From: Streptomyces sp. NBC_01276
Lineage (GTDB): Bacteria > Actinomycetota > Actinomycetes > Streptomycetales > Streptomycetaceae
Direction of reading: 5' to 3'
Assembly (NCBI RefSeq): GCF_041435355.1
Contig: NZ_CP108445.1
Span: forward strand, 1 to 64,000
DNA length: 64,000 nt
Every line of letters begins with the position of its first letter. Position 1 is the first letter of the stretch. This document shows positions 1 to 64,000 of the stretch, one piece after another. The position numbers and the translations under genes were made by a program. The notes under the pieces were generated by a model. It was not told the DNA's origin, ran no database searches, and was given only the letters and a program-made list of their open reading frames with translations.

Positions 1-275
1 CGCGCTGGAGAAGTGAACCGCCTCGCTGCGCTGGCGGGCTCGGCTTCGCCGAGCCACGGCCGGCCCTTCGGGCCGGGGTTCCTGCGCTTCGCTCCGGAAC
101 GGCCCGCTTCGCGGGCCTTGGTGACCCCGTTTCACGGGGTGCGGGCCTTCGGCCCGTTGGGACGGGTCCGCTTCGCTCCCCCGTCCCGGGGTCCTTCCGG
201 CTCCGCCTCCAGGACCGGCCCGCTTCGCGGGCAGGCGGTAGGAGAGCGGGCCGGGGGCCCCAACTCCCGGGGGAG
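1..275. repeat. Array of short hairpins with TTC/GAA loops
   Basis: No gene is convincing here; the one long open frame is a by-product of composition. The stretch is a run of short perfect inverted repeats closed by TTC on the plus strand (GAA on the minus strand): GGCTCGGC/GCCGAGCC, GGCCC/GGGCC, GGCCCGC/GCGGGCC, CGGGCC/GGCCCG, plus ACCCCG/CGGGGT with a longer loop. It lies just downstream of the stop of the leftward phosphatase gene, so some hairpins may end transcription. Repeated GNA-type triloops also resemble the palindromes of Streptomyces telomeres. Confidence 0.6.
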
Positions 276-974
276 CTAGCCGAGATCCGCTACCAGGGCG
301 GTGGCGTTGTCGGCTCGCTCGCCGCCGTGGGAAATCGCAGCTTCCACGAAGGTTCGGGCGGCCTTCTGGGGTCGTCCGGTCAGGTAGTCGCTGATCTCGA
401 TGCCTGCGTCTTCCAGCGGTTCGTACGCTCCGTCACTGGCCAGAACCAGCCTGCCGATGGCGGGGACCGTGACCGAGCCGAGAGGGGCGCTCGGGGTGGT
501 GTCTCCCAGGTAGGAGGTCACCCGGTTGCGGGCGTAGGGCCCCGGCTCCAGCTCCATGTCGATGAGCACCTGCCTCATGTTGTGATCGGTCGTCAGTCGC
601 CGTACCGGGCTGGTGGGCGCCGGAAGGAGGTAGGCGCGGGCGTCGCCGCACCACGCGATGTGGAGCGGCTTGCCGGGCTCGGCGACCGCGACGACGCCGA
701 CCGCCTTGGGCATGTACTGGCCGTACCAGCCCTCTTCGGCGGCCTCAGCGGCCCTTCCGGCGTGGATCTGCTGCAAGCCCTCCAAGGCCCCCTTGATGGC
801 GGCGGCACGGGCAAGTCGGCGCGCGGCGGTGCGCGTCCACCTCTGAATGTCCTCGTCACTGCCGATCCCATCCAGCAAGACGTAGGCGCGGCGGCCCTCG
901 TGGCTGTAGGTGGCGGTCGCGTCGCACTGGTGGGAGCGGCCGCCGATGAGCTGGGCCGTGCTGTGGGTCCTCAT
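276..974 (-). CDS. PP2C-like serine/threonine phosphatase
   Basis: A 232-residue protein with the order of motifs of the PPM/PP2C metal-dependent phosphatase fold: VLLDGIGSDED (the DGxG metal site) near residue 33, GDARAYLL then LTTDHN in the middle, LASDGAYEPL near residue 178 and a final ADNATALV near residue 220. These Asp residues would bind the catalytic metals. It has no membrane segment or sensor domain, so it is probably a free-standing cytoplasmic phosphatase that removes phosphate from Ser/Thr. GGAGG lies seven bases before the ATG. It is the last gene of a leftward group with the DUF932 gene. The substrate is unknown and plasmid carriage is unusual. Confidence 0.75.
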   Translation of the reverse strand: MRTHSTAQLIGGRSHQCDATATYSHEGRRAYVLLDGIGSDEDIQRWTRTAARRLARAAAIKGALEGLQQIHAGRAAEAAEEGWYGQYMPKAVGVVAVAEPGKPLHIAWCGDARAYLLPAPTSPVRRLTTDHNMRQVLIDMELEPGPYARNRVTSYLGDTTPSAPLGSVTVPAIGRLVLASDGAYEPLEDAGIEISDYLTGRPQKAARTFVEAAISHGGERADNATALVADLG

Positions 975-1048
975 GGTGCCTCCGGTCTGGGTGGAAGGGG
1001 GCGGGAGGGTTCTCCCGCCCCCCTTGGGTCGTGCTGGCGGAGCGGTGG

Positions 1049-2053
1049 TTAGACCGCCATGAGGCTGAAGGCGCGTTCCATGACGTCATCGGCGGTGCCG
1101 GAGATGACGCGCTCGGCGCGGGCAGCGTGCTTCAGGTCGGGGCTGGTGCCGCGCGCGGGAGCGATGTGGTTCGCGTACTCGGTGATCGCGTTGTAACCCG
1201 CCCACGCTGTGCCCCTGATGCCAGCCTGGGTGTCGGCCTCCTCGAACAGGTTGCGGATCGTGTTCCAGCGGCTGCGCTGGTTGGTCTTCTTCCTGTCGCT
1301 GTCGGCGCTGCTGACCGGCCACAGCTGCTCGACCACCGTTCGGAGCATCGGGGTGGTCATCTCCGCCTCGATCATGCGCTGGGCGGCCTTCTCGAACTCT
1401 TCGGCGTACTTGAACGTCAACCCCAAGGCCTGGCGGGCCTGCGCAATGCGGGCACGCGCCCCAGAGGTGTGACGGACGGTGTACTTGCTCTTTGCCGCGC
1501 TGAGGCCCGCCCGAAGGGTGTTGGCGCATACGACCCGCACGGGCGTGACGACGATCCGGAATGCGCTGGATCCGTCATGACTGTTGAAAGCCGCGATGTA
1601 CAGATCCACGTTGTCGCTCTGGCCGATGGTCATCGTCTGGGGGAGCTTCATGGTCAAGAAGACCTGTCGGCCGTCCCGGAGGGATCCGGCGGTCTCGAAA
1701 TGCGCTCCGGACTCGTCTACGAGGTAGTTCAGGAACTCGGCGTGTTCCTCGTTCTGCACCGGTACGTAGTCGGTACCGACGACGCCCAGGGTTTCGGGGT
1801 GCCCGGTCTTGGGGTGGGTGCGCACGGTCGCCCGGTGGCTGGGGACATCGAGCGTGGCCACCCCATCGGGCGTCAGCTCCGTCGCGTTCAGGCCGACGAG
1901 ACGGACGTTCCAGTTGTCCAGGGCGGCGAGCTTCATGGCTTCCTGAGCGGTCAGGGCGCTGGTGGTGACGGTCCCCAGGCGGTGCCAGGCGTCCTGGCGG
2001 GCGCTGACGAACGCGGCGGTACCGTCGCTGAACTGCTCGATTTCGTGTGCCAC
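1049..2053 (-). CDS. DUF932 plasmid/phage-type protein
   Basis: A 334-residue protein that looks like the DUF932 family (also known as a phage/plasmid-like protein family). The N-terminal half has the typical AWHRLGT segment near residue 22 and VVGTDYVPVQNEEHAEFLN near residue 92. The middle has FNSHDGSSAFRIVVTPVRVVCANTL, where the family carries a conserved VCxN stretch. A helical region follows. The function of the family is not established; members sit on plasmids and prophages. The GTG start is chosen because AAGGAG lies eight bases upstream and the next gene ends shortly before. It probably shares a leftward transcript with the three small genes upstream. Confidence 0.8.
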   Translation of the reverse strand: MAHEIEQFSDGTAAFVSARQDAWHRLGTVTTSALTAQEAMKLAALDNWNVRLVGLNATELTPDGVATLDVPSHRATVRTHPKTGHPETLGVVGTDYVPVQNEEHAEFLNYLVDESGAHFETAGSLRDGRQVFLTMKLPQTMTIGQSDNVDLYIAAFNSHDGSSAFRIVVTPVRVVCANTLRAGLSAAKSKYTVRHTSGARARIAQARQALGLTFKYAEEFEKAAQRMIEAEMTTPMLRTVVEQLWPVSSADSDRKKTNQRSRWNTIRNLFEEADTQAGIRGTAWAGYNAITEYANHIAPARGTSPDLKHAARAERVISGTADDVMERAFSLMAV

Positions 2054-2124
2054 GGAGGGTTCTCCTTGTCAGTGTTCTGCGGACGCGGCGGGGGTGCCAC
2101 TCCCCCGCCGCCGGGGTGCTGCGG

Positions 2125-2697
2125 TCAGTTCTGCGGGGCGTGGGTGTAGGCGGGGAGCACGGCGCGGACCTTGTCGGCGTCGATGCACCCGTGGTGCCGG
2201 TACGGGGAGGGCGGGTTGCCGTTGCGGCCGCGCAGGTGTGACCAGTAGCGGTTGCCCTCCCAGCCGCACAGTTGGCAGCGGACGGCCCAGGGGTTGTCGG
2301 CTCCGGGGTACCCGGCGAGGGGCTCCCACCTGTAGGCGTCGAGGCCCGCCACCGCCTTACGGGCCGCGCCCTGGTTGCGGTCGGTGTCGCGCATGCGCGG
2401 GTGCAGGAGCGGCACAGCGTCTGCCTGGGCCTGGGGCTGGCTCGGGGTGTCAGGCTGGGAGGTGATGCGCCCGGCCCGGTACTCGGCGAGGAGGTACCGG
2501 GCGGCGGCGGCGCTGCCGTCGCCGCCGTCTCCCTGGCGGGTCGCCTCGCTCGCTCCGGTGGGCAGGGCGAACCATCCTCCGTGCCAGCGGAAGACGCGGC
2601 CGATCCGCTGGCCGTCCTCGGCGAGCACCGCCCACCGGCATTCGTGGTCGGCCTCGCCGATCCGATATCCGCTCGGGGTGCTGTCGTTGTGGGTCAT
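2125..2697 (-). CDS. Hypothetical protein with Cys/His zinc-like C-terminus
   Basis: A 190-residue protein of unknown function. The ATG at 2697 is chosen over longer in-frame starts because GAGGAG lies just before it and the upstream extension is low-complexity Pro/Arg sequence. The first 70 residues contain a small domain (RIGRVFRWHGGWFALPTG). The C-terminus has CQLCGWEGNRYWSH followed by HHGCI, which could bind zinc. It is part of the leftward group of small plasmid genes. Confidence 0.6.
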   Translation of the reverse strand: MTHNDSTPSGYRIGEADHECRWAVLAEDGQRIGRVFRWHGGWFALPTGASEATRQGDGGDGSAAAARYLLAEYRAGRITSQPDTPSQPQAQADAVPLLHPRMRDTDRNQGAARKAVAGLDAYRWEPLAGYPGADNPWAVRCQLCGWEGNRYWSHLRGRNGNPPSPYRHHGCIDADKVRAVLPAYTHAPQN

Positions 2698-2803
2698 GGT
2701 GCTGCTCCTCTGGGCAGGCCGATATGGCCGCCCGGCTGGTGTGGGGTGGGGTGTGGGCTCGAACGGCCGGCCGCCGGGTGGTCCGGCGGCCGACCAGAGC
2801 AGG

Positions 2804-3259
2804 TCAGGCCAAGGCGGGGGCGTCCACGAAGGTGATCGCCGGGGGGACCGGGTCACACAGGTCGATGTCCTCGGACACGCAGTAAGCGACGTGGCTCTGC
2901 TCGGCCGTGGCCGGGTGGGCGGTGAGGTCCCTGACCATCCAGGACATGAACCTCACCCCGCCGTCGGCATCCAGGGAGCGCGCGGCGAGCATGGCGCTGG
3001 TTCCCGTCGTCGTGGCGGCCAGAAGAAGCGCAATCACCGTCACCGGATCGTTCTCGTCGTCCTCGTTGAACACGGGCCCGTCGATGAGGCACTGGGCCTC
3101 AACGCATCCGATACGGCCGTTCTCTTCCTTGGTGGGCATGACGACCGTGAGGTGGTGCATCCCCTCACCGGCGGCGCAGGCCAGGGAGCGCAGGAGCGTC
3201 ATGGAGCGGCGGGCGAGCTCACGCGCGGCGGGAAGGTCGTGAGACGGGAAGTTGATCAT
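2804..3259 (-). CDS. Hypothetical acidic protein
   Basis: A 151-residue protein that I do not recognise. It is rich in hydrophobic helices with an acidic linker (NEDDENDP) in the middle and four scattered Cys residues, and it lacks a signal peptide or clear membrane segment. GAGAGGC precedes the ATG. It sits between two other small leftward genes, with similar codon use, so it is probably genuine and cotranscribed. Confidence 0.55.
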   Translation of the reverse strand: MINFPSHDLPAARELARRSMTLLRSLACAAGEGMHHLTVVMPTKEENGRIGCVEAQCLIDGPVFNEDDENDPVTVIALLLAATTTGTSAMLAARSLDADGGVRFMSWMVRDLTAHPATAEQSHVAYCVSEDIDLCDPVPPAITFVDAPALA

Positions 3260-3373
3260 GGGAGTGCCTCTCGTCGGTGTTCTGCGGTGGGCCTGTGGGG
3301 CCGGGTGCCACTCCCGGCCCCCACAGAAAGGGCATCAAGCCGGGGGATCCGCTGCTCGCCCTTCTGGCGGTTC

Positions 3374-3769
3374 TCAGCGGGTGCGCTGGCGCTGCTGGGG
3401 GATCTTGACGGCGGTCCGGGTGAGGTACTGCTCGATGAGCGTGAGGGCCTGGTCCTGTGTCAGGCCGTTGGCGCCGCATGCGGCGAGGTGGTCGGTGGGG
3501 CCGGTGAGCAGGACCGGTCCGAAGTAGGGGTTCCGCACGGCGCCGAGCGACCGCAGGACGGGAATGACCGGAACGTTGACCGGCAGGCTGTGAACCAGGG
3601 CTTCCTGGTCGACCCAGAGCGTGATCTCTCGGGTGAGGGCGACGGGGTGGGCCAGGTCGCAGCCGAGGGCGGCGGCGGCCGTCGTGGTGGGGCTCCAGTC
3701 GGCGAGTTCGAACCAACCGTCGGGCTGGATCACCAGGGCGAAGGGCTCAACGGCTTTGGTGGTGGGCAT
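3374..3769 (-). CDS. DUF3846-like protein
   Basis: A 131-residue protein resembling the DUF3846 family of phage and plasmid proteins: an N-terminal strand region (FALVIQPDGWFELADW), a central LWVDQEA, then SLPVNVPVIPVL and a closing YFGPVLLTGPTD. The function is unknown. AAGGGAG five bases before the ATG supports the start. A second protein in this window, at 23835-24281, shares the PMN/PVN...YGPVLVTGP pattern and is probably a distant paralogue. This is the first gene of the leftward group, downstream of a possible promoter. Confidence 0.55.
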   Translation of the reverse strand: MPTTKAVEPFALVIQPDGWFELADWSPTTTAAAALGCDLAHPVALTREITLWVDQEALVHSLPVNVPVIPVLRSLGAVRNPYFGPVLLTGPTDHLAACGANGLTQDQALTLIEQYLTRTAVKIPQQRQRTR

Positions 3770-3837
3770 GGTTCTCCCTTGGACGGGGATGGGGGTTCTT
3801 CGGCTGGTGGGCTTGCCGCTCCCTCACCAACAAGAGA

Positions 3838-3870
3838 ATTCTATCGGAATCTAGGCTCACCGAGGGCGGA
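3838..3870 (-). promoter_or_regulatory. Possible leftward promoter
   Basis: This AT-rich island in otherwise very GC-rich DNA contains TAGAAT on the minus strand (complement of 3838-3843), which would suit a -10 box for the DUF3846-like gene 70 bases downstream. The -35 region is not obvious. The box overlaps the small palindrome AGAATTCT. Confidence 0.3.
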
Positions 3871-3969
3871 AACAGCCTCTCCGGCCGACCCGAAAGAGTG
3901 ATGTATTCCCAGGTCAGATGCGGTTAGGGCCCGGTGGGGGGCGGGCATTGCGGGTCCGGTGCCGGCCGG

Positions 3970-4350
3970 CCCCGTAGCGCGCAGCGCGGAGGGCAAGGGG
4001 TGGGGTGGGGGACAGGGAATGCGGGGGCATAGTGCGCGCGGAGCGCGTGCCCCCGCATTCCCTGTCCCCCCCCCCACCCCGCAGCGCGTGCCGCCAGAGA
4101 GTGCACGGCTGGTGGAGCGAAGCGGAGCCGGCCGGGCGCTCTACGCAGCGCAGCGGAGTGACGTAGCGCAGCGGAGTGCGGCACGCGGCCCCGTGGTGGT
4201 GGCGGGGCAGGCCCCGCGGGAGGCGTGAGAGCGCGCAGCGCTCGTTCCGGACGCAGCGCAGCGGAGTCCGGCACGCCTTCCGCGGGGCCTGCCCCGCCAC
4301 CACCACGGGGTGGGGTGGACGGCGCAGCGCAGCGGAGCCGTCCACCCCAC
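3970..4350. repeat. Cluster of long inverted repeats with GNA-loop tips
   Basis: No credible gene lies between about 3846 and 4447. Three large inverted repeats follow each other. The first has 23-bp perfect arms (4007-4029 with 4048-4070) and an inner tip CGCGC-GGA-GCGCG. The second has 39-bp arms with one mismatch (4189-4227 with 4272-4310); its loop holds GAGCGC-GCA-GCGCTC. The third has 14-bp perfect arms (4310-4323 with 4337-4350). The motif GCGCAGCGGAG recurs in the loops and in the spacers at 4144-4178. The design resembles the fold-back palindromes of Streptomyces telomeres, but no replicon end is visible. Confidence 0.7.
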
Positions 4351-4447
4351 CGGCACCGGACCCGCAACGCCCGCCCCCCACCGGGCCGAGAAATGCCTTG
4401 AGGGGGTCCCAGCCTGGCGGCCCGGCCCCCTCGGGTGGGGTTGTGTG

Positions 4448-5140
4448 TCAGTGGTTGTCGTAGAGCCCCTGGGCGGCCCTTACGGCGATCCGGCGGACTG
4501 CCGGGGGGTAGCCCAGCCGGTCTGCGGCCTCTTCGGCGTCGATGCCCTCGGTGCGCATCCGTGCGGCGATGCGGGTGGCCCGCTCCTGCTGGAGGTGTTT
4601 CTGCGCGGTGGGCGTGGCGATGCCGAGGGCATCGACGGCGTGAGCAGCCGTCACCGCGGGGTCGGCGTCGAGAAGTTCAGCGATGAGTCCGGGAAGAAGG
4701 TCCCGGGGGACCATGTCGCCCGACCCGGTCGGCCGGCCGCTGGGCGCGGCCATGGTGCCCCGGGCGGCGCCGTAGGCGCGCAGCACGCTGCGGGGCCAGT
4801 GCTCGACTCCAGCCACCACCACGACGTGGTCGGCGAGGCTGGCGTCGGTCTTGTAGCTGTCGATGCTGCGCGGCTTCACATCCAGCACGAAGGCCGCCTC
4901 GCGGCGGTCGAGCAGGTCCGCGTCGTCATCCCCGGCCGGGAGGGCCGGCTGCGGCTGGCCGCTGCGGTAGGCCTCGACCTGCTCCAAGTCCCACAGCAGC
5001 ACCAGAGCACCCTCGGAGCTGACCGGTGAAGGGAAATCCTGCGCGTCGTGCGGCTTGAGCCGACGGAATGTCGGCCACGTCATGCCAAGGGCTTCGGCAA
5101 GCTCTCGTCGGCCCACGGCGGTTCGTCCTGCACGGATCAT
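4448..5140 (-). CDS. HTH-containing plasmid DNA-binding protein
   Basis: A 230-residue protein without membrane segments. The start at 5140 is set by GGAGGAG upstream and by the sequence MIRAGRTAVGRRELAEALG, a typical opening of a helix-turn-helix that recurs as PTFRRLKPHD. A second candidate HTH is near residue 80 (DRREAAFVLDVKPRSIDSYK), and a third helical repeat near 175 (VDALGIATPTAQKHLQQERA) precedes the C-terminal EEAADRLGYPPAVRRIA. The domains suggest a DNA-binding plasmid protein, perhaps regulatory; I do not recognise the family. It reads leftward and is separated from its neighbours by the palindrome field. Confidence 0.6.
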   Translation of the reverse strand: MIRAGRTAVGRRELAEALGMTWPTFRRLKPHDAQDFPSPVSSEGALVLLWDLEQVEAYRSGQPQPALPAGDDDADLLDRREAAFVLDVKPRSIDSYKTDASLADHVVVVAGVEHWPRSVLRAYGAARGTMAAPSGRPTGSGDMVPRDLLPGLIAELLDADPAVTAAHAVDALGIATPTAQKHLQQERATRIAARMRTEGIDAEEAADRLGYPPAVRRIAVRAAQGLYDNH

Positions 5141-6267
5141 GGAACCTGCTCCTCCAGAGAATGAGGCGCGTCGGCGCGCACCACGACGTGCGGGACCGCC
5201 AGGACGGCTCCACAGGCAGAAAAATGCTACCGCATCCAAGGAGCGCCGTACGTGCGCATCCACCGCCCTTGACGCTATGCTCGCCCCGATGATGCACCGG
5301 GTTCTCTCGCGTGTGTTCTTCGGTAGGCCGGCGCCCTTGCCACCCGCCAACGGCGGAATTGGGCGTCGGCCGCATTCATTTCACTTCCCGGCTCCCGCTC
5401 TGGTCCCTGCCCCGGCATCGCCAGCCCGCCGTCACCCGAGTCACTGCTTCAACCCGACCCGCTCTCAACTTCGCCAGCAGCACCACCACCTGCAGCCGCC
5501 AACCATCCTGCCGACGTCCTGCTCCCCACCCGACCACCCCCCTGATCCAGGACCGAAGCCCACGCACCCATTCCCCTTCCCCGCCCACCCCCACCTCTCT
5601 CTCCTCACCCGCGGCCTCAGGGGAAAGTCCGCCTACTCACCACCCGCCAAAGGTCACCTGACCAGCGCACATCGCACCCTCACTCCAATTCCGCTTCCCC
5701 CCTTCTCTCCCCCTCCAACATCCCCCTACGCTTCCCCCGCCAACGTCCCCCCATGGTTCCCCCCATGTGCGACACAGCCACCCACCCGGGCGGTCCAGGC
5801 GGTCCACGAGTCGAGAGCAACACGGCCGGCCCCCAGCCCCTGCCCCGATCGCCGCACGATCGCAGCGCAGCCCCGCCGGTGAACCAGCCGGCTGTTCCGC
5901 GACACTGGGCAGATGGACGAACGCCGCCCGCTGGGCACCGGCCCCCGCCCCTCTGCTCCCGCGCCCATGCCCTCAGCCGTGCGCCGGGCCCGACTTGCCG
6001 CCGAGGGATCCGAGGCGCCCGGCTCCTCCCCCGCCGAGCACAGCGACCGCGAGCACCGCAGCCGAGCGCGACGGACCCTGGGCCCCGGCAATACCCCGGA
6101 CGGTGAGTGACCACTCGCAGGGTCAACCTCACCACTCACCCACCGGCTTCCTCACCGACGACACTCACACTCCCCCGACAGCCGGACCAGCCTGGCAGCT
6201 GCCCGGCCGGTCCGGACAACGCGCTGACCAGGGCCGGGGACTGAAGCGGTGACTACAGAACCGCCAG
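5141..6267. other. Gene-poor, C-rich region
   Basis: No gene in this stretch has both a ribosome-binding site and plausible coding character. From about 5380 to 5780 the plus strand is strikingly C-rich and G-poor, unlike the balanced GC of neighbouring genes. The open frames on both strands are Pro/Ser/Arg-rich artefacts of this composition. The right part contains one copy of a 64-bp direct repeat. Confidence 0.5.
6097..6160. repeat. 64-bp direct repeat, copy 1
   Basis: Matches 6437-6500 at 62 of 64 positions in the same orientation. It contains several CTCACC words (ACTCACC, CCTCACC) and, read on the minus strand, starts with GTGAGTGGTGAGG. The two copies flank the short membrane-like frame at 6268-6456 and are 340 bp apart. 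Confidence 0.85.
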
Positions 6268-6456
6268 TCACCGGCGCCGGAGCAGCATCACCGCAGCCGT
6301 CGTGTACAGGCCGCCCGTCCCGAGGGCGACCTGCGCGGGATCGGCCCAGCCCGGCGCCCACCGCACCAGCGCGGCCGCGCCGAGCATGAAAACGGCGCCG
6401 AGCGCCAGGACGAACAGGTTCCGCTGGCGCCGGATCCGGACGGTGATTGACCACTC
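6268..6456 (-). pseudogene. Possible small two-helix membrane protein remnant
   Basis: This 62-codon minus-strand frame reads as a small membrane protein: a basic start (VRIRRQRN), one hydrophobic helix (LFVLALGAVFMLGAAALV), a WAPGWADP turn and a second helix, ending in RRR. A TGA stop lies two codons upstream and no ATG, GTG or TTG precedes the first helix, so it cannot be translated as it stands except from an internal ATG. It begins inside copy 2 of the 64-bp repeat. It is probably a truncated gene; chance is possible. Confidence 0.35.
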
Positions 6457-6500
6457 GCGGGGTCAACCTCACCACTCACCCACCGGCTTCCTCACCGACG
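6437..6500. repeat. 64-bp direct repeat, copy 2
   Basis: Second copy of the repeat at 6097-6160, with two substitutions. Beyond its right end the sequences diverge within a few bases. The sharp edges suggest a duplication or a recombination event rather than shared composition. Confidence 0.85.
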
Positions 6501-6577
6501 GCTCACACTTCCGCGGCAGCCGGCTTTGCCGCCCAGTGGCTGCCCCGCCGCTCAGGCATCAGCGAGCAGCACCCCTG

Positions 6578-7000
6578 CTACGCAACCGGCCTTGCCGCAG
6601 ACGGTGGGGGCGCGGTGAAGTTCTTCTCGGCTTCGTACCAGTCGCGCAGCTCCCGGGCCGTGAAATAGGTGCCGCCCTCACGCACGATGCCCGCGGGAAA
6701 GGGCCGGCCTTGCTTCCGACCCCTGCTCTTGCGGTGACGGGCAGCGTCGTAACTCAGAGGAATGATCCCCATCTCGCACGCCTCCCGCAGCAGAAACAGC
6801 TTGGTCTCAGACTCGGGCCCAGCAGTCACCGGTCCGGTCCTGTCGGCGGTATCGGCGTTGCGTTGCTGCGCCAGCTGGACACGAACGCGGGATCCGGGTT
6901 CGGCGTGCAGCTCGATGTGCACGCTGTCGCATTCCGCAGCGTCGGGTGGGGTGTAGCGAACGGACAGGACCACGGGACCGCTCGCCTCCTGCAGAGTCAT
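6578..7000 (-). CDS. Hypothetical protein, plasmid type
   Basis: A 140-residue protein starting at an ATG preceded by GGAGGGG (MTLQEASGP); longer in-frame starts lack a binding site. The first 60 residues are a beta-rich region (VVLSVRYTPP, VHIELHAEP). The second half is basic and contains LREACEMGIIPLSYDAARHRKS and TYFTARELRDWYEAE, compatible with a small DNA-binding or replication-accessory module. I do not recognise a family. Leftward, upstream of the 64-bp repeats. Confidence 0.5.
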   Translation of the reverse strand: MTLQEASGPVVLSVRYTPPDAAECDSVHIELHAEPGSRVRVQLAQQRNADTADRTGPVTAGPESETKLFLLREACEMGIIPLSYDAARHRKSRGRKQGRPFPAGIVREGGTYFTARELRDWYEAEKNFTAPPPSAARPVA

Positions 7001-7215
7001 GACCCCTCCAACGACCGAGCAGCACCTCCCGCTACCGGCCAAACCGGCGGCACCGCGAAGACGCCGTCAACAACAGGAATCCCCCCACCCGGCCCGCCGA
7101 GCGCACACCACCCTCCCTTCTCCAGGAACGCCCGGGGCGGTCCGGTAGGCGCTCAACGGCCCGCGCGGTGACCGGAGAAGCTGGCTCCCGCATCGCATCG
7201 AGTCGCGCTTGCCCC

Positions 7216-7510
7216 CTATGAGGTGATGGTGGTCTGGACGCCTCCGACTGACGCCGCCCGGCGGCTCGCGGGCAGGCGCGAAACCGCATGGTCGACCCCG
7301 CACAGCAGGTCGGCTTCGGCAATGCCGTAGTGAGCCGACAGGCGGTCGAGGTCAGCCAGGGACCACGCAGAGCCCTGCCGGCGACGGACTGCTTCCTGGA
7401 CACCTGCCCTGACTCAGCTTCAGCCCCGCGCCGAGGTCGGCCTGCGTCTCTCCCGTGGCGTACATCAGGGCAGCAACCGTGAGCTGCAGCAGGGCTTCTG
7501 CACTGGGCAT
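7216..7510 (-). pseudogene. XRE-type regulator broken by two frameshifts
   Basis: The ATG at 7510 opens MPSAEALLQLTVAALMYATG followed by ETQADLGAGLKLSQG, the start of a helix-turn-helix regulator common in Streptomyces. The frame is then lost: the continuation VSRKQS lies one frame over (one base missing after GGC) and SLADLDRLSAHYGIAEADLL, then CGVDHAVSRLP, in the third frame. Two indels in about 50 bases mean the protein cannot be made whole. A GGGAGA motif precedes the start. Confidence 0.6.
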
Positions 7511-7678
7511 ATGGGCATCTCCCATCAGTCATGAATTGGCTACATACCGGCCGGTGGGCCACTGAATGACCCATGCCCCAACCGCAAGCCCCACACGCCC
7601 CCCTGAGCGCCTCGCGGAGATCACCCCGACCTTGGGGGCAACTTCCGCTTCCGGGGCGCTCAGCGGGCCGCGTAGCGG

Positions 7679-9283
7679 CTAGAACGGGGCTGTGGCGGGC
7701 CGGTCCTGCGACTGCTGGGCGTAGGCGGCCAACTCCGGGTACTCCCGGGCCAGCTGCTCGCGCAGCCGGCGGGTCTCCTCCGCCTCGGCCGTCCGCCGGG
7801 CCCGTACGGCAGCGTCTCGGGCCACTTCCCGCTCGGTGTGCTCGGTGTACGCGTCGTCCAGCATCTGCGCCCACTTTGCGGCCACCCTGGCCCGCTCCGC
7901 CTGCGCGGCGTACTCGGCCTCGGCCGCGGCCCGCAGGCCCGCCGTCGCCCGCTCGATCTGCCCGGCCTCGACCTCCGCGTGGCACTTCCAGCACAGGCCG
8001 TCCTCCGGCCTCGGTCCGTGCCCGGTCGCGTCGCAGTCCTCGCCCTGGCAGTCCCACCACACCGGCGCCGGGCCGGCCTCCCGCGGACCGGGCACCAGGC
8101 CCTGACGCCGGTCGGCCTTCCGGTCCGCCCGCCGCTGCTCGCACGCCGGGCACGCCGTGTCACGGTCGATCGTCACCCCGTCCTCGCACATCGGGTCCGG
8201 GCAGTCCGTCGACGGACGCACCAGGCCCACCGCGACCCCGACCGGGGAGCCGATGCCCGGCCCGCCCTCGGCCAGAGCCTCCCGGTAGCCGTGCGCCCAC
8301 CACCGGCGCTCCACCCGCGCCGCCAGCTGCTCCGCGGTCCGCCCGCCGTCCAGCGCGGCCAGGATCGCGTCCCGCAGCACCGCCGGCCGATACTTCGGCA
8401 GCAGCGCGACCAGGGCCTCGGGCCAGGAAGCCTCCACCCGGGCCACCGCGGCGGCTTGCTCACGCGACATCCGCGCCCCGGGCTTGTCGTCCTTCCCCGA
8501 CCGCGAACCCCGGTTCGGCGCGGCAGCGTCGGAGGACGCGGCGAAGCCGCCCCCGCCCTCTCGCGCGCCACCACCGGAAGAAGGCCTACGGCCGTCACCA
8601 CCGGGATTCTTGGGTTCTGGAGAGGGGCTATGGACAGGGCTATAGACATTGGGCAGCACCGGTGCTGCCACCGTGGCAGCACCGGTGCTGCTGTAGGTGG
8701 CAGCACCGGTGCTGCCACCTACGGAATCCTGAGATTCCTCAGCACCCGATCCTGAGGAGTTGCCCGGCTCCTGTTCGGCATCCCGCTGGGCGTGCAGTTT
8801 CTTCGTGCTGACCCCCTTGGTCACGCCGCCCTTGCGGACGTGGCCAGCAGCCCGCTTCGCTGCTCGCCGCTCCTCGATGCGCGCCTTCGCAACGTCGGCC
8901 GCGATGGCACCTGGAGGTAGCGGGTCGACCCATTCACCATGGCCCGCGTACATCAGAGGGGCGTCGTGCAGCTCATAGACGTTGGCGTCGTGCAGCTTCG
9001 GATTGTCAGGGCTCGGCCTCTCATGGATGGTCCACATGCCGGCGACCTCCCCCTCGAAGAGGGTGCGGTCCAAGGTGGACAGGGAGCAGCCCAGCTGACG
9101 GGCGAGCTCCGGCCGGTACGGCCGCCCTCGCCGGGTGTTCCGAGTGTGGGTGTCCGCATACGAGACCAAGATCCCGTAGAGAGTTCGCACGTTCGTGGAG
9201 TACCGGGGGTCACACATCCACCGGTTGCACGACTGGCCGAAGGGCAGGTTCCCTCCTCGCCGCACCTCCGGGTACAGGCTCAC
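7679..9283 (-). CDS. Winged-helix plasmid protein, candidate replication initiator
   Basis: A 534-residue protein. The N-terminal domain (about residues 1-105) holds LPFGQSCNRWMCDPRYS and an HTH (RPYRPELARQLGCSLSTLDR). A Gly/Ser-rich linker follows around residues 170-250, then a helical domain, two Cys clusters (CPDPMCED...CPACEQ and CQGEDC...CWKC) that could bind zinc, and a C-terminal Ala/Glu/Arg coiled coil. The linker is encoded by three near-identical palindromes, an arrangement recalling linear-plasmid initiators such as pSLA2 rep1, which carry iterons inside the gene. The GTG start (VSLYPEV) has AGGA upstream; a longer start at 9376 is possible. Assignment as initiator is inferred. 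Confidence 0.5.
   Translation of the reverse strand: MSLYPEVRRGGNLPFGQSCNRWMCDPRYSTNVRTLYGILVSYADTHTRNTRRGRPYRPELARQLGCSLSTLDRTLFEGEVAGMWTIHERPSPDNPKLHDANVYELHDAPLMYAGHGEWVDPLPPGAIAADVAKARIEERRAAKRAAGHVRKGGVTKGVSTKKLHAQRDAEQEPGNSSGSGAEESQDSVGGSTGAATYSSTGAATVAAPVLPNVYSPVHSPSPEPKNPGGDGRRPSSGGGAREGGGGFAASSDAAAPNRGSRSGKDDKPGARMSREQAAAVARVEASWPEALVALLPKYRPAVLRDAILAALDGGRTAEQLAARVERRWWAHGYREALAEGGPGIGSPVGVAVGLVRPSTDCPDPMCEDGVTIDRDTACPACEQRRADRKADRRQGLVPGPREAGPAPVWWDCQGEDCDATGHGPRPEDGLCWKCHAEVEAGQIERATAGLRAAAEAEYAAQAERARVAAKWAQMLDDAYTEHTEREVARDAAVRARRTAEAEETRRLREQLAREYPELAAYAQQSQDRPATAPF
8652..8722. repeat. Three iteron-like palindromes within the initiator gene
   Basis: Three copies of the 16-bp palindrome GCAGCACCGGTGCTGC lie at 8653-8668, 8676-8691 and 8700-8715, with centres 23 and 24 bp apart. 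The third extends to a perfect 30-bp palindrome (8693-8722) and the first to 18 bp (8652-8669). The period of just over two helical turns would let a dimeric protein bind the same face of DNA. They are candidates for origin iterons or an autoregulatory operator. Within the protein they encode repeats of STGAAT. Confidence 0.75.
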
Positions 9284-9660
9284 CTGACATCCTCGGTCGC
9301 GAAGACCACCTGGAGCTCTGCAAGGAATGGCGCTGCGACCAGAACAGCGATCTTGCTGCCTGTGAGTCGCCGCCACGGCGCAGTGGTCGTGGACGAGTAA
9401 ACGTGCAGGTCATGCACGGAAGGTCTCCCCGTGATCGGGGAGTCGCGGACAGCGAATGTGACCAGACCGGGCCCCTGGAGTGGTGGCCCCTGTGTGACGG
9501 GCCACGTATTCTGGGGTACTGGTGACCACGAGGGCCCTTGGGCCCACGGGCATCACCCCGGCGAGGTCACCTCACCGGACACGACTCGGGCTCTGGAAAG
9601 GTAGCGAGTCGGTTGCTGTACGAGGCCGTTCCTGTTGGCGCAGGGGCGGCCTCAGCAGTT
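9284..9660. other. Intergenic region upstream of the candidate initiator gene
   Basis: No convincing gene is seen in these 377 bases, although a short minus-strand frame overlaps the start of the initiator gene. Several short inverted repeats occur around 9460-9570, for example GGGCCC elements at 9469 and 9549 and GGGCCAC/GTGACGGGCC. The region could contain the promoter or part of the origin for the leftward initiator gene. Confidence 0.35.
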
Positions 9661-9921
9661 TTATGAACTTGTCGGAGTGGTAGGGCGATGGACCAGGCTC
9701 TTGAGGAGATGGCTGTAAGCCTTCCGCCGGACACCGCGTGGCTCTGCGACGCCAGTCTCCCAACGAGCGACCTGGACGCGTCCTACGCCAACAGCCGTCG
9801 CCACCTGCTGCTGAGTCAGACCAGCAGCGCGGCGCAACGCGCCCCGTTCCTCAACGGCTGGCAGCCAGACCGCCTCGTGGAGCAGATCCTCCACCACTGA
9901 AAGGCGTGCTTGATCGATCAT
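9661..9921 (-). CDS. Small XRE-family HTH protein
   Basis: An 86-residue protein whose centre reads LRRAAGLTQQQVATAVGVGR followed by VQVARWETG, a canonical lambda-repressor-like HTH. It is too short for an effector domain, so it is probably a plasmid copy-control or maintenance regulator. The ATG at 9921 (MIDQARLSV) is preferred over an upstream GTG because GGAGG lies at the right distance and overlaps that GTG. It reads toward the initiator gene and may regulate it. Confidence 0.75.
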   Translation of the reverse strand: MIDQARLSVVEDLLHEAVWLPAVEERGALRRAAGLTQQQVATAVGVGRVQVARWETGVAEPRGVRRKAYSHLLKSLVHRPTTPTSS

Positions 9922-10020
9922 CAGATCCACCTCCGGTGCCTGATCTTCGAAAAAGATACACCCTGGCTACAGTGCGCCCTCCGTATCGGCGTCGGCGAGT
10001 TGCGGCACGACAAGCACCTA

Positions 10021-10776
10021 TCAGGTGCCAGACAGGGGCAAATTGTCATAGGTGAACTTCAGCCGGTCAGCGGGGGCAACTGCGCGCAGAACCTCCAAGG
10101 CCCGGCCCTGGGTGTCGTGGGTGAGGCGCTCCAGGGCGATCACCCACACGCGGCCGCCGATCCGCAACTGAGCAGCTTCATCCTCTGTAGGCGGGCGGGC
10201 TTCGACGGTCTCACTGGCACGGGCAGGCTTGTGCCCAGCATGGGTGAGGGCTCCGTAGACCCCGCCGTCGACCTTGCCATCTCTGTCGAGCCCCGCAGCC
10301 TCGGCGATCGGCGCCGGATACCAAGCATGCTGAAGCTGGACAACATCGGACGGCAGGATGACGGCCTGGCGTACGCGGTAGACGAGCTCGTCACCTTCGA
10401 TGAGTCCTAGAAGCCCCGCCAGACCAGCGTCCGCGTGGACGCGCTCCACGGAGACGAACTGCATGTGTCCGTCAAGCCCGAGAGCTGCCGTGGCGGATTC
10501 CCACGGGCCCGCGGGCCCGCCTGGCGCCAGCACCTGCCCGTACCTGCTCAGGGGCAAGGCAACCGAGCTGGTCGAGCGAACGATGGTGCCGGCGCGCTTT
10601 GACGAGAAGACCAGCCCCTCGTCCGCCAGGGATCCAATCGCCTTGGTCACCGTTGCCTTCGAAACGCCGTACTCGGCCACGAGCTGCGCATTCGTGGGCA
10701 ACTTGGCACCCACTGCGTACTCCCCCGCCGCGATACGCCGGCGCAGCTCGTCGGAGAGATCTCCCGAACTGGTCAT
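10021..10776 (-). CDS. GntR-family repressor, KorSA/TraR-like
   Basis: A 251-residue regulator. Residues 1-75 form a GntR winged helix (LSDELRRRIAAGEYAVGAKL, QLVAEYGVSKATVTKAIGSL). The rest, about 90-250, is a UTRA-like effector domain (WESATAALGLDGHMQFVSV, GDELVYRVRQAVI). Streptomyces conjugative plasmids and integrative elements such as pSAM2 carry GntR repressors of this type that limit transfer genes. It is divergent from the rightward spd-like operon, and two palindromes centred on CCTAGG lie between them, consistent with autoregulation and repression of that operon. Confidence 0.8.
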   Translation of the reverse strand: MTSSGDLSDELRRRIAAGEYAVGAKLPTNAQLVAEYGVSKATVTKAIGSLADEGLVFSSKRAGTIVRSTSSVALPLSRYGQVLAPGGPAGPWESATAALGLDGHMQFVSVERVHADAGLAGLLGLIEGDELVYRVRQAVILPSDVVQLQHAWYPAPIAEAAGLDRDGKVDGGVYGALTHAGHKPARASETVEARPPTEDEAAQLRIGGRVWVIALERLTHDTQGRALEVLRAVAPADRLKFTYDNLPLSGT

Positions 10777-10805
10777 GCGCTTCCACCTCCCATTCAGGTC
10801 ACACC

Positions 10806-10873
10806 TTATCGCCTAGGCGTTATTGACAACAGTCGGGCACCCAGGCATTCTCGTTAATGCCTAGGCAATAACG
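10806..10873. promoter_or_regulatory. Twin CCTAGG-centred operators in the divergent promoter region
   Basis: Two palindromes share the core GCCTAGGC. The left includes CGCCTAGGCG (10810-10819). The right spans 10852-10873 and is symmetrical over 22 bp except for one central pair (CGTTAATGCC/GGCAATAACG). The centres are 48 bp apart. TTGACA at 10823-10828 followed 17 bp later by CATTCT could be a rightward promoter lying between them. The GntR protein encoded next door is the obvious candidate ligand. Confidence 0.6.
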
Positions 10874-10924
10874 AAGCGGCTGCCGCTTCGGTCCAGGTTT
10901 CATGCCCGCCTGCAAACGCAGGTG

Positions 10925-10980
10925 CCCGGCCGGTGAGGACACACCGGCCGGGCGGCGGAGCGCGGGGTTCCAGCCCCGCG
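10925..10980 (+). terminator. Tandem leader hairpins
   Basis: CCCGGCCGGTG (10925-10935) pairs perfectly with 10942-10952, and CGCGGGG (10961-10967) with CCCCGCG (10974-10980). They lie between the putative rightward promoter and the first gene at 11018, so they may attenuate transcription or hide the ribosome-binding site. There is no U-tract. Confidence 0.4.
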
Positions 10981-11017
10981 CCCGCTGTCGGGTGGTCCGC
11001 TGTGAGAGGACGCCGAC

Positions 11018-11224
11018 GTGGCGATGGTGACAGAGGTAATGCACAGGTGGCGGCTGCGGCGCAGTGTGCGCTGCGCTGCGGTCCGGAGTCGGACGGTTCT
11101 GCCGTCCGGGTTCTGCACCGCGGCGCTCGCCGTGCCGGCCCAGGCGGCGCCGGAGGCGCTGGCCCTGGGTGGGGATGAGCTGCGGGTGCGGGCCGGTCTG
11201 CGGGCCCTGGGGGTCGAGCTGTGA
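11018..11224 (+). CDS. Small hypothetical protein, first gene of the spd-like operon
   Basis: A 68-residue basic protein with a run of Arg in the first half and a short Ala-rich hydrophobic stretch (FCTAALAVPAQAAPEALAL). Function unknown. Its stop overlaps the GTG of the next gene (GTGA), which supports translation. An AGAGGA motif precedes the GTG. Confidence 0.45.
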   Translation: MAMVTEVMHRWRLRRSVRCAAVRSRTVLPSGFCTAALAVPAQAAPEALALGGDELRVRAGLRALGVEL

Positions 11225-11502
11225 GTGCCGTAGAAGGGGGGACCCCGCTGGCGGCGGACTGGTTGGACCGGTTGTGGGAGTACGCGGACCTGGCCCCCGC
11301 TCCGGCGGTGCGTCGGGAGCGGTCGGGCGGGCCGACCTGCACGGCCGTGGACCCCACGATGGTCTTCCCGGAGCCGCAGGAGTTGACCCCGGTGGAGCGT
11401 GAGGCGCCGAGGGTGTGCGTCGGCTGCCTGGTACGCGACCTGGGCTTGGCCGTCGTCTCGGTGTTCAACTTGTACTGGGCCGTGGCGAAGGCGGGTCTGT
11501 AA
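11221..11502 (+). CDS. Small hypothetical protein, spd-like operon
   Basis: A 93-residue protein starting at a GTG that overlaps the previous stop. The N-terminal half is polar (ADWLDRLWEYADLAPAPAV). The second half has a Cys pair (CVGC) and a hydrophobic C-terminal helix (LGLAVVSVFNLYWAVA), so it may be membrane-attached. It ends in TAATG, overlapping the next start. Function unknown; small membrane proteins of this kind are common in Streptomyces plasmid spread operons. Confidence 0.6.
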   Translation: MSAVEGGTPLAADWLDRLWEYADLAPAPAVRRERSGGPTCTAVDPTMVFPEPQELTPVEREAPRVCVGCLVRDLGLAVVSVFNLYWAVAKAGL

Positions 11503-12209
11503 TGCGCCGCCGCCCGATCGAGCCGACCGTGATCATTCCGCCGCGGGCCGGGGGAGGAGACCCCCCGCCCCCCGCCCCACCCGCCCCGCCGACCGAGCCG
11601 CCGGCCGAGTGGTACGACGCTCCGGCGGACCCTCCGGCGGCCGGAGGGACGCTCGTCGTCCGCGAGTCCGTGTACGTCGAGCACCACTACATCGAGGCGC
11701 CCCCGGCCGAGGCCCAGGCCAAGGCCAAGCAGCCCGGCTGGTACTCGAAGAACCCCCGGATCCGGTTCACCGCCTTCAACCTCTCGGCGGGGATGGTCGG
11801 CCTCTCGCTGATGACCACGTTCGGCGGTGGCGTGGACCTGCTCGCACGGGTGGCTGCGGACCCGGTCCCTATGTCGACCACGGTCGTCACCGTCGTTGCC
11901 GCTGCCGCCGGGTGGAAGTGCTGCCGCGTCTTCCGCCCCATCGGTCCGATCGGTGGCGCGATCGTGGCCGCCTACTGGGGGCAGGGCACCAGCCCGTTGC
12001 TGGCCGACCTGTACGCCGACGCCGGGAAGGGGCCGGGGCTGATCGCCCCGCTCGCCGTCTCAGCCGGCGCCGCACTCGCCTGCTGGTTCTTCATCGACCG
12101 TCGCCCCCAGATCCGCCGTTGGCCCCTCTCCGCCCGGTGGGTCGCGCGGATCCCGCTCGCCGGTGTCGTCCTCTCCTGCCTCCTCTACACCTCCTGGAAG
12201 GCCTCATGA
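11502..12209 (+). CDS. Membrane protein, spd-like operon
   Basis: A 235-residue protein. Residues 1-80 are a Pro-rich cytoplasmic or linker region. Then come about four hydrophobic helices (AGMVGLSLMTTFGG, VVTVVAAAAGW, GGAIVAAYW, IAPLAVSAGAALACWFFI and IPLAGVVLSCLLYTSW). The start overlaps the preceding stop (TAATG) and its end overlaps the next ATG (ATGA). By position it resembles the spread/transfer membrane proteins of Streptomyces plasmids, but I do not recognise a specific family. Confidence 0.6.
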   Translation: MRRRPIEPTVIIPPRAGGGDPPPPAPPAPPTEPPAEWYDAPADPPAAGGTLVVRESVYVEHHYIEAPPAEAQAKAKQPGWYSKNPRIRFTAFNLSAGMVGLSLMTTFGGGVDLLARVAADPVPMSTTVVTVVAAAAGWKCCRVFRPIGPIGGAIVAAYWGQGTSPLLADLYADAGKGPGLIAPLAVSAGAALACWFFIDRRPQIRRWPLSARWVARIPLAGVVLSCLLYTSWKAS

Positions 12210-12670
12210 ACGTGCAGCTTGCCACCGAGACCGTGATCGCTGCGGGGCCCATCCTCGGTCAGGTCGGCGTCCCCGCCATCGCGATGGCGGACGGCATCTA
12301 CCTCTTCCTCGGGCTGCGCGGTGCCAAGCGGGTGTCCCTCACCCGCGACAAGGCCGCCAACATGGGAGCCGTCTTCGGTGCCCTCGGGACCGCCGCCGGA
12401 GGCACGCTCGCCCAGGCCGTCCAGGGTCTCGGCAAGGTCCCCACGAGCATTTTCGACGGCGTCGGACAGTCCCTCTCCGGCGGTGACTTCGGACTCGCTG
12501 GTGCGGCGCTGATCCTCGGGATCGTCACGTACGTCCCCGACTGGAAGAAGCTCTCGATCCCCGCTTTCGGCGGGATCGGGCTCGGGTCGACCGCCGTCGC
12601 AGTCGGAGGCCTGTACCTGATCGTCAACAACGTCCTGATCATGGTGGCCCGAGGGCTGGGGGCACTGTGA
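12206..12670 (+). CDS. Membrane protein, spd-like operon
   Basis: A 154-residue protein made mostly of hydrophobic segments (VGVPAIAMADGIYLFLGL, MGAVFGALGTAAGGTLA, FGLAGAALILGIVTYV, GLGSTAVAVGGLYLIVNNVL), about four membrane helices. Translationally coupled on both sides by ATGA/GTGA overlaps. Probably a partner of the neighbouring membrane proteins in plasmid spread. Function inferred from context only. Confidence 0.6.
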   Translation: MNVQLATETVIAAGPILGQVGVPAIAMADGIYLFLGLRGAKRVSLTRDKAANMGAVFGALGTAAGGTLAQAVQGLGKVPTSIFDGVGQSLSGGDFGLAGAALILGIVTYVPDWKKLSIPAFGGIGLGSTAVAVGGLYLIVNNVLIMVARGLGAL

Positions 12671-13704
12671 CCACGGGGGAGTCCGCAGCCTCGGTGCTGC
12701 GCGGGGTCGGCCCGGTGATGCGTGCGTGGTGGACCGGATCCCTGGTCATGAGCCGGTGGACCTGCGGCTGCGTCCGCAGGGTGATCGGAGGCACGTGGCT
12801 GCTGCTGCGGACCGATCCGGAGGCCACCCGCTCCGTACAGGCCAAGGCCGACAAGGCCGCCACCGCGAAGGCGAGGGCCACGGCCAAGCGCCGTGCCCCC
12901 TCCGACGAGGGGGAGGGCGAGGCGGAAGAGGCTGAGGAGGTCAAGGCTCCCCCGGTCCAGCCGGTGCTCCGCCCGCTGACCGACACGCTCATGCTCGCCG
13001 CCGTCGCCGGGATGCTCGCGTCCGGCGCGGGCGGCGCAGCCGCGGCCGCAGCGTGGCCGTACGTGCAGCAGCTCGGGCAGTGGCGCGGGCTCATCTACTC
13101 CGGTGCCCTCGTTGTGTGGTCCGTCGGCGCCTGGATGCTCTCCCCGACCCCTCCGCCCCTCGACATCGTCGAGGGCCAGGGCGAGGAGGACCCCGGGCCA
13201 CCGGATGACGACCCCGCAGCCGGCGCCCCCGCCGACGAGCAGGTTCCCGACGACGATGACGGGACGTGGCTCGACCTTGCAGAGGTCGCGGCCATCGTGC
13301 AGGACGTCGCCGCCCGCCACGACCACACGGGCGTTCACCTCGCCGATCTGCTGGCCCACCCCGAGTTCGAGGGATGGGACCAGGCCGAGCTCCGCGCGGC
13401 GTTCGAAGACGACTGGCATGTACCAGTCGTGGAGTTCAAGCTCCGGTACCCCGTCGAGGGCCTGAAGAAGAAGCGCGAGCGGGTGCGGATCGGGGTCCGC
13501 CTGGCGGACCTCCGGGACCGCCTCGCAGAGGCTCCCACAACGGTCCCCGAGAGGGGTCAGCAGACCCCCGCCGAGCACCCCGTCCAGGCCCCTGTTCAGG
13601 CTCCCGTCCAGCACCCCGTCCAGACCCCTTACCCGGGCCTGTATCTGGTGCGCTCCGAGCCCCTCCCCGAGCCCCCTCAGGGCCCCCGGACGGTCGCGGG
13701 GTAG
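12667..13704 (+). CDS. Membrane protein with C-terminal acidic and repeat region
   Basis: A 345-residue protein. Two membrane helices (near residues 105-130 and 140-155) follow a charged Ala/Lys/Glu stretch. A DDDD-rich linker leads to a soluble domain (WLDLAEVAAIVQDVAARHDH, GVRLADLRDRLAEAP). The C-terminal tail has tandem PVQ repeats (HPVQAPVQAPVQHPVQ). It lacks a Walker A box, so it is not the TraB translocase typical of such operons. GTGA overlap with the preceding gene. Possibly a scaffold of the spread apparatus; function unknown. Confidence 0.6.
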   Translation: MTTGESAASVLRGVGPVMRAWWTGSLVMSRWTCGCVRRVIGGTWLLLRTDPEATRSVQAKADKAATAKARATAKRRAPSDEGEGEAEEAEEVKAPPVQPVLRPLTDTLMLAAVAGMLASGAGGAAAAAAWPYVQQLGQWRGLIYSGALVVWSVGAWMLSPTPPPLDIVEGQGEEDPGPPDDDPAAGAPADEQVPDDDDGTWLDLAEVAAIVQDVAARHDHTGVHLADLLAHPEFEGWDQAELRAAFEDDWHVPVVEFKLRYPVEGLKKKRERVRIGVRLADLRDRLAEAPTTVPERGQQTPAEHPVQAPVQAPVQHPVQTPYPGLYLVRSEPLPEPPQGPRTVAG

Positions 13705-13795
13705 GCCGGTAGAACCCGCAGGTCAGAGCGCGTTCCTACCGCCCGCCTACCGTCCTGCCTACCCCCTCTTCTACTGGGCTTCGCCGCCCGGAAGG

Positions 13796-13814
13796 GCCCC
13801 TCTCCGAGAGGGGC
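13796..13814 (+). terminator. Hairpin after the membrane-protein genes
   Basis: GCCCCTCTC and GAGAGGGGC pair perfectly around one base. No U-tract follows at once, but AAAAAA occurs about 10 bases later, before another GC-rich inverted repeat (CCCGCCCCGGG...CCCGGGACGGGC). Possible partial terminator between the first operon and the small genes. Confidence 0.45.
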
Positions 13815-13897
13815 TGAAAGGCACGAAAAAACCCGCCCCGGGCCACCTACCGAGCACCCCGGGACGGGCGTCCACCCCAAGAGATGGAGAGACCATC

Positions 13898-14053
13898 ATG
13901 ACACTTCGCCAGCCCAAGCCCGACCTCACCGACCCGCGCCTCCAGGGCCACGAGACCACCTACAGCGCCTCCCGCGGCGGCTGGATCAAGCAGCCCCCCA
14001 GGCCTACCCCTGGCGCGGGTGTGGGCAACACCAGCTCGAAGGGCGGTCGCTGA
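13898..14053 (+). CDS. Small hypothetical protein (51 aa)
   Basis: ATG preceded by GATGGAGAGACC. The 51-residue product is Pro/Gly-rich (LQGHETTYSASRGGWIKQPP) with no membrane helix. It is followed after one base by the next ATG. Four small genes in a row with tight spacing suggest one transcript. Function unknown. Confidence 0.55.
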   Translation: MTLRQPKPDLTDPRLQGHETTYSASRGGWIKQPPRPTPGAGVGNTSSKGGR

Positions 14054-14054
14054 G

Positions 14055-14198
14055 ATGGCGCGACACACCTCCCCGACCTGCCACGGTCGGCGCATGAAGC
14101 GGGACGCCACGCGGGGCACCTATCGGTGCGTGGAGTGCGGTACCTGGACCGCCCGTCTGCTGGCCGCCGGTCTCGCTGTCTTCGGGAGTGCCCGATGA
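14055..14198 (+). CDS. Small Cys-motif protein (47 aa)
   Basis: The 47-residue product has CHGRR, then YRCVECGTW, a possible zinc-binding pair, and a hydrophobic tail (LLAAGLAVFGSAR). The stop overlaps the next ATG (ATGA), supporting expression. Function unknown. Confidence 0.55.
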   Translation: MARHTSPTCHGRRMKRDATRGTYRCVECGTWTARLLAAGLAVFGSAR

Positions 14199-14350
14199 CG
14201 CAGAACTTGCAGGCGGCGGCCGCGCAGGCCGCAACGCAGGCCGAGGCCGCGAAGCTGGCCGCCGAGGCCGCCGCCGAGGCTGCCCGCCGCGCCTCGGAGG
14301 CCGCCGCCGTCCTCGTGGCCGACATCGCCGCCCATCTGTCCGGCCGCTGA
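14195..14350 (+). CDS. Small Ala-rich helical protein (51 aa)
   Basis: A 51-residue product consisting of an uninterrupted Ala/Glu/Gln-rich helix (QAAAAQAATQAEAAKLAAEA), probably a coiled coil. Coupled to the gene before it through ATGA. The same kind of helix makes up the centre of the DUF2637 protein downstream, so the two may interact; this is inference. Confidence 0.5.
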   Translation: MTQNLQAAAAQAATQAEAAKLAAEAAAEAARRASEAAAVLVADIAAHLSGR

Positions 14351-14360
14351 GGAGGCATCC

Positions 14361-14564
14361 GTGACCGACAACCTGACGCAGGCCCTGGCCGCAGACGACG
14401 CGGACGAGGACGCCGGTATGCACCCCGACGACCGGACGGCCTGTCACACCCACCAGGCGTGGGCGCACGACTGCTCCGGCCGGCACGTCCAGCCGACGGC
14501 CGGACAGCTGCTCGCCGCAGCACGGGAAGTCGACCGTATCCGCGCGCGAACCCACCACCACTAG
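14361..14564 (+). CDS. Small hypothetical protein (67 aa)
   Basis: GTG start with GAGGAGG upstream. The 67-residue product is acidic at the N-terminus and His-rich at the end (CHTHQAWAHDCSGRH, RTHHH); the Cys/His spacing could bind metal. Part of the rightward group of small genes. Function unknown. Confidence 0.5.
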   Translation: MTDNLTQALAADDADEDAGMHPDDRTACHTHQAWAHDCSGRHVQPTAGQLLAAAREVDRIRARTHHH

Positions 14565-14679
14565 CCGCTTTCAGACCCGGAGGGCGCCCCGGGCAACATG
14601 GGGGCGCTACCGCAACAACACCAGCACCACCGGGCGGGACTCCGGTCCCGCCCGGCCGACCACCAGCAGAGGGAGACAG

Positions 14680-16380
14680 ATGACCACCACGATCGAGTCG
14701 GGCACGGTCCCGGCCCAGCACGCCCCGACGCCCGCTCCGGCGACCGACCGCCCCGAGCCGGTCGCGCCGGAGGCCGCTCCGCCCATCGCACCGCCCGCTC
14801 CGGTCACGCCCGAAGCCGCTCCGGTCGCCCCCCGCGCCTGGTCCGCGAAGGCGATGCGCGCCCTGATCGTCGCCGCCGGACTCTGCGCCGCCGTCGTCGC
14901 CAGCATCGGGTTCGTCGGCTCGTACACCGCCCTGCGCGACCTTGCCATGCGCCGCGGATTCGGAGACTTCTCCTACGTCTTCCCGGTCGGCATCGACGCC
15001 GGAATCGTGGCCATGTACGCCCTGGACCTGATCCTGGTCTGGCGGCGGATGCCCAAGCCGGTCCTGCGGCTCCTGGCCCACCTCCTGACCCTTGCAACCA
15101 TCGTCTTCAACGCCTACTCCGGCCGGTCGCCGCGAGAAGACCCGCTCGGCGCTGCCATGCACGCGGTCATGCCCGTGCTGTTCGTCGCGGTGGTTGAGGC
15201 CGTCCGGCATCTGATCATCAGGACCAACCGTCTGTCGATGAAGGCAGCCTCGGACAGGGTGCCGCTGCACCGCTGGGTGCTCGCCCCCTGGCCCACCTGG
15301 TGCCTGTACCGACGCATGCGGCTGTGGGAGATCACCTCATACGCGCAGATGGTGGCCATGGAGAAGGACCGCACCGTCTACCGGGCATGGCTCCAGCACA
15401 AGCACGGGCGCGGCTGGAAGAGGAAGGCCGGCGCGACTGCACTGCTCCCCTTCACCATGGCGCCTTACGGCCTGACCGTGGATCAGGCCCTGGTGCTGCC
15501 TGAGGAGCAGAAGGCGGCCGAGGACGAGCGCGCGGCCGCCGAGCGGCAGCGGGCGGCAGATGCCGAGGCCCGTGAAGAGCAGCGGCAGCTGGAGGCTGAC
15601 GAGCGCGCGGCCGCCGCACGCATTCGGCGTCGGGAGATTGCTGCCGGGGAGACCAGGGCGGAGCACCGGATCACGGCGGAGACCACCGCGGTCGAGGCGA
15701 AGTCGCGTGCTGCGGGGGCGGCGGCCCTTGCCGAAGCGCAGACGGCCGAGGCGACGGCGGCGGCCGACGCGGAGGCGGCGACGCACACCGCCCGCCTGTC
15801 GGCGGAGGCCACGCGGCGTCAGGCGGAGCGCGACGCGGAGGCAGCGGAGCGCGCCGCCGAGCGGCAGGAACTGGCCGAGCGTACGGCGGAGGAGGCCGAG
15901 GCGGAGGCCCGCGAGGAGGCCGCCCGGCGGAGCGCGGCGGAGGACCGCAGGCGCACGGCGGCTGCGACGGCGGAGGCCGAGGACAAGGAGCGGCGCGCGG
16001 CGGAAGACAAGCTGCGTGCGGCGGAGGCCAACCGCATTGCCAAGGAGCACGGCCGCGCCGCGGCGGAGGCCGAGAAGGCGACGGCGGAGGCCGAGCGCTC
16101 GACGGCGGAGCACCGCGCCGCCGTCGAGCGCGCCGAACTCGCCGCCCTGGAGGCGGAGGACCTGGCCCGGCTCGGTATCCGGGAGCGGGCGGAGCGCAAG
16201 GTCGCCCGGATGATCCTCGCCGCCTGGTCCGCGCTGCCGGCCGGGGAGCGGCCCGAGAGGCCGCACATCAAGTTGGTGTCCCTGGAGGACGTCGGCAGCG
16301 TGCTCAACGTCTCGCGGACCATCGCCGGGGACCGCAGGCAGGCCGCCATGGACCTGATTGAAGCCGGATACGCCGGCTGA
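14680..16380 (+). CDS. DUF2637 membrane protein with long coiled coil (Spd-like)
   Basis: A 566-residue protein. Residues 1-50 are Pro/Ala-rich. Four membrane helices around 60-175 include DFSYVFPVGIDAGIVAMYAL, the hallmark of DUF2637 proteins of actinobacterial plasmids. A soluble part (residues 190-265) is followed by about 230 residues of Ala/Glu/Arg coiled coil. The C-terminus has a HTH-like segment (LEDVGSVLNVSRTIAGDRR). DUF2637 proteins are often annotated as plasmid spread proteins. GGGAGACAG precedes the ATG. It could link DNA to the membrane; the exact role is not known. Confidence 0.75.
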   Translation: MTTTIESGTVPAQHAPTPAPATDRPEPVAPEAAPPIAPPAPVTPEAAPVAPRAWSAKAMRALIVAAGLCAAVVASIGFVGSYTALRDLAMRRGFGDFSYVFPVGIDAGIVAMYALDLILVWRRMPKPVLRLLAHLLTLATIVFNAYSGRSPREDPLGAAMHAVMPVLFVAVVEAVRHLIIRTNRLSMKAASDRVPLHRWVLAPWPTWCLYRRMRLWEITSYAQMVAMEKDRTVYRAWLQHKHGRGWKRKAGATALLPFTMAPYGLTVDQALVLPEEQKAAEDERAAAERQRAADAEAREEQRQLEADERAAAARIRRREIAAGETRAEHRITAETTAVEAKSRAAGAAALAEAQTAEATAAADAEAATHTARLSAEATRRQAERDAEAAERAAERQELAERTAEEAEAEAREEAARRSAAEDRRRTAAATAEAEDKERRAAEDKLRAAEANRIAKEHGRAAAEAEKATAEAERSTAEHRAAVERAELAALEAEDLARLGIRERAERKVARMILAAWSALPAGERPERPHIKLVSLEDVGSVLNVSRTIAGDRRQAAMDLIEAGYAG

Positions 16381-16400
16381 CCAACCGAGAGGAGAAGAGG

Positions 16401-16646
16401 ATGCCGACGTTCGGAAAGGTCGGAGGGTGCACCGCCACGGCGGTGTGGCTGATCGAGGGCTACAGCGGTGACGGCCAGGACGAGGACGACATGAGCCTGG
16501 ACCTCACCGTGTACGCCTGCGAGCAGCACCGGGAGACGGCCGAGGACGAGTGGCTGCGGGGCCTCGCCCCGGAGACCCTGCCGGCCGGGCGGACGCTCCA
16601 CTGGTGCGGCCAGTTCACCGACTACGACCCGGAGGCCGGCGGGTGA
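16401..16646 (+). CDS. Small hypothetical protein (81 aa)
   Basis: An acidic 81-residue protein (GYSGDGQDEDDMSLD, YACEQHRETAEDEW) with three Cys and no membrane segment. GAGAGGAGAAG lies just before the ATG. It follows the DUF2637 gene by 20 bases and ends just before the terminator-like repeat, so it is probably the last gene of the operon. Function unknown. Confidence 0.6.
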   Translation: MPTFGKVGGCTATAVWLIEGYSGDGQDEDDMSLDLTVYACEQHRETAEDEWLRGLAPETLPAGRTLHWCGQFTDYDPEAGG

Positions 16647-16665
16647 CCGGCCAGCACGACATAGA

Positions 16666-16720
16666 GCGGGGCCCGCGGCGCTGGAATCGCCGCGGGCCCC
16701 GCCCCGTTTCTACCGTACGG
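16666..16720. repeat. Terminator-like hairpin repeat, copy 1
   Basis: GCGGGGCCCGCGGCG (16666-16680) pairs perfectly with 16688-16702 across a 7-base loop and is followed by CCCGTTTC, so it is a good terminator for the rightward operon. The hairpin and the following TTCTACCGTACGG recur at 17259-17317 in the same orientation, on the other side of the secreted-protein gene. Confidence 0.8.
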
Positions 16721-16777
16721 CCCAACACGAGGGGCCGCCGACAAGCTGCGGTGGATACCGCGTTGATGAAGAACGTG

Positions 16778-17101
16778 CTACCTGGTCTCGATCCAGGTTC
16801 CGCGGATGATGTAGAAATCGTCGCTTCCGCACCAGGCGTTGGAATACCTGCTGGGTCCCGTCGTCGTCCAGGGACCGGGCTGCCACAGACCGAACTCATT
16901 CCCCCACTGGTCCCTGCCGACGCAGTTCGCCACCACGCGGAACTGCCCGGTGCCGCCATCACACCAGCCCCACGCGTGCAGGTCGGATTGGGAGGCGTAC
17001 GAACCGCACTTGCTGGGTGCGGCGCTTGCTGTGACTGGTGTGGCTCCTAGGAGGGTGACAGCCATGATCACGGCTGCACCGAAAGTGCGACGCTTGTGCA
17101 T
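16778..17101 (-). CDS. Small secreted Cys/Trp-rich protein
   Basis: A 107-residue exported protein. Residues 1-28 form a Sec signal peptide (MHKRRTFGAAVIMAVTLLGA, cleavage near ASAAPS). The mature part is about 78 residues with four Cys (KCGSY, WGWCDGG, VANCVGR, AWCGSDD), likely two disulfides, and many Trp/Gly. I do not recognise a family. It reads against its neighbours and lies between two copies of a hairpin repeat, which suggests insertion as a unit. Confidence 0.65.
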   Translation of the reverse strand: MHKRRTFGAAVIMAVTLLGATPVTASAAPSKCGSYASQSDLHAWGWCDGGTGQFRVVANCVGRDQWGNEFGLWQPGPWTTTGPSRYSNAWCGSDDFYIIRGTWIETR

Positions 17102-17258
17102 GTGGTCCCCCGTCGGCTGCTGATGAGTTGCCTTGCCATCAAGGGAAGCAGCCATGTTCCCGCTTCCCACAGGGGCTTTCGCGTCAGCTGTCGAACCCTG
17201 GCTGACTCTGATACGCAGCTTCCGTGGCGAATGAGGCGCAGGGTGCGGAGAGGGCCAA

Positions 17259-17317
17259 GCGGGGCCCGCGGCGCTGGAATCGCCACGGGCCCCGCCCCGT
17301 GCAGTTCTACCGTACGG
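17259..17317. repeat. Terminator-like hairpin repeat, copy 2
   Basis: Second copy of the hairpin at 16666, with one mismatch in the right arm (17259-17273 with 17281-17295) and a 4-base insertion before TTCTACCGTACGG. It lies between the secreted-protein gene and tpg. The rest of 17102-17431 holds no recognisable gene. Confidence 0.75.
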
Positions 17318-17431
17318 ACCCCGACGGGGAAGTCGGCTCCAGCGGTCCCGTCGTGCGGGGTTGCTGCCCGACCGCACCACCAGTAGAGGATCATGAAACG
17401 TTTCCCGGGATGGGAAGGAATCGGAGGGGTC

Positions 17432-17989
17432 ATGGGGGTCGTCGGAGACAGCCTGGACCGCGCAGGGGAAGCCGCGTTCACCCGGCCGATCCCGCGCAGC
17501 GCGGGCGCGCAGATGCGCTACCTGGTCAAGCAGCACAAAGGCTCCAGCAAGGCCGTGGCCGCCCTGCTGGGCATCTCGCAGCGCACGGTGGAGCGCTACG
17601 TGAAAGATCAGATCAAGCAGCCCAAGCCTGCGCTTGCGGAGCGGATGCGGGCCGAGGTGAGGCGCCGGTGGCAGCCCCTGGTGCGCAAGCGCGCCCGGGA
17701 CCAGGCCGCGAAGTCCACCGGCCTGGTCATCGAGACCCGCGCCCGTTTCGGGTTCACCGCAGCCCCCGGGACGACGGACGACGGCCGGATGCGGCGCATC
17801 ACCCAGCACCTGCCTCCCGAGTTCGCGGGCCGGCTGCTGGCAGCCCAGGATGCCGGCGCCGCCGAGGCCGAGTTGCAGCGGATCGCTGCCGAGGGACTGC
17901 AAGAGGTCTACTTCAAGGACAGTGGCGGCCGTGCCCAGCAGCTGCTGGTGGAGTTCACGGACATCGACTACATCGACGTGAACCTGTAG
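17432..17989 (+). CDS. tpg: Telomere terminal protein Tpg
   Basis: A 185-residue protein, the usual length of Streptomyces Tpg proteins, starting MGVVGDSLDRAGEAAFTRP. It has the HTH AVAALLGISQRTVERYVKDQ near residues 45-64, the basic segment RRRWQPLVRKRARDQAAK, then RARFGFTAAPGTTDDGRMRR and a C-terminal VYFKDSGG...VEFTDIDYIDVNL, all typical of the family. Tpg becomes covalently linked to the 5' ends of linear Streptomyces replicons and primes end patching, with help from Tap. An in-frame ATG 13 codons upstream is less likely. No tap gene is found here. Its presence argues that the replicon is linear. Confidence 0.9.
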   Translation: MGVVGDSLDRAGEAAFTRPIPRSAGAQMRYLVKQHKGSSKAVAALLGISQRTVERYVKDQIKQPKPALAERMRAEVRRRWQPLVRKRARDQAAKSTGLVIETRARFGFTAAPGTTDDGRMRRITQHLPPEFAGRLLAAQDAGAAEAELQRIAAEGLQEVYFKDSGGRAQQLLVEFTDIDYIDVNL

Positions 17990-18120
17990 GCCGCTCCGTA
18001 TCCGCGTTGCCGGACAGCGTCCAGGGCTGCGGCGATCCCAACGAAGGCGAGGAACGGGCGGTCCCGGCTTCCCCGCGAGGTTTTCCCCGTTTCACTGGAG
18101 CAGGCATGGCGTCATGGAGA

Positions 18121-18143
18121 CGCTGCCGAACGGTTCGGCAGCG
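18121..18143. promoter_or_regulatory. Perfect 23-bp palindrome upstream of the 18.2-kb gene pair
   Basis: CGCTGCCGAAC and GTTCGGCAGCG pair perfectly around a single base. It lies 21 bp before the GTG of the small membrane gene and after tpg, so it may be an operator for that pair or a terminator for tpg. Confidence 0.45.
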
Positions 18144-18163
18144 AGCACCGGAGGACCAAGCCC

Positions 18164-18337
18164 GTGAACACCAACCAGCTTGCCCCAGAAGGCGGCGGCG
18201 CCCCGTCCCTGTTGGCACTGCTCTTCGCGGCCGCCGCTGCCGTCGCAGCCGCACACAGCGACGCCTGGGCGGGCGCTGTGGGAACTGCGGCCGCCGTGTA
18301 CTCCGTCCTCGTCACCGGAAACGACCAGAGGAACTGA
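18164..18337 (+). CDS. Small membrane protein (57 aa)
   Basis: GTG start with GGAGG eight bases upstream. The 57-residue product has one long Ala-rich hydrophobic helix pair (SLLALLFAAAAAVAAAH, GAVGTAAAVYSVLVTG). It stops two bases before the ATG of the next gene, so the two are probably coexpressed. Function unknown. Confidence 0.55.
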   Translation: MNTNQLAPEGGGAPSLLALLFAAAAAVAAAHSDAWAGAVGTAAAVYSVLVTGNDQRN

Positions 18338-18339
18338 CC

Positions 18340-19464
18340 ATGGCCCGTACACAGCCTTCCGCCGCCCACATCGCCCTCGTCAGCGCCATCGAGGAGCACG
18401 GGGAGACAGCCACCCCCACACAGATCGAACGGTGGCAACAACAGATCTGGCTGCCCAAAGCCGCGGAATGGTTCGAGCCCGACTCCTCCACCCTCAAGCC
18501 CAAGATCCTGACCCGGGCCGTGTGGCTGGCGCACACTGCCCGCGCCGGCCGCAGCATCGGGTGGCTGGGCTGGGTCTTCTGGGCTATCGATGACACCCCG
18601 GACAGCGCCCAGAGGCTCCGGGCCGCCCTGGTCACCACCATCAAACGGCCATTGGCACGGGCAGGCATCGAGCAACTCCCCGCGGGTGATTCAAACCAGG
18701 CCTTCCAGGCCCGCCAGGACGCGGCCGCCCGGATGACGGCCAACCTTCGGTCTCCCCGCCGGGACTTCGACGGGCTCCTGCGCGATGGCGCAGCCGCCGC
18801 AGGTATCCAATTGCCCCGCTCGCCCGCGACCGCCGTCCCGAACATCTTCGACCGGGCTCTTGTGGAACCCGGAGCCCGGCTACTGCTCGGCGGAGCAGCC
18901 GACGTCGGGATGGACGACCTGCTGAAGTCGTGGAAGAAGGCGTGGCCGGAGCACGCCGAGATGATCGAGTACATCCGCAAGGCGCACCAGGAGGCTGAAC
19001 TCGCCGGGACGGACCTGATGGCGCAGTCGCCCATGGCCGAAGGCATGGCCGGGATGGTGCGCGCCATCGAGTCGGCCGAGGACAGGAAGCTGTGCGCGGC
19101 GGTGCGCAGCTGCACGAAGGCCTCCGGCGTCCTCGGCGTGCTGTTGCAGCGCGCGGCGTGCGAGCCGCAGATCCTTGGCCGGCTGACCGGGGATGCGATG
19201 TGGGACCAGTGGGCGCGCGTCGGCGGCATCACACCGGACGGGGCAGCCGGCGCGGCCGCCGTGGCGATCAGCACCTTTCAGTACCTGGCGATCCCCGAAT
19301 GGGCTGCGGACCTCGACCGTTATTCAGCCGCCATGCACGCCCTGCTCGCCGCCTCTGCCGAAGGTTCGACGACCACCCCGCACATCCCCCTCGCCCAGGC
19401 CGAGGACACCGCACAATGCCCCCACGCGCGGCAGGGCACCGACCCGATGCCGCCCAACTGCTGA
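18340..19464 (+). CDS. Hypothetical plasmid protein (374 aa)
   Basis: A 374-residue mostly helical protein of unknown function. The N-terminus (AHIALVSAIEEHGETATPTQ, LTRAVWLAHTARAGRS) suggests a DNA- or protein-binding module; the remainder has no catalytic motif or membrane helix that I can identify. The ATG at 18340 directly follows the small membrane gene. It sits between tpg and parA, in a place where linear-plasmid maintenance genes might be expected; it is not recognisably Tap, which is longer. Confidence 0.6.
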   Translation: MARTQPSAAHIALVSAIEEHGETATPTQIERWQQQIWLPKAAEWFEPDSSTLKPKILTRAVWLAHTARAGRSIGWLGWVFWAIDDTPDSAQRLRAALVTTIKRPLARAGIEQLPAGDSNQAFQARQDAAARMTANLRSPRRDFDGLLRDGAAAAGIQLPRSPATAVPNIFDRALVEPGARLLLGGAADVGMDDLLKSWKKAWPEHAEMIEYIRKAHQEAELAGTDLMAQSPMAEGMAGMVRAIESAEDRKLCAAVRSCTKASGVLGVLLQRAACEPQILGRLTGDAMWDQWARVGGITPDGAAGAAAVAISTFQYLAIPEWAADLDRYSAAMHALLAASAEGSTTTPHIPLAQAEDTAQCPHARQGTDPMPPNC

Positions 19465-19655
19465 CCCGGATTCGTCCCACGTCCAGCACACCCCCGGGCC
19501 ACCTCGACCGCAGTCGACTCCCACATGGTGGGCGACTGCCACACCGGGCGCAGGGCAGTTGAGGATGCTCTGAGGTAATCGGCCGTACCTGCGGTATGGC
19601 ACAGTCGCAGGCCGAAGCCGACCGATGCCGAGCACACGCGCGAGGCAAAAAACAG

Positions 19656-19675
19656 GTGTCAGAAAATTCTGACAC
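19656..19675. promoter_or_regulatory. 20-bp palindrome upstream of parA, candidate operator or parS
   Basis: GTGTCAGAA and TTCTGACAC flank two bases. It is AT-richer than its surroundings and lies 80 bp before the parA start, at a position suitable for autoregulation or for a centromere site. Only one copy is seen nearby, so ParB loading on an array is not supported. Confidence 0.5.
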
Positions 19676-19755
19676 TCCAAATCCGGCGCCGGGCCACGTG
19701 AAGCCAGAGGGTACGCTGCGGGCCATACACCATGGGATTTTCAGAGAGGGCGGGC

Positions 19756-20565
19756 ATGTCAGGCAAGCGCGTAGCGTCGTACAGCGAGAAGGGCGGGGTG
19801 GGGAAAAGCGCGCTGGCCGCAGGCATGGCCGCAACGGCCCGCCGCCGCGCCCTCGCCGGCAAAATCGGGACCGTATACGCCACGGACTTGGACCCTCGTG
19901 GCACCCTCACCTCTGAACTAGGTCTCGACCCCGAGGCGCTGCCGTGCAGCCTCAACGACCTCCTGGCAGCTGACCCCAAGGGCGAAAAGGGTCTGGCAGC
20001 CGACGTCCTGCTGGAGGCCTCCGAGGCCTGGTCGGGCATCCGCGTCCTGGCCGCCGAGCGGGCCCTTGCCCACCGCGAGACGGACCAGTCCACCGGCATC
20101 GAGTTCCGGCTGCGGAACGGCCTGGACGGGGTCGTGAAGGACAAGGACCTTGCGGTGATAGACCTTCCGCCCCGCGCTGGCGGCAAGCTGGTCGTCGCAG
20201 GACTGACGGCAGCCACCCACGTGGTCATCCCCGCCACGCTCGACGAGGACGGCCGGATCGGCGCCCGCGAAGCACTCGACACGATTCGGCAGGTCCAGGA
20301 GACCTACAACCCCAGCCTTCAAGTGGTCGGCATTGTGCCCAGCATCGTGCCCGGCGGCAAAAGCACCCTCGGCGACGCCATCGGGAAGTTCCTCGCGGAC
20401 ACCTACGGCCCCCTCTACCGCGACGACCTCGCCATCCCCCGCTACTCGATCCGCCAGCAGACCCGCTTCGCCAAGGTCCCGATCACCACCCAGACGGGCA
20501 AAGAAGCGGCTGCGCTCATGAAGGCGTACGACGACATCCTCTCCGCTGCAGGGGTGGCCGAATGA
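19756..20565 (+). CDS. parA: ParA-type partition ATPase
   Basis: A 269-residue ATPase. The deviant Walker A KGGVGKS is at residues 12-18, VYATDLDPRGTLTS provides the switch region and VIDLPPRAGG (near 135) the Walker B. The C-terminal half has RYSIRQQTRFAKVPI, a typical ParA segment. With ParB and a centromere it would distribute plasmid copies to daughter spores or hyphal compartments. The ATG at 19756 has GGGCGGG before it; an in-frame ATG eight codons upstream is less likely. The gene overlaps parB by four bases (ATGA). Confidence 0.9.
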   Translation: MSGKRVASYSEKGGVGKSALAAGMAATARRRALAGKIGTVYATDLDPRGTLTSELGLDPEALPCSLNDLLAADPKGEKGLAADVLLEASEAWSGIRVLAAERALAHRETDQSTGIEFRLRNGLDGVVKDKDLAVIDLPPRAGGKLVVAGLTAATHVVIPATLDEDGRIGAREALDTIRQVQETYNPSLQVVGIVPSIVPGGKSTLGDAIGKFLADTYGPLYRDDLAIPRYSIRQQTRFAKVPITTQTGKEAAALMKAYDDILSAAGVAE

Positions 20566-21434
20566 GCAAGAAGAACCTTGTCGCCCAGGGGATCGCAAGC
20601 CTGGAGGCCGAGACCACTCAGCGTGCGAGCCGCGTCCCGCGGGCGGCCGACGCGAACCGGGATCCAGCCCTGCCTGCACAGTTCCAGCCGGCCGAGGTCC
20701 CCACTGTCGCCGCTCCGGCCCTGATGCCGCCCTCGTTCGAGACGTCCGCCCTGGAGGGGATGGACGAGGCCAAGCAGGTCGAGACCCTTGAAGCGGCCTA
20801 CTGGGACGCGGACCGCGCGGAAGTCCGCAGCTTCCAGCTCGCCAAGATGCGGGGCAGCGTCCTCAAGGGGGAACTGCTGCAGCTGCTGCTCGACCGGCGT
20901 GCCCATGAGCACCGCGGCCTAACCGTCGGGGATTACGCCGAGTCGTTGGGCGTCAAGCGGCAGTACGTGTACGACCTGATCGGGGCGGCCAACGACATCC
21001 GGGTGCTGGCCCCGCTCATCGAGGAGACCTCAACCCCCGTGGTGGCCTCTCAAGCCGCTGTCCTGGCTCCCCTGTACAAGGCCGATCCGGAAGCGGCCGG
21101 CCTGGTACTCCAGGCCGCCAAGGACACCGGCAAACTGTCCGCGGCCTCCCTGACCACGGCAGCACGTGACCTCGGACTTCTGCCCCCCGCAGAGACCCCC
21201 GCCCCGCAGCCGGCACCCCCTGCGCCCGCTACGGCCGCCGACGCGGCGAGCCGCCTGGCCTTCGCTGACGCCTACAAGGTGCTCGCGCCCAAGCGCATCG
21301 AGCAGTTGGTCCAAGAGAACCCTGCCGCAGTCCTGGACCAGGCCGAGGCGATCGAGGCGGAGATCATCAAGGTCCAGCGACGCGTGGAAGCCGCCAAGAA
21401 GGCGGCCCGCAAGGCCATCGGCACTGAAGCCTGA
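20562..21434 (+). CDS. parB: ParB-like partition protein
   Basis: A 290-residue protein coupled to parA by an ATGA overlap. A helix-turn-helix is seen around residues 120-145 (LTVGDYAESLGVKRQYVYDL). The C-terminus is a charged helix (RVEAAKKAARKAIG) that could dimerise. The N-terminal part lacks the GERR-type CTP-binding motif of chromosomal ParB, so this belongs to a divergent plasmid type recognised mainly by context. Ala/Pro-rich linkers at 210-230. Confidence 0.75.
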   Translation: MSKKNLVAQGIASLEAETTQRASRVPRAADANRDPALPAQFQPAEVPTVAAPALMPPSFETSALEGMDEAKQVETLEAAYWDADRAEVRSFQLAKMRGSVLKGELLQLLLDRRAHEHRGLTVGDYAESLGVKRQYVYDLIGAANDIRVLAPLIEETSTPVVASQAAVLAPLYKADPEAAGLVLQAAKDTGKLSAASLTTAARDLGLLPPAETPAPQPAPPAPATAADAASRLAFADAYKVLAPKRIEQLVQENPAAVLDQAEAIEAEIIKVQRRVEAAKKAARKAIGTEA

Positions 21435-21453
21435 CCCAGCCGTAGAACCGGAG

Positions 21454-21478
21454 CCCCCGTACGCCAGACGTGCGGGGG
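21454..21478 (+). terminator. Terminator after parAB
   Basis: CCCCCGTACG pairs with CGTGCGGGGG through one G-T wobble across a five-base loop, and is followed by GTCTTGGTC. It lies 20 bp after the parB stop. Confidence 0.6.
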
Positions 21479-21518
21479 GTCTTGGTCTATCGGGCCCCGT
21501 GTGGCCCCCGCTTGATCA

Positions 21519-21640
21519 TTGACCGGTATACCTGTGTCGGCCGCAGGGCGGGGTGACCTTACGAACGACGAGTGGGTGCAACTTGCCCCACATCTGAAGG
21601 AGAGCATCACCCGGGCTCGTGGAACCCGGAGTCCCCGCAG
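21519..21640 (+). pseudogene. IS transposase fragment (N-terminus only)
   Basis: The frame reads GRGDLTNDEWVQLAPHL, which matches the start of IS5/IS4-type transposases common in Streptomyces. Similarity ends after about 35 codons and no DDE domain follows. It is a remnant with no visible terminal repeats. Confidence 0.5.
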
Positions 21641-21744
21641 CCTCACTCCAGGGCGCTTCGCCGCGGCGGATCGCCGTGCCAGACTCCCCTCAGGCAAACA
21701 GAACAAGCCAAACCGCCAACCGACTTACCTTGCGTCATCTTGCC

Positions 21745-21771
21745 TTGAGTGACATTGAGTGCGATTGAGTG
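21745..21771. repeat. TTGAGTG repeated three times with 10-bp period
   Basis: TTGAGTG at 21745, 21755 and 21765, one per helical turn. It lies 93 bp upstream of the TACTCT box of mini-ORF cassette 1. Confidence 0.65.
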
Positions 21772-21863
21772 CCCATTCTCGGGAGACAGCACCGACTTGA
21801 CCAGGTGGAACGTTGCCCGTGGCAGTTTTCGTCACGCGTCCTTTGGTCGCTGGCTTACTGGCC

Positions 21864-21955
21864 CTACTCTCCAGATGCCGAGCCGGATCCGGCAGCTCCG
21901 ATCACTTCCATATCCACTGAAAGGGGACTTCGTCGTGCCTGAAAACGGCTGCTGA
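21864..21955 (+). promoter_or_regulatory. Mini-ORF cassette 1 (promoter, hairpin, six-codon ORF)
   Basis: CTACTCTCC (TACTCT fits a -10 box), then the palindrome GCCGGATCCGGC (21881-21892), then GAAAGGGGACTTCGTC and the frame GTG-CCT-GAA-AAC-GGC-TGC-TGA (21935-21955, MPENGC). The leader closely resembles those of cassettes 2-4. The ORF is cut short compared with the others and may be a remnant. Confidence 0.55.
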
Positions 21956-22008
21956 GTGGAGTACGTGCCCACAGAGTCACGAACCGGCCATTTCGGCGCG
22001 CATTCTCA

Positions 22009-22041
22009 CTACGCTCTGGCTACACCCTGACTACGTTCTCG
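22009..22041. repeat. CTAC repeated three times with 11-bp period
   Basis: CTAC at 22009, 22020 and 22031, followed by related TCTGG/CCTGA/TCTCG sequences. It ends 84 bp upstream of the TACTCT box of cassette 2. Confidence 0.5.
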
Positions 22042-22123
22042 CGCCCTCATCCCCTGGTCAGGGGCCATGCAGTGCTGCTGGCGACTTCCGATGGCTGTGC
22101 CCGATGCCCTCGGCGGCCGAGCC

Positions 22124-22198
22124 CTACTCTCGCTGCACCAGGCCGGATCCGGCCCGTATCCCAGTCACAGCCACGCCTTCACCGAAGGGATCTCCGCC
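22124..22198 (+). promoter_or_regulatory. Mini-ORF cassette 2 promoter/leader
   Basis: CTACTCTCG at 22124-22132, the palindrome GGCCGGATCCGGCC (22141-22154) and the ribosome-binding site GAAGGGATC before the ATG at 22199. Order and spacing are those of the other three cassettes. Confidence 0.55.
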
Positions 22199-22342
22199 AT
22201 GCCTAAAAACACCCCGCCAGCGCCGAAGAGCGCACTCAGCCGACTTCTTCACAGCGCCGGGCAGTCCGCCCTCCAGGGCGCCGCCTTCAAGCTCGGCGCC
22301 GGGGCGGTGACGTTGCTGATTCTGTGGGCTCAGGCGATGTAG
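22199..22342 (+). CDS. Cassette 2: small membrane-inserting protein (47 aa)
   Basis: A 47-residue protein starting MPKNTPPAPKSALSRLLHSA, basic and polar, followed by a hydrophobic C-terminal helix (GAGAVTLLILWAQAM). GAAGGGA lies nine bases before the ATG. Size and architecture would suit a holin-like, toxin-like or regulatory micropeptide; no family is recognised. Its first codons match those of cassettes 1 and 3 (MP, then E/K, N/T). Confidence 0.5.
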   Translation: MPKNTPPAPKSALSRLLHSAGQSALQGAAFKLGAGAVTLLILWAQAM

Positions 22343-22458
22343 CACACGCCGCATCGCGGACCGTCGCTCGTCTCCGACCCTCGCGCGGAACGACTCGGCC
22401 ATCGCCGGGGCAACGGCACATGTAACGAGGGGCCCGCCCCCCCTACTGCCAGGCAGCC

Positions 22459-22695
22459 CTAACCAGACATGTTCCCGGCGCCTGCCGTGACGCGGTTCCG
22501 TGCGGTTCCGTGCGGTTCCATGCGGTTCCGTGCGGTTCCGTGCGGTTCCACGCGGAAGCCTGCTGGATGCCGCGCCGAATGCGTGGCCGGGACAAGTCCG
22601 AGCCGCTTCGCCTTGCGTGGCCGCTCTGCCACACTCCCGTCAGGCAGGGAGAACCAGCCAATCCCGCCGTGGGGTTGGTCGGCGTAGTTAGTCAT
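22459..22695 (-). CDS. Hypothetical protein with decapeptide repeats
   Basis: A 78-residue minus-strand protein (MTNYADQPHGGIGWFSLPDG) with AGGGGGC before the ATG. The first half looks like normal coding sequence. The second half translates the 10-bp tandem array into VEPHGTARNR and MEPHGTARNR. It reads against the mini-ORF cassettes. It could be a genuine small gene whose end has been replaced by repeat DNA. Confidence 0.4.
   Translation of the reverse strand: MTNYADQPHGGIGWFSLPDGSVAERPRKAKRLGLVPATHSARHPAGFRVEPHGTARNRMEPHGTARNRVTAGAGNMSG
22489..22554. repeat. 10-bp tandem repeat (GCGGTTCCRT), about six and a half copies
   Basis: The unit GCGGTTCC(G/A)(T/C) repeats with strict 10-bp period. 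One position alternates between G and A. Because 10 is not a multiple of 3, all frames are used in turn and the peptide repeats every 10 residues. Confidence 0.85.
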
Positions 22696-22825
22696 GGTTG
22701 CCCCCTGGTTAGCCACAGTTCGCCGTCCGACCAGAACAGATCGGCTCCACAAGGGAATCCATCAGCGCAAACAGCGCTCATGGCGGGTTCCGGAGGAGCT
22801 GTTCGACCCGGTTCAGCGCCACGCT

Positions 22826-22893
22826 CTACTCTCCATTCAGCAGGCCGAATCCGGCCGATCCACCGCTAGGCCGCCATGGAAAGGATCTTCGTC
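22826..22893 (+). promoter_or_regulatory. Mini-ORF cassette 3 promoter/leader
   Basis: CTACTCTCC at 22826-22834, the palindrome GGCCGAATCCGGCC (22842-22855, one mismatch) and GGAAAGGATCTTCGTC before the GTG at 22894. The spacing from box to start is 59 bases, against 62, 66 and 63 in the others. Confidence 0.55.
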
Positions 22894-22980
22894 GTGCCCG
22901 AAACCTGCTCCGTGTGTGGCGGCGACCGCCCGAGGTCGCGATCTGGTCATCCCCTACTGCGGCGGCTTAGAGCGTTCTAG
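22894..22980 (+). CDS. Cassette 3: Cys-motif micropeptide (28 aa)
   Basis: A 28-residue frame beginning MPETCSVCGGDRPRSRSG, with a CxxC pair and a basic tail, ending in a TAG within the AGCGTTCTAG repeat. Its start, leader and Shine-Dalgarno match the other cassettes. It could be a truncated version of the zinc-finger-like product of cassette 4. Very short, so expression is uncertain. Confidence 0.35.
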   Translation: MPETCSVCGGDRPRSRSGHPLLRRLRAF

Positions 22981-23015
22981 AGCGTTCTCGACCTATCTCG
23001 ACCCTGCTCTACCTC
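22968..23015. repeat. 10-bp phased repeats upstream of cassette 4
   Basis: TAGAGCGTTC occurs twice in tandem (22968-22987), overlapping a related ladder of TCTCGACCTA, TCTCGACCCT and GCTCTACCTC, all with 10-bp period. The array ends 87 bp upstream of the TACTCT box of cassette 4. Confidence 0.65.
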
Positions 23016-23100
23016 GCGGTGCCTGGAACTGCCTTTCACCTGCGACAACGCGCCTGTGTCGGCTTTTGCACATGGCCGTCGCCAGGTCCAGTCGGCGCTC

Positions 23101-23172
23101 CTACTCTCCAAACACACCCCGGTTCTCGGGGACGTACCTCTTCAACCTGCCTTCGACGAAGGGAACTTCGCC
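23101..23172 (+). promoter_or_regulatory. Mini-ORF cassette 4 promoter/leader
   Basis: CTACTCTCC at 23101-23109. The hairpin here is CCCCGGTTCTCGGGG (23117-23131), a different sequence with the same symmetry and position as the GGATCC palindrome of cassettes 1-3. CGAAGGGAACTTCGCC precedes the ATG at 23173. Confidence 0.55.
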
Positions 23173-23406
23173 ATGCCCTCTTGGCTGCGTATCGCCTGCC
23201 CTGCCTGCCGTCGCTCCGTCGCCGTGAGCCCGGACACCCGTCACCTGGCCCGGCACGACCCGCCGGGCCCCCAGAACCGCCGCCACGGCCTTCCACCGAT
23301 CTCCTGCATCGCCTCAGGTCGCCTCATCCCGACGGGTTCGGATCTGCTGCTGCCGATGTTCGAGGACGCCGAACCAACAGGCGACGAGGAACTCCAGCTC
23401 TTCTGA
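23173..23406 (+). CDS. Cassette 4: zinc-finger-like small protein (77 aa)
   Basis: A 77-residue protein, MPSWLRIACPACRRSVAVSP, then HLARHDPPGPQNRRHG and ISCIASG. The CPAC pair with nearby His and Cys residues suggests a zinc-binding fold. The tail is acidic (MFEDAEPTGDEELQLF). It is the most complete product of the four look-alike cassettes and starts at the same place relative to the conserved leader. Function unknown; DNA or protein binding is possible. Confidence 0.6.
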   Translation: MPSWLRIACPACRRSVAVSPDTRHLARHDPPGPQNRRHGLPPISCIASGRLIPTGSDLLLPMFEDAEPTGDEELQLF

Positions 23407-23484
23407 TCAGTCGCACGGCCAGTACCCGAGGCCGGGGCGAGGCGGGATTCGGTACGCGCACCGAGAACGCAAAGCCAGCGCCGT

Positions 23485-23778
23485 GTGCAGCGGCGCGGGC
23501 TGTACGACGTGCTCTCCGGGCAGCCCGCCGCCGACAGCGGCTTCGAGGGATTCAACGACCTACGCCTGATCGAGATCCTGAAGAACCTCACCGAGGAAGA
23601 GCGCGTGGTGGCCATCGCACGCAGCCGTCCAGGGGTCGCAAGCTGGCCCGAAGCCGCTCGAATCGCCGGCTTCCTGAAGCCGGAGAAGGTCGGCGAGCAA
23701 GTCCGCCGGAAGGTGAAGCGGCTTGCCAATCAGCTCACCGGCCGCGAGACCGAGGATGGTACTGGGAGCGGCCGGTGA
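23485..23778 (+). CDS. Hypothetical HTH-like small protein (97 aa)
   Basis: A 97-residue protein. LRLIEILKNLTEEERVVAIA followed by WPEAARIAGFLKPEKVGEQV, then RRKVKRLANQL, resembles a sigma-region-4-type or other HTH that ends in a basic helix. The start is uncertain: the GTG at 23485 lacks a clear ribosome-binding site and lies close to GTG alternatives. It precedes the DUF3846-like gene by 56 bases. Role unknown. Confidence 0.5.
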   Translation: MQRRGLYDVLSGQPAADSGFEGFNDLRLIEILKNLTEEERVVAIARSRPGVASWPEAARIAGFLKPEKVGEQVRRKVKRLANQLTGRETEDGTGSGR

Positions 23779-23834
23779 GCGCCGCAGATGACGAATCCCG
23801 CCAGCTGAGGGACTCAGGCAAAGGAGTTGTTGAC

Positions 23835-24281
23835 ATGGAGGTCACCGTGGGGACAGCGCTACGGATCGACGTAGATGGGGCGGTCGTCGTACTGCCGTGG
23901 GCGGATGACGATGCAGCATGCTCGGCTCAGGTGAGGGAGGTGGTTGGCGGCCCTGCGGACCGGGCGATCTACCACCGGAAGGCGCACCTTCATGTGCACG
24001 GCAATGGGGCAGCTGAGGGGCTGCCCATGAACCTGGCTGCCTGGGTGCTGGCGTCGCAGTGGCGGGGGATGGAGATCTCGTACGGCTTCTACGGGCCGGT
24101 GCTGGTGACGGGACCTGATCGGTCTGCTCTCCCTGAGGGGATGGCCGCGGAGGTGCGCGCGGTGTGTGCGGCAGTCGCCGAGGTGCGACTGGAGTGGATG
24201 ACCCGGCCGCCGGCAGGGGAGGCCGCGGCCCGTGCGGAGGTTCTGGCTGCTGCCCGGCATGCGGTAGCGGCGTTGATCTGA
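23835..24281 (+). CDS. DUF3846-like protein
   Basis: A 148-residue protein. The pattern ALRIDVDGAVVVLPW, then GLPMNLAAWVLASQWRGMEI and YGFYGPVLVTGPD is like DUF3846 and like the protein at 3374-3769. The C-terminal third is helical. AAGGAG nine bases before the ATG is clear. Function unknown. A strong terminator follows. Confidence 0.6.
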   Translation: MEVTVGTALRIDVDGAVVVLPWADDDAACSAQVREVVGGPADRAIYHRKAHLHVHGNGAAEGLPMNLAAWVLASQWRGMEISYGFYGPVLVTGPDRSALPEGMAAEVRAVCAAVAEVRLEWMTRPPAGEAAARAEVLAAARHAVAALI

Positions 24282-24298
24282 TCTCTTCCGAGCCTGTT

Positions 24299-24326
24299 GT
24301 GGGGGCCTGCGTCGGCAGGCCCCCAC
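24299..24326. terminator. Bidirectional terminator between convergent genes
   Basis: GTGGGGGCCTGC and GCAGGCCCCCAC form a perfect 12-bp stem with the four-base loop GTCG. It separates the rightward DUF3846-like gene from the long leftward Tad-like operon. Confidence 0.85.
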
Positions 24327-24343
24327 GTGCATGTCGTGACGGG

Positions 24344-27300
24344 TCAGGGAGTTTTGGTGAGGGCGGCGCGGGGTGTGAGGACGCGGTCGATCGTGTCTTC
24401 GGTGGGGCCGTCGAGGGTGATGTCGTAGGTGCGGGCCATCTGCTGGAGGCGGGCGACCGTTTTGCGGATGGCGTGGTGGTTGTCGGCGGCCCATTCGATG
24501 TGCAGGAGGTCGCGGTAGAGGACCTCGGAGGTTTCCTCGATGTCGAGGGCGTGGAGGACGGTGCGGCGGGCGGCGTCGAGGTCGGGGGTGTCGCCGTCGG
24601 TGTGCCAGCGGGCGAGGGTGTGGGCGGTGTCGGTGATCCGGGACAGCATTTCCTGGGTGACGGCGTCGGCCCAGGGCAGGGTGCGGCCGTCGAAGGGCTT
24701 TCCGCGTACGAGGGCCATGGCCGCTTCGAGGTAGGCGATGCCGGTCTGCGGGCCGGCTGCGAGTCCGTGGGAGGCCAGGTCCTGGAATTCCTGCCAGTCG
24801 GAGGTAACCGAGGGGTGGAAGGTGTAGGCGCCGTTCTTGGGCCGGGGCAGCAGGGGGAGCCCGTCCGGGGTGGTGCCGATTTCGGCGCGGAGTTCGGAGA
24901 GGCGTGACTGCAGGGTGCGGACCGACCAGGGGGTGACGGGGTCGATGGCCGTGCACAGATAGTCGGCGCTGCGTCCGGGGCGGAGGTGGATGAGGGCGGC
25001 GACGGCGGTGGTGCGTGGTGCGTGGGCGGATCCCGTACCGCCGGTGATGCGCAGCGTGCCGAGCATGTCGATACGGACCGAGTCGGCGGTGGCCTCGGCT
25101 CCGGCCGGGCCCGGCTGCGGGCGTGTACCGGGGTTGTGGCCGGCTGTCTGCTGGAGGAGCGGCGCGGGCACGGGCGCGGCGGCTGGGCTCTGCTCCCTTT
25201 CCTCACGGCCACCGGTGTCACCGGCGGCAGCGTCGTCCTCGGCCTTGGCTTCGGAGTCCGCGGTGTCGGTGGTGGCTGTTCCTGTGGGGCTGGCGAGGAG
25301 TGAGGGGAATGGGTTGCCCGGGTCCTGGGCGTCGTCGCTGGTGACGTGCACGCTTAGGGGCAGCCCCGAGGCGGCCGGCTGCTGGTGGCTCTCGGCGAAC
25401 TCCCATGCCCCGGTGGCCGGCTCGGCGTCCTGGACGGCGACCTGCAGGGCGTGGACGTACTGCCGGTACTGCTCGTCGCTCACGCGCTGCAGGGTGACCG
25501 GTGTCTCCAGCGAGGCCAGGACGCCGTCCTGGTCGCGTGCGGCGTCGAGGATCTCCGCGTGCGGGAACACCAGGCGGGCATGGGGGGTGGCGGGCAGGAC
25601 GACAGCAGTCTTCAGGTCGCGGGCGGAGGCGATGGCGTCGGCGAGGAGGGCGAGGTCCTGCTCGGTGTGGTCGCCAGCGCCGATCATCAGCCAGGGCAGG
25701 ACCTGCTCCCCGGACTGGTGGGCTTCCACGAGGAGTTCACCGAGGTCGGTGGCGACGGCCGCCAGGTGGGGCATGGTGCGGATCCGGCCCTGCGGGAGGA
25801 GTCCGGACAGGCGGCTGCCGAGTCCGGCGGTCAGGATCTCTGCATAGTCGGTCCACCCGCTCGTCCCGAGCTCCAGGGCCAGGGCGCGGGCGACTTCGAG
25901 GACCTCCTCGGGGCTGCCGTCCAGAAGCAGGATCCGGCAGGTGGTGAGGTCGGCCAGCAGCAGACCGGTGTCGTCGGCGCCGAGCGTGACCAGGCCGGGA
26001 TACGGGGCGTGGACGTCGGCGAGGTCGTCGGCGCGGGGGAGGACGGCCTCGTTGTCGAGGACCCAGGTGCGGCTGTCCGGGCCGGCGGTGAACGGGGTGA
26101 CAGGGTCGGCGGGTTCGTCCAGCAGCAGCGCCACGCCCTCGGCGGAGAGCCGTGCGCCGCGCAGCGCGGGCAGATCCCTGTGGTCGGCGGCGGCATGGTG
26201 GGCGAGGGCGCGCAGGACGCGGTCGAGGAGCTCTACGCCCTCTGGTTCGGCGACCGCGGCGAGAACCTGCTCGACGTTGGTGGGATCGTCGTCCTGGGCG
26301 ATGGTCTCGCCCGCGCGGCGGGCCCGCTGCTGCAGGATCCGCCGTACTCCGAGCGCTCCGGCGAGGGAGGCGGCGAGCAGCGTACCGATCCCGGCGACCA
26401 GCGCCCAGTTCACCCGGTGCGAGGTCGCGGCGCCCTCGGCTGTGTCCGGCGCCGCGGTGGTGGCGGCTGTGGTGGCCGGGGAGGCGGCCGGGCTGGCCGC
26501 GGATGGCGGCGTGGCCTGCTTGGGGACCTGGCCGGGGTTCGGGCTGGCGGTGGGGGCCAGCGTCGTGGTGTTCGCGGTTGCCGGGCTCGGTGCCGAAGCG
26601 ATCGCCGTGGGGCCGGGGGTGGGTGTCACCGCCGACGGGGTGGCGGGCTTGACGGTGGGAGCGGGTGACGCCGGTGCAGCGGGCGGGGTGGTGTCGTTGC
26701 CGGACGGGAACTGCGGCGATGCAGGAGTGAGAGCCGGGGGGAGGGTGAGTTGCTGGCCGGGGTAGATCAGGTTCGGGTCGGTGAACGTCCCGCCGCCGGG
26801 CAGAGGCGTGCCCTTGTTCAGCTCGAACACCTCTGGGTACCGGTCGGGGCTGCCGAGGTGCTCGTGGGCGATGGAGGAGAGGCTCTCTCCCGCGCGGACG
26901 GTGTACTGCGTCCCTGCGGCTTCAGTGGCGACAGCGTTGCCGTGCTCGCCCTGGGCGCGGAGGTTTGTGGGCGCGGGTAGGGCGGCATCGCGGGGGAGGG
27001 TGAGGACCCATCCAGGCTGGATCGGCTGGTCGGCACGGAAGACCGCACCGTCGGCCATCACGTGGCCCTCGTTGAGGGCGGCGATCTCCTCCCACCGCGA
27101 TCCGTTCCCCATCGCGGTCTCGGCGATCGACCACAGGCTCTCGGCCGGCCGGACATCCCGCACCGTGTGCGTCACCACCCCGGCCCCCGCGCTCTCGGCC
27201 GCTGCGGCACCCGCGGCCGTGGCCGCGTTGGCGTCCGTGCCGGGTACGGGGGTCGCGCTGGCACTCACCGGCGCGGCCTGGGCGGGTGCGGCGGGCACAG

Positions 27301-27706
27301 CAAGGGCAGTTCCGGCGGGCAGGGCCAGCAGGACGGCCCCGACCAGCGTTGCGGCGGCCCGCTGCCCTACCAGGCCCCGGATGTGCGGGGCGCTGCGGCC
27401 GCGCAGCTGGGCGGGGATCTCCAGCAGGACCGCGATGGCGAACAGGCCCCAGCCGATCCAGCCGGCGGCGGCGAGGAGCAGCAGGAAGACCTGTCCGGAG
27501 TCGTCGGTGGACAGCAGGTTCGCCAGTGCGGTGGTGCCGGGCGGTCCTACCTGGGTGGTGGCCCACCACAGCAGGATCGGCAGGCCGGCCAGGAGGGCGG
27601 CGAGGATGGTCAGGGAGAGCAGGCCGCGCACGAGGGCGGCCGCCGTCTGGGCGCGCCCGCGCCCGGGGCGGGGCCGGGGGGCGGGGCCGGGGGTGGGCTG
27701 GCTCAT
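24344..27706 (-). CDS. LysM-BTAD membrane protein of the Tad-like locus
   Basis: A 1,120-residue protein. Three membrane helices lie at about 28-48, 72-95 and 118-136. Two LysM peptidoglycan-binding modules follow (about 179-237, TVRDVRPAESLWSIAETAMG; and 267-323, YTVRAGESLSSIAHEHLG). A Pro/Thr-rich linker, a fourth helix at about 433-455, a large cytoplasmic region and a C-terminal bacterial transcriptional activator domain (BTAD, about residues 870-1115) come next. Proteins of this plan often accompany TadE/TadC genes in actinobacteria. It may couple wall sensing to the pilus system. It is the last gene of the leftward operon. Confidence 0.8.
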   Translation of the reverse strand: MSQPTPGPAPRPRPGRGRAQTAAALVRGLLSLTILAALLAGLPILLWWATTQVGPPGTTALANLLSTDDSGQVFLLLLAAAGWIGWGLFAIAVLLEIPAQLRGRSAPHIRGLVGQRAAATLVGAVLLALPAGTALAVPAAPAQAAPVSASATPVPGTDANAATAAGAAAAESAGAGVVTHTVRDVRPAESLWSIAETAMGNGSRWEEIAALNEGHVMADGAVFRADQPIQPGWVLTLPRDAALPAPTNLRAQGEHGNAVATEAAGTQYTVRAGESLSSIAHEHLGSPDRYPEVFELNKGTPLPGGGTFTDPNLIYPGQQLTLPPALTPASPQFPSGNDTTPPAAPASPAPTVKPATPSAVTPTPGPTAIASAPSPATANTTTLAPTASPNPGQVPKQATPPSAASPAASPATTAATTAAPDTAEGAATSHRVNWALVAGIGTLLAASLAGALGVRRILQQRARRAGETIAQDDDPTNVEQVLAAVAEPEGVELLDRVLRALAHHAAADHRDLPALRGARLSAEGVALLLDEPADPVTPFTAGPDSRTWVLDNEAVLPRADDLADVHAPYPGLVTLGADDTGLLLADLTTCRILLLDGSPEEVLEVARALALELGTSGWTDYAEILTAGLGSRLSGLLPQGRIRTMPHLAAVATDLGELLVEAHQSGEQVLPWLMIGAGDHTEQDLALLADAIASARDLKTAVVLPATPHARLVFPHAEILDAARDQDGVLASLETPVTLQRVSDEQYRQYVHALQVAVQDAEPATGAWEFAESHQQPAASGLPLSVHVTSDDAQDPGNPFPSLLASPTGTATTDTADSEAKAEDDAAAGDTGGREEREQSPAAAPVPAPLLQQTAGHNPGTRPQPGPAGAEATADSVRIDMLGTLRITGGTGSAHAPRTTAVAALIHLRPGRSADYLCTAIDPVTPWSVRTLQSRLSELRAEIGTTPDGLPLLPRPKNGAYTFHPSVTSDWQEFQDLASHGLAAGPQTGIAYLEAAMALVRGKPFDGRTLPWADAVTQEMLSRITDTAHTLARWHTDGDTPDLDAARRTVLHALDIEETSEVLYRDLLHIEWAADNHHAIRKTVARLQQMARTYDITLDGPTEDTIDRVLTPRAALTKTP

Positions 27707-27737
27707 GGGCGGGTCCTTCGTGCGCGGGCGAAGCGGG

Positions 27738-28238
27738 CTACTGGGGTTGGGTGATGCCGTGCAGGAGGCGGGCGGTGCCGTGGCCGGTCACGTTCATGGA
27801 CCCGATCCCGGCGACCGCGAGGAATTTCGTGTTGTAGGTGTCGTGGACGGTCACGGTGAGCTCGGTTCCGTCCCCGGACAGGGCAGTGCTGCCGCGGGTG
27901 CCGGCGCGTGCGAGGTAGGCCTGGGCTGCGGCCTGCGCGGCCGCGGGGTCGGCACGGACCTGCTGGCCGGTGATCGCGGCGGCGGGGTCGATGGCCTGCC
28001 CTGCGGCGCGGGCGGCCTCCATGGCGATGGCGTCGGCGCGTTCGGTGGCGCGGAGTTTCCCGCTGCCGTCGATGGCCAGGCCGATGATGCCCAGCAGGGC
28101 CACGGTGACGATCGCGGTATAGATCGCGATGCCGCCTTCGTCGTCGCGCAGGCTCCGCCGTACCCGCCGCCGCGGTGCGGCGGGGGCCGGGGACAGGCCG
28201 GGGGCGGGCGGGGCGGTGGCGGGGTCCGGTGTGGGCAT
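27738..28238 (-). CDS. TadG/TadE-like pseudopilin
   Basis: A 166-residue protein. A polar leader is followed by DDEGGIAIYTAIVTVALLGI, a single membrane helix preceded by Gly and Glu as in TadE/TadG and Flp-type pseudopilins. The C-terminal part is extracytoplasmic (beta-rich, VTVHDTYNTKFLAVAGIG). It likely forms part of a Tad-like fibre or its membrane base. Follows two related genes in the same direction. Confidence 0.7.
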   Translation of the reverse strand: MPTPDPATAPPAPGLSPAPAAPRRRVRRSLRDDEGGIAIYTAIVTVALLGIIGLAIDGSGKLRATERADAIAMEAARAAGQAIDPAAAITGQQVRADPAAAQAAAQAYLARAGTRGSTALSGDGTELTVTVHDTYNTKFLAVAGIGSMNVTGHGTARLLHGITQPQ

Positions 28239-28242
28239 GTGG

Positions 28243-28719
28243 TTATCCCTCCCGGGAGCGGTAGGCGTCCACTACCGAGGTGAAAGTGCTGGTCAGTGTC
28301 TTGGATCCGGGGATGCCGGGGATCAGTAGGTCGGACAGGGGCACGGTGCAGGAGATGGTGACTGTCACGGTGCCGACGTCGCCGAGCGGTACGGCCAGCC
28401 CGGAGGCGTCGACGCTGGTGTGGGTCGAGGTGCAGTGGATGCCCTGGTCGGCGAGGGAGCGCGCGGCAGCTCCGGATGCTTCGGCTTGGGCGCCTGAGTA
28501 GGTGCGGGAGATGGAGGCGGCGCGGGCGGCGTCCTCGGCGGCGGCGTCGATCTTCGCGCCGGAGGTGACGATGCGTCCGCCCGCGATGGCCAGGCAGAGC
28601 AGCATCAGCAGCAGCGGGGTGACGATCGCGGCCGCGATGGACTCGCTGCCCCGGTCCTCGCGCAGCCGTGTGCCCAGGCGGCTCCAGCTCGTGGTGGCCG
28701 GCGGCAGGTGGTGGGTCAT
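28243..28719 (-). CDS. TadE-like protein
   Basis: A 158-residue protein with a cytoplasmic leader, then RGSESIAAAIVTPLLLMLLC, the TadE-type Glu followed by a membrane helix, then an extracellular domain with two Cys. The ATG at 28719 overlaps the stop of the upstream TadE-like gene (ATGA); a GTG four codons earlier is possible. One of three related pseudopilins in a row. Confidence 0.75.
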   Translation of the reverse strand: MTHHLPPATTSWSRLGTRLREDRGSESIAAAIVTPLLLMLLCLAIAGGRIVTSGAKIDAAAEDAARAASISRTYSGAQAEASGAAARSLADQGIHCTSTHTSVDASGLAVPLGDVGTVTVTISCTVPLSDLLIPGIPGSKTLTSTFTSVVDAYRSREG

Positions 28720-29174
28720 GGGGTTGTCCACCGTTCGCGTGGGGCACCGGCCGACTGGGACACGCTCAGTCCGGACAGGCCCGGAATCAGTGAGGGGGCT
28801 TGTCCGGTGACGGTGACGCGGACCTCGGTGGCGGTGCTGCCCGAGGTGCTGACCGTGGCCTGCCCGAGGCTGTCACCGGCGATGCGGTCCAGGGTTTCCC
28901 GGGCTCGGGCCGCGCCCGCGCCTTCCGGGGCCTGGTAGGTGCGGGCTGCGGCGACCCCTTCACGGGCGGCGGTGAGCGCGATGTTCCGGGCGAAGACCCA
29001 CATGGACGCCTGGACCACAGCGACGGTGATCAGGATGACGAACGGGAACACGATCGCCATCTGGATCGATGCCTCCCCCCGGTCCCAGGGGCGCCGGACT
29101 CGGCCCTCGGCCCGTTCCGGATCCGCCTGCCCCGCCTCGGCCTTCTGCGAGTCATTGCCCGCCGTGCTCTTCAC
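28716..29174 (-). CDS. TadE-like protein
   Basis: A 152-residue protein. RGEASIQMAIVFPFVILITV is a textbook TadE N-terminal segment. The outer domain has TYQAPEGAGAARARETLDRI and a C-terminal region. The ATG start is followed by a charged leader (MKSTAGNDSQKAEAGQ). Part of the leftward Tad-like operon. Confidence 0.75.
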   Translation of the reverse strand: MKSTAGNDSQKAEAGQADPERAEGRVRRPWDRGEASIQMAIVFPFVILITVAVVQASMWVFARNIALTAAREGVAAARTYQAPEGAGAARARETLDRIAGDSLGQATVSTSGSTATEVRVTVTGQAPSLIPGLSGLSVSQSAGAPRERWTTP

Positions 29175-29213
29175 CGCATCCCCTTCGCCGCCTGCTCGCG
29201 TCCGCCGGGCCTG

Positions 29214-29420
29214 TCAGATCCCGCTGAGCTTGCCCTGGTACTTGACGACGACGACCGCGATCGTCCCGGCGATGGCGAGAGCACCGGCAACGGCAGCAGT
29301 CCAGATGATGATCGTCGTGATGGAGATGTCGCCCCGGTCCTGGTCGCCGCGGCTGTGGGCCTGGATCTTCTCCCAGTGGGCTTTGGCGGCGAGGGACAGG
29401 CGGATGGCCAGCTTCGTCAT
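29214..29420 (-). CDS. Flp-like small pilin subunit
   Basis: A 68-residue protein consisting of a basic amphipathic leader (MTKLAIRLSLAAKAHWEKIQ), a charged RGDQDRGD stretch and one hydrophobic helix (IIIWTAAVAGALAIAGTIAV). Its length and its position between TadC and the TadE-like genes fit an Flp-type pilin or a small inner-membrane subunit. No TadV prepilin peptidase gene is visible in the window. GGGAATC lies upstream of the ATG. Confidence 0.6.
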   Translation of the reverse strand: MTKLAIRLSLAAKAHWEKIQAHSRGDQDRGDISITTIIIWTAAVAGALAIAGTIAVVVVKYQGKLSGI

Positions 29421-29440
29421 GTGGGATTCCCTTGCGTGGG

Positions 29441-30325
29441 TCAGGTGGTGAGCATGCGGATGATGGCGGGGAAGGCGATCAGCAGCATGACCAGGACGGC
29501 GAGGAGCGCGCCGGGGGCGGTCATCTTCTCGCTGTTGGAGTTGGCTTCTGCTGCCTGATCGGCCAGGAGCTCGGTGCGCAGGTTCTTTGCGCGGGAGCGG
29601 AGGGTGGAGTAGACGGAGGCGCCGTCGTCGGCGGACTGCCGCATGATCGCGGCGAGGTCGTCCAGGACGGGCAGGTCGAGTTCTGCGGTCAGACGGGCCA
29701 GGGATTCCCAGTGCGCGACCTTGTCGACCCGGGACTGCGCCAGCGCTCCCCGGATCCGCTGGAAGGCCCAGCCTTCGCCGACCTGGGCGGCCTGTTCCAT
29801 GGCCTGCTCGGCGGAGACGTTCCCGGCCCGGCGCAGCGCGACGAGGTCGAGGTAGGCGGCCATGGCGTGCGCGAACTCGCTGCGGGCGCGTTTGGCTTTG
29901 TCCCGGGTGGCGAGGTCGGGGGCGAACCAGAGCACGACCGCGGCCAGGATCCCGACGATCGCGGGCAGGTAGAGCGGCACGCCGAGGAGCAGCAGCGGGA
30001 TGGTGGACAGCGGTGGCAGCAGCAGCCCTCCGCCGGCCAGGGCGACCTTGGTCAGCATGAACCGGGCGGGGGTGGTGCCGGTCAGGGCGAGGTCCTTGTA
30101 GGGGATCCGTACGCCGGGTACGTCCGTCATCCGCTCGACGAGCCACTGTCCCCACCGCTCGTCGCGGTCGGCGCTCTCGCCGTCGGGGCGCGGGGGCGGT
30201 GCGGGCTGGTTGAGGCGGCGCAGCGCGGGCCCGAGCGCGGGCGCGGGGCGCAGGACTTCGCGGACCAGGAGTGCGCAGCCGGCTCCGATGGCCGCGCCGG
30301 ACAGGATCGCGGCTACCGGCATCAT
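29441..30325 (-). CDS. TadC-like inner-membrane protein (T2SSF)
   Basis: A 294-residue membrane protein. There is one N-terminal helix, a central pair (VALAGGGLLLPPLSTIPLLL, LPAIVGILAAVVLW) and a C-terminal helix (LLAVLVMLLIAFPAII). The cytoplasmic domain has FAHAMAAYLDLVALRRAGNV followed by SAEQAMEQAAQ, the GspF/TadC-type signature. Its ATG overlaps the stop of the TadB gene (ATGA). It would form the platform of the secretion motor with TadB. Confidence 0.8.
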   Translation of the reverse strand: MMPVAAILSGAAIGAGCALLVREVLRPAPALGPALRRLNQPAPPPRPDGESADRDERWGQWLVERMTDVPGVRIPYKDLALTGTTPARFMLTKVALAGGGLLLPPLSTIPLLLLGVPLYLPAIVGILAAVVLWFAPDLATRDKAKRARSEFAHAMAAYLDLVALRRAGNVSAEQAMEQAAQVGEGWAFQRIRGALAQSRVDKVAHWESLARLTAELDLPVLDDLAAIMRQSADDGASVYSTLRSRAKNLRTELLADQAAEANSNSEKMTAPGALLAVLVMLLIAFPAIIRMLTT

Positions 30326-31269
30326 GCGGTCACCTCCGCACTCGTTGCCCCGGCCCCGGCTGTGGGTTCGTCGTCGGGGAGGGGGGCGGGGGAGACGGCG
30401 CTGCGGGGGTCGGTGATCAGGAAGCGGGGAACGGGCTTGGTGTCGGCGATCTGCCGCATCATCGCCAGGACGCCCACGAACCCGGCCAGCAGGGCCGCCA
30501 GGACCAGCTGGCCCAGCATGGTGCCGTAGGGAGCGGTGTAGGAGGGGATGAGGAAGCCGGCACCGATGACGCCGAGGGTGATGATCGTCATCCACCGCAT
30601 CGTCGTGCGTGGCTTGGCCCGGTCGGCCTCGATCGCACGCCTGCGGGCGACTTCCTCGTGGACGGACTCGGCGAGGTCGTCCAGGGCCTGGGCGAGGCCG
30701 GGGCCGCGGTCGGCGGCCGACAGGATCAGGGCGGCCACCACCTTGTCCGCGGTCACATCGTTCAGGGCGTCACCGAACTCGCGCAGGGCGTCCGTCGGCC
30801 GCCATCCCACCTGGAGCCGGTCGACCAGGTCGGCGACCTCCTCTGCGATGGCCTCCGGGCAGCCCTTGCGGGAGATGTGCAGGGCTTCGTCCAGGCCCCG
30901 CCCGAGGCGGAGCACGTTGGCCAGGCGCTGCGTCCAGTCTCCGAGCGACTCCAGTTTCGCGATCCGCGCGGTCGCGGACTTCGTGGGCGAGAGCAGCCAC
31001 GGCACGCCAGTCACGGCCAGGAGCAGCATCGCTCCCGCCACGAACACGCCTGTGACCAGCCACAGCACGATCCCGGCAACCGCGCCGACGACCAGCCGGG
31101 TACGGCGGGCCATCTGCTCGTCGCGGCCCGCCAGCTGACGCCCGGCCCTTATCCGGGCGGCCAGCGTGGGCCCCTTGGGCGTGGTGGTACCGATGACCCC
31201 GGCGACCAGTCCCACCAGGCCGCCGGTGACGGCGAGGCCGGCCACCACCCACAGCAGCAGCGTTGTCAC
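30322..31269 (-). CDS. TadB-like inner-membrane protein (T2SSF)
   Basis: A 315-residue membrane protein with two N-terminal helices, a middle helix and a C-terminal pair. The cytoplasmic domain (LRLGRGLDEALHISRKGCPE, DRLQVGWRPTDALREFG, ADRGPGLAQALDDL) carries the F-domain pattern typical of TadB/GspF. The GTG start overlaps the stop of the TadA gene (GTGA). Partner of TadC. Confidence 0.8.
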   Translation of the reverse strand: MTTLLLWVVAGLAVTGGLVGLVAGVIGTTTPKGPTLAARIRAGRQLAGRDEQMARRTRLVVGAVAGIVLWLVTGVFVAGAMLLLAVTGVPWLLSPTKSATARIAKLESLGDWTQRLANVLRLGRGLDEALHISRKGCPEAIAEEVADLVDRLQVGWRPTDALREFGDALNDVTADKVVAALILSAADRGPGLAQALDDLAESVHEEVARRRAIEADRAKPRTTMRWMTIITLGVIGAGFLIPSYTAPYGTMLGQLVLAALLAGFVGVLAMMRQIADTKPVPRFLITDPRSAVSPAPLPDDEPTAGAGATSAEVTA

Positions 31270-32819
31270 CGGACGTCCTCCGTGATCATCAGCGGCAGGG
31301 CTGCCGGCCAGGCACCGCCCGGCTCGGACAGCAGCGCGGGATCGAAGCCCACGCGCCTCAGGTCGTTGATGCAGCGGGGGAGCATGAGCGGCACCCCGCG
31401 GTGCTCACCCCACTCCGGGCGCGGCCCGAAGATCTGGTTGGTGTCCGGGCGCCCGCCCTCGCCGATCCCGGTGACCTCCAGGACGTGGGAGACGAAACGA
31501 TGACGGTGCCCGCCGATCTTGGTCTCATCGATGGAGGACACGAACACGATGAAGTGCAGCCCGTTCGCGGCCTGCCGGTAGGCCAGAGCCTCCGACATGT
31601 TGGCCTGCGCGAGGAGATACAGCTCGGCGATCCGGTCGAACACGACGCTGGGACGGATGGCGTGCAGGGTGCACAGGTTGCCGCCCGCACCGTTCGTCAT
31701 CGCCTGCAGCATCGCGACGATCTCGGGGCCGCGGACCTCACCGACGACGATCCGCGTCAGCGTCATGCGCAGCGCCCGGTACATCAGGTCCATGAGGGAG
31801 ATCGCGCCGGCGGCCTGCCCGCCGACCATCTCCCCGTTGGACTCGCGGGCCTCCATCGGCACGACCTGGCGGTGGTACCCGTTCTCGTGGGCGAACAATT
31901 CGTGTTCGGTCTCCAGGGTCGCGAACCGCTCGTCGGGATCGATCTCCCGAAGGAGCGCCCGCAGCAGCGTCGTCTTCCCGGCCGCCTGACCACCGACGAT
32001 CATCACGTTTTTCTCCGCGCGCACGCAGGCCCGCAGGAACGACTCCAGGGTGCTGTCCAGCATCCCGCGCGCCACCAGCTCGGGCAGGTCCGCATGCCGC
32101 ATCGTGTGCCGGCGGATCGTCACGAACGTGCCCGGGGTGACATCGGTGACCGCCTGCAGACGGGACCCGTCCGCCAGACGCAGCGCGAGGAACGGATCCG
32201 CCGTCGACAGGGAGCGCTCGTTCTGACCGGTCGTGCGCCGCGCGAGGTCGCGCAGGAGTTCACGCAGCTCCTCGTCGGAGTCCGCCACCGGCGCGACCTC
32301 CACGCGGCGCCCGTCGGTGAAGTCCAGCCACGTGCGCGTGTGCCCGTTGATGAAGATGTTCTCGACCAGCGGGTTGTCGAGATGCTGCTGGAGACGACCG
32401 GCCCGGAACTGGAGGTCGAACACGGCCTGAGCGGTCGCCGCGTCCTCACTGGCCGACGTCGCGAAACCCCGCTTGACGGCCTCGGCATCCGACCACACCG
32501 CCACCTGCTCGTTGATCAGGTGGCGGCCCTGCTGCTCCTGCGCGGCCAGGCTCATGCCCGGCCGGCTGCGCAGCATCTCGGTGAGCCGCTCCCCGACCTC
32601 CTTCTTGATCAGCCGGACCGCCGTGTAGTCCACGGCGGCCGGTGCGCTGGCCACGGCCTGGGAGGGGAAGCCGGCGCGCGGATCCACGGGTACGGCCGCG
32701 CCGGGCACCGGCCCTCCCCCGGGAGGCTGAGTCATACGGTGCGGGGGGAGACCGCGCGGGGCCGCGAGGCGTGCTTCCAGCGAGACCTGGGGGTTGCTGT
32801 GGAGAGGGTTAGCGCGCAC
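31266..32819 (-). CDS. TadA/CpaF-type secretion ATPase
   Basis: A 517-residue ATPase of the VirB11/CpaF family. Walker A is GGQAAGKTT (about residues 276-284), with Ala where most family members have Gly-Ser. The Asp-box-like TLETEHEL (301-308), Walker B RIVVGEVRGPE (356-366) and His box CTLHA (383-387) are intact. The N-terminal domain (1-150) is helical. It would power the pilus-like machine. The GTG at 32819 overlaps the upstream stop; an ATG at 32735 (MTQPPGGG) is also possible but has a weaker ribosome-binding site. Confidence 0.85.
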   Translation of the reverse strand: MRANPLHSNPQVSLEARLAAPRGLPPHRMTQPPGGGPVPGAAVPVDPRAGFPSQAVASAPAAVDYTAVRLIKKEVGERLTEMLRSRPGMSLAAQEQQGRHLINEQVAVWSDAEAVKRGFATSASEDAATAQAVFDLQFRAGRLQQHLDNPLVENIFINGHTRTWLDFTDGRRVEVAPVADSDEELRELLRDLARRTTGQNERSLSTADPFLALRLADGSRLQAVTDVTPGTFVTIRRHTMRHADLPELVARGMLDSTLESFLRACVRAEKNVMIVGGQAAGKTTLLRALLREIDPDERFATLETEHELFAHENGYHRQVVPMEARESNGEMVGGQAAGAISLMDLMYRALRMTLTRIVVGEVRGPEIVAMLQAMTNGAGGNLCTLHAIRPSVVFDRIAELYLLAQANMSEALAYRQAANGLHFIVFVSSIDETKIGGHRHRFVSHVLEVTGIGEGGRPDTNQIFGPRPEWGEHRGVPLMLPRCINDLRRVGFDPALLSEPGGAWPAALPLMITEDVR

Positions 32820-33630
32820 CGCTCACCACCCGTCCCAGACCGGAGGCGGGTGGCCGCGGGGCCAGGCGGGAGCGGCGGATCGCCACCAGCTCCTGCACCC
32901 GCAGAGCGGCCGAACGGGCCGCCCTCATGAGCTCGCCCGACTCGAACCGGCGCGGCTGCTCCGCCCCGTCGGACAGCACCGCGGCTTCCTTCGGCCGCCA
33001 CGGCAGCACCGCGGTCACCGTGACACCCAGGTTCGCGCGGACCTCCTCCTTGGAGAACGGACCGCTGTCGATGAGGAACATGCCGATTTCGGTGCTGGTG
33101 CCGAGCTGCTCACGCAATGCGTCCAGGCGGACCTGGGCGCTCTGCAGCCCGCGCAGAGTGTTCCGGGCGACCAGCACCAGAGCGTCGGCGCGCTGCGCGA
33201 GGACGGAGGACGGGCCGAACGCGCCGCGCCTGCCGAGGTCGATCAGCACGTCGTGCCCGTGCTCCTCGATGCCCGAGAACAGCCCGGCGAGCGGCTTCCA
33301 CACCGGCTCCATCGCGGAGGCGTGCGCGGGATCGTAGAGGCCCGGCAGCACCAGCCGGTCGCGGGTCCCCGCGTCGGTGATGTCCACGAGCTGCCGCCAG
33401 AACGCCTCACCGAGCTGCCCCTGGCGCCCCGCCACCGCCAGATTCCGCAGGCCGTGGGCGTTGTCGAGGGTGCCCTGCAAGGCGCCGGGCAGGATCGCCC
33501 CACCGTCCGGGTCCGCCTCCGCCAGGATCACCCGATGCCCTTCCGGCTGCGGCCACGTCATCAGCAGCGCCATCGCGGCCGTGGTCACTCCGGGCGCACC
33601 AAGCCCGCCCGCAAGCGCGATCACCGTCAT
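32809..33630 (-). CDS. TadZ/CpaE-like ATPase without the Walker A lysine
   Basis: A 273-residue MinD/ParA-type fold protein. The P-loop reads GGLGAPGVTTAAM, where the usual Lys is absent (GAPGVTT). ILAEADPDGG and VLIDLGRRG follow in the usual switch and Walker B positions. CpaE/TadZ proteins often have degenerate ATPase sites and localise the pilus apparatus at the pole. It lies directly before the TadA gene. Since Streptomyces homologues of this type frequently read GAPGVTT, this is more likely a family feature than damage. Confidence 0.7.
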   Translation of the reverse strand: MTVIALAGGLGAPGVTTAAMALLMTWPQPEGHRVILAEADPDGGAILPGALQGTLDNAHGLRNLAVAGRQGQLGEAFWRQLVDITDAGTRDRLVLPGLYDPAHASAMEPVWKPLAGLFSGIEEHGHDVLIDLGRRGAFGPSSVLAQRADALVLVARNTLRGLQSAQVRLDALREQLGTSTEIGMFLIDSGPFSKEEVRANLGVTVTAVLPWRPKEAAVLSDGAEQPRRFESGELMRAARSAALRVQELVAIRRSRLAPRPPASGLGRVVSGAR

Positions 33631-34361
33631 CAGCTGCCGCCCTGCGCCGCGACGATCAAAGCGACCGCGCCGGTCGCCGCGCGCGCGGCCAGCGTGGGGC
33701 CATCGGCGGCGGGTACCGCAACGTCCACCGTCGCCACCCCCGTTGCCGGAGCCGCCTCACCGACGGCAACCACCGTCGCGGCCAGCGTCTTGGGAGCCCC
33801 GGCCGGCTCACCCGCCTTGCCTCCGGCCGCGGCTGCGGCCGCCTGCGCCGGATCCGGCGTCGACACGATCAGCACCTTCTGCCCCGGGCTCAGCCGGCTC
33901 GCGGGAAGCTGCGAGGGTTTCAGCGCCACACCCACCAACTGCTCACCCGCCTGGACCAGCGAAGACGAAGTGACCTGCGCGGGGGACAGAAGGGAGCCGG
34001 CCGCCAAGGCGACGGCGGCGCGCTTGCCGACCATCTCGCCCTTCCGCGCGACGGGGACGGCCTTGACCGCCGGATCCAGCGCCAGAGACGCGGGAGCAAG
34101 GTCTGCCTCGGTGACAGCGGTGCCCACCGGCACATCCCGCGCTACCACCAGCACGGCGGACCGCTGCCCGGACGCGGTGAACAGAAGCGCGCCCGACAAC
34201 CCCCCGGCCGCGATGAGGGCAACGGACAGGGCGATCAGGCCCGGCCGGCGGCGCCGCTGACGCACGACGCGCGGCGCGGCCGCCGGATTCCCCGGCCCGC
34301 CCGTCCCTCCGGTCCCCGGAACAGCCGCCCGGCCGGGCGTGGGCGTGGTGGTGGTGCTCAC
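33630..34361 (-). CDS. CpaB/RcpC-like SAF-domain protein
   Basis: A 243-residue protein. A Pro/Gly/Arg-rich leader is followed by one membrane helix (LIALSVALIAAGGLSGALLF) and a SAF domain (SAVLVVARDVPVGTAVTEAD, VPVARKGEMVGKRAAVALAA). CpaB/RcpC proteins bind peptidoglycan and guide the Tad pilus through the envelope. The stop is close to the start of the TadZ-like gene. Part of the same leftward operon. Confidence 0.75.
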   Translation of the reverse strand: MSTTTTPTPGRAAVPGTGGTGGPGNPAAAPRVVRQRRRRPGLIALSVALIAAGGLSGALLFTASGQRSAVLVVARDVPVGTAVTEADLAPASLALDPAVKAVPVARKGEMVGKRAAVALAAGSLLSPAQVTSSSLVQAGEQLVGVALKPSQLPASRLSPGQKVLIVSTPDPAQAAAAAAGGKAGEPAGAPKTLAATVVAVGEAAPATGVATVDVAVPAADGPTLAARAATGAVALIVAAQGGS

Positions 34362-34409
34362 GTGCAGTGCCTCCAGAATGGGAAGGAAGTGTTGTCGCTG
34401 CCGGGCCTG

Positions 34410-35312
34410 CTACTGGCCGACGACCTGAAGCTCTCCGACGGCGACCGTGAACGCCGACTGGCGGACCTCGGTCAGCTGACCGGTCTGCCCGCCACCGGTC
34501 ACTGCCCAGTCGATGCTCCAGGTGGACGTCGCGGTGCCCTGGTACTTGCCGCCGGGGCTGCGGGCCGACGTCGCCTTGTAGCGGTGGCCGCAGTCCGGTG
34601 ACTCCGCCATACCGCGCGAAGCCGCATACGGGGTGCCGGGACCGGTACAGGTCACGCTCGATCCGTCACCCATGCTCCACACCACCCGCGACACCCTGGC
34701 CGTCGCGGTGACGGTGATCCCGCCTGCCGACGCAGACGCCGAGTTGGGCCCCCACGTCGTCTGGCTCTGGCTCACCCACATCCACACAGGCACGCCCACC
34801 GTGTAGGTGCCCGCAGCCCTCGGGCTGACGACCGCCGGACCTTCCAAGAGCATGCTGTCGACCGCCCGTTGCGCCAGGACAGCCGGATCGACAGCCGGGG
34901 CCGGGGCGTTCTGCGACCAAAATGCTGATCCCGCGATGTCCATATTCTTGATGCCGTCAGGGCCGGCGCCCAGGCATGGGTTGACGTAGATCGCGCCGTC
35001 ACCTGGGCTGTGCCCCTGCCATAGAGCACTGCCCGCGGGCGGCTGCGGTTCTAGCCGACGAACTGCGCAGCTCGGATCGTCCGTCCAGTCGCTGATGTGC
35101 CCGGCTGATGGCCTGCTCCCCCCGGCCCCGCTGTTCCCCCCGTCCGAAGGGCCTCTTCCCACGCCGCCTCCGGGTACAGCTGGCACACCGACTTCCACGC
35201 AGAACCTGTTGTCGGCACACCTGCCCACGCCGGTATCCGCGAGGGCTGCGGGCACCACTCCGACAGCAAGGGCAAAAGCGCCCAGCACGGTACCGACACC
35301 ACCTCTCAGCAT
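34410..35312 (-). CDS. Exported protein of the Tad-like locus
   Basis: A 300-residue exported protein. The N-terminus (MLRGGVGTVLGAFALAVGVV) ends in a probable signal-peptide site near ALADTG. The body contains Cys pairs, a Ser/Gly-rich zone and a C-terminal Ig/PKD-like stretch (RVVWSMGDGSSVTC, TSTWSIDWAVTGGGQ). The ATG overlaps the stop of the lipoprotein gene, so the two are translationally coupled. It could be an adhesin or envelope part of the pilus. Function inferred from position. Confidence 0.65.
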   Translation of the reverse strand: MLRGGVGTVLGAFALAVGVVPAALADTGVGRCADNRFCVEVGVPAVPGGGVGRGPSDGGNSGAGGSRPSAGHISDWTDDPSCAVRRLEPQPPAGSALWQGHSPGDGAIYVNPCLGAGPDGIKNMDIAGSAFWSQNAPAPAVDPAVLAQRAVDSMLLEGPAVVSPRAAGTYTVGVPVWMWVSQSQTTWGPNSASASAGGITVTATARVSRVVWSMGDGSSVTCTGPGTPYAASRGMAESPDCGHRYKATSARSPGGKYQGTATSTWSIDWAVTGGGQTGQLTEVRQSAFTVAVGELQVVGQ

Positions 35313-35902
35313 GCCTGTCCCGGGATCTTCTCCTCGATGACGACCCAGCCGGTGGGCCATTTCTCGGCGGTGAGCTCAGTGACATACCGCACGAGACGCG
35401 TCTGGGGGAGCGGGGCTTCAGTGCCGGTCTGCTTGTCGACAGGCTTCCACTGAGCGACATCAACGCAGTCGGTGATCACCGCAGTTTTCAGCTTCTGGCC
35501 GTCCTTGAAAATGACAGAGGTTCCAGAGTGCTTTGCCTCACCGATGACGACCTGCCCTGCGCTGCGGAGCCCCGCAAGACCGGCCTCCGTCTGGGCGTAC
35601 GCGGAACCGCTCGCCACATCCTTCAGGCCCGTGCCCGCCGAGTCCGACTTCGCGTAGGCCTCAGTGAGGACGCGCCAGTACCGGTCGTAGGCCGTCTGTA
35701 CCTCTGTCTTATCGGTGTCCACTGGACTGACCGAAGGACTCGGCGAAGACGAAGTAACCCTGGGGCTCGCAGAGGCCGCTTTGTTGTCACCGCCGTCGTT
35801 GCCGCAGCCAGCCGTGAGGACCGCGACGGTCGCGGTGATGGCGGCGGCTGCGAGCAGCCGGCGGTGAGCGGTGCGGGTGTAGTGCTGTCGTGCCGTTGTC
35901 AC
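35306..35902 (-). CDS. Lipoprotein of the Tad-like locus
   Basis: A 198-residue protein with a lipoprotein signal (RRLLAAAAITATVAVLTAGC, lipobox LTAGC) followed by a Ser/Pro-rich spacer and a globular domain (YDRYWRVLTEAYAKSDSAG, VVIGEAKHSG). The GTG at 35902 is chosen because GGGGAG lies six bases upstream; a longer GTG start is possible. Probably the first gene of the leftward operon that runs to 24.3 kb. Confidence 0.75.
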   Translation of the reverse strand: MTTARQHYTRTAHRRLLAAAAITATVAVLTAGCGNDGGDNKAASASPRVTSSSPSPSVSPVDTDKTEVQTAYDRYWRVLTEAYAKSDSAGTGLKDVASGSAYAQTEAGLAGLRSAGQVVIGEAKHSGTSVIFKDGQKLKTAVITDCVDVAQWKPVDKQTGTEAPLPQTRLVRYVTELTAEKWPTGWVVIEEKIPGQAC

Positions 35903-36280
35903 GGAGATCTCCCCGGTGGTCACCTCGGCGGGCGGGCGTGCAGAACAGCCCGGCCGCGCCGTCTCATCGCTTGTGCAACGTGTTTATTTCATAGCGGTGC
36001 GTCGTACTGGGCACCTTACGATGACAACGCCTCAGCTCCTACGGGGTTCTTGAGGCTCACGTTCCCGACTGTCATGCTTTGCCCAGCATTGTCGAAAAGT
36101 CATATGCGGAAAGCCTTCTGACGTGCAGCCTTACGCCTCGGCTGTCGGATGACGGCTGCCCCGGCGGGCCTGCCGCCAGCGTGGCCGGATTCCATCCCTC
36201 TGGCTGGTTCTTTGCTTCCGTAATCGTCGGGTTCGCCGCTCACCGGTTTGCTCACCACTGCCTCCCCCACGCAATAACGT
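35903..36280. other. Intergenic region with probable promoter for the Tad-like operon
   Basis: No gene is seen. On the minus strand TTGTCA lies at about 36024-36019, and the AT-rich stretch CTATGAAATAAACACG, unusual in this DNA, follows. Either could belong to the promoter of the lipoprotein gene. Short plus-strand frames have no ribosome-binding sites. Confidence 0.35.
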
Positions 36281-37189
36281 TCACAGCTGGGTCCAGCCAC
36301 GGGGTTCGGCGTCACCGGCCAGTGGGGTCCAGACGGCGGCCTGCGGTCCGTGCTCCTCGATGTCTTCGAGGACGGCGGCGCCGAGGGGGACGTGGGCGGC
36401 GAGTCGGGTGACGAGGTCGTGGTCGGCGGTCATGCTGCGCAGGTCCTGGATCCGGGCGGCGAGCGTGGTGCGGGAGGCACCGGTGAGGACGAACAGGATC
36501 CGGGGAAAGCGCGGGTAGAGACGCTGCCAGGCGAGCAGGGAGCCCTGGTCGGCGACGGTGCCCCGGCGCCCAGGCGACTGGGGGGTGTAGTCGTGGAAGC
36601 GGGCGTAGCTGATGAGCTTGCGGGCCAGGCGTTCGCTGCTCATGGTGGTGCGGTCGATCTCCACGAAGGCCCGGTACTGCAGGCGCCGGGGGCTGGTGGC
36701 GGTGTAGTGGAAGACGGCGTCGGCGATGAGCCGGTCCTCGCCGCCCGTGTCGGGGAGGCGGTGGGTGACCTCGGGCATCCAGTCCAGGGGCTCGTACTCG
36801 TCGCCGCGGGCGCGGGCGTCGGCAAGGAAGGCGAGGTGGGCGCGAACACCGGTGAGAGTGTGTGCGGCACGCAGTGAGGCGGCGGCCGCCGAGACGATGG
36901 GCGTGGCGGTGCGTCCGCGCAGCTCAGGCCAGTCCGTGACCATCGCAATACCGTCCGGGGTGAGGAAATGCGCTTGGAGGCGGCTGCTGGATCCCAGGGT
37001 GGTGTGGTTGATCAGGCCCTGCTCGCGGAGCGGTACGAGGACGCGGTGGATCCTGCGTGCGTCAGAGCGGGGAGTGAGCATCTGGTGGAGCTGGGTGGTA
37101 GTCAGCAGCCGGTGCTGAGCAAGCAGAGCGAGGGCCCGGTGCGCGTGGGTGTCTTCAGTGGAGGGCTGGATCCTGGTCGCGGTGGTCAT
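36281..37189 (-). CDS. Replication-relaxation family protein
   Basis: A 302-residue protein resembling the replication-relaxation family, found beside conjugation ATPases in actinobacterial plasmids. A winged-helix-like N-terminal domain (LALLAQHRLLTTTQLHQMLT, RRIHRVLVPLREQGLINH) is followed by FLTPDGIAMVTDWPEL and a nuclease-like or nuclease-derived domain with YRAFVEIDRTTMSSERLARK and a final FPRILFVLTG. It probably helps process or prepare plasmid DNA for transfer. Overlaps the ATPase gene before it by four bases. Confidence 0.75.
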   Translation of the reverse strand: MTTATRIQPSTEDTHAHRALALLAQHRLLTTTQLHQMLTPRSDARRIHRVLVPLREQGLINHTTLGSSSRLQAHFLTPDGIAMVTDWPELRGRTATPIVSAAAASLRAAHTLTGVRAHLAFLADARARGDEYEPLDWMPEVTHRLPDTGGEDRLIADAVFHYTATSPRRLQYRAFVEIDRTTMSSERLARKLISYARFHDYTPQSPGRRGTVADQGSLLAWQRLYPRFPRILFVLTGASRTTLAARIQDLRSMTADHDLVTRLAAHVPLGAAVLEDIEEHGPQAAVWTPLAGDAEPRGWTQL

Positions 37190-39768
37190 GCGTACGTCTC
37201 TCCTGTGGTCTTGCGGTCGGTCGGTGTGCTGCCGGTGAGGTAGGTGCGGACGGCGTCCTCCTGGGCGAGAGCGAGCGCGGTCCGTTCCCTGAGAGGCAGT
37301 GCTGAGGTGGCGGTGTGTGCGGCTTTGCGCAGCGCCCCGATGTGAGCCGGCCGGGCGCGGTCGCCGAATACTTCACGCAGCTCGGGGCCCCGGACCGCGA
37401 CGGGTCCGATCCGCCTGCCGGCGACGGTGAAGCTGGCGTAGTGCCGCCACCTGGGCAGTGAAGCGATGTCGCGGGGGGTGACCGTGTCCGGCCACTGGGA
37501 GGTGATCTGTGTGATGGCCTCCACGGACCCGGCCGTCGTGGACAGGCAGGAGGCGTTCTGCATCAGGGCGGCGCGGGTGGAGGGGCTGAGGCGGTGCATG
37601 AGCTGTGTCATGCCGTGCATCCGGCAGCCGAACTTGCGCAGTTGCTCGGTGATCTGGGCGAGGACGTCCGATTCGCCGTGGTCGAGGGAGATCATCTCGT
37701 CCAGGTAGAAACGGAATGGCCGCCGCCGGTTCTCGGGCAGGTCGCGGCGGGAGAGACCGGCGCGCAGGAAGTCGTGGACGATGAGGGAGATGAGCAGCGA
37801 GTTGGTGGGCCCGGTGCCGGGCGGGCAGATCCACAGCACCTGGCCCTCGTCCATGGCCCGGCGGATGTCGTAGGCGCTGACCGGGCATCCGAGGAAGGCC
37901 CGTACCACCGGACTCGCGCCGAGCCGCTCCAGAGGGTTGAGGACCGTCGCCAGCGCATCACGGGGAAGGTCGGGAAAGCTCCCGGTCCACCACTTCCTCG
38001 CTTCTGCGTCCAGTGTGGCCACCACGAGTTGACGGAAGGCCGGGTCGGTCAGCAGCGCCCGGACCTGGAACACCGTTGCTTGCTGCTCGGGCCTCTGGGC
38101 GGCGACGGCCCTGGTGTTGACGGCGACGAGAGCCTCGATCGCCTTCGTCATGATGGTGAGCGCGCGGGGCGCGGTGACGTCCCCCCAGCCCAGCGCCCCG
38201 GCGAACGCCCCGACGACCGCGGCGGTCACCTCGTGCGGCGGCTGCTGGGCACTCATGTCCAGCAGGTTCCAGCAGGACAGGAGGTCCGTGTCGGCGCGGA
38301 TGGTCAGGTCGAACAGCGCGACCCGGTCGATGAGGTGGTCGTGGGCGAGGTAGCGGGCGACGTCGGCGAAGGAGTCGCCGTGCGGGTCCACGAACGCGAG
38401 CCCCCGCCCGTTGTGGGCGCTGGCGACGGCGTGGACCTGGGCGCGCATGGTTTTGCCCCATCCGGCCTTGCCGGACTGGATTTCGAAGAGGGTGTCGTCC
38501 TCGTGGGTGGCCAGCAGCCGCTCGCGGCCGTCGGGCCCCCGGTGCCAGCCCTGGGGCAGCAGGTCCGCACCGGGTGCATAGGTCGGCATGTCGCTTTCCA
38601 GCAGGCTCACCCGCGCGGTGACGGTGGGCGGCTTCAGGAGTCCCGCCAGCTCCTCGATGTGAGCCCACCCCCTTCGCGCCGGGCGCAGCAGACCGCTCGC
38701 CCACCGGGCATCGAAGCGGTCGCGCCACGGCCACCGGTCTGGGCCGATCCTCAGCGGTCCCAGTGCCCATCCCTGCCCGGCCAGCCGGGACGCTCCCGCG
38801 TACACGTCCATGGCCGCCCCGATCCGGGCCAGACGCTGCTCCGCCCGCCCGGCCGTGTCGGACGCGCACCGCACCAGGACCTGCACGCGCACCAGGCCGG
38901 GGGAGTGGGCGAGCTTGCCGAGGACTGCGTCGCGGTCGACGCGCCGGGGCTGAGGTGACATCACCATCTGGCCCCGGGGCGTGCCGCGCCATTCGGCCGG
39001 GTCCAGGAGCCGGCCCACGGAGGCGGGCAGGCTCTCGGCGGGCTGACGGACGAGCCAGCGCGCTTCGCGCTGCGCCTCACGGCGGGACTTCTCCCGGGCC
39101 CGCTGCACGGTGTGGAAGCGGTACACGGCAAGTCGCCAGCGTGAGGCGGGGGCCAGGTCGACGCACACCTCGGCGAGGTCGCCCAGCTCGGCGTTCAGGT
39201 CGGCGACCGCATCGAGCAGCGGCTGGAGCGGATCGGGGTCCAGAGGGACCTCGCGCAGACGTGACCCGGGTTCTCCGTGCAGGGTCAGCACCGCCCGTAC
39301 CGTGTGCTCGCGCCGCTTGTCGGCGACCGGATCCGCGGCCTTGACCTGGACCCGGGCCCCGTAGGGGGTCTGGGCGAGCAGCGCGCGGGCGGAGGCGGGG
39401 GCTTCGATGCGGTAGGCGAGGGACCTGTGGCCGTCGGCGCGCAGCCGCAGCCGCAGCGTCCGGGCCCGCCGCGGCGTCCACCACGGGCCGGAGCCGGCGG
39501 CGCGGACCAGCTGCATGCCCTGACGCCAGATCTGCTCCGCGCTCGGATCGAACTGGGCGGTGGGGACGAGTTCCATGTACGTCCGGCGGCTGAGGGCCTC
39601 GGCGGCCAGGCGCTGTTGCAGGGCCTCCCAGCCGGCCAGCACCGCGGCCGCGATCAGGGCAAGCCACCAGAGGTTGGCCAGCGTCCAGTCGGTGACGGCC
39701 GCGAGGGCGTCAAGAAGGTCAGCGCCGAAGCTGAAGGCCCCGGAGGCCGTCAGGTGGTGCGGTTCCAT
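37186..39768 (-). CDS. VirD4/TraG-like conjugative coupling ATPase
   Basis: An 860-residue protein. One or two N-terminal membrane helices (about 28-47) are followed by a soluble domain and a motor domain. Walker A is GKAGWGKT (433-440), followed by LAFVDPHGDSF and, later, RFYLDEMISLDHGE as Walker B. The C-terminal RecA-like part includes QLRKFGCRMHGMTQLMHRL. Such ATPases bring relaxosome DNA to the channel. It is next to the replication-relaxation gene, supporting the role. The Walker A box lacks the usual extra Ser (GxxGxGK[S/T]) but is compatible. Confidence 0.85.
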   Translation of the reverse strand: MEPHHLTASGAFSFGADLLDALAAVTDWTLANLWWLALIAAAVLAGWEALQQRLAAEALSRRTYMELVPTAQFDPSAEQIWRQGMQLVRAAGSGPWWTPRRARTLRLRLRADGHRSLAYRIEAPASARALLAQTPYGARVQVKAADPVADKRREHTVRAVLTLHGEPGSRLREVPLDPDPLQPLLDAVADLNAELGDLAEVCVDLAPASRWRLAVYRFHTVQRAREKSRREAQREARWLVRQPAESLPASVGRLLDPAEWRGTPRGQMVMSPQPRRVDRDAVLGKLAHSPGLVRVQVLVRCASDTAGRAEQRLARIGAAMDVYAGASRLAGQGWALGPLRIGPDRWPWRDRFDARWASGLLRPARRGWAHIEELAGLLKPPTVTARVSLLESDMPTYAPGADLLPQGWHRGPDGRERLLATHEDDTLFEIQSGKAGWGKTMRAQVHAVASAHNGRGLAFVDPHGDSFADVARYLAHDHLIDRVALFDLTIRADTDLLSCWNLLDMSAQQPPHEVTAAVVGAFAGALGWGDVTAPRALTIMTKAIEALVAVNTRAVAAQRPEQQATVFQVRALLTDPAFRQLVVATLDAEARKWWTGSFPDLPRDALATVLNPLERLGASPVVRAFLGCPVSAYDIRRAMDEGQVLWICPPGTGPTNSLLISLIVHDFLRAGLSRRDLPENRRRPFRFYLDEMISLDHGESDVLAQITEQLRKFGCRMHGMTQLMHRLSPSTRAALMQNASCLSTTAGSVEAITQITSQWPDTVTPRDIASLPRWRHYASFTVAGRRIGPVAVRGPELREVFGDRARPAHIGALRKAAHTATSALPLRERTALALAQEDAVRTYLTGSTPTDRKTTGETYA

Positions 39769-40382
39769 GATCCGTCTCCGGTCTGGGTGAAGTGGACGGC
39801 GGCGGGGCGGCCGTCGAGGAGGGTCCCGGCTCGGTCGGCGCCCGCCCAGACCAGCCGGACCACCGCGCGGGAGGGGGTGCCGTCCTGGCGGGCGGTGGCG
39901 GCCTGGATGCGGACCTGGCTGTAGCTGGAGGTCTCGGCCAGCCAGGCCGTACGGCCGAGTCCGAGCAGCAGCCGCTCGTCGGCGGCCGGGAGGTCCGGGC
40001 TGCTGGCCTGGTCGAGGGCCTGCTGGATGAGCGGGTCGGCCGCGGGTCCGGATCCGGGCGGCGGCAGCTGCTGAAAGCGAGGGGCTGGGCCACTGTTCGG
40101 CGCGCTGCCGGACGACGCCGGCACGTGGGCTGACGGGGAGGCCGCGGTGTCTGTTCCGGCCTGCGCTGCCGGCGAGGCAGATGGCGGGGCAGGCGAACGC
40201 ACGGGCGACAGCATGGGTGCCGGGTGCGGGCTCCGGACCGGCATCGCCGCGGGCGGGGTCTGTCTGGCTGACGGGGGAGTTCCAGCGCTGTGCAGTCCCG
40301 TGTAGAGCAGGAAGGCTCCGGTGGCGGTGAGGACGGCGGCGGTGGTGATCAGGCGCGCGCCTGTCCAGGGGGCGGTGGTCAC
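39750..40382 (-). CDS. Membrane-anchored hypothetical protein of the transfer locus
   Basis: A 210-residue protein with one N-terminal membrane helix (TTAAVLTATGAFLLYTGLH), a long Pro/Ser/Ala-rich extracellular linker and a C-terminal domain (LLLGLGRTAWLAETSSYSQV, AVVRLVWAGAD). GTG start. It overlaps both neighbouring genes, so it is part of the transfer operon, possibly an accessory channel subunit. Confidence 0.65.
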   Translation of the reverse strand: MTTAPWTGARLITTAAVLTATGAFLLYTGLHSAGTPPSARQTPPAAMPVRSPHPAPMLSPVRSPAPPSASPAAQAGTDTAASPSAHVPASSGSAPNSGPAPRFQQLPPPGSGPAADPLIQQALDQASSPDLPAADERLLLGLGRTAWLAETSSYSQVRIQAATARQDGTPSRAVVRLVWAGADRAGTLLDGRPAAVHFTQTGDGSWNRTT

Positions 40383-41497
40383 AGGAGCCGTGCCCCTCCC
40401 GCGTAGTCGGGCATCGCGGTCACCGGGTCGATCTGCACCTGCTTGCCCGGCCTGGGCGCGTTGATCATCTTTCCGTCGCCGAGGTAGATCCCGACGTGAT
40501 GGATGGTGGAGTCGGATGTGGCGCTGTAGCCGTAGAAGATGAGGTCACCGGGGACCAGGGCGCCGAAGCCGGCTGAGGCAGGGATCCGGCGTCCGGCACT
40601 CGCCTGCTCGGCCGCGGTGCGGGGGAGGTTGATACCGGCCTTGGCGTAGGCGTACTGGGTCAGACCGGAGCAGTCGAAGCCGCTGACGGTGCCGCCGTCC
40701 TGCCCGCCGGGGGAGCAGCAGATCCCGGTGGTCGGGCCGGAGGGGCCGCCGCCGCCCCAGGAGTAGGGCTGCCCCTGCTGGGCCAGTGCGGCCTGGATGA
40801 CCGCGCCGACATTTCCGGACGGGAGGGCGGGGACGCGGCCGAGGGCGTCGTAGCGGTCGATCCCTGACATGACGTCGTCCACGTACGCCCAGGACAGGTT
40901 GTAGGTGTGGATCGCGGCGCGGAGCTGGTCCCGGTCGCCCAGGTCGCGGCCGTTGCCGCACAGGTAGACGGCCGCCGACAGAGCGGCGTCGTCCACGTTG
41001 TGCGGGCTGATGACCCCGTCCCCGTTCCCGTCTTTGCCGTAGGCGCGGAAGGTCTCGGGCAGGAACTGGAACGGGCCGACGGCCCGCTCGTATTCGCTGT
41101 CGTTGTCCCAGGCGCCGCCGTCGGTGTCGCGGATGGCGGTGGTGTTTCCGCCGGCCCCGGAGCCGTCCAGGCGCAGGCCCACGATGAACGGCTGGATGTC
41201 CCCGCCCGCGCCGACCAGGTGGCCGGAGGCGTGGTCGGATTCGACGCGGGCGATCCCGGCGAGGATCTGCCAGCGCATGCCCTTGCACCCGCTGACGTAC
41301 CGGGTGACCTGGGCGGCGCCGGTGAGATAGCCCGCGAGCATCCGCTCAGGGATCCCGGCCGCCGCCGCGCTGACCGTGCCGCCGCCACCGGTCCGGCTTT
41401 TGGCCGTTGCGGCGGCGAGCAGGACGGGCCCGGTGCAGCACACGGCCGCCACTGCCAGCAGCACGCCCAGACATCCCAGCTTCTTCCACCCCTTCAC
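40379..41497 (-). CDS. NlpC/P60 and lytic-transglycosylase wall hydrolase (VirB1-like)
   Basis: A 372-residue exported enzyme. A signal/anchor helix (LGCLGVLLAVAAVCCTGPVL) precedes a transglycosylase-like domain (MRWQILAGIARVESDHASG, YERAVGPFQFLPETFRAYG) and an NlpC/P60 domain (about 232-372) with the catalytic Cys in GFDCSGL and the His in HHVGIYLGDG. The pair would open peptidoglycan for the conjugation channel, as VirB1-like and TcpG-like proteins do. GTGA overlap with the neighbouring gene. Confidence 0.85.
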   Translation of the reverse strand: MKGWKKLGCLGVLLAVAAVCCTGPVLLAAATAKSRTGGGGTVSAAAAGIPERMLAGYLTGAAQVTRYVSGCKGMRWQILAGIARVESDHASGHLVGAGGDIQPFIVGLRLDGSGAGGNTTAIRDTDGGAWDNDSEYERAVGPFQFLPETFRAYGKDGNGDGVISPHNVDDAALSAAVYLCGNGRDLGDRDQLRAAIHTYNLSWAYVDDVMSGIDRYDALGRVPALPSGNVGAVIQAALAQQGQPYSWGGGGPSGPTTGICCSPGGQDGGTVSGFDCSGLTQYAYAKAGINLPRTAAEQASAGRRIPASAGFGALVPGDLIFYGYSATSDSTIHHVGIYLGDGKMINAPRPGKQVQIDPVTAMPDYAGGARLL

Positions 41498-44229
41498 TGG
41501 CCGCCGTCCTCGCGTGGGTGGCGTCCAGCAGCACGCGGGGCCTGCAGGAGTGCCAGCAGCCGGTCCCGGTCGGTCGAGGCCGGGCCGTGGCTTTCGCCCC
41601 GTGCACCGGCCCGGCGGGGCTGGCCCGGTGACTCCTGACGGCGGTCTGAAGGCGGGGCAGACGCGCGGGCAGGTTCCGCGCCGGCCGATGCGGCTGTGTC
41701 CAGACGGCTGATCGTGGTGCGCGGCCCGCCTGCGCGGCCGGTGTGGAGCGGGGCGGTGTGGATGGCCGCCGCGATGGCGGCGTCACGGACGGAGCCGATG
41801 GGGTCGTGGACCTGCCACGCAGTAGCGAGGGCCTGCCCGGTGTGGTCGACGCGGTCACGGACCGCGCGTCCGCCGTCCGCCCACCGCCCGCCGTCCTCAC
41901 GGACCTGGAGAGAAGCCACCCGCAGCTGTGTCCGGGCGTCCTCGGTGAACTGCGATGCCGCGCCGTGGGCACGGCCGATGTTGCGGGGCAGACCCAGGGT
42001 CGCGCCGTAGGCAAGGCGGGCGCTGCGGGAGGCGATGCGGTAGCCGCGCAGCCGGGAGGCACGGGCGTGGACGCGTGATCCGAGCAGAGGAGGGTCGGTG
42101 TCGGGGTCGTGGAGAATCTCACCGGTCCACTGGTCCACCACCATTGCGCCCCCGGCTCCCGGCCGGATGTTTCCGTGCCCGGGCAGGGCACCGTTTGCGG
42201 CGTGGTGCAGCCGTGCGGCCGCGGGGTGCCTGCCGGGCCTGGGGCCGATCAGAGCGGTGTGCGCGCCGCGCAGCGCCATGTGCGTGCCGCGCAGTGCCAT
42301 CGCCAGCGGGGCAATCCCGCGCCGGCCCTCGGCCAGAGCGTCGCCGAGCAGCCGGCCCGACGCCATCGGCATCCCGCTGCCGTCCGTGAGCGACGCGAGG
42401 CTGCCCAGGGACCGCAGCCGCGCCCCGAACGCACTGTGCGCGGCCGACGGCCCGCCGTAGCGTCCCAGACCGCCACCGCCGCCACCTGCAGGGCCGTTCA
42501 TGGCGAGGGCGGCGCCGAGTTCGGAGCTGTCGCCGCGCAGGTGGGTACCGCCGATCTTCGAGTACCGCATCCGGGTCGCCATGCGCTGCCCAAAACTGGC
42601 GGTCGCGGCCAGGATCCGGCGGTGCATGATCAGAAACGCCACGGCGAGGGCGTCGACGAGCAGCAGCCGTTCCACGATCAGCTCGGGCCCGCTGTCGGAC
42701 AGCAGGGCATCCACGCCGATCCCGAAGAGCGGCAGAGCCATCGCGGCCATGAAAGAGACCAGGGCAGAGACGACGAACACGCCAAGCCACCGCCACAGCA
42801 CCATCCGGGAGGGCCCGGGAAGCATCGCCCACACCCAGGCGACGGGGCCTGCCGCAGCCGTCGCGGCATCCGACGCCTGCGCACCGAGCATCACCACCGC
42901 CATCGAGACGATCATCAGCGTGACGACGACGACGGCGACGAGGAGGGCAATGACGGACCACACCCGGTCCCAGGAGGGCTTCACCGCATAGTCGGCGCAG
43001 GCCGATCCGACCGGACCCGCCTTGTCCAGCTCCTTCACGAGCGTCGAGAACGCGGAGTCCCTATCGGTTCTGCCGGTTCCGGTGCCGTCCTCGCAGAATT
43101 CACGGGCGGGAGCCTTCAGCTCCGCGCACGGGTTGGCCTGGCTCTCGGTTCCCTGTCGTTTGCACGTCTCCTTGGCCATCCCGAAAAGCAGCTTGCAGTC
43201 CGGATTGGCAGCCGCCTGGCCGCCGGATTCGGCGACGCTGCGTTCACAGTCCTGCTTGAGTGGCCCGACCACCCTTTTGCACTTCGAGAGGTCGACGCCG
43301 CTCGGCCCCTGCTCATCCTGACCACTCTGGACCCACTTCACGTGAGCCTTGTACGCGGCGGCGTCACCAGGGGCCTTCGGGTCAAGGATCCGGCCGTACT
43401 GGAGCAGCATGTAGGGCTTGACGACCAGGGCGTCCGTGAGCGCGTTCTGGATCGGCCCGGTCACGGTCTTTGCCTCGGCCCGCTCCTTCACACACGCCTC
43501 GTGGGCCGGGCCGACCGCACTGTCGCACGGGCGCGCCCCCCGGGCCGGGGTATCGAAGTAGGAGCTGGTGGTGATGGCCGCGACCTCGATGGCGGCCTGG
43601 TGCGTCTGTGCGAGGGGCCCGTCCCTTCCCAGCAGGTAGTCGGGCCTGATGAGCGCGCTGGTGGCCAAGGCCGCGATGACCAGGGTCATCACGATCTCTC
43701 CGAGCCCCGTGCCGACCTTGCCGCGCACAAACAGGATCAGCCCGAACACGAAAGCCCACGCCAGCAGCAGCTCGGTGAGCCCGAGCGCGCCCACGACATG
43801 CCGCTCGTACGCGTCGGCGAGACGCTGCGCCGGATTCGTCAGCAGGGTCAGCAAGGGGAACTTGAACACGAAGTCGAGCAGCCAGCAGCACAGCCCGACC
43901 AGCAGGCGCACCAGGGTGAACAGGCCGGACAGCACCAGGCGCTGGGTCTGTCCCGCCACATCAAGGTCCGGCACCCCGCCGTTTTCGATCAGCTTGACCG
44001 CCGGAACGCCGTCCGGCGTGCCGGCCACGGCCTCCAGCTGGTAGCCGCTGAGCAGTGCACCCTCACGGGTGTGAATGTCCAGCGGGCTCAGCAGCCCGCC
44101 GCCCGAGGCATCGCCCCCGTCGGCTGCGGCCGCGACCGCGGTGTTCGTCACCAGGAACACGACGGTGAGCAGCGCGACGAACCCGGCTGCCCGCACCGTC
44201 CCCCGGTCGACGGGGAAGTAGCCCCTCAC
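41494..44229 (-). CDS. Large VirB6/TrbL-like membrane channel protein
   Basis: A 911-residue protein starting at the GTG that overlaps the preceding stop. A signal-like helix (VRAAGFVALLTVVFLVTNTA) is followed by several helices (LLVGLCCWLLDFVFKFPLLT, LLAWAFVFGLILFV, MTLVIAALATSALI). An extracellular Cys-rich part lies in the middle, then five further helices (VIALLVAVVVVTLMIVSMAV). A long basic cytoplasmic tail completes it. Size and topology fit the VirB6/TrbL-type core channel of Gram-positive conjugation systems. Longer upstream frames overlap other genes and are not used. Confidence 0.75.
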   Translation of the reverse strand: MRGYFPVDRGTVRAAGFVALLTVVFLVTNTAVAAAADGGDASGGGLLSPLDIHTREGALLSGYQLEAVAGTPDGVPAVKLIENGGVPDLDVAGQTQRLVLSGLFTLVRLLVGLCCWLLDFVFKFPLLTLLTNPAQRLADAYERHVVGALGLTELLLAWAFVFGLILFVRGKVGTGLGEIVMTLVIAALATSALIRPDYLLGRDGPLAQTHQAAIEVAAITTSSYFDTPARGARPCDSAVGPAHEACVKERAEAKTVTGPIQNALTDALVVKPYMLLQYGRILDPKAPGDAAAYKAHVKWVQSGQDEQGPSGVDLSKCKRVVGPLKQDCERSVAESGGQAAANPDCKLLFGMAKETCKRQGTESQANPCAELKAPAREFCEDGTGTGRTDRDSAFSTLVKELDKAGPVGSACADYAVKPSWDRVWSVIALLVAVVVVTLMIVSMAVVMLGAQASDAATAAAGPVAWVWAMLPGPSRMVLWRWLGVFVVSALVSFMAAMALPLFGIGVDALLSDSGPELIVERLLLVDALAVAFLIMHRRILAATASFGQRMATRMRYSKIGGTHLRGDSSELGAALAMNGPAGGGGGGLGRYGGPSAAHSAFGARLRSLGSLASLTDGSGMPMASGRLLGDALAEGRRGIAPLAMALRGTHMALRGAHTALIGPRPGRHPAAARLHHAANGALPGHGNIRPGAGGAMVVDQWTGEILHDPDTDPPLLGSRVHARASRLRGYRIASRSARLAYGATLGLPRNIGRAHGAASQFTEDARTQLRVASLQVREDGGRWADGGRAVRDRVDHTGQALATAWQVHDPIGSVRDAAIAAAIHTAPLHTGRAGGPRTTISRLDTAASAGAEPARASAPPSDRRQESPGQPRRAGARGESHGPASTDRDRLLALLQAPRAAGRHPREDGGQ

Positions 44230-44558
44230 AGCCGCCGCCCCGCGCTGCTCACAAGCCCGATCGCAGCTGAGACCGCGAGGGCGGAGAACAGCAGCAGTGC
44301 GGTGCGGTGGTTGAGACCGGCAGGCCAGACGGAGGCCTGCGAGGCCGGTCCCGGCATCCGGCTCATGCCGCAGTAGGCGACGGTAGGCCCTGCCGTCAGG
44401 TGGCAGTCCTGGCCCGTGCCCTCTTCGAACGGTGCAGCAACTGCGGGCGTCGGGCGGGTGTGGGGCATGGCCCAGGCGCCGACGGTGCACGTGATCAGGA
44501 GCAGCGCGACGGCGGCGACGAGCAGTCGCCGCACACCGGCGGTGGTGGTGCGGGTCAC
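44226..44558 (-). CDS. Small two-helix membrane protein of the transfer locus
   Basis: A 110-residue protein with an N-terminal helix (RRLLVAAVALLLITCTVGAW), an extracellular region with two Cys and a C-terminal helix (TALLLFSALAVSAAIGLVSS). Coupled on both sides by four-base overlaps. Probably an accessory subunit of the channel. Confidence 0.65.
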   Translation of the reverse strand: MTRTTTAGVRRLLVAAVALLLITCTVGAWAMPHTRPTPAVAAPFEEGTGQDCHLTAGPTVAYCGMSRMPGPASQASVWPAGLNHRTALLLFSALAVSAAIGLVSSAGRRL

Positions 44559-47125
44559 GAGGTCCCCCTGTCGGCCGGGGCGTGTGGCGTCCGGCCGGGT
44601 GTAGTGAAGATCGATTCCTTGAGGCGGGGCACGGGCGGGACGACGACTTTGATCCGGCCGACCTGCATCCGCGGATCACGCAGGAACATCTCGCCCTCGC
44701 GGCCGCTCTGTCCCACGGGGGACAGGCCGGTGGTGACCATCCGTACGAGGTCTTCGTCGTCGCCGTCCAGGCCGATGAAGTGCAGCCCCTTGGCGGCGCG
44801 GGCGCGGTCGCTGGTGCGGGCGAGGAACCGGTAGGCGATCAGGGCCGCGTCGGCTCCGAGTTCGTCTTTGTCGTGGGCGCCGAGGAAGCAGCCGGCGCCG
44901 TGCTTGCGGCCGTCGTGGAGGATCTCGTGGACCAGCGCGGAGCCCTCCGCGGAGGAGGTCAGCCAGTACACCTCGTCCATCGACACCAGGCAGAACCGCT
45001 CCGGGTCGGTGAAAGCGGCCTGGCGGGCGATCGCGGCGATCAGATACAGCACGGCCCGCCCGATCAAGGCCTCCAGAGGCTGCTGGCGCAGGACCTCGGC
45101 GTCGGCGAACGCCTCCTTCGGCGGCAGGGTCAGGCCGGTGGTGGTGACCACCACCAGGTCCGCGCCCAGGTCCCCGTCCAGGGTGACCGGTGGCAGGTCC
45201 GCATCGAAGACCATCGCCGCGAGGGGGTTGCCGCGCACGATCCGCAGCAGGTCGGCCATCGTCGCTGCCGCGTCCGACCGGGTCGCGGTACCGGTCTCGG
45301 CGAGGCCGGCGAGGACGTCCAAGACCTTTCCCATGGACGGATCCGGGCCCGCGCACACCTCCTGGACCGCGTGATGCAGTACCGCCCCGGACGCGGTCAT
45401 CGCCCCCACCCCCAGCTGCAGGGTGAGGTAGGAGAGGGCGTAGTGGGCGCCGACGGCTCCGCCGAACACGCGCAGCGGGTCGATGGACACCTCGGCGCGG
45501 GCGGCGTCGATCACCTCGCACCGCTCACCCATCGCGGCCCGCCCGAAGCTCGCCCACTCCCGGATCGGCGTCCGGTCGATGACGATCGCCCGCCCGCCCT
45601 GGTCCACGACCGCCGCGGTGACGAGTTTCTCCAGCACGCTTTTCCCGGCGCCGAGATCCCCGACCACAGCCAGCGACGCGGACGCGTTCACCTGCGGCGC
45701 GTTGGCCGGGTTCAGCAGGACGGGGCGGATGGTGCCGCTGTCCAGGTCGTGACCGACCAGCATCCCGCCCGGGTCCCCCACCCCCGACAAGGTGAACGCC
45801 CCCGCGGCGGCCCAGTCCTCCGACAGCTGGTGCTGGGTGAACTGGCCCAGCTTCGCCGGACGGGCAGTGCCGGGAAGGGACAGGGCGAACAGGTCTTCCT
45901 GCATGCCGTAGGGGCGCTCCACCCGGTAGTCACCCCCCGACAGAGCCGCAGACAGCTCCCGCGCCCGCTCATCACACGTGGCCGTGTCGGGCCCCCACAC
46001 GGACAGCACCGTCACCGACTGGACCTCGACCTCCACCGACGTCCGCGCCATCCGCGCGTCCTGCTCGGCAAGATCCCCCGCCGCCTCAGGAAGGGAATGC
46101 GGCATCCCGGTCGGCTGTGCCCCGTACTGTCCGGCCTGGTCCAGGAGTTCGCGCTTCTTGCGCTGGACCTGGGCTCGGGCCTTCTTCGCCGGGACGATCC
46201 GCAGATCCACACACACGTCGACCGGAAAGTGAAGCTGCTCCAGCTGCGCGAGGACGTCCGCGCTGTCGACTGCCACGGCGGGCGGAAGCTCGGCGAGCAC
46301 GAGGTGGGACTGGTAGCCGGTCCCGGCCTCGGATTCGACCTGCACCCACCGGCGGCCCAGAGGGGACGCGGTGCCGGCCTTGCGCCACCACGGCCGATCG
46401 GAGGCCGTCGCCTTGCCCGGGATCCGGGTGTCCTGCCCGCCTTCGGCGAGACGGATCTGCCCCAGATCCGCATACGAGGGGGAGGAGAGCCGGCCCGCGT
46501 GGACGCGGCTGCCGTAGAGCGGGCTGTGCTCGGCGTCCGACAGCAGCGGCTCCTGCGCGAGGCCGCGATGGACGGCGTGCTGCACCATCCACACGATTTC
46601 CGCCGGGGACGCGGGCCGCAGCCCGAGCCCGCCACCCAAAGAGGTCTGGATCCGCTCAGCCTCCGCGAACGCAGCCCTCAGCTCCGCCTCGGGCACCGGT
46701 ACCGGCGGGAGGTCAAGTGCGGCGGACAGCTCCCCGTACAGGGCGTTCAGGGAAGCGGTCGCAGTCCGGCCCGGGAGGGGCACGGCCAGCCACAGGGTCC
46801 GCTCATGCATGTCCTGGTCGGCCAGCAGGTCCACCGCCGCCGCGCAGGTTTCCGCCCAGGCGGGCAGGCGCTGCCAGTCCAGGCCGGCCACCATCCGCTC
46901 GGCGATCTCGCCCGGGTCGGTACGCGCAGCCAGGACGAACAGCCTCGGCTCCATCGCAGGCATCGACCGCACCAGGGAAGTGACCCGGTCCAGCAGGTCC
47001 TGGCGCACCCGGGCGGGAAGATAGCCGCCCGCCAGCGGCGTCACCCGCCACACCGCCCAGACCCGGGAGGAAGCCGACCACAGCAGATGACCGGCAACAT
47101 GCCGGAACGGAGGAGTACGCATCAC
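44555..47125 (-). CDS. VirB4/TraC-type transfer ATPase
   Basis: An 856-residue protein. The N-terminal half is a VirB4-type domain. The motor half has Walker A VVGDLGAGKSV (about 488-498), IVIDRTPIREW, Walker B-like FCLVSMDEVYWL and the C-terminal KGLHFIGLDGDDEDLV. VirB4 ATPases are the most conserved parts of conjugation channels. The GTG at 47125 overlaps the preceding gene by four bases. Energises assembly or substrate movement. Confidence 0.85.
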   Translation of the reverse strand: MMRTPPFRHVAGHLLWSASSRVWAVWRVTPLAGGYLPARVRQDLLDRVTSLVRSMPAMEPRLFVLAARTDPGEIAERMVAGLDWQRLPAWAETCAAAVDLLADQDMHERTLWLAVPLPGRTATASLNALYGELSAALDLPPVPVPEAELRAAFAEAERIQTSLGGGLGLRPASPAEIVWMVQHAVHRGLAQEPLLSDAEHSPLYGSRVHAGRLSSPSYADLGQIRLAEGGQDTRIPGKATASDRPWWRKAGTASPLGRRWVQVESEAGTGYQSHLVLAELPPAVAVDSADVLAQLEQLHFPVDVCVDLRIVPAKKARAQVQRKKRELLDQAGQYGAQPTGMPHSLPEAAGDLAEQDARMARTSVEVEVQSVTVLSVWGPDTATCDERARELSAALSGGDYRVERPYGMQEDLFALSLPGTARPAKLGQFTQHQLSEDWAAAGAFTLSGVGDPGGMLVGHDLDSGTIRPVLLNPANAPQVNASASLAVVGDLGAGKSVLEKLVTAAVVDQGGRAIVIDRTPIREWASFGRAAMGERCEVIDAARAEVSIDPLRVFGGAVGAHYALSYLTLQLGVGAMTASGAVLHHAVQEVCAGPDPSMGKVLDVLAGLAETGTATRSDAAATMADLLRIVRGNPLAAMVFDADLPPVTLDGDLGADLVVVTTTGLTLPPKEAFADAEVLRQQPLEALIGRAVLYLIAAIARQAAFTDPERFCLVSMDEVYWLTSSAEGSALVHEILHDGRKHGAGCFLGAHDKDELGADAALIAYRFLARTSDRARAAKGLHFIGLDGDDEDLVRMVTTGLSPVGQSGREGEMFLRDPRMQVGRIKVVVPPVPRLKESIFTTPGRTPHAPADRGTS

Positions 47126-47667
47126 GCCGCCCTCCTTCCGGAGCCCGCCAGGAGCGAGTCCAAGCCCGACCCCGCCGCCGCCCGCCCCGACACAGCGGGC
47201 AGCCGTACGACGGCTCCGCCCGCTCCGGCCGACCCGCTCGCCCGGCTCGCCGCGCCCGAAGGGGCCGCGAGCAGCACCGAGCCGGGGGCAGTCTGGATGA
47301 CGAACCTGCCGCGCAGGCGGGAGGACCGGCGCTCACGGGCGATCCGCCCACCGATCCGCCCCGCCGGATGCCGCAGCAGCAGCACCACCACACCGGCCAC
47401 CGCCGTGAACGGGTTCTGACCGGCGATCTGCGCACCACGCACCGCCCACACCGCCACCAGCCACAGCGCAACCGGCACCGGCCCGGCCCACGACCACCAG
47501 TCGTAGCCCTTGACCAGCGCGAACGCCCCACCACCGAGCACAACCAGCTGCGCGGGCGTGTACGGGCCGAACGGAACCATCCAGTCACCGAGCTTGCCCA
47601 GCACCCACGGGTGGCGACGCGCACCGGTGTAGACACGCGCGACCCGAGGACGCGCCGCCGCGCTCAC
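47122..47667 (-). CDS. VirB3/PrgI-like membrane protein
   Basis: A 181-residue protein starting at the GTG overlapping the previous stop. A segment typical of PrgI/VirB3-like proteins (VYTGARRHPWVLGKLGDWM, PFGPYTPAQLVVLGGGAFAL) and two membrane helices occupy the first half. The C-terminal half is basic and Gly/Ala-rich. Genes of this type are normally directly before virB4, as here. Confidence 0.7.
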   Translation of the reverse strand: MSAAARPRVARVYTGARRHPWVLGKLGDWMVPFGPYTPAQLVVLGGGAFALVKGYDWWSWAGPVPVALWLVAVWAVRGAQIAGQNPFTAVAGVVVLLLRHPAGRIGGRIARERRSSRLRGRFVIQTAPGSVLLAAPSGAASRASGSAGAGGAVVRLPAVSGRAAAGSGLDSLLAGSGRRAA

Positions 47668-47960
47668 AGGACCTGCCCGTCCGTCGGAGCCTGCGGGTTG
47701 AGGGGAGCGGACCCGGTCGAGGGGCTCTTGATCTTCTCGGAGAAGAGCCCGGCCAGGGTGTCGCGGGCGTTGTAGATGCCCAGCGCGAGCGCCATGGCCA
47801 GCAGCGCTCCGATGCCGGCCTTGAGGGAGAACTGGCGGCAGATGACCACCAGGACGATCACCACGAGAGCGACCTTGAGGCCGCGGTCGGCCCACTTGCC
47901 CAGCATGTCGAAGACGCCGTTGCCGAGGTCGTCAAGCTGACTCGCGAGAAACATGCTCAT
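47664..47960 (-). CDS. VirB2/TrbC-like small membrane protein
   Basis: A 98-residue protein with two membrane helices (LKVALVVIVLVVICRQF, IGALLAMALALGIYNARDTL). AGGAGGT seven bases before the ATG gives a strong start. Its size and its place upstream of the PrgI-like and VirB4-like genes suggest a pilin-like or channel subunit. No signal peptide is apparent. Confidence 0.65.
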   Translation of the reverse strand: MSMFLASQLDDLGNGVFDMLGKWADRGLKVALVVIVLVVICRQFSLKAGIGALLAMALALGIYNARDTLAGLFSEKIKSPSTGSAPLNPQAPTDGQVL

Positions 47961-49042
47961 CGGGTACCTCCTGAGGTGGCGGTGGACGGGGCGGTGGGGG
48001 ATGCGGCGCCTGCCGACGCCGGGGCGGGCGATCCGGTATCCAGGGCGCTGACCTCCCAGCGGCCAGCGCGGGCCGTCACAGCCAGGCGGTACTCCAGCGG
48101 CCACCGTGTACCGGCCGCGTCCGATCCTTCGACGCGCACGCGGACGCGCGCCCGGCTCCCGTCGCCCGGTACGGCCGTCCCGGCCGCGGCCTCCGTGTCA
48201 GCCGCGACGTCCTTGACCTCGACCCGCGTGTAGACGGCTGCCGTCGGCGCAGACAGGCGCACCCCGGGCGACAGGTACCGTTCCACGCCCGCACCCTGCC
48301 CGCCGGGACCGGCGAGGTAGGTCCGCAGGAACTCGGTCAGCGAGACAGCCAGGGGGCCCGTAGAAGGGACGGCGCGGCCGAAGACGGACGGGCTGCTCTG
48401 GGCCGCCTCAGGGGCGGCAACCTCAGCGGGCGAACCGGTGACGACCAACGGCCCGCCGTCCTGGCCTCCAGTGCCGTTGACGGCGAAGTACCGCGCTGCG
48501 GGCTGCACGACCGCCTGGTCCGAGCCGCCACCCGGCGACGGCGCGCGCCGCTCGTCGGTGACGGCGGCGACGGTCACCGTCCAGCCACCGCCTCCCGGCA
48601 TGACGACCGTACGCAGCGGAGTTACCCGCACCGCCGCCGGGCTGCCGGCGTCACGGGAACGGGACGGGAGTTCGGCCTGGGGCGCCATCCTCCGCACCTC
48701 CGCCGCCACCGGGCCGTCGGGGGCGGCGGCGTCGGCGCGCAGCCACAGCTCCACGAAGTGGGCGGCCGTCCCCGAGGGGTCAGCCTGTACACGGCTGCTG
48801 CTCGGTGCCGGGGCCGGAGCCGCCTGGGCAGCACTTCCGGCCGGGGCTGCCAGAGCGACGGCCAGCGCCAGGGGGCCGGCCGCAAGCGCAGTCCAGACCC
48901 CCATCCGGGCCAGCCGCGGCCCGTATGAGACGGGGCCGCCGACGGGGACGGTCTCCGGCCGCGAAGCCCGCAACTGCTGCGAGACCGCGCCCTGGCGGGC
49001 GGGCCGCTCCCGTCCAGGCGGGAGAGTACGACGACGGGTCAT
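47957..49042 (-). CDS. TcpC/VirB8-like transfer protein
   Basis: A 361-residue protein. A basic cytoplasmic leader (MTRRRTLPPGRERPARQG) precedes one membrane helix (GVWTALAAGPLALAVALAA), and the remainder is an extracellular domain with two repeats of the VirB8/NTF2-like type typical of TcpC (AAHFVELWLRADAAAP; SLTEFLRTYLAGPGGQG). It would be a structural link of the channel. The ATG at 49042 has GGAAGG upstream. First gene of the leftward transfer operon. Confidence 0.75.
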   Translation of the reverse strand: MTRRRTLPPGRERPARQGAVSQQLRASRPETVPVGGPVSYGPRLARMGVWTALAAGPLALAVALAAPAGSAAQAAPAPAPSSSRVQADPSGTAAHFVELWLRADAAAPDGPVAAEVRRMAPQAELPSRSRDAGSPAAVRVTPLRTVVMPGGGGWTVTVAAVTDERRAPSPGGGSDQAVVQPAARYFAVNGTGGQDGGPLVVTGSPAEVAAPEAAQSSPSVFGRAVPSTGPLAVSLTEFLRTYLAGPGGQGAGVERYLSPGVRLSAPTAAVYTRVEVKDVAADTEAAAGTAVPGDGSRARVRVRVEGSDAAGTRWPLEYRLAVTARAGRWEVSALDTGSPAPASAGAASPTAPSTATSGGTR

Positions 49043-49104
49043 GGGGGCGCCTTCCGAGGTGGGGATGCTTGCTCCCACACAACGGCGCCCTCTTCACCGC
49101 TTCG

Positions 49105-49255
49105 CTCACCACAGCAACCCCCGCTCCGTCACGGCTGGACCACAGCCGTCGTGGTGAGTCCCCGGTGACTCACCACCACCTCCCCACCGCAGGTCACAGC
49201 CTCAAAGACGCCGAACTCACCGGCTTCGTGAAAACTCACCACCCACGAACTCACC
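49105..49255. promoter_or_regulatory. CTCACC repeats and palindrome upstream of the transfer operon
   Basis: CTCACC occurs at 49105, 49169, 49216, 49235 and 49250. GTGGTGAGTC (49151-49160) and GACTCACCAC (49167-49176) form a perfect 10-bp inverted repeat with a six-base spacer. The cluster sits between the leftward transfer operon and the rightward secreted-protein gene, a position suited to operators. The remainder of 49043-49356 shows no gene. Confidence 0.55.
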
Positions 49256-49356
49256 GCATCTCGAACATCCACCGTCGACGGTTCTTCGTGTCCCTCGTGC
49301 GGAGTGCCTTCCGGCCGGGCCCGTGCCGTCCGGCCTCTGTCCGGCCTTGACTGGGC

Positions 49357-49887
49357 ATGAACACCACGCACACCCTGCTGGCCGTCGCAGCCGCCCTCGC
49401 TGTTGCCGCGCCCCCGGCTGCTGCATCCCCGGCCACCGCCGCGCTCAGCTACCGCTGTTCGACGAGCACACAGACGATCGACGACGCCGGATACAGCGGC
49501 CCTGCCCCCGACAACTGGGACATCCGGATCCAGGTGTGCGCGGCGCGCTCCGGAACCACCGTCTACGCCTACGCCGACATCAGCTGGGACGGGCCCGCCT
49601 TCTACGCCAGCAACGACGCGGTGATCTTCGACGGGGCCAAAATCCGGCTGCAGATCATGCAGTCCCGCCAGGGCACTGACCCCGTTGTCGCCGAGCGCGA
49701 CGTCGAGATCAAAGACCGGCTGGAGAAGGCGTCGTCCAGCGGCGACCGCGACGGGCGCTACCGCACCCCGACGATCAGCCACCGCGCCGGGACCGGCGCG
49801 TACGGGAACACGGTTCTATACCTCGACTGGCACAAAGACGGCCGGGGATACCAGGGCCACGATTTCAAGGGCTCACCGACCGTGTGA
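49357..49887 (+). CDS. Secreted protein of unknown function
   Basis: A 176-residue exported protein with a signal peptide (MNTTHTLLAVAAALAVAAPP, cleavage near AAASPA). The mature domain is beta-rich (NWDIRIQVCAARSGTTVYAY, DISWDGPAFYASNDAV) with two Cys, probably one disulfide. The family is not recognised. Divergent from the transfer operon, it may share regulation with it. Confidence 0.65.
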   Translation: MNTTHTLLAVAAALAVAAPPAAASPATAALSYRCSTSTQTIDDAGYSGPAPDNWDIRIQVCAARSGTTVYAYADISWDGPAFYASNDAVIFDGAKIRLQIMQSRQGTDPVVAERDVEIKDRLEKASSSGDRDGRYRTPTISHRAGTGAYGNTVLYLDWHKDGRGYQGHDFKGSPTV

Positions 49888-50188
49888 CCATCCAGGGGGC
49901 CGACGAGGAACCAGTGCGTGCGGCTGACACAGTGAGAGGCCCCCGACTGCTGGCGGTGAAGCAGCACGAGGGTATAGAGCGCGAGGCGGCTACTCGGCGA
50001 AGGCCCGCGAGGCGGCCTCAGCCTGATTCCCAAGGTGGGCGCCAGGGTCACCTCTGGCGCAGGCGCCGATGACGGCCAGGGCCTGCGCGACTCCAGCCCC
50101 GGCATGCCAGCGCGAGTCCGGGAGAGCGGACCTCCCCACCGTCAACGCGGACAGAGCTGGCCGCTCGTTCTGGTGACAGCCCTCGTGA
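49888..50188. other. Region without a convincing gene
   Basis: Short frames on both strands are Arg/Pro-rich and lack ribosome-binding sites. No striking repeat or promoter is visible. Confidence 0.5.
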
Positions 50189-50767
50189 TCACCCTGCTGC
50201 TGCGGCCGGTGGCCGGGACACTCGCGCCGTGGCCGACGCGAAACCCAGCGCATCGGACGGTTCCGGCACCGCTCCTGACCGCGGTAGCTCCCGCCCCTCG
50301 ATGGGACCAACGGCGTCGGCGGCCGGCCGGGTGAGATTCTCCGCCGCGCGCTGGCTCCTCGCCCCCAGGACTACGTGGCAGGCTCGCAACCTGGCGGCCC
50401 GCTTCGGGCCGGGCATGGATGCCCGTACGGCCTGGACGATGGCCCGGCTCCGCCGCCACTCGGCGGCCTCGATCTCCGCCTGTTGAACCCAAGGAGGGTT
50501 GTCGGGGTGGGACCGCTCGATCAGCTGCTGGAACTCCACCTCGCGCCGGCGGGAGCGTTCGCGCTCGGCACCTCGGGGGCATCGGATCGTGACCTCTCCG
50601 GACGTGATGGGAAGGGTGGAGGCGGTGCTGGCGAGCGCCTGGAGCCGGTCGAAGTCCTCGTCGGTCAGCAGGCCGCCGTCGGCGCGGGCGTAGTCGATGA
50701 CAATCGGAGGCTTGGGCTGCGGGAACAGTGCTCCCTGGTCGGGGTGGACCTGTACGGGCTCGTTCAT
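50189..50767 (-). CDS. Hypothetical protein (192 aa)
   Basis: A 192-residue protein without membrane helices. The N-terminal half is acidic (VIDYARADGGLLTDEDFDRL). The middle is a charged helix (RGAERERSRRREVEFQQLIE). I do not recognise the family. Reads leftward from an ATG preceded by AAGGAG. Confidence 0.55.
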   Translation of the reverse strand: MNEPVQVHPDQGALFPQPKPPIVIDYARADGGLLTDEDFDRLQALASTASTLPITSGEVTIRCPRGAERERSRRREVEFQQLIERSHPDNPPWVQQAEIEAAEWRRSRAIVQAVRASMPGPKRAARLRACHVVLGARSQRAAENLTRPAADAVGPIEGRELPRSGAVPEPSDALGFASATARVSRPPAAAAG

Positions 50768-50854
50768 CGGACGGGCTCCTTGCTGGTCAGGTCCTGTGGG
50801 GTGCAGCCACGCAGCATTCTCGCCCTGCGCCCAAGACCAGTCAGAGAGGTGGAC

Positions 50855-51367
50855 CTACGCTGCTGCCTTCATCATCACCGCGTATACCGGGGAATCCGCG
50901 AAGGGCTGGTTCTCCCCGATCTTCCGGTAGCCCCAGCCTTCGTACATCGCCTGAAGGCGGGGCCGTTTGGTGTCCACTGTGAGGACCGCCCACGTCTCGG
51001 GGCGGCCGCTGAGAAGAGCGTCGTGCAGGCGCGGACCCAGTCCGGTTTTCCGCCATTTCGGGCGCACCATCAGCTCTGAGACGGAGAAGGTGGACGACTC
51101 CTGCGGCGTTGTCTCAAGGTGTCCTTGCCACCACTCCCGCCCTGGGGTGGCCGGGGCGCCGTAGGAGAACCCGACGGGCACGTCTTGTTCCCAGGCGATG
51201 ACGCAGGAGAAGCCGGGGTTGGCGCCCCAGTGGTCGACGAACCAGGGGAAGCGCTGTACGAACTCCTCGTGCCGGCGATCGGCGTACGCGTCCTCGTGTA
51301 CGTCAAGGAGGGTCTGGCGGATGTCGCCGAGGTCGGTGTGGCCGTAGTGCTTTATCTCGGTGGTCAC
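50855..51367 (-). CDS. GNAT-family N-acetyltransferase
   Basis: A 170-residue protein with the GNAT fold: a helical N-terminus (DIRQTLLDVHEDAYADRRHE), FSCVIAWEQDVPVGFSYGAP, FSVSELMVRPKWRKTGLGPR (the acetyl-CoA binding strand and loop) and LYVDTK-like VLTVDTKRPRLQAMYEGWGY at the end. The GTG overlaps the stop of the regulator gene (GTGA), so the two are coexpressed. The substrate is unknown; neighbours do not decide it. Confidence 0.8.
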   Translation of the reverse strand: MTTEIKHYGHTDLGDIRQTLLDVHEDAYADRRHEEFVQRFPWFVDHWGANPGFSCVIAWEQDVPVGFSYGAPATPGREWWQGHLETTPQESSTFSVSELMVRPKWRKTGLGPRLHDALLSGRPETWAVLTVDTKRPRLQAMYEGWGYRKIGENQPFADSPVYAVMMKAAA

Positions 51368-52617
51368 GAGGCGCTCCATTGGGTGCGGTATTGGTCTGCC
51401 CACTCCCGGGCCGCCTGGGCGGAGGGGGCGGTGGTGAACAGCGTGCGGTGGAAGTCGCCGAGCATCGTGCGCAGGCGCCCGGGCAGCGGGTCGCCGGCCA
51501 TCAGCTCGAAGGCGTGGCCGGTCGTGGCGCATGCCTGCTCGACCTCGCCCTGGTGGAGTTGAGCGGAGGCGAGGCGGACCGTGGTCATCGACCGGTTTCG
51601 CCGCAGTCTCACGGACAGGGAGGCGAGTGCCTGGTGCGATGCTGCTTCGGCGTGTGCAGGCTCGCCAAGGAGTTCACGGACGATCGCGGTGAGTGCCGCG
51701 AGTTCGGCTGGTCCGTAGAAGCTGATCCATGACGGGCTCTGGGTGGTGGGGTCTGCTTTCGCGAGGGCGGCTTCCGCGTGCCCAAGGGAACGCAGCGCGG
51801 GCTGTCTGTCCCCGCATGAGGCGTGCCCGATCGCGGTCCGGGCGTGCGCGAGAGAGGAGAACAGGGGGTTGCGGCGGGCGGCAGTGGTGGCCTGCGCGGC
51901 TTGAGAGGCGGCGATGCCCTCGCCGTACTCGTGGCGCTGATGCGCGAGCATCGCGGTGGAATTCCAGACCCGCAGCTGCGCCGTGGAGTCCTGCGCCATG
52001 CCCGCCATGCGCAGAGCCTCACTCAGGTGGACACGGGCCCGGTCCAGTTGCCGGGCGTCGATGCAGGACCACGCCGCCGATGCCGTGTAGTGGGCGGCCA
52101 CCGACAGAAGCCGCTGCCGTACGGTCTGTGAAACGGCGTTGCGCTGCAGCCCGATGGCCTCTGCTGCCCCGGCGAGCGCGGCTCTCTCCAGCGCGGCATG
52201 CCCTCCCCGGGACTGGTCGAGGGCAGTCAGGGTTGCCATCCCCTCACGGAGCCGGACCACATCCGAGGTGCCCACCGACCGGCGGCCCGCGACCTTCGAG
52301 ACGGAGCCGATGACCACGCCAGTGGTGGCGGTGCAGAAGGAGCGGCGGAGCACAGATTCCTCCGGTGGTGCGGCAGCAGCGGTCGAGGCGAAACCTAAGT
52401 CGCCGATCGGGCATCCGAACACCCGCTCCAGGGCGACCCTGGTACGCCCGATCGGGCGCCGGGTGGCGCCGCTGACCAGGTTCCTCACAGTGCGGGCCGA
52501 GACATCCCCCAGGCGGCCGGTGATCTCCAGCAGAGCGGCGTTCATCTGAGCTGCCAGTTCCTCCTGGGTGAGGCCCCGCTCAGCCATCCGCGCCCGTAAG
52601 GCGGCGTTCTCCGTCAT
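51364..52617 (-). CDS. XRE regulator with TPR-like C-terminus
   Basis: A 417-residue regulator. The HTH is near the N-terminus (RMAERGLTQEELAAQMNAAL, DVSARTVRNLVSG). The remainder is a series of helical repeats (tetratricopeptide-like; ARVHLSEALRMAGMAQDS, EAALAKADPTTQSPSW). This type is common in Streptomyces. It is coexpressed with the GNAT gene. No Shine-Dalgarno precedes the ATG at 52617, but TACGTT lies eight bases upstream, so a leaderless transcript is possible. It may or may not control the RiPP operon 1.3 kb away. Confidence 0.75.
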   Translation of the reverse strand: MTENAALRARMAERGLTQEELAAQMNAALLEITGRLGDVSARTVRNLVSGATRRPIGRTRVALERVFGCPIGDLGFASTAAAAPPEESVLRRSFCTATTGVVIGSVSKVAGRRSVGTSDVVRLREGMATLTALDQSRGGHAALERAALAGAAEAIGLQRNAVSQTVRQRLLSVAAHYTASAAWSCIDARQLDRARVHLSEALRMAGMAQDSTAQLRVWNSTAMLAHQRHEYGEGIAASQAAQATTAARRNPLFSSLAHARTAIGHASCGDRQPALRSLGHAEAALAKADPTTQSPSWISFYGPAELAALTAIVRELLGEPAHAEAASHQALASLSVRLRRNRSMTTVRLASAQLHQGEVEQACATTGHAFELMAGDPLPGRLRTMLGDFHRTLFTTAPSAQAAREWADQYRTQWSAS

Positions 52618-52891
52618 GGCACAGAACGTAGCGAGCAAGTCACCCGCAGACGAGAGGGCCAGGTATTGCGACCGTAAAGTCTTCCGGTCGCATGCGCCCA
52701 CCGCGCCCGCCACTCTTCCTGTCACCAGCGGCTTTGGCGCCGTTGACTGGTCATCGTGCCGCCCGGGGCCGAGTTGGTCGACCCCCTACCCCCGGGCGGC
52801 AGCACCTCTCGCATCACCGCGGCGCCGGACGCGCCGCGCGGTGACTGCCTGCGTGGATCTGGGACACGAACGTCACCTTCGGGAGGCCCTC

Positions 52892-53311
52892 ATGCCGGAC
52901 ACCTTCGCCGCCTTCAGCGCCCTCATCCCGCCCGGGGCGGGGGCGGCACCGGTCGGCTCGGTAGCGGTGTACGCCGTCGTCCCGTCCGAGGCCGACTGCG
53001 CACAGGTACTGGACGGACTGCGGTCCTACGCCGCTGGACGCGGCTGGCACGTTCCGGCCGGCTGCGCGGCGACGGATGTCGGCCCGCTCGGCGCGGGCCT
53101 GAACCGGTCGGGGTGGCGGCGGGTGCGGCGCGCGGTCCAGGCCCAGGCGGTCACCGGGCTCGTCGTGCCCTGCTTCGCACACATCGGCTACCGGTGGGCG
53201 GACTGGGACCGCGAGCGGACGTGGCTGCTGCGGCGCGGGCTCTTCGTCATGGCCACCGATCCCACCGAACTGCACGTCGGGATCTCCCCGGAGGAAGTGA
53301 TCCGCCCGTGA
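52892..53311 (+). CDS. Resolvase-like hypothetical protein
   Basis: A 139-residue protein with the outline of a serine-recombinase N-terminal domain (VAVYAVVPSEADCAQVLDGL, RSYAAGRGWHVPAG, VQAQAVTGLVVPCFAHIGYR), but the catalytic Ser of this family (RxS) is replaced by V-P-S in another context and the C-terminal DNA-binding domain is absent. It could be a degenerate or repurposed resolvase fold. GGGAGG precedes the ATG. Its stop overlaps the next GTG. Confidence 0.5.
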   Translation: MPDTFAAFSALIPPGAGAAPVGSVAVYAVVPSEADCAQVLDGLRSYAAGRGWHVPAGCAATDVGPLGAGLNRSGWRRVRRAVQAQAVTGLVVPCFAHIGYRWADWDRERTWLLRRGLFVMATDPTELHVGISPEEVIRP

Positions 53312-53763
53312 GCGGCTACCACGGCGTCGTGCACGATCCGGAGGGGCGACTCGGGCACGAGCTGCCACTCGACCGAGAGCCGCACCTGCGACTGGCCGCT
53401 TCGGCCCTGTCCTGGACTGCGCAGTCGGTGCCGCCGGCGGCAGACACCGCTCTCACCGTGCTGGAGCTGACCGGGCATGCGCGGTTGCTGCGCGACGAAC
53501 TCGCCGACCAGGTCGAGCGGCTGCCGGCTGACTGCGAGCTTCGCCAGCCGCTCGCCCACACCTTGGATGAGGCACAGCGCCGGCTGACGCCCGCGGCGAC
53601 ATCCCCGTGCGGTGATCTCACCCACGCACACAACCGCGCCCGCCTCGTCCAGAACCTCTACACCGCGCTGGACCGGCTGGAGGCAGAGCACCCCGTACGC
53701 GGCTCGTGCCCTCACCCGCGGCCCGGCACACGAGCCCACGAGGACCGCCCCCTCGGCGGCTGA
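53308..53763 (+). CDS. Hypothetical helical protein (151 aa)
   Basis: A 151-residue soluble protein made of helices (LRLAASALSWTAQSVPPAAD, LTGHARLLRDELADQVERL, RARLVQNLYTALDRLEAE). The GTG overlaps the previous stop. Family not recognised. It precedes the RiPP precursor by 126 bases and may belong to that operon or just be its neighbour. Confidence 0.55.
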   Translation: MSGYHGVVHDPEGRLGHELPLDREPHLRLAASALSWTAQSVPPAADTALTVLELTGHARLLRDELADQVERLPADCELRQPLAHTLDEAQRRLTPAATSPCGDLTHAHNRARLVQNLYTALDRLEAEHPVRGSCPHPRPGTRAHEDRPLGG

Positions 53764-53889
53764 CCCCCTCAGCTCCCGCCCCGGCCAGGGACGGGCAAGC
53801 GGGCCGCCGGAGAGAACCCGTGCGGCCCGAGACACCACCGGATGCGGGCAACAGACCCGCACCGCCGGCACCAGACGAAGGAGAACACC

Positions 53890-54003
53890 GTGGAACAGTC
53901 CAAGTCCAGCCTCGCCGCCGCCAGCACCTCGGCATCGGTGGAGGGCACCGAGACCATCACCCAGCCCATCGTCGTCGCCGTCGACGTGGAGGACGAGGAG
54001 TAA
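53890..54003 (+). CDS. Candidate RiPP precursor peptide (37 aa)
   Basis: A 37-residue frame with GAAGGAG five bases before its GTG. It starts MEQSKSSLAAASTSAS, continues VEGTETITQP and ends IVVAVDVEDEE. It has no Cys and no membrane helix; Ser/Thr/Ala make the first part, and a hydrophobic IVVAV is followed by an acidic tail. It lies directly before TfuA and YcaO genes in the same direction, which is how RiPP precursors are normally placed. A leader/core border could lie near VEGTET, but this is not decided by sequence. It is too short to be called by most gene finders. Confidence 0.65.
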   Translation: MEQSKSSLAAASTSASVEGTETITQPIVVAVDVEDEE

Positions 54004-54031
54004 TCCCCGCCCGCCCGTAGCCCCCTGACAT

Positions 54032-54082
54032 GGGCGCCCCTCCCGTTCCACACGCCCCTCGTGGGCCCAGGGAGGGGCGCCC
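54032..54082 (+). terminator. 13-bp hairpin between the precursor and tfuA
   Basis: GGGCGCCCCTCCC (54032-54044) and GGGAGGGGCGCCC (54070-54082) pair perfectly across a 25-base loop. There is no U-tract. In RiPP operons a partial terminator or RNA-stability hairpin after the precursor gene gives more peptide than enzyme, so it may set that ratio here. Confidence 0.6.
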
Positions 54083-54106
54083 CTGGCACTTCACCGCGGA
54101 GGCGCA

Positions 54107-55357
54107 GTGATTCACCTCTACACCGGGCCGACGCTCTCGGCGTCCGAGCCCGCACTTGCAGCACCAGGCCTGCGGGTGCTGCCCCCGGCACGGCACGGCG
54201 ACCTGTTCGACACCGCGATCGCCGCCGGCGACACCGTCGTACTCATCGACGGGGCGTACCACCAGGCACCGGCACTCAGGCACAAGGAGATCCTGGCCGT
54301 GATGGGCCGGGGCGTCACGGTGCTGGGGGCGGCGAGCATCGGCGCGCTGCGGGCGGCCGAGCTGGCGCCGTACGGCATGGTCGGCGTCGGCAGCATCTAC
54401 ACCGCCTACGTCCGCGGGGACATCGACGGGGACGACGAGGTCGCGGTCGGGCAGGCCCCCGACGGAGCGTTCGCTGCGCTGACCTGGCCGCTGGTCAACC
54501 TCCGGTACGTCCTGGACCTGGCGGTCGCGGCCAGGGTCCTCGACGGCGTGCGGGCCGCCAAGTTGCTGGCGGCGCTGCGCGCGGTCTACTACCCGCAGCG
54601 CACCGGGGCCGCCGTGCGCGCCGTGTGCCGCCGCGAGGGCGAGGAGGAGTTCGCCCGGTGGCTGACCCGGCAGCGTAAGCAGGATCAGCACTTCGGCGAC
54701 CTCAAGCGGGCCGACGCGCTCGCCGCCGTACGCGCCGCGCTCGCCGGCACTGCTGCGCCGCAGGCGTCCACCGGGCTGCCGGTGGGGGAGACGGCGTACT
54801 TCCGGCGCTGGTCGAATGCCGCCGTGCGTGAACGCGTGGACGGCGTGGAGCTGTCCACCGAGGACCGCGTGGTCTACCAGCAGGTCTTCGACCCCGCCTT
54901 CGGTACGCGGTGGACCGCCTACCTCGAACACCTCTCCCGGCATCCCGCCGACGGAGAACCGGGGATGCCGCTCGCCGAACGCCTGGCCCGCGCAACGGGC
55001 GGTCACCTGAGCGCCCACCGGGTCTTCCACCCGGCGGTCGACCTGCGGGATCCGCAGACGGTGGCGCTGCTGCTGGCGGGCGAAGGCGCGGCAGACCGGC
55101 GCGCCGTCGCCCGGTATGCCGAGGTGCTCGCGCATGCCCGCCACAGCCGCCCCGGTTTCTGCGCGAACGCGGTCCACGACAGCCTGGCCCGCGACCTGCT
55201 GTTGCAGGTGTGGGGCTGCTCGGAGGAGGAGCTCGATGCACAGGCCTCCGCCCGCGGACTGGTCCGGGCGGCCGGCGCGGTGGAGGCGGCCAAGCAACTC
55301 GTGCCCGGGTTCCTGGACGAATCGAACAGAACGGAGGCGGCCCATGCCGGGCGTTGA
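54107..55357 (+). CDS. TfuA-like protein, partner of YcaO
   Basis: A 416-residue protein. The TfuA domain fills about residues 1-215: VVLIDGAYHQAPALRHKEIL, then GAASIGALRAAEL (about 74-86), GMVGVG (90-95) and DDEVAV (108-113). TfuA proteins work with YcaO enzymes in backbone thioamide formation (methyl-CoM reductase, thioviridamide-type RiPPs), probably by supplying sulfur. The remaining 200 residues are an extension seen less often. GGAGG precedes the GTG. Overlaps the ycaO gene by 14 bases, so the two are coupled. Confidence 0.85.
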   Translation: MIHLYTGPTLSASEPALAAPGLRVLPPARHGDLFDTAIAAGDTVVLIDGAYHQAPALRHKEILAVMGRGVTVLGAASIGALRAAELAPYGMVGVGSIYTAYVRGDIDGDDEVAVGQAPDGAFAALTWPLVNLRYVLDLAVAARVLDGVRAAKLLAALRAVYYPQRTGAAVRAVCRREGEEEFARWLTRQRKQDQHFGDLKRADALAAVRAALAGTAAPQASTGLPVGETAYFRRWSNAAVRERVDGVELSTEDRVVYQQVFDPAFGTRWTAYLEHLSRHPADGEPGMPLAERLARATGGHLSAHRVFHPAVDLRDPQTVALLLAGEGAADRRAVARYAEVLAHARHSRPGFCANAVHDSLARDLLLQVWGCSEEELDAQASARGLVRAAGAVEAAKQLVPGFLDESNRTEAAHAGR

Positions 55358-56492
55358 GGAGCCGGTGGCGCTGGCGGGCACCGTACGGGCGCGAACGGCG
55401 GAGCAGACCTGGGCGGCGGTTGCCGACCACCTGCCGGGATTCGGCATCACCCGGGTCGCGGACCTGACAGGCCTGGATGTGATCGGGCTGCCGGTGTGGA
55501 CGGCGATCCGCCCCGCCTCGAAGACCCTGAGCACCTCGCAGGGCAAGGGCGCCACACCCCTGCTGGCGAAGCTGTCCGCAGTGATGGAAGCGATCGAACT
55601 GTGGCACGCCGAGCAACCGCTGCCCGCCGCTGCGGTGGGCCCGGCCGTCGAGGTCGCCCCCCACTGCCCGGTGGCCGCGCTACCACTGACCGCCCCCCAT
55701 CCCGCTGACGCTCTGGCCCGGGTGGTGTGCGAGTGGACGGCCGGCACCACGCTGCTGAGCGGAACGACGACGCTGCTGCCGACCGACCTGGTCCGGCGCC
55801 GCGGCCAGCGCCCCGCGTGGACCCCGGACGTGTGGCGCGCGACCAGTACCGGACTCGCGTGCGGCAACACCCGCGACGAGGCGCTGCTTCACGCCTTGTT
55901 CGAGGTGGCCGAGCGTGACGTGCTCTACCGGGACGGGCAGCAGCACGGACGGCTGCGCACGCTGATCGACCCGGGCACGGTCGACGACCCGCACGGCCAG
56001 GAGGTGATCGGCCGTCTCCGTGCCGCAGGCATGGCCCTGGAGGTGTCGCTGGTCGACGGCCCGTACGGGCTGCCGGTGTGCCTGGCCTACCTGTGGTCGG
56101 AGGACTACCCGGTGCTCTTCGCCGGCGGCGGATGCCACAGCGTCCCCGGGATCGCGCTGACGCGGGCGGTGACCGAGGCCGCGCAGTCCAGGCTCGCCGC
56201 CATCGCAGGAACCCGGGACGACCTCCCCACCGCCCCGCCCGCCTTCGACACCCCCTCTGTCCCGCAACCAGAGCCTGGCCGGCCTGAGGCGTGGCCGGAG
56301 GTTGCGGCCCGCTACAGGCCGCCTGGCGGCGGCTTCGCCGACCAGGTCCGCGCCGTGGCCCGGCGCTTCGAGTCCGTCACCGGACACCAGCCCGTTGCCC
56401 TGGACCTGTCCGGCCCACACTGCCCGGTCCATGCCGTGCAGGTCCTGTGCCCCGGCACCCGCTCCCGGATCAGAAGGTCGATGCCCCGATGA
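55344..56492 (+). CDS. YcaO-type ATP-dependent peptide-modifying enzyme
   Basis: A 382-residue YcaO-fold protein, starting MPGVEEPVAL with ACGGAGG upstream; a longer open frame is an artefact of overlap with tfuA. ATP/Mg motifs are visible: SQGKGATPLLAKLSAVMEA (65-83) with EAIELWHAE, and STGLACGNTRDEALLHA (168-184) followed by LFEVAERD. Such enzymes use ATP to activate peptide-bond oxygen. With TfuA the expected product is a thioamide, though cyclodehydration cannot be excluded. No E1-like or F protein is present. The C-terminus lacks the PxPxP tail of azoline-forming YcaOs, in line with a TfuA-type enzyme. Confidence 0.9.
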   Translation: MPGVEEPVALAGTVRARTAEQTWAAVADHLPGFGITRVADLTGLDVIGLPVWTAIRPASKTLSTSQGKGATPLLAKLSAVMEAIELWHAEQPLPAAAVGPAVEVAPHCPVAALPLTAPHPADALARVVCEWTAGTTLLSGTTTLLPTDLVRRRGQRPAWTPDVWRATSTGLACGNTRDEALLHALFEVAERDVLYRDGQQHGRLRTLIDPGTVDDPHGQEVIGRLRAAGMALEVSLVDGPYGLPVCLAYLWSEDYPVLFAGGGCHSVPGIALTRAVTEAAQSRLAAIAGTRDDLPTAPPAFDTPSVPQPEPGRPEAWPEVAARYRPPGGGFADQVRAVARRFESVTGHQPVALDLSGPHCPVHAVQVLCPGTRSRIRRSMPR

Positions 56493-57349
56493 ACACCCAT
56501 AGCCCCGCGAGGTCGGCCGAGTACGACGCCTTCCACGCCGCCCGAGCCCGCACCGACGTCGTGGCACGCCTGTACGCCGAGGCGATGGGCGAGGACTACC
56601 CCGCCGAGGTCGCCGCATCCAGCTCCTGCGACTGGCCCCTGCTCGGCCTCCTGGCCGCCCGGCTGCGGATGCGTCCCGGTCAGCTGCTCGTGGACGCCGG
56701 ATGCGGTACCGGCGGCATCGGCCTGTGGCTGGCCCGCGCCCTCACCGTCCGCCTGCACGGCTTCGACCTCTCGCCCGTCGCCGCCGCCCAGGCCGCCGCC
56801 CGCCGCACCCACTTCCTCGGCCCGCACGCCGGCCGCGCCCACTTCCGCGTCGCAGAGCTGGAGGACACCGGCCTGCCGGACGGCTGCGCTCACGGCATCT
56901 TCTGCGTGGACGCCCTTGGTCGCGCCGCCGACCGCGGGGCGGCGCTGCGCGAGCTGGGCCGGCTCCTGGCCCCGGGCGGCGCTCTGGTGGTCACCCGTGC
57001 ACTGCGGCGCGGCGCCGACCCTGGGTGGCAGCACGAGCTCGCTGCCGCCGGACTGACACAGGAGCACGTAGACGAGCGACCCCGTGAACCCGCAATGTGG
57101 GAACGGCTCTACCGCCTGTGGATCGCCCACGCCGATCAGCTGCGCCGCGAACTGGGCGAGACGGCCGCCGAGAACATGCTCCGCGAGGCACACCAGAAGC
57201 TCCCCACCCTGCCCGGCCGACGGGCCGTCCTGCTGACCCTGCGCCGCCCTGCAGAGGCCCCGGCCGGGCCCGGGGCGGCCGATAGGATGGGCGAGGGCGG
57301 CCGCCAGGGCGGCGACAGGCCCGTGCCCGACGAGAGGACCCCGCAGTGA
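56489..57349 (+). CDS. SAM-dependent methyltransferase
   Basis: A 286-residue class I methyltransferase. Motif I is LVDAGCGTGGIGLWLA (near residues 66-82), followed by LHGFDLSPVAAAQ and LVVTRALRRG. A long C-terminal region (residues 190-286) contains WERLYRLWIAHADQLRRELG, perhaps for substrate recognition. It is coupled to ycaO through ATGA and to the dehydrogenase through GTGA. It would methylate the peptide, for example its N-terminus, a side chain or sulfur. The exact target is open. Confidence 0.8.
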   Translation: MNTHSPARSAEYDAFHAARARTDVVARLYAEAMGEDYPAEVAASSSCDWPLLGLLAARLRMRPGQLLVDAGCGTGGIGLWLARALTVRLHGFDLSPVAAAQAAARRTHFLGPHAGRAHFRVAELEDTGLPDGCAHGIFCVDALGRAADRGAALRELGRLLAPGGALVVTRALRRGADPGWQHELAAAGLTQEHVDERPREPAMWERLYRLWIAHADQLRRELGETAAENMLREAHQKLPTLPGRRAVLLTLRRPAEAPAGPGAADRMGEGGRQGGDRPVPDERTPQ

Positions 57350-58359
57350 ACCAGGACCGTCCCGCCCGCGCGGCGGTGTTCTCGGCCGGTTCCTGGGGCA
57401 CCGCCGTCGGCAAGATCATGGCCGACACAGGCACCCACGTCGTCATGCACGCCCGGCGAGCCGAGATCGCCGACGCGATCAACACGACACACCACAACCC
57501 CGGGTACTTCCCCGACATCGAGCTCCCGCACACGGTGAGCGCCACCACCGATCCGGCCACCGCGCTGGACGGCGCCGACTTCCTCGTCCTGTCCATCCCC
57601 GCCCAGTCCCTGCGCACCAGCCTGGCAGCCTGGGCCCCGCACATCGGTCCGGACACAGTGATCGTGTCGCTGATGAAGGGCATCGAGACCGGCAGCGGCC
57701 TGCGGGCCAGCCAGGTAATCACCGAAGTGACCGGCATCCCCACCGAGCGGATCGCGGTGCTGTCCGGCCCGAACCTGGCCCGCGAGATCATGGACGGCCA
57801 GCCCGCAGCCGCCACCATCGCCTGCCCCGACGAAGCCGCCGCCCACCGCGTCCAGCGGGCCTGCCACACCCCGTACTTCCGCCCCTACACCTCCGCCGAC
57901 GTCATCGGCTGCGAACTGGGCGGCGCCGTGAAGAACGTCATCGCCCTCGCGGTCGGCATCGCCTCCGGCATGGGGCTGGGCCACAACGCGCAGGCCATGC
58001 TCATCACCCGCGGCCTCGCGGAAACCACCCGCCTGGCCACAGCCATGGGCGCCCACCCCTCCACCCTCGCCGGACTCGCCGGACTCGGCGACCTCGTGGC
58101 CACCTGCTCCTCCCCGCTCTCCCGCAACCGCACCTTCGGCCACCACCTCGGCCAGGGCATGACGATGGCCGAGGCCACCGCCGCCACCCGCCAGACCACC
58201 GAGGGCGTCAAGAGCGCCCAGGCGATCCTCGCCCTGGCCGACACCCACAACATCGAGATGCCGATCACGAACGTCATCTCCGCCCTTCTGCACGAGAAGG
58301 TCACCCTCGACCAGGCCGCGGGCGCGCTGATGCAGCGGCCCCCCAAGCCCGAGCAGTGA
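57346..58359 (+). CDS. GpsA-like NAD(P)-dependent glycerol-3-phosphate dehydrogenase homologue
   Basis: A 337-residue protein of full GpsA length. The dinucleotide loop reads FSAGSWGTAVG, with Ser in place of the first Gly of the usual GAGSWG. SLMKGIE (108-114), GPN (141-143), GGAVKNV (with the catalytic Lys near 196) and GLGDLVATCSSPLSRNR (246-262) are intact, so the enzyme should be active. A chromosomal gpsA is expected elsewhere; this copy lies inside a RiPP operon, between methyltransferase and membrane genes. It may act on a phosphorylated or ketone intermediate. Whether it serves the RiPP is inference. Confidence 0.8.
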   Translation: MNQDRPARAAVFSAGSWGTAVGKIMADTGTHVVMHARRAEIADAINTTHHNPGYFPDIELPHTVSATTDPATALDGADFLVLSIPAQSLRTSLAAWAPHIGPDTVIVSLMKGIETGSGLRASQVITEVTGIPTERIAVLSGPNLAREIMDGQPAAATIACPDEAAAHRVQRACHTPYFRPYTSADVIGCELGGAVKNVIALAVGIASGMGLGHNAQAMLITRGLAETTRLATAMGAHPSTLAGLAGLGDLVATCSSPLSRNRTFGHHLGQGMTMAEATAATRQTTEGVKSAQAILALADTHNIEMPITNVISALLHEKVTLDQAAGALMQRPPKPEQ

Positions 58360-58432
58360 TCCCCGCGGCACCCCGCACCCCGGGGCCCGCCGCTCCTCAC
58401 CCTCACCCTCCCGACCCGGAGGTCCCTCACCC

Positions 58433-58789
58433 ATGCGCGAATCCGTGCTGCCCGCCGTCCAAACCGCCGCCACCCTCGCCCTCGTAGCCTGGATGATCAC
58501 CGGCTTCACCCCCGCGCCCGGCCGCTGGCTGCGCTGGAAGATGTTCTGCCGGGCCACCTTCACAATCGTCGAGCTCACCGGCATCACCAAGAACGGCGCC
58601 ACCGAGACGGTCAACGTCTACGACCACCTCTCACCCGGCTCCTTCATCCTGGGACCGCCCCAGCTCCAGGCGATCCTCGACCACCTCACCGCAAGCGGCC
58701 GCTACGAACGCATCGACGGCACCGGACGCGTCCTGTCCGCCCGCGGCGAGCAGCCCGTGAAGGTGGTGGCCGGCCGTGTGGTTCTTTGA
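58433..58789 (+). CDS. Small membrane-anchored protein of the RiPP operon
   Basis: A 118-residue protein. The N-terminal helix (VLPAVQTAATLALVAWMITG) probably inserts in the membrane. The rest is a soluble domain (FTIVELTGITKNGATETVNV, QLQAILDHLTASGRYERIDG). CGGAGGTC precedes the ATG. Its end overlaps the HTTM gene by 14 bases, so the two proteins are coexpressed and may form a pair. Family not recognised. Confidence 0.65.
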   Translation: MRESVLPAVQTAATLALVAWMITGFTPAPGRWLRWKMFCRATFTIVELTGITKNGATETVNVYDHLSPGSFILGPPQLQAILDHLTASGRYERIDGTGRVLSARGEQPVKVVAGRVVL

Positions 58790-59630
58790 CGCGCTCCTCT
58801 CCGGCTTCACCCGCCCCACCGACCCGGGCAGGCTCCAGCTGTTCCGGATCACCTTCGCCACCGTGCTCACCGCCCGGTTCACGCTCGCCCTCGGCCAAGG
58901 CGGCTGGGACCGCCTCACCCCGGGATCACTCAGCCTCCACCTCACCGAACAGCGCTTCGGACCCCGACGGGCCCAGCTCCTCGCGAGCGTGTACCGCCCC
59001 ACCCTGATCCTCCGCACGATCGCCGCCCTCACCCTGGCCGCCGGATTCGCCCCCCGCCTCGCACTGCTGGCCGCCCTGGCCGGCGCCGCCATGGAACTGG
59101 TCTACCTCCGCAGCCCCAACGCCGTCCGCTACACCCTGCTGACCGGCGCATGCCTCGCCGTCGGCGGCAACCTCGGCCACGGCCTGACCATCGAGCACAC
59201 CCCGAGCACCGCGAACACGTGGGCCCTGTGCCTACTCGTGCTGATCACCACGGACATCTACTGGAACTCCGCCTGGCAGAAACTCCGCAGCCCCCAGTTC
59301 CGCACCGGCCTCTACCTCGCCCAATGGATTCACACCTACACCAAGGTCCGCGAACGCCTCCCGCACGCCCGAGGGCAGTACGCGGTCCCGGCATTCGTCC
59401 GCCGACACCTGGGCAACCTCACCGACCGAGACATCCGCATCTGGCGCCTGGCAGCCGCGACCGTCATCGCGGCCGAACTTGTGCTGCCGGTCGCGCTGTC
59501 CATCCCGCAGACGATGCCGTATGCCGTCGCCGCCGGCATCGCGATGCATGCGGCGTTCACCTGTCTCAAGCCCCGCCAGCTCATCACCTTCTCCGGCCTG
59601 ACCCTCGGCACGTACGTCGCCTTCGGCTGA
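58776..59630 (+). CDS. HTTM-domain membrane protein
   Basis: A 284-residue protein with the layout of the HTTM family (horizontally transferred transmembrane domain, related to the membrane part of vitamin-K-dependent gamma-glutamyl carboxylase): LQLFRITFATVLTARFTLA near the start, about six hydrophobic helices (LALLAALAGAAMELVYL, ALCLLVLITTDIYWNSAWQK, VIAAELVLPVALSIPQ) and a C-terminal LITFSGLTLGTYVAF. It is half the size of animal carboxylases and lacks their luminal domain. GTG start, coupled to the preceding gene. Last gene of the RiPP operon. Confidence 0.75.
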   Translation: MWFFDALLSGFTRPTDPGRLQLFRITFATVLTARFTLALGQGGWDRLTPGSLSLHLTEQRFGPRRAQLLASVYRPTLILRTIAALTLAAGFAPRLALLAALAGAAMELVYLRSPNAVRYTLLTGACLAVGGNLGHGLTIEHTPSTANTWALCLLVLITTDIYWNSAWQKLRSPQFRTGLYLAQWIHTYTKVRERLPHARGQYAVPAFVRRHLGNLTDRDIRIWRLAAATVIAAELVLPVALSIPQTMPYAVAAGIAMHAAFTCLKPRQLITFSGLTLGTYVAFG

Positions 59631-60723
59631 CTTCAACTGCGCGATCTGGGACGTACGCGAGGCCCGCTTCGCGGACGGGCTCGCCGCGTGCCGCCGCTAC
59701 CGCGACCACCACGGCGACCTCGCCGTCCCCGTCAATCACGTCGATGCCGAGGGATACAACCTCGGTGACTTCATCGCCTACCAGCGGGGCTTGGCCGCGG
59801 GCAGCGTTCGCGACCCCTCCGGCCGACCCCGCACCCTGGATCCCGAGCGCCGTACCGCCCTGGACGAACTGGGCATGGTCTGGGCCGCCGCCACCCCGAA
59901 GCGTCCTCCCACGCAGGAGGAAATCGCCGCCCTGCGAGCCTTCCCCCACCAGCGCGGCAAACCGTTCGCCGAAGCCCTCCTCGCCCTAGTCGAAGCGGGC
60001 GTCGAACAGAAGGCACTCGCCGAAGCCTTGGCCCTCAACACCAGCACCCTGAGCCAGCGGCTCAAGCGCGCCCGAACCAACGTCTACGCCGTCGACCCCT
60101 TCGCCCAGCACCTTGATGCCGCCCGCGCCTTCCACGAACGCCACGGACACCTGAGGCCACTGGAGACCTCCGACGACCCCGAAGTCCGCAGCCTCGCCGG
60201 TTGGCTGACCGGACAACGCGGCGCCCGCCGCAACGGGCAGCTAAGCGACAAGCAGATCGCAGCCCTGGACGAACTCGGGATGGACTGGGAGCCCCTGGGA
60301 TCCCGCTGGCAGCAAGCCCTCCAGGCTGCCCGCAGCTACCAGCAGGAGCACGGACACCTCCGCCCCCCGACCGGCACGACCGTCAGCGGAGTCGACCTGC
60401 CTGTATGGCTCCGCCGCCAGCGCACCGCCCACCAACGCGGCACCCTCCCGCCAGACCGTGTCGCCGCGCTCAATGAACTCGGCATTGACTGGACTCCCGG
60501 CCGCGGCGTCGCCGACGTACGGATCGATCAGGCCTGGCAGGCCCGCCTCGACGACGCCCGCCAGTACCAGGCCGCACACGGCCACCTTCGCCCGCCCGCC
60601 GGCACGAACGTCAACGGCAAACGCCTCGACGCCTGGCTCAACGTCCAACGCGCCCGCAACCGCGAAGGCCGCCTTACCCCCCAGCAGATCGCCGCCCTTG
60701 ACGAGCTGGGTATCCACTGGTGA
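59631..60723 (+). pseudogene. Helicase-associated-repeat protein fragment lacking its N-terminus
   Basis: The frame encodes four repeats of the helicase-associated (HA) type: FADGLAACRRYRDHHGDLAV, then HLDAARAFHERHGHLRP, ALQAARSYQQEHGHLRPPTG and RLDDARQYQAAHGHLRPPAG, each ending with LDELGMDW-like motifs. The first repeat begins immediately after the HTTM stop and there is no ATG, GTG or TTG before it in frame, the first candidate being a TTG at 59791. HA repeats are normally the tail of large DEAD/DEAH helicases on Streptomyces linear plasmids and near chromosome ends. This is probably a 3' remnant joined here by a deletion. Confidence 0.65.
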
Positions 60724-60761
60724 GGAACGGCGCGGGGTGCGCGGTAGGAGTCGGCCACGGC

Positions 60762-61106
60762 TCATTCCAGCACTCCGAGGGCGGTGTCGGGCCGGCAGTG
60801 CGGGCACGCGGAGACACCCTCGGCCAGCGCCCGCCGCGCCTGGTCGGCGGTGGCGGGCTTGCAGCGGGTGCGGGTGTCCCAACACTGGCCGGTGTGGACG
60901 CGGGCGGGCAGCCGGCCGGTGCCGATGCCGTGCTCGATGAGCCAATCGGGCGGGGGAGGGGCGGACCGGCGTTCGCCCTGGGCGGCGACGAGCTGCTCTT
61001 CGGTGGCTATCCAGTCGCGGGTGCGCTTAAGGTCTTGCAACTGCACGCGTTCCAGGAAGCGCAGGAGGTCCAGGCGCGGGGTGCTGGCCGGTGGTGGTGC
61101 GGACAT
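60762..61106 (-). CDS. DUF6233-like protein
   Basis: A 114-residue protein resembling DUF6233, a small family common in Streptomyces: LDLLRFLERVQLQDLKRTRD, PPPDWLIEHGIGTGRLPARV, HTGQCWDTRTRCKPA and a C-terminal LAEGVSACPHCRPDTALG, with CxxC Cys. Function unknown. GGGAAG before the ATG at 61106. A longer in-frame start is not supported. Confidence 0.75.
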   Translation of the reverse strand: MSAPPPASTPRLDLLRFLERVQLQDLKRTRDWIATEEQLVAAQGERRSAPPPPDWLIEHGIGTGRLPARVHTGQCWDTRTRCKPATADQARRALAEGVSACPHCRPDTALGVLE

Positions 61107-61110
61107 GGTG

Positions 61111-61278
61111 CTACTTCCCGTATTGCGCCGCCCGTGCTTCCCTGCACGCCGCGCACAGGGGCGACGCGCTGACCCCGTATCTGCATGTCTGGGCGTGGCA
61201 GCGCGCACACGGTCCGGTCTGGCTGGGTGCCCAGGTGACGGGCTGGGGTCTGGCAGGTGCGGGGGCGGGGGTGGTCAC
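61111..61278 (-). CDS. Small CxxC protein (55 aa)
   Basis: A 55-residue protein starting at a GTG with AAGGAG before it. Three Cys pairs (CARCHAQTC, CAAC) suggest zinc binding. It ends four bases before the DUF6233 gene, and the pair is probably cotranscribed. Small proteins of this kind often accompany DUF6233 genes in Streptomyces. Function unknown. Confidence 0.6.
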   Translation of the reverse strand: MTTPAPAPARPQPVTWAPSQTGPCARCHAQTCRYGVSASPLCAACREARAAQYGK

Positions 61279-61374
61279 AGAAGGCTCCTTCTGGGGGTCC
61301 GGAGGCTGTCACTCCCATTAGATCTCATGTTCGATTTTCTGGCCTAGTGGACCGGCCCTGCCACGCCGTTGTGA

Positions 61375-61422
61375 TGTGACTGAGCGTCGTAGTTGGCCAG
61401 TGAGCGTGATAGTTGGCCATTC
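61375..61422 (+). repeat. Left inverted-repeat end of a putative transposon
   Basis: TGTGACTGAGCGT, two variable bases, then TAGTTGGCCAGT and GAGCG, matching in inverse the sequence at 63213-63245. A second AGTTGGCCA follows at 61411, 20 bases after the first. Multiple sub-repeats inside the ends are typical of Tn7/Mu-type elements. Confidence 0.6.
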
Positions 61423-61572
61423 TGAGCACTGGCGTTCGTGCAGGTCAGGGGCGCCGCACAGCTATGCCCGCACCATGGAGGAGGCAGCTTCGACCCTGCC
61501 CCCAGTGCGCCGAAACAGGCATCTCCGCAGGTCAGACAGCGTGGCCAACCGCGATGCGGTAGGGAACTGCTT

Positions 61573-61911
61573 TCACAGGCAGCCGCATCCTGTGCCATAG
61601 AACAACAGGAACACGCCTGTCGCAGCGGTCAGGGTGAAGCCGGCCGCGGTCACGGCAGCGAGGCCCCGACGGCTGCGACCCTTGGTGGGGTCGCGGAAGG
61701 TCCTCCAGGCGCCGTGGGCGAGGAAGAGGCTGAGCAGTCCGGCGCCAGTCACAGTCAAGCGCGGGCTGAAGGACCAGCTCAGGTAGGCGATCAGAGCCAG
61801 GCAAGCGAGCAGGGCGCAGGCGAGCAGGGTGAGGATCACCTCGGCGACGGCTTCCCCAACCATCTCCATCAGGAACTCGCTGACACCCTTCGCTGCCCGT
61901 CGGACTCCCAC
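61573..61911 (-). CDS. Small membrane protein in the putative transposon
   Basis: A 112-residue protein. Three to four membrane helices (VILTLLACALLACLALIAYL, LTVTGAGLLSLFLAHGAW, GLAAVTAAGFTLTAATGVFL), short charged loops and a C-terminal CGCL. GTG start. Function unknown; possible cargo of the element. Confidence 0.55.
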   Translation of the reverse strand: MGVRRAAKGVSEFLMEMVGEAVAEVILTLLACALLACLALIAYLSWSFSPRLTVTGAGLLSLFLAHGAWRTFRDPTKGRSRRGLAAVTAAGFTLTAATGVFLLFYGTGCGCL

Positions 61912-62149
61912 GCCGTTCCCCCATCCTCACGCGCCACGTGGGCCGCCCGGGGCCCCGATATGGAGACCCATGCAGGGCCGGAACGGTTGCGGGGGCAGCG
62001 TGGGCCAGGCCGTAACGACGCGGTAGGTGGCGTGCATCACAGGTAGCGGATCAGCCCGGCACCCTCACCCTGCCGCGCAACGGGTCGAGTGATCATGCAG
62101 GGCGCGCATGGACCTGTTCGCACAGGTCAAGAGCACTTAGCCTGCCAGG

Positions 62150-62545
62150 ATGCGCTATCTGGTCGAGTCTTTCGCTCTCGGAGCCCTCAGTCGGGGGCGA
62201 TCGGTCGAGCAGTTCCTTGGAGGAGCGGGGACAGCGGAGAGGCCGGAAGTCCGCTGGGTCGAGATCCGCCCGGTAGCTGAGGGCTTCGTCGTGATTCTCC
62301 ATGAGGTCGAGGACATCGGCCGCGAGGACTTCTGCGACCTGCATGGGCTCCCCGAGGTCGAGCGTGAGGACGGCGAGCAGAACTTTGGTCACGAGATCGC
62401 TGTCGTAGACGAAGGTGCTGGGGCCCTGTACCTGGCCGAGCAAGAACTCGGCGCACACCCCGCCCGCTGGTGCAATCAAGGTGTAGCCGGTGGCGACTAC
62501 CTGGACTACGTGCGAGCCGGACGCCCGGACGCTACCCCTCGCTGA
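62150..62545 (+). CDS. Hypothetical acidic protein in the putative transposon
   Basis: A 131-residue acidic protein beginning MRYLVESFALGALSRGRSVE. VRWVEIRPVAEGFVVILHEV is followed by DIGREDFCDLHGLPEV and a tail with LYLAEQELGAHPARWCNQGV. Its composition recalls small immunity proteins or cargo of mobile DNA, but no family is recognised. Divergent from the TnsA-like remnant. Confidence 0.55.
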   Translation: MRYLVESFALGALSRGRSVEQFLGGAGTAERPEVRWVEIRPVAEGFVVILHEVEDIGREDFCDLHGLPEVEREDGEQNFGHEIAVVDEGAGALYLAEQELGAHPARWCNQGVAGGDYLDYVRAGRPDATPR

Positions 62546-62573
62546 GTGACAACGGCGCGCTCGTCGGCCGTTG

Positions 62574-63120
62574 TCAGTAATGGATCTCTTTGGCCTCGTA
62601 CCCTTCGAGCCCTGCCGTGACGAGGGCGGGGACGAGGGCGTGCAGGTACCAGGCGAGGTCGGTGAACTCCGGCGCCACCGGGATGCGCCGACGGTCCATG
62701 GCGGGCACGAAAGAGACATCTGTACGACCGGGCATGCGACAGCACCTCGACCACCCCGCCGGCGAAGTCCAAGACCAACAGCAGGCGGCGCTCCGCCAGG
62801 CTCTCAAAGCCGTGCTGCCGACCGGTCGAGACCAGGAACTCCAGCCCCGGCCTGTGCCTCTGGCCCGCTCGCCACGAAAACCGGCGTACCGGCACGGACA
62901 ACGACGTTGGCGCGGACGCGAGGTCGCGTACGGGCACCATGACCTTGGCTCTGCCCGCCTTCCAGACCGTTGTCCACGTACGCTGCCAATCCAGGTCGCC
63001 GGTGAGCCGACCGACAGCCTGCTGCGGCACGGTGTACGGCAGGAAGAGTTCATCGAGGGCGCAGGTGTGCGACCACACCGGCCCGTCTTCGCACACAGCA
63101 CGCTGTTTCGAGGACTCCAC
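62574..63120 (-). pseudogene. TnsA-like transposase endonuclease, frameshifted
   Basis: From the GTG or ATG near 63120 the frame reads MESSKQRAVCEDGP, then WRAGQRHRPGLEFLVSTG, then FESLAERRLLLVLDFAGGVV and EVLSH. FES/LAERRLLL-DFA is the core of the TnsA-like endonuclease found with Streptomyces heteromeric transposons. After EVLSH the similarity passes to another frame: MPGRTDVSFVPAMDRRRIPV, then APEFTDLAWYLHALVPALV, which ends at 62574. The usual C-terminal half with the HxPD motif is missing. It is a decayed gene or a fusion of two remnants. Confidence 0.45.
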
Positions 63121-63212
63121 GAGGCCACCTCATCGCAGTCCCACTGCACCGTCGGCGAGATCGCCGGAAATCGCCCCTTTAGCCCTGGTCCGCGCTACCC
63201 TGCCCGCCTCCG

Positions 63213-63245
63213 CGCTCAACTGGCCAACTAGAACGCTCAGTCACA
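63213..63245 (-). repeat. Right inverted-repeat end of a putative transposon
   Basis: Reads on the minus strand as TGTGACTGAGCGT, TC, TAGTTGGCCAGT, T, GAGCG: 13 and 12 exact matches to the left end at 61375, with two mismatches and one base insertion. The element would be about 1.87 kb long. No matching target-site duplication is seen. Confidence 0.6.
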
Positions 63246-63336
63246 CCCGGTCACCCGTGTCCCGTGCCGCTGGATCTTGACCGTTTGCCATCGGACTTTA
63301 ACGGACGCGAGTTTGTGTCATCGGAGTTTGATCACC

Positions 63337-63385
63337 GCAGGTCAGCGACTCAGTGCACCGAAGGTGCGCTGAGTCGCTGACCTGC
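63337..63385. terminator. 23-bp hairpin stem, bidirectional
   Basis: Positions 63337-63359 pair with 63363-63385 over 23 bp with only one G-T wobble, across a GAA loop. It is outside the putative transposon and downstream of the DUF4232-like gene, so it is probably a terminator for that gene, though an IS end is not excluded. The remainder of 63246-63466 has no gene. Confidence 0.6.
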
Positions 63386-63466
63386 ACTTATGTGCAGTTT
63401 CTCGTAGACGTGTAGGTCAGAGCCTTGCGATCGTCATGCAGGCTGCTCGATTTGTGAGGACGGGGG

Positions 63467-64000
63467 TCAGGAAGGCTCGACCGCCGAGACCGGGGTGGCT
63501 GTCACCTTGTTGTCACACTGGGCCCACCACCCGTCCTTCAGGGCGACCTTGTGCTCCCCGGAGTGCGGCAGCCCGATGACCATCGTCGGATACGCCGCCG
63601 GGGTATTGCCCGAGACGCAGTAGCCGTCGCCTTCCCCCTGGACCTGGACGAAGGTCAGCTTCACCCATGCCTTGCCCTGCGGCCGGACCGTCACAGTGGC
63701 CGCCGTGCCGGTGGGGGTGACCTTGAGCGGGGTGTTGCCGGCGCCCGCGACCGTCGGATAGCCCTTCAGGACGCACGTCTTCTGGGAGACGTTGGTGAAC
63801 TGCACGACCGCCGCCCCGGTCCCGGTCCCGACGGGCCGGTGGGCGGCCTGCCAGGCGCTGACCTGGAGGGCGGAGGCCGGGCAGGCGGGCGGCGGGGAGG
63901 TGGTGGTGCTGGCCGCCATGGCGGTGCCGGGCAGGATGCCGGTCACCGCCGCCGCGACGGCCATGACCGCCGTCGTCGCCAGAGCCGTCCTGTGAATGCC
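63467..64000 (-). CDS. DUF4232-like exported protein, partial
   Basis: Runs off the right edge. The frame stays open past an internal ATG at 63964 up to the boundary (HRTALATTAV before MAVAAAVTG), so the real start may lie outside. A signal peptide ends near AMAAS. The body contains CPASALQVSAWQAAHRPVGT, VVQFTNVSQKTCVLKGYPTV, and YCVSGNTPAAYPTMVIGLP, which fit the DUF4232 pattern of secreted Streptomyces proteins. At least 165 residues. The function of the family is not known. Confidence 0.7.
   Translation of the reverse strand, partial: GIHRTALATTAVMAVAAAVTGILPGTAMAASTTTSPPPACPASALQVSAWQAAHRPVGTGTGAAVVQFTNVSQKTCVLKGYPTVAGAGNTPLKVTPTGTAATVTVRPQGKAWVKLTFVQVQGEGDGYCVSGNTPAAYPTMVIGLPHSGEHKVALKDGWWAQCDNKVTATPVSAVEPS

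Follow-up and report, generated by a model that had tools for sequence, protein, structure and literature searches.

A widespread, often plasmid-borne TfuA-YcaO peptide cassette of Streptomyces with a candidate self-resistance copy of glycerol-3-phosphate dehydrogenase

RESULTS

A recurrent cassette in Streptomyces

The genes described here belong to a cassette that is widespread among Streptomyces and often plasmid-borne. The explanation that best covers the whole is that of a RiPP cassette that is mobile and carries its own means of self-resistance, to which we give about an even chance. The window, by which we mean the whole 64,000-nucleotide stretch of DNA analyzed, lies on contig C4, which is 68,948 bases long; the genome totals 9.4 Mb. 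Its first 25 kb contains pieces in common with Streptomyces plasmids, including a ParA gene, suggesting from the sequence that the contig may be a plasmid. YcaO matched eight times genome-wide, and the seven matches besides that of the cassette lie on the largest contig (C1). All seven genes reported by a first-pass annotation are present where it had placed them, and the overlaps that it described along tfuA to gpsA (14, 4, and 4 nt) and between the last two genes (14 nt) were borne out. The features are the following.

51364..52725, minus strand: NsdA-family TPR regulator, divergent upstream (NF053720, 295 bits; cutoff, 75; cluster F7)
53890..54003, plus strand: gene for the precursor peptide (37 aa from a GTG start; SKS conserved in the N-terminal part, VVxAVDVEDEE in the C-terminal part)
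54032..54082, plus strand: predicted RNA hairpin in the gap that separates tfuA from the precursor gene (window z, -2.7)
54107..55357, plus strand: tfuA (416 aa; PF07812, E 2.5e-41; thioamidation partner by family)
55344..56492, plus strand: ycaO (382 aa; PF02624, E 1.6e-56; ATP-dependent backbone thioamidation enzyme by family)
56489..57349, plus strand: class I SAM-dependent methyltransferase gene, MT (286 aa; PF13649, Methyltransf_25, E 1e-13)
57346..58359, plus strand: gpsA (337 aa; NAD(P)H-dependent glycerol-3-phosphate dehydrogenase paralogue; proposed self-resistance copy)
58433..58789, plus strand: small membrane protein gene (118 aa; one predicted N-terminal helix and a soluble domain)
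58776..59630, plus strand: HTTM-superfamily membrane protein gene (284 aa; K169 invariant; transmembrane fold like that of GGCX)

Relatives were gathered through YcaO, wider regions were fetched, and their genes were mapped. The working set comprised 31 rows including the window, or 29 distinct loci, since L085 duplicates L051 and L089 duplicates L037 with the same gene maps. YcaO identity to that of the window was at least 49% in nearly all 29 loci, and one YcaO clade (100/99) contained all of them against 23 other TfuA-linked YcaO proteins. The common core consists of the precursor, tfuA, ycaO, MT, and gpsA. MT was present in 28 of the 29 loci (exception, L037) and gpsA in 26, the exceptions being the contig ends L028 and L092 and the HemB/HemC variant L037. 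The small membrane gene (17/29) and the HTTM gene (15/29, one cut short) are confined to one sub-clade. Automatic ORF calls contained stops in four rows, namely, in tfuA of L095, in MT of L038 and L094, and in gpsA of L035, there six codons before the end. In L037/L089 (genome G064), about 1.4 to 3.9 kb after the ycaO start, ALAD-like, methyltransferase, and porphobilinogen deaminase-like genes replace MT and gpsA.

Among the matches listed, whole-cassette relatives came nearly all from Streptomyces, with a few from Kitasatospora, Embleya, and Amycolatopsis. YcaO was detected in 17 of 297 Streptomycetaceae genomes at E 1e-60, 8 of them with at least 53% identity, and in 13 of 392 Streptomyces genomes at E 1e-95. 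In the plasmid collection, 31 records had YcaO at E 1e-60, and 17 covered at least 80% of the whole cassette. What had appeared to be a one-off new combination of genes is instead a widespread Streptomyces cassette.

ORF clustering across the 31 rows revealed no widely recurring flank genes; the commonest noncassette families were F6 (8/31 rows), F7 (4/31), and F8 (4/31). F6 and F7 are mostly divergent upstream, and F7 includes the NsdA-type gene of the window, a possible regulator of the cassette. Also in the window, a DUF6415 protein is encoded 5' of the precursor gene (53041-53760), and directly 3' of the cassette there is a gene with three helicase-associated (HA) domains (59791-60723).

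A conserved precursor peptide and a hairpin precede tfuA

The precursor begins at a GTG behind GAAGGAG, the strong Shine-Dalgarno sequence noticed at the outset, and has 37 residues (MEQSK...IVVAVDVEDEE). A homologous peptide was found 5' of tfuA in 25 of the 29 distinct loci. None was found at this place in L033, L034, or L037, the precursor of L038 is apparently frameshifted, and the L028 contig starts near its peptide. A precursor profile, built from 22 peptides and run over loci L001 to L098, gave matches below E 0.001 that were restricted to loci of this cassette. Six plasmid loci were also fetched, and the profile matched 3/3 held-out loci (L169 to L171), a count that leaves out L172, L173, and L174 (without tfuA); in L174 the precursor had no match.

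The family shows conserved ends (SKS; xDV and then acidic residues) with a variable middle, and the C-terminal ends differ among loci (-EE, -GP, -CYTF, -W, and -DDPFVPA). For the last 11 codons, pS was 0.38 and pN was 0.06 (14 loci). The tail is thus conserved as protein and the gene order is repeated in relatives, the two points on which a check had been suggested, and together they indicate that the cassette is more than a chance arrangement. The original proposal, a RiPP-type operon of TfuA and YcaO whose precursor is conserved, is supported by retention of the small ORF before tfuA, the lack of which in related clusters would have spoken against it. The absence of Cys, claimed as a trait of the precursor, holds for the window peptide and not for the family, in which 4 of 28 precursors have Cys near the end.

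The residues before xDV differ with the presence of the two membrane genes. All 17 precursors from loci with the membrane pair have three hydrophobic residues and Ala before xDV, and all 9 from loci without the pair have Arg or Lys at the third place. For this count, L051 and L084 were classed by the small gene alone, L169 was classed by annotation and an extra search, and L097 was read by eye, since the pattern had picked up a DVE that comes earlier; the two contig-end loci (L028 and L092), L038, and the loci lacking a peptide (three) were omitted. The association is a correlation only, since it may stem from one event on the tree.

A long stem 3' of the precursor stop was predicted in 21 of 22 folded loci (exception, L091), and z was -2 or lower versus shuffles in 17 of the 22, with -2.7 in the window. 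We infer that the hairpin acts as an attenuator or a stabilizer. Its position behind the stop codon, next to an acidic conserved tail, would also suit a regulatory leader peptide, with ribosomes stalling on the tail before the hairpin and TfuA-YcaO modifying another protein. In line with such a role, the closest solved relative of YcaO is archaeal (MJ1094; E 5.9e-25), and the best NCBIfam equivalogs, both below cutoff, are the McrA-thioamidation pair. Nevertheless, SKS and the C-terminal motif are both conserved while the middle and the ends vary, and clustering, limited to ORFs of at least 60 aa, turned up no second small cassette gene that is widely conserved. We therefore regard a leader peptide as very improbable and treat the 37-residue product as the likely substrate of TfuA-YcaO.

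Predicted modification by TfuA, YcaO, and the methyltransferase

Backbone thioamides are known to be installed by TfuA-YcaO pairs (PMC5589413, PMC13174530). As in TfuA-YcaO clusters for thioamidated RiPPs, the cassette has adjacent tfuA and ycaO and a conserved short precursor gene, and the TfuA domain structure matched 6xp8 (E 2.5e-24). By protein family, thioamidation and methylation of the peptide would be expected. The sole match to defense-system profiles was that of the methyltransferase to mad2 (E 6e-16), which we read as a shared methyltransferase domain.

Profiles revealed no protease among the seven cassette genes and no decarboxylase or kinase/lyase among these and three flanking genes, and no such family was recurrent, consistent with the early observation that all of these were missing. 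Thioamitides (thioviridamide-like) have a C-terminal Cys in the core and genes for a kinase/lyase and a Cys decarboxylase. The cassette resembles thioamitides and thiovarsolins in pairing TfuA-YcaO with a peptide substrate, but their partner genes and cores are other than its own, and the window precursor, free of Cys, differs from thioamitides at the C-terminal core residue.

A probable GGCX-like membrane pair

The HTTM label first given to the last gene is not reached from the window protein itself, which had only a weak MauE match below cutoff (E 0.0028); it is reached through its relatives and its fold. PF05090 (HTTM) was matched by 29 of 47 alignment members at E up to 0.05 (best, 3.1e-5), and the structural model matches GGCX, with the HTTM/GGCX transmembrane fold. 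Residue K169 is invariant (47/47) and was aligned to the HTTM Lys by profile comparison (E 8.8e-5; probability, 60%); the latter falls, in the alignment, on K218 of GGCX, the second K in the sequence GVKKLD. Both the fold and this Lys are likenesses to the GGCX/HTTM superfamily (PMC12589487). The bridge to GGCX required HTTM proteins from other loci, and profiles of the HTTM-like and small proteins recovered no GGCX from PDB sequences. In contrast to GGCX, the HTTM profile has Gly at the H160 column, where the alignment of the window family is itself weak, and a carboxylase role of the cassette pair is putative. The small membrane protein likewise had no firm profile match of its own, and its soluble domain bears a weak resemblance to a portion of the luminal domain of GGCX; Foldseek gave no significant match for this protein, and GGCX was absent among the matches listed (best 50). 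Judged by sequence and model, the HTTM-like protein probably supplies the membrane half of a pair that resembles GGCX.

In 11 of 13 loci (L156 to L163 and L166 to L168; six profiled), a bacterial HTTM gene had a DUF5819-type gene as a near neighbor in the same orientation, and it is possible that the two form a general two-gene GGCX-like module. The cassette pair resembles them in having a close upstream partner gene whose product combines an N-terminal hydrophobic helix with a soluble part. However, the small protein is not detectable as a DUF5819 relative, as profile comparison gave nothing. HTTM has been linked to linaridin epimerization. The open-license PMC literature contained no paper tying the two together, none on DUF5819, and none on carboxyglutamate with RiPP and Streptomyces; HTTM and RiPP occurred together in one paper. 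The linaridin HTTM proteins (crdG) also come from RiPP clusters without a dedicated protease, but no TfuA-YcaO is mentioned for them in the sections of the source concerned (PMC9927463).

GpsA is a genuine enzyme retained in decayed loci

Cassette GpsA scored 451.7 bits against NF000942 (cutoff, 257) and aligns to the solved G3P dehydrogenases 3k96, 1z82, 1evy, and 1x0v. The "GpsA-like" protein of the first-pass annotation is thus a genuine GpsA, for which tailoring seems a less likely role than self-resistance. The conserved active-site motifs, with the residues that we take to be catalytic, are intact in all 26 cassette copies. Cassette and housekeeping GpsA were both present in 11 of 12 cassette genomes searched (62% identical to each other in the window genome), and G064, the HemB/HemC variant, had only the latter. 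A second intact copy beside a retained housekeeping enzyme is the pattern of target duplication.

GpsA could also be biosynthetic, supplying sn-glycerol-3-phosphate or reducing a keto group for attachment or tailoring, as in a glycerophosphate conjugate. The 4-nt overlap of gpsA with MT in the window and its presence in 26 of 29 loci agree with such a role, as does L037, where its slot is filled by other enzyme genes as if building blocks had been swapped. Nevertheless, the hosts already own a housekeeping GpsA, profiles revealed no obvious G3P transferase among the seven genes, and intact GpsA occurs without the biosynthetic genes in 10 genomes, so that we consider this role rather unlikely.

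These 10 genomes belong to the 16 of 392 Streptomyces genomes with a GpsA at least 75% identical to that of the window, the other 6 having cassette YcaO. No TfuA or YcaO pieces were found in any of the 10 orphan flanks (about 4.5 to 9 kb each side). MT fragments lie beside gpsA in 6 flanks, small-gene or HTTM pieces occur in 4, and some cassette piece is present in 8, with none in L214 and L218. All 10 orphan GpsA proteins cover at least 325 of 337 residues, have no internal stops, and retain K111, K196, D249, and R260. Their pN/pS against the nearest cassette copy was 0.12 to 0.36 (median of 160 cassette pairs, 0.34), a pairwise value that blends the time before and after pathway loss. Elsewhere, broken GpsA in G272 and in the second G256 copy counts against selection on GpsA. 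Full-length HTTM without YcaO occurred in one genome (G272) of the same Streptomyces sample, and YcaO without GpsA was limited to G064 and to G320, there at the end of a contig. A further point against such selection is that, among 10 YcaO-less genomes found through HTTM, GpsA was intact in only 2, broken in G272, and absent at threshold in 7; the identity threshold is itself biased toward intact genes.

Intact catalytic motifs and low pN/pS would likewise be expected if orphan and cassette copies were kept for a plain metabolic gain (extra G3P, membrane lipid) unrelated to the peptide. We find this decidedly unlikely given the linkage of gpsA to tfuA-ycaO-MT across the family and on plasmids and the presence of housekeeping gpsA in all 10 orphan genomes. 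Instead, we read the intact copies in decayed loci as suggesting that GpsA is selected independently of the peptide pathway, the simplest reason being resistance to the product.

The decay varies among loci. In L225, a further decayed locus, the precursor and gpsA (68%) persist, MT is broken, and TfuA-YcaO is absent. In G515 (L220), a decayed cassette that retains intact gpsA lies close to each end of a single chromosome, an arrangement reminiscent of terminal inverted repeats. L230 (G272) is the opposite case, with full-length HTTM and broken gpsA.

In the GpsA tree, the cassette copies of L091, L038, L093, and L094 group with housekeeping enzymes (100/99), and the rest stand apart. A constraint joining all cassette copies was not rejected (AU p 0.115), and therefore two recruitments, or a replacement, are not claimed. 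At residues 140 and 200, the cassette copies and the Streptomyces housekeeping copies are each fixed for a different state. These residues were set aside as resistance sites, since the cassette states S and A also occur in solved enzymes of other bacteria and may be just ancestral. A parallel target duplicate in the HemB/HemC genes of L037/L089 was weakened as an idea, as the ALAD-like protein seems to be without catalytic lysines by the motifs that we assume to contain them. In the open-license PMC literature, no paper joined TfuA with glycerol-3-phosphate dehydrogenase or GpsA with self-resistance, and a search on RiPP precursor peptide and glycerol-3-phosphate dehydrogenase returned three papers, unrelated by their titles.

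DISCUSSION

Proposed pathway and related clusters

With its own Shine-Dalgarno sequence and the hairpin before tfuA, the 37-residue peptide would be produced in excess over the enzymes. YcaO and TfuA would then swap O for S in the backbone of the conserved C-terminal part (VVVAVDVEDEE), and the methyltransferase would methylate the peptide. Within the larger clade, the two membrane proteins, the small one and HTTM, could work together as a split GGCX-type enzyme that uses a quinone and abstracts a proton from the membrane-located peptide, the candidate outcomes being gamma-carboxylation of tail Glu or epimerization. A general host protease would remove the leader. The product may inhibit glycerol-3-phosphate dehydrogenase, with the cassette GpsA as a tolerant copy shielding the producer. 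In this scheme, the genes present, the conserved peptide, the intact motifs of GpsA and its intactness in decayed loci, and the fold match of the HTTM-like protein are observed, and the chemical steps, the target, and the resistance are all inferred. In its boldest form, namely, plasmid-spread peptides that inhibit the bacterial dehydrogenase, a tolerant GpsA that protects the producer, and a Glu-rich thioamidated core gamma-carboxylated or epimerized by a split menaquinone-using relative of the human clotting-factor carboxylase, we rate the proposal as quite improbable. Should GpsA be the target, the cassette would lead directly to a peptide that inhibits the synthesis of phospholipid precursors. 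If the membrane pair acts like GGCX, it would offer a compact model, in bacteria, of an enzyme familiar mainly from animals, together with a new kind of peptide modification. The 17 nearly complete plasmid copies allow the choice of a convenient laboratory host.

RiPPER Network 2 groups 25 Streptomyces peptides that are related to one another, score highly in Prodigal, and head a conserved TfuA-YcaO operon, 6 of the 25 being annotated (PMC6511847). Like the cassette, it has a peptide gene leading such an operon in Streptomyces, and we would guess that its peptides may be the cassette precursors (Santos-Aberturas et al. 2019, PMC6511847). The main text of that study makes no mention of a methyltransferase or membrane protein and has glycerol just as a reagent. 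In the std cluster of S. thermodiastaticus, the precursor on which TfuA-YcaO is described as acting similarly has a C-terminal motif that is conserved, and part of that motif is cut off, whereas an MNIO, a carbamoyltransferase-protease, and the motif SNKEWQE are features of its own (PMC13174530). In L043 and L044, a different TfuA-YcaO pair has next to it, in the opposite orientation, a methyltransferase gene whose product is 50 to 52% identical to the cassette MT.
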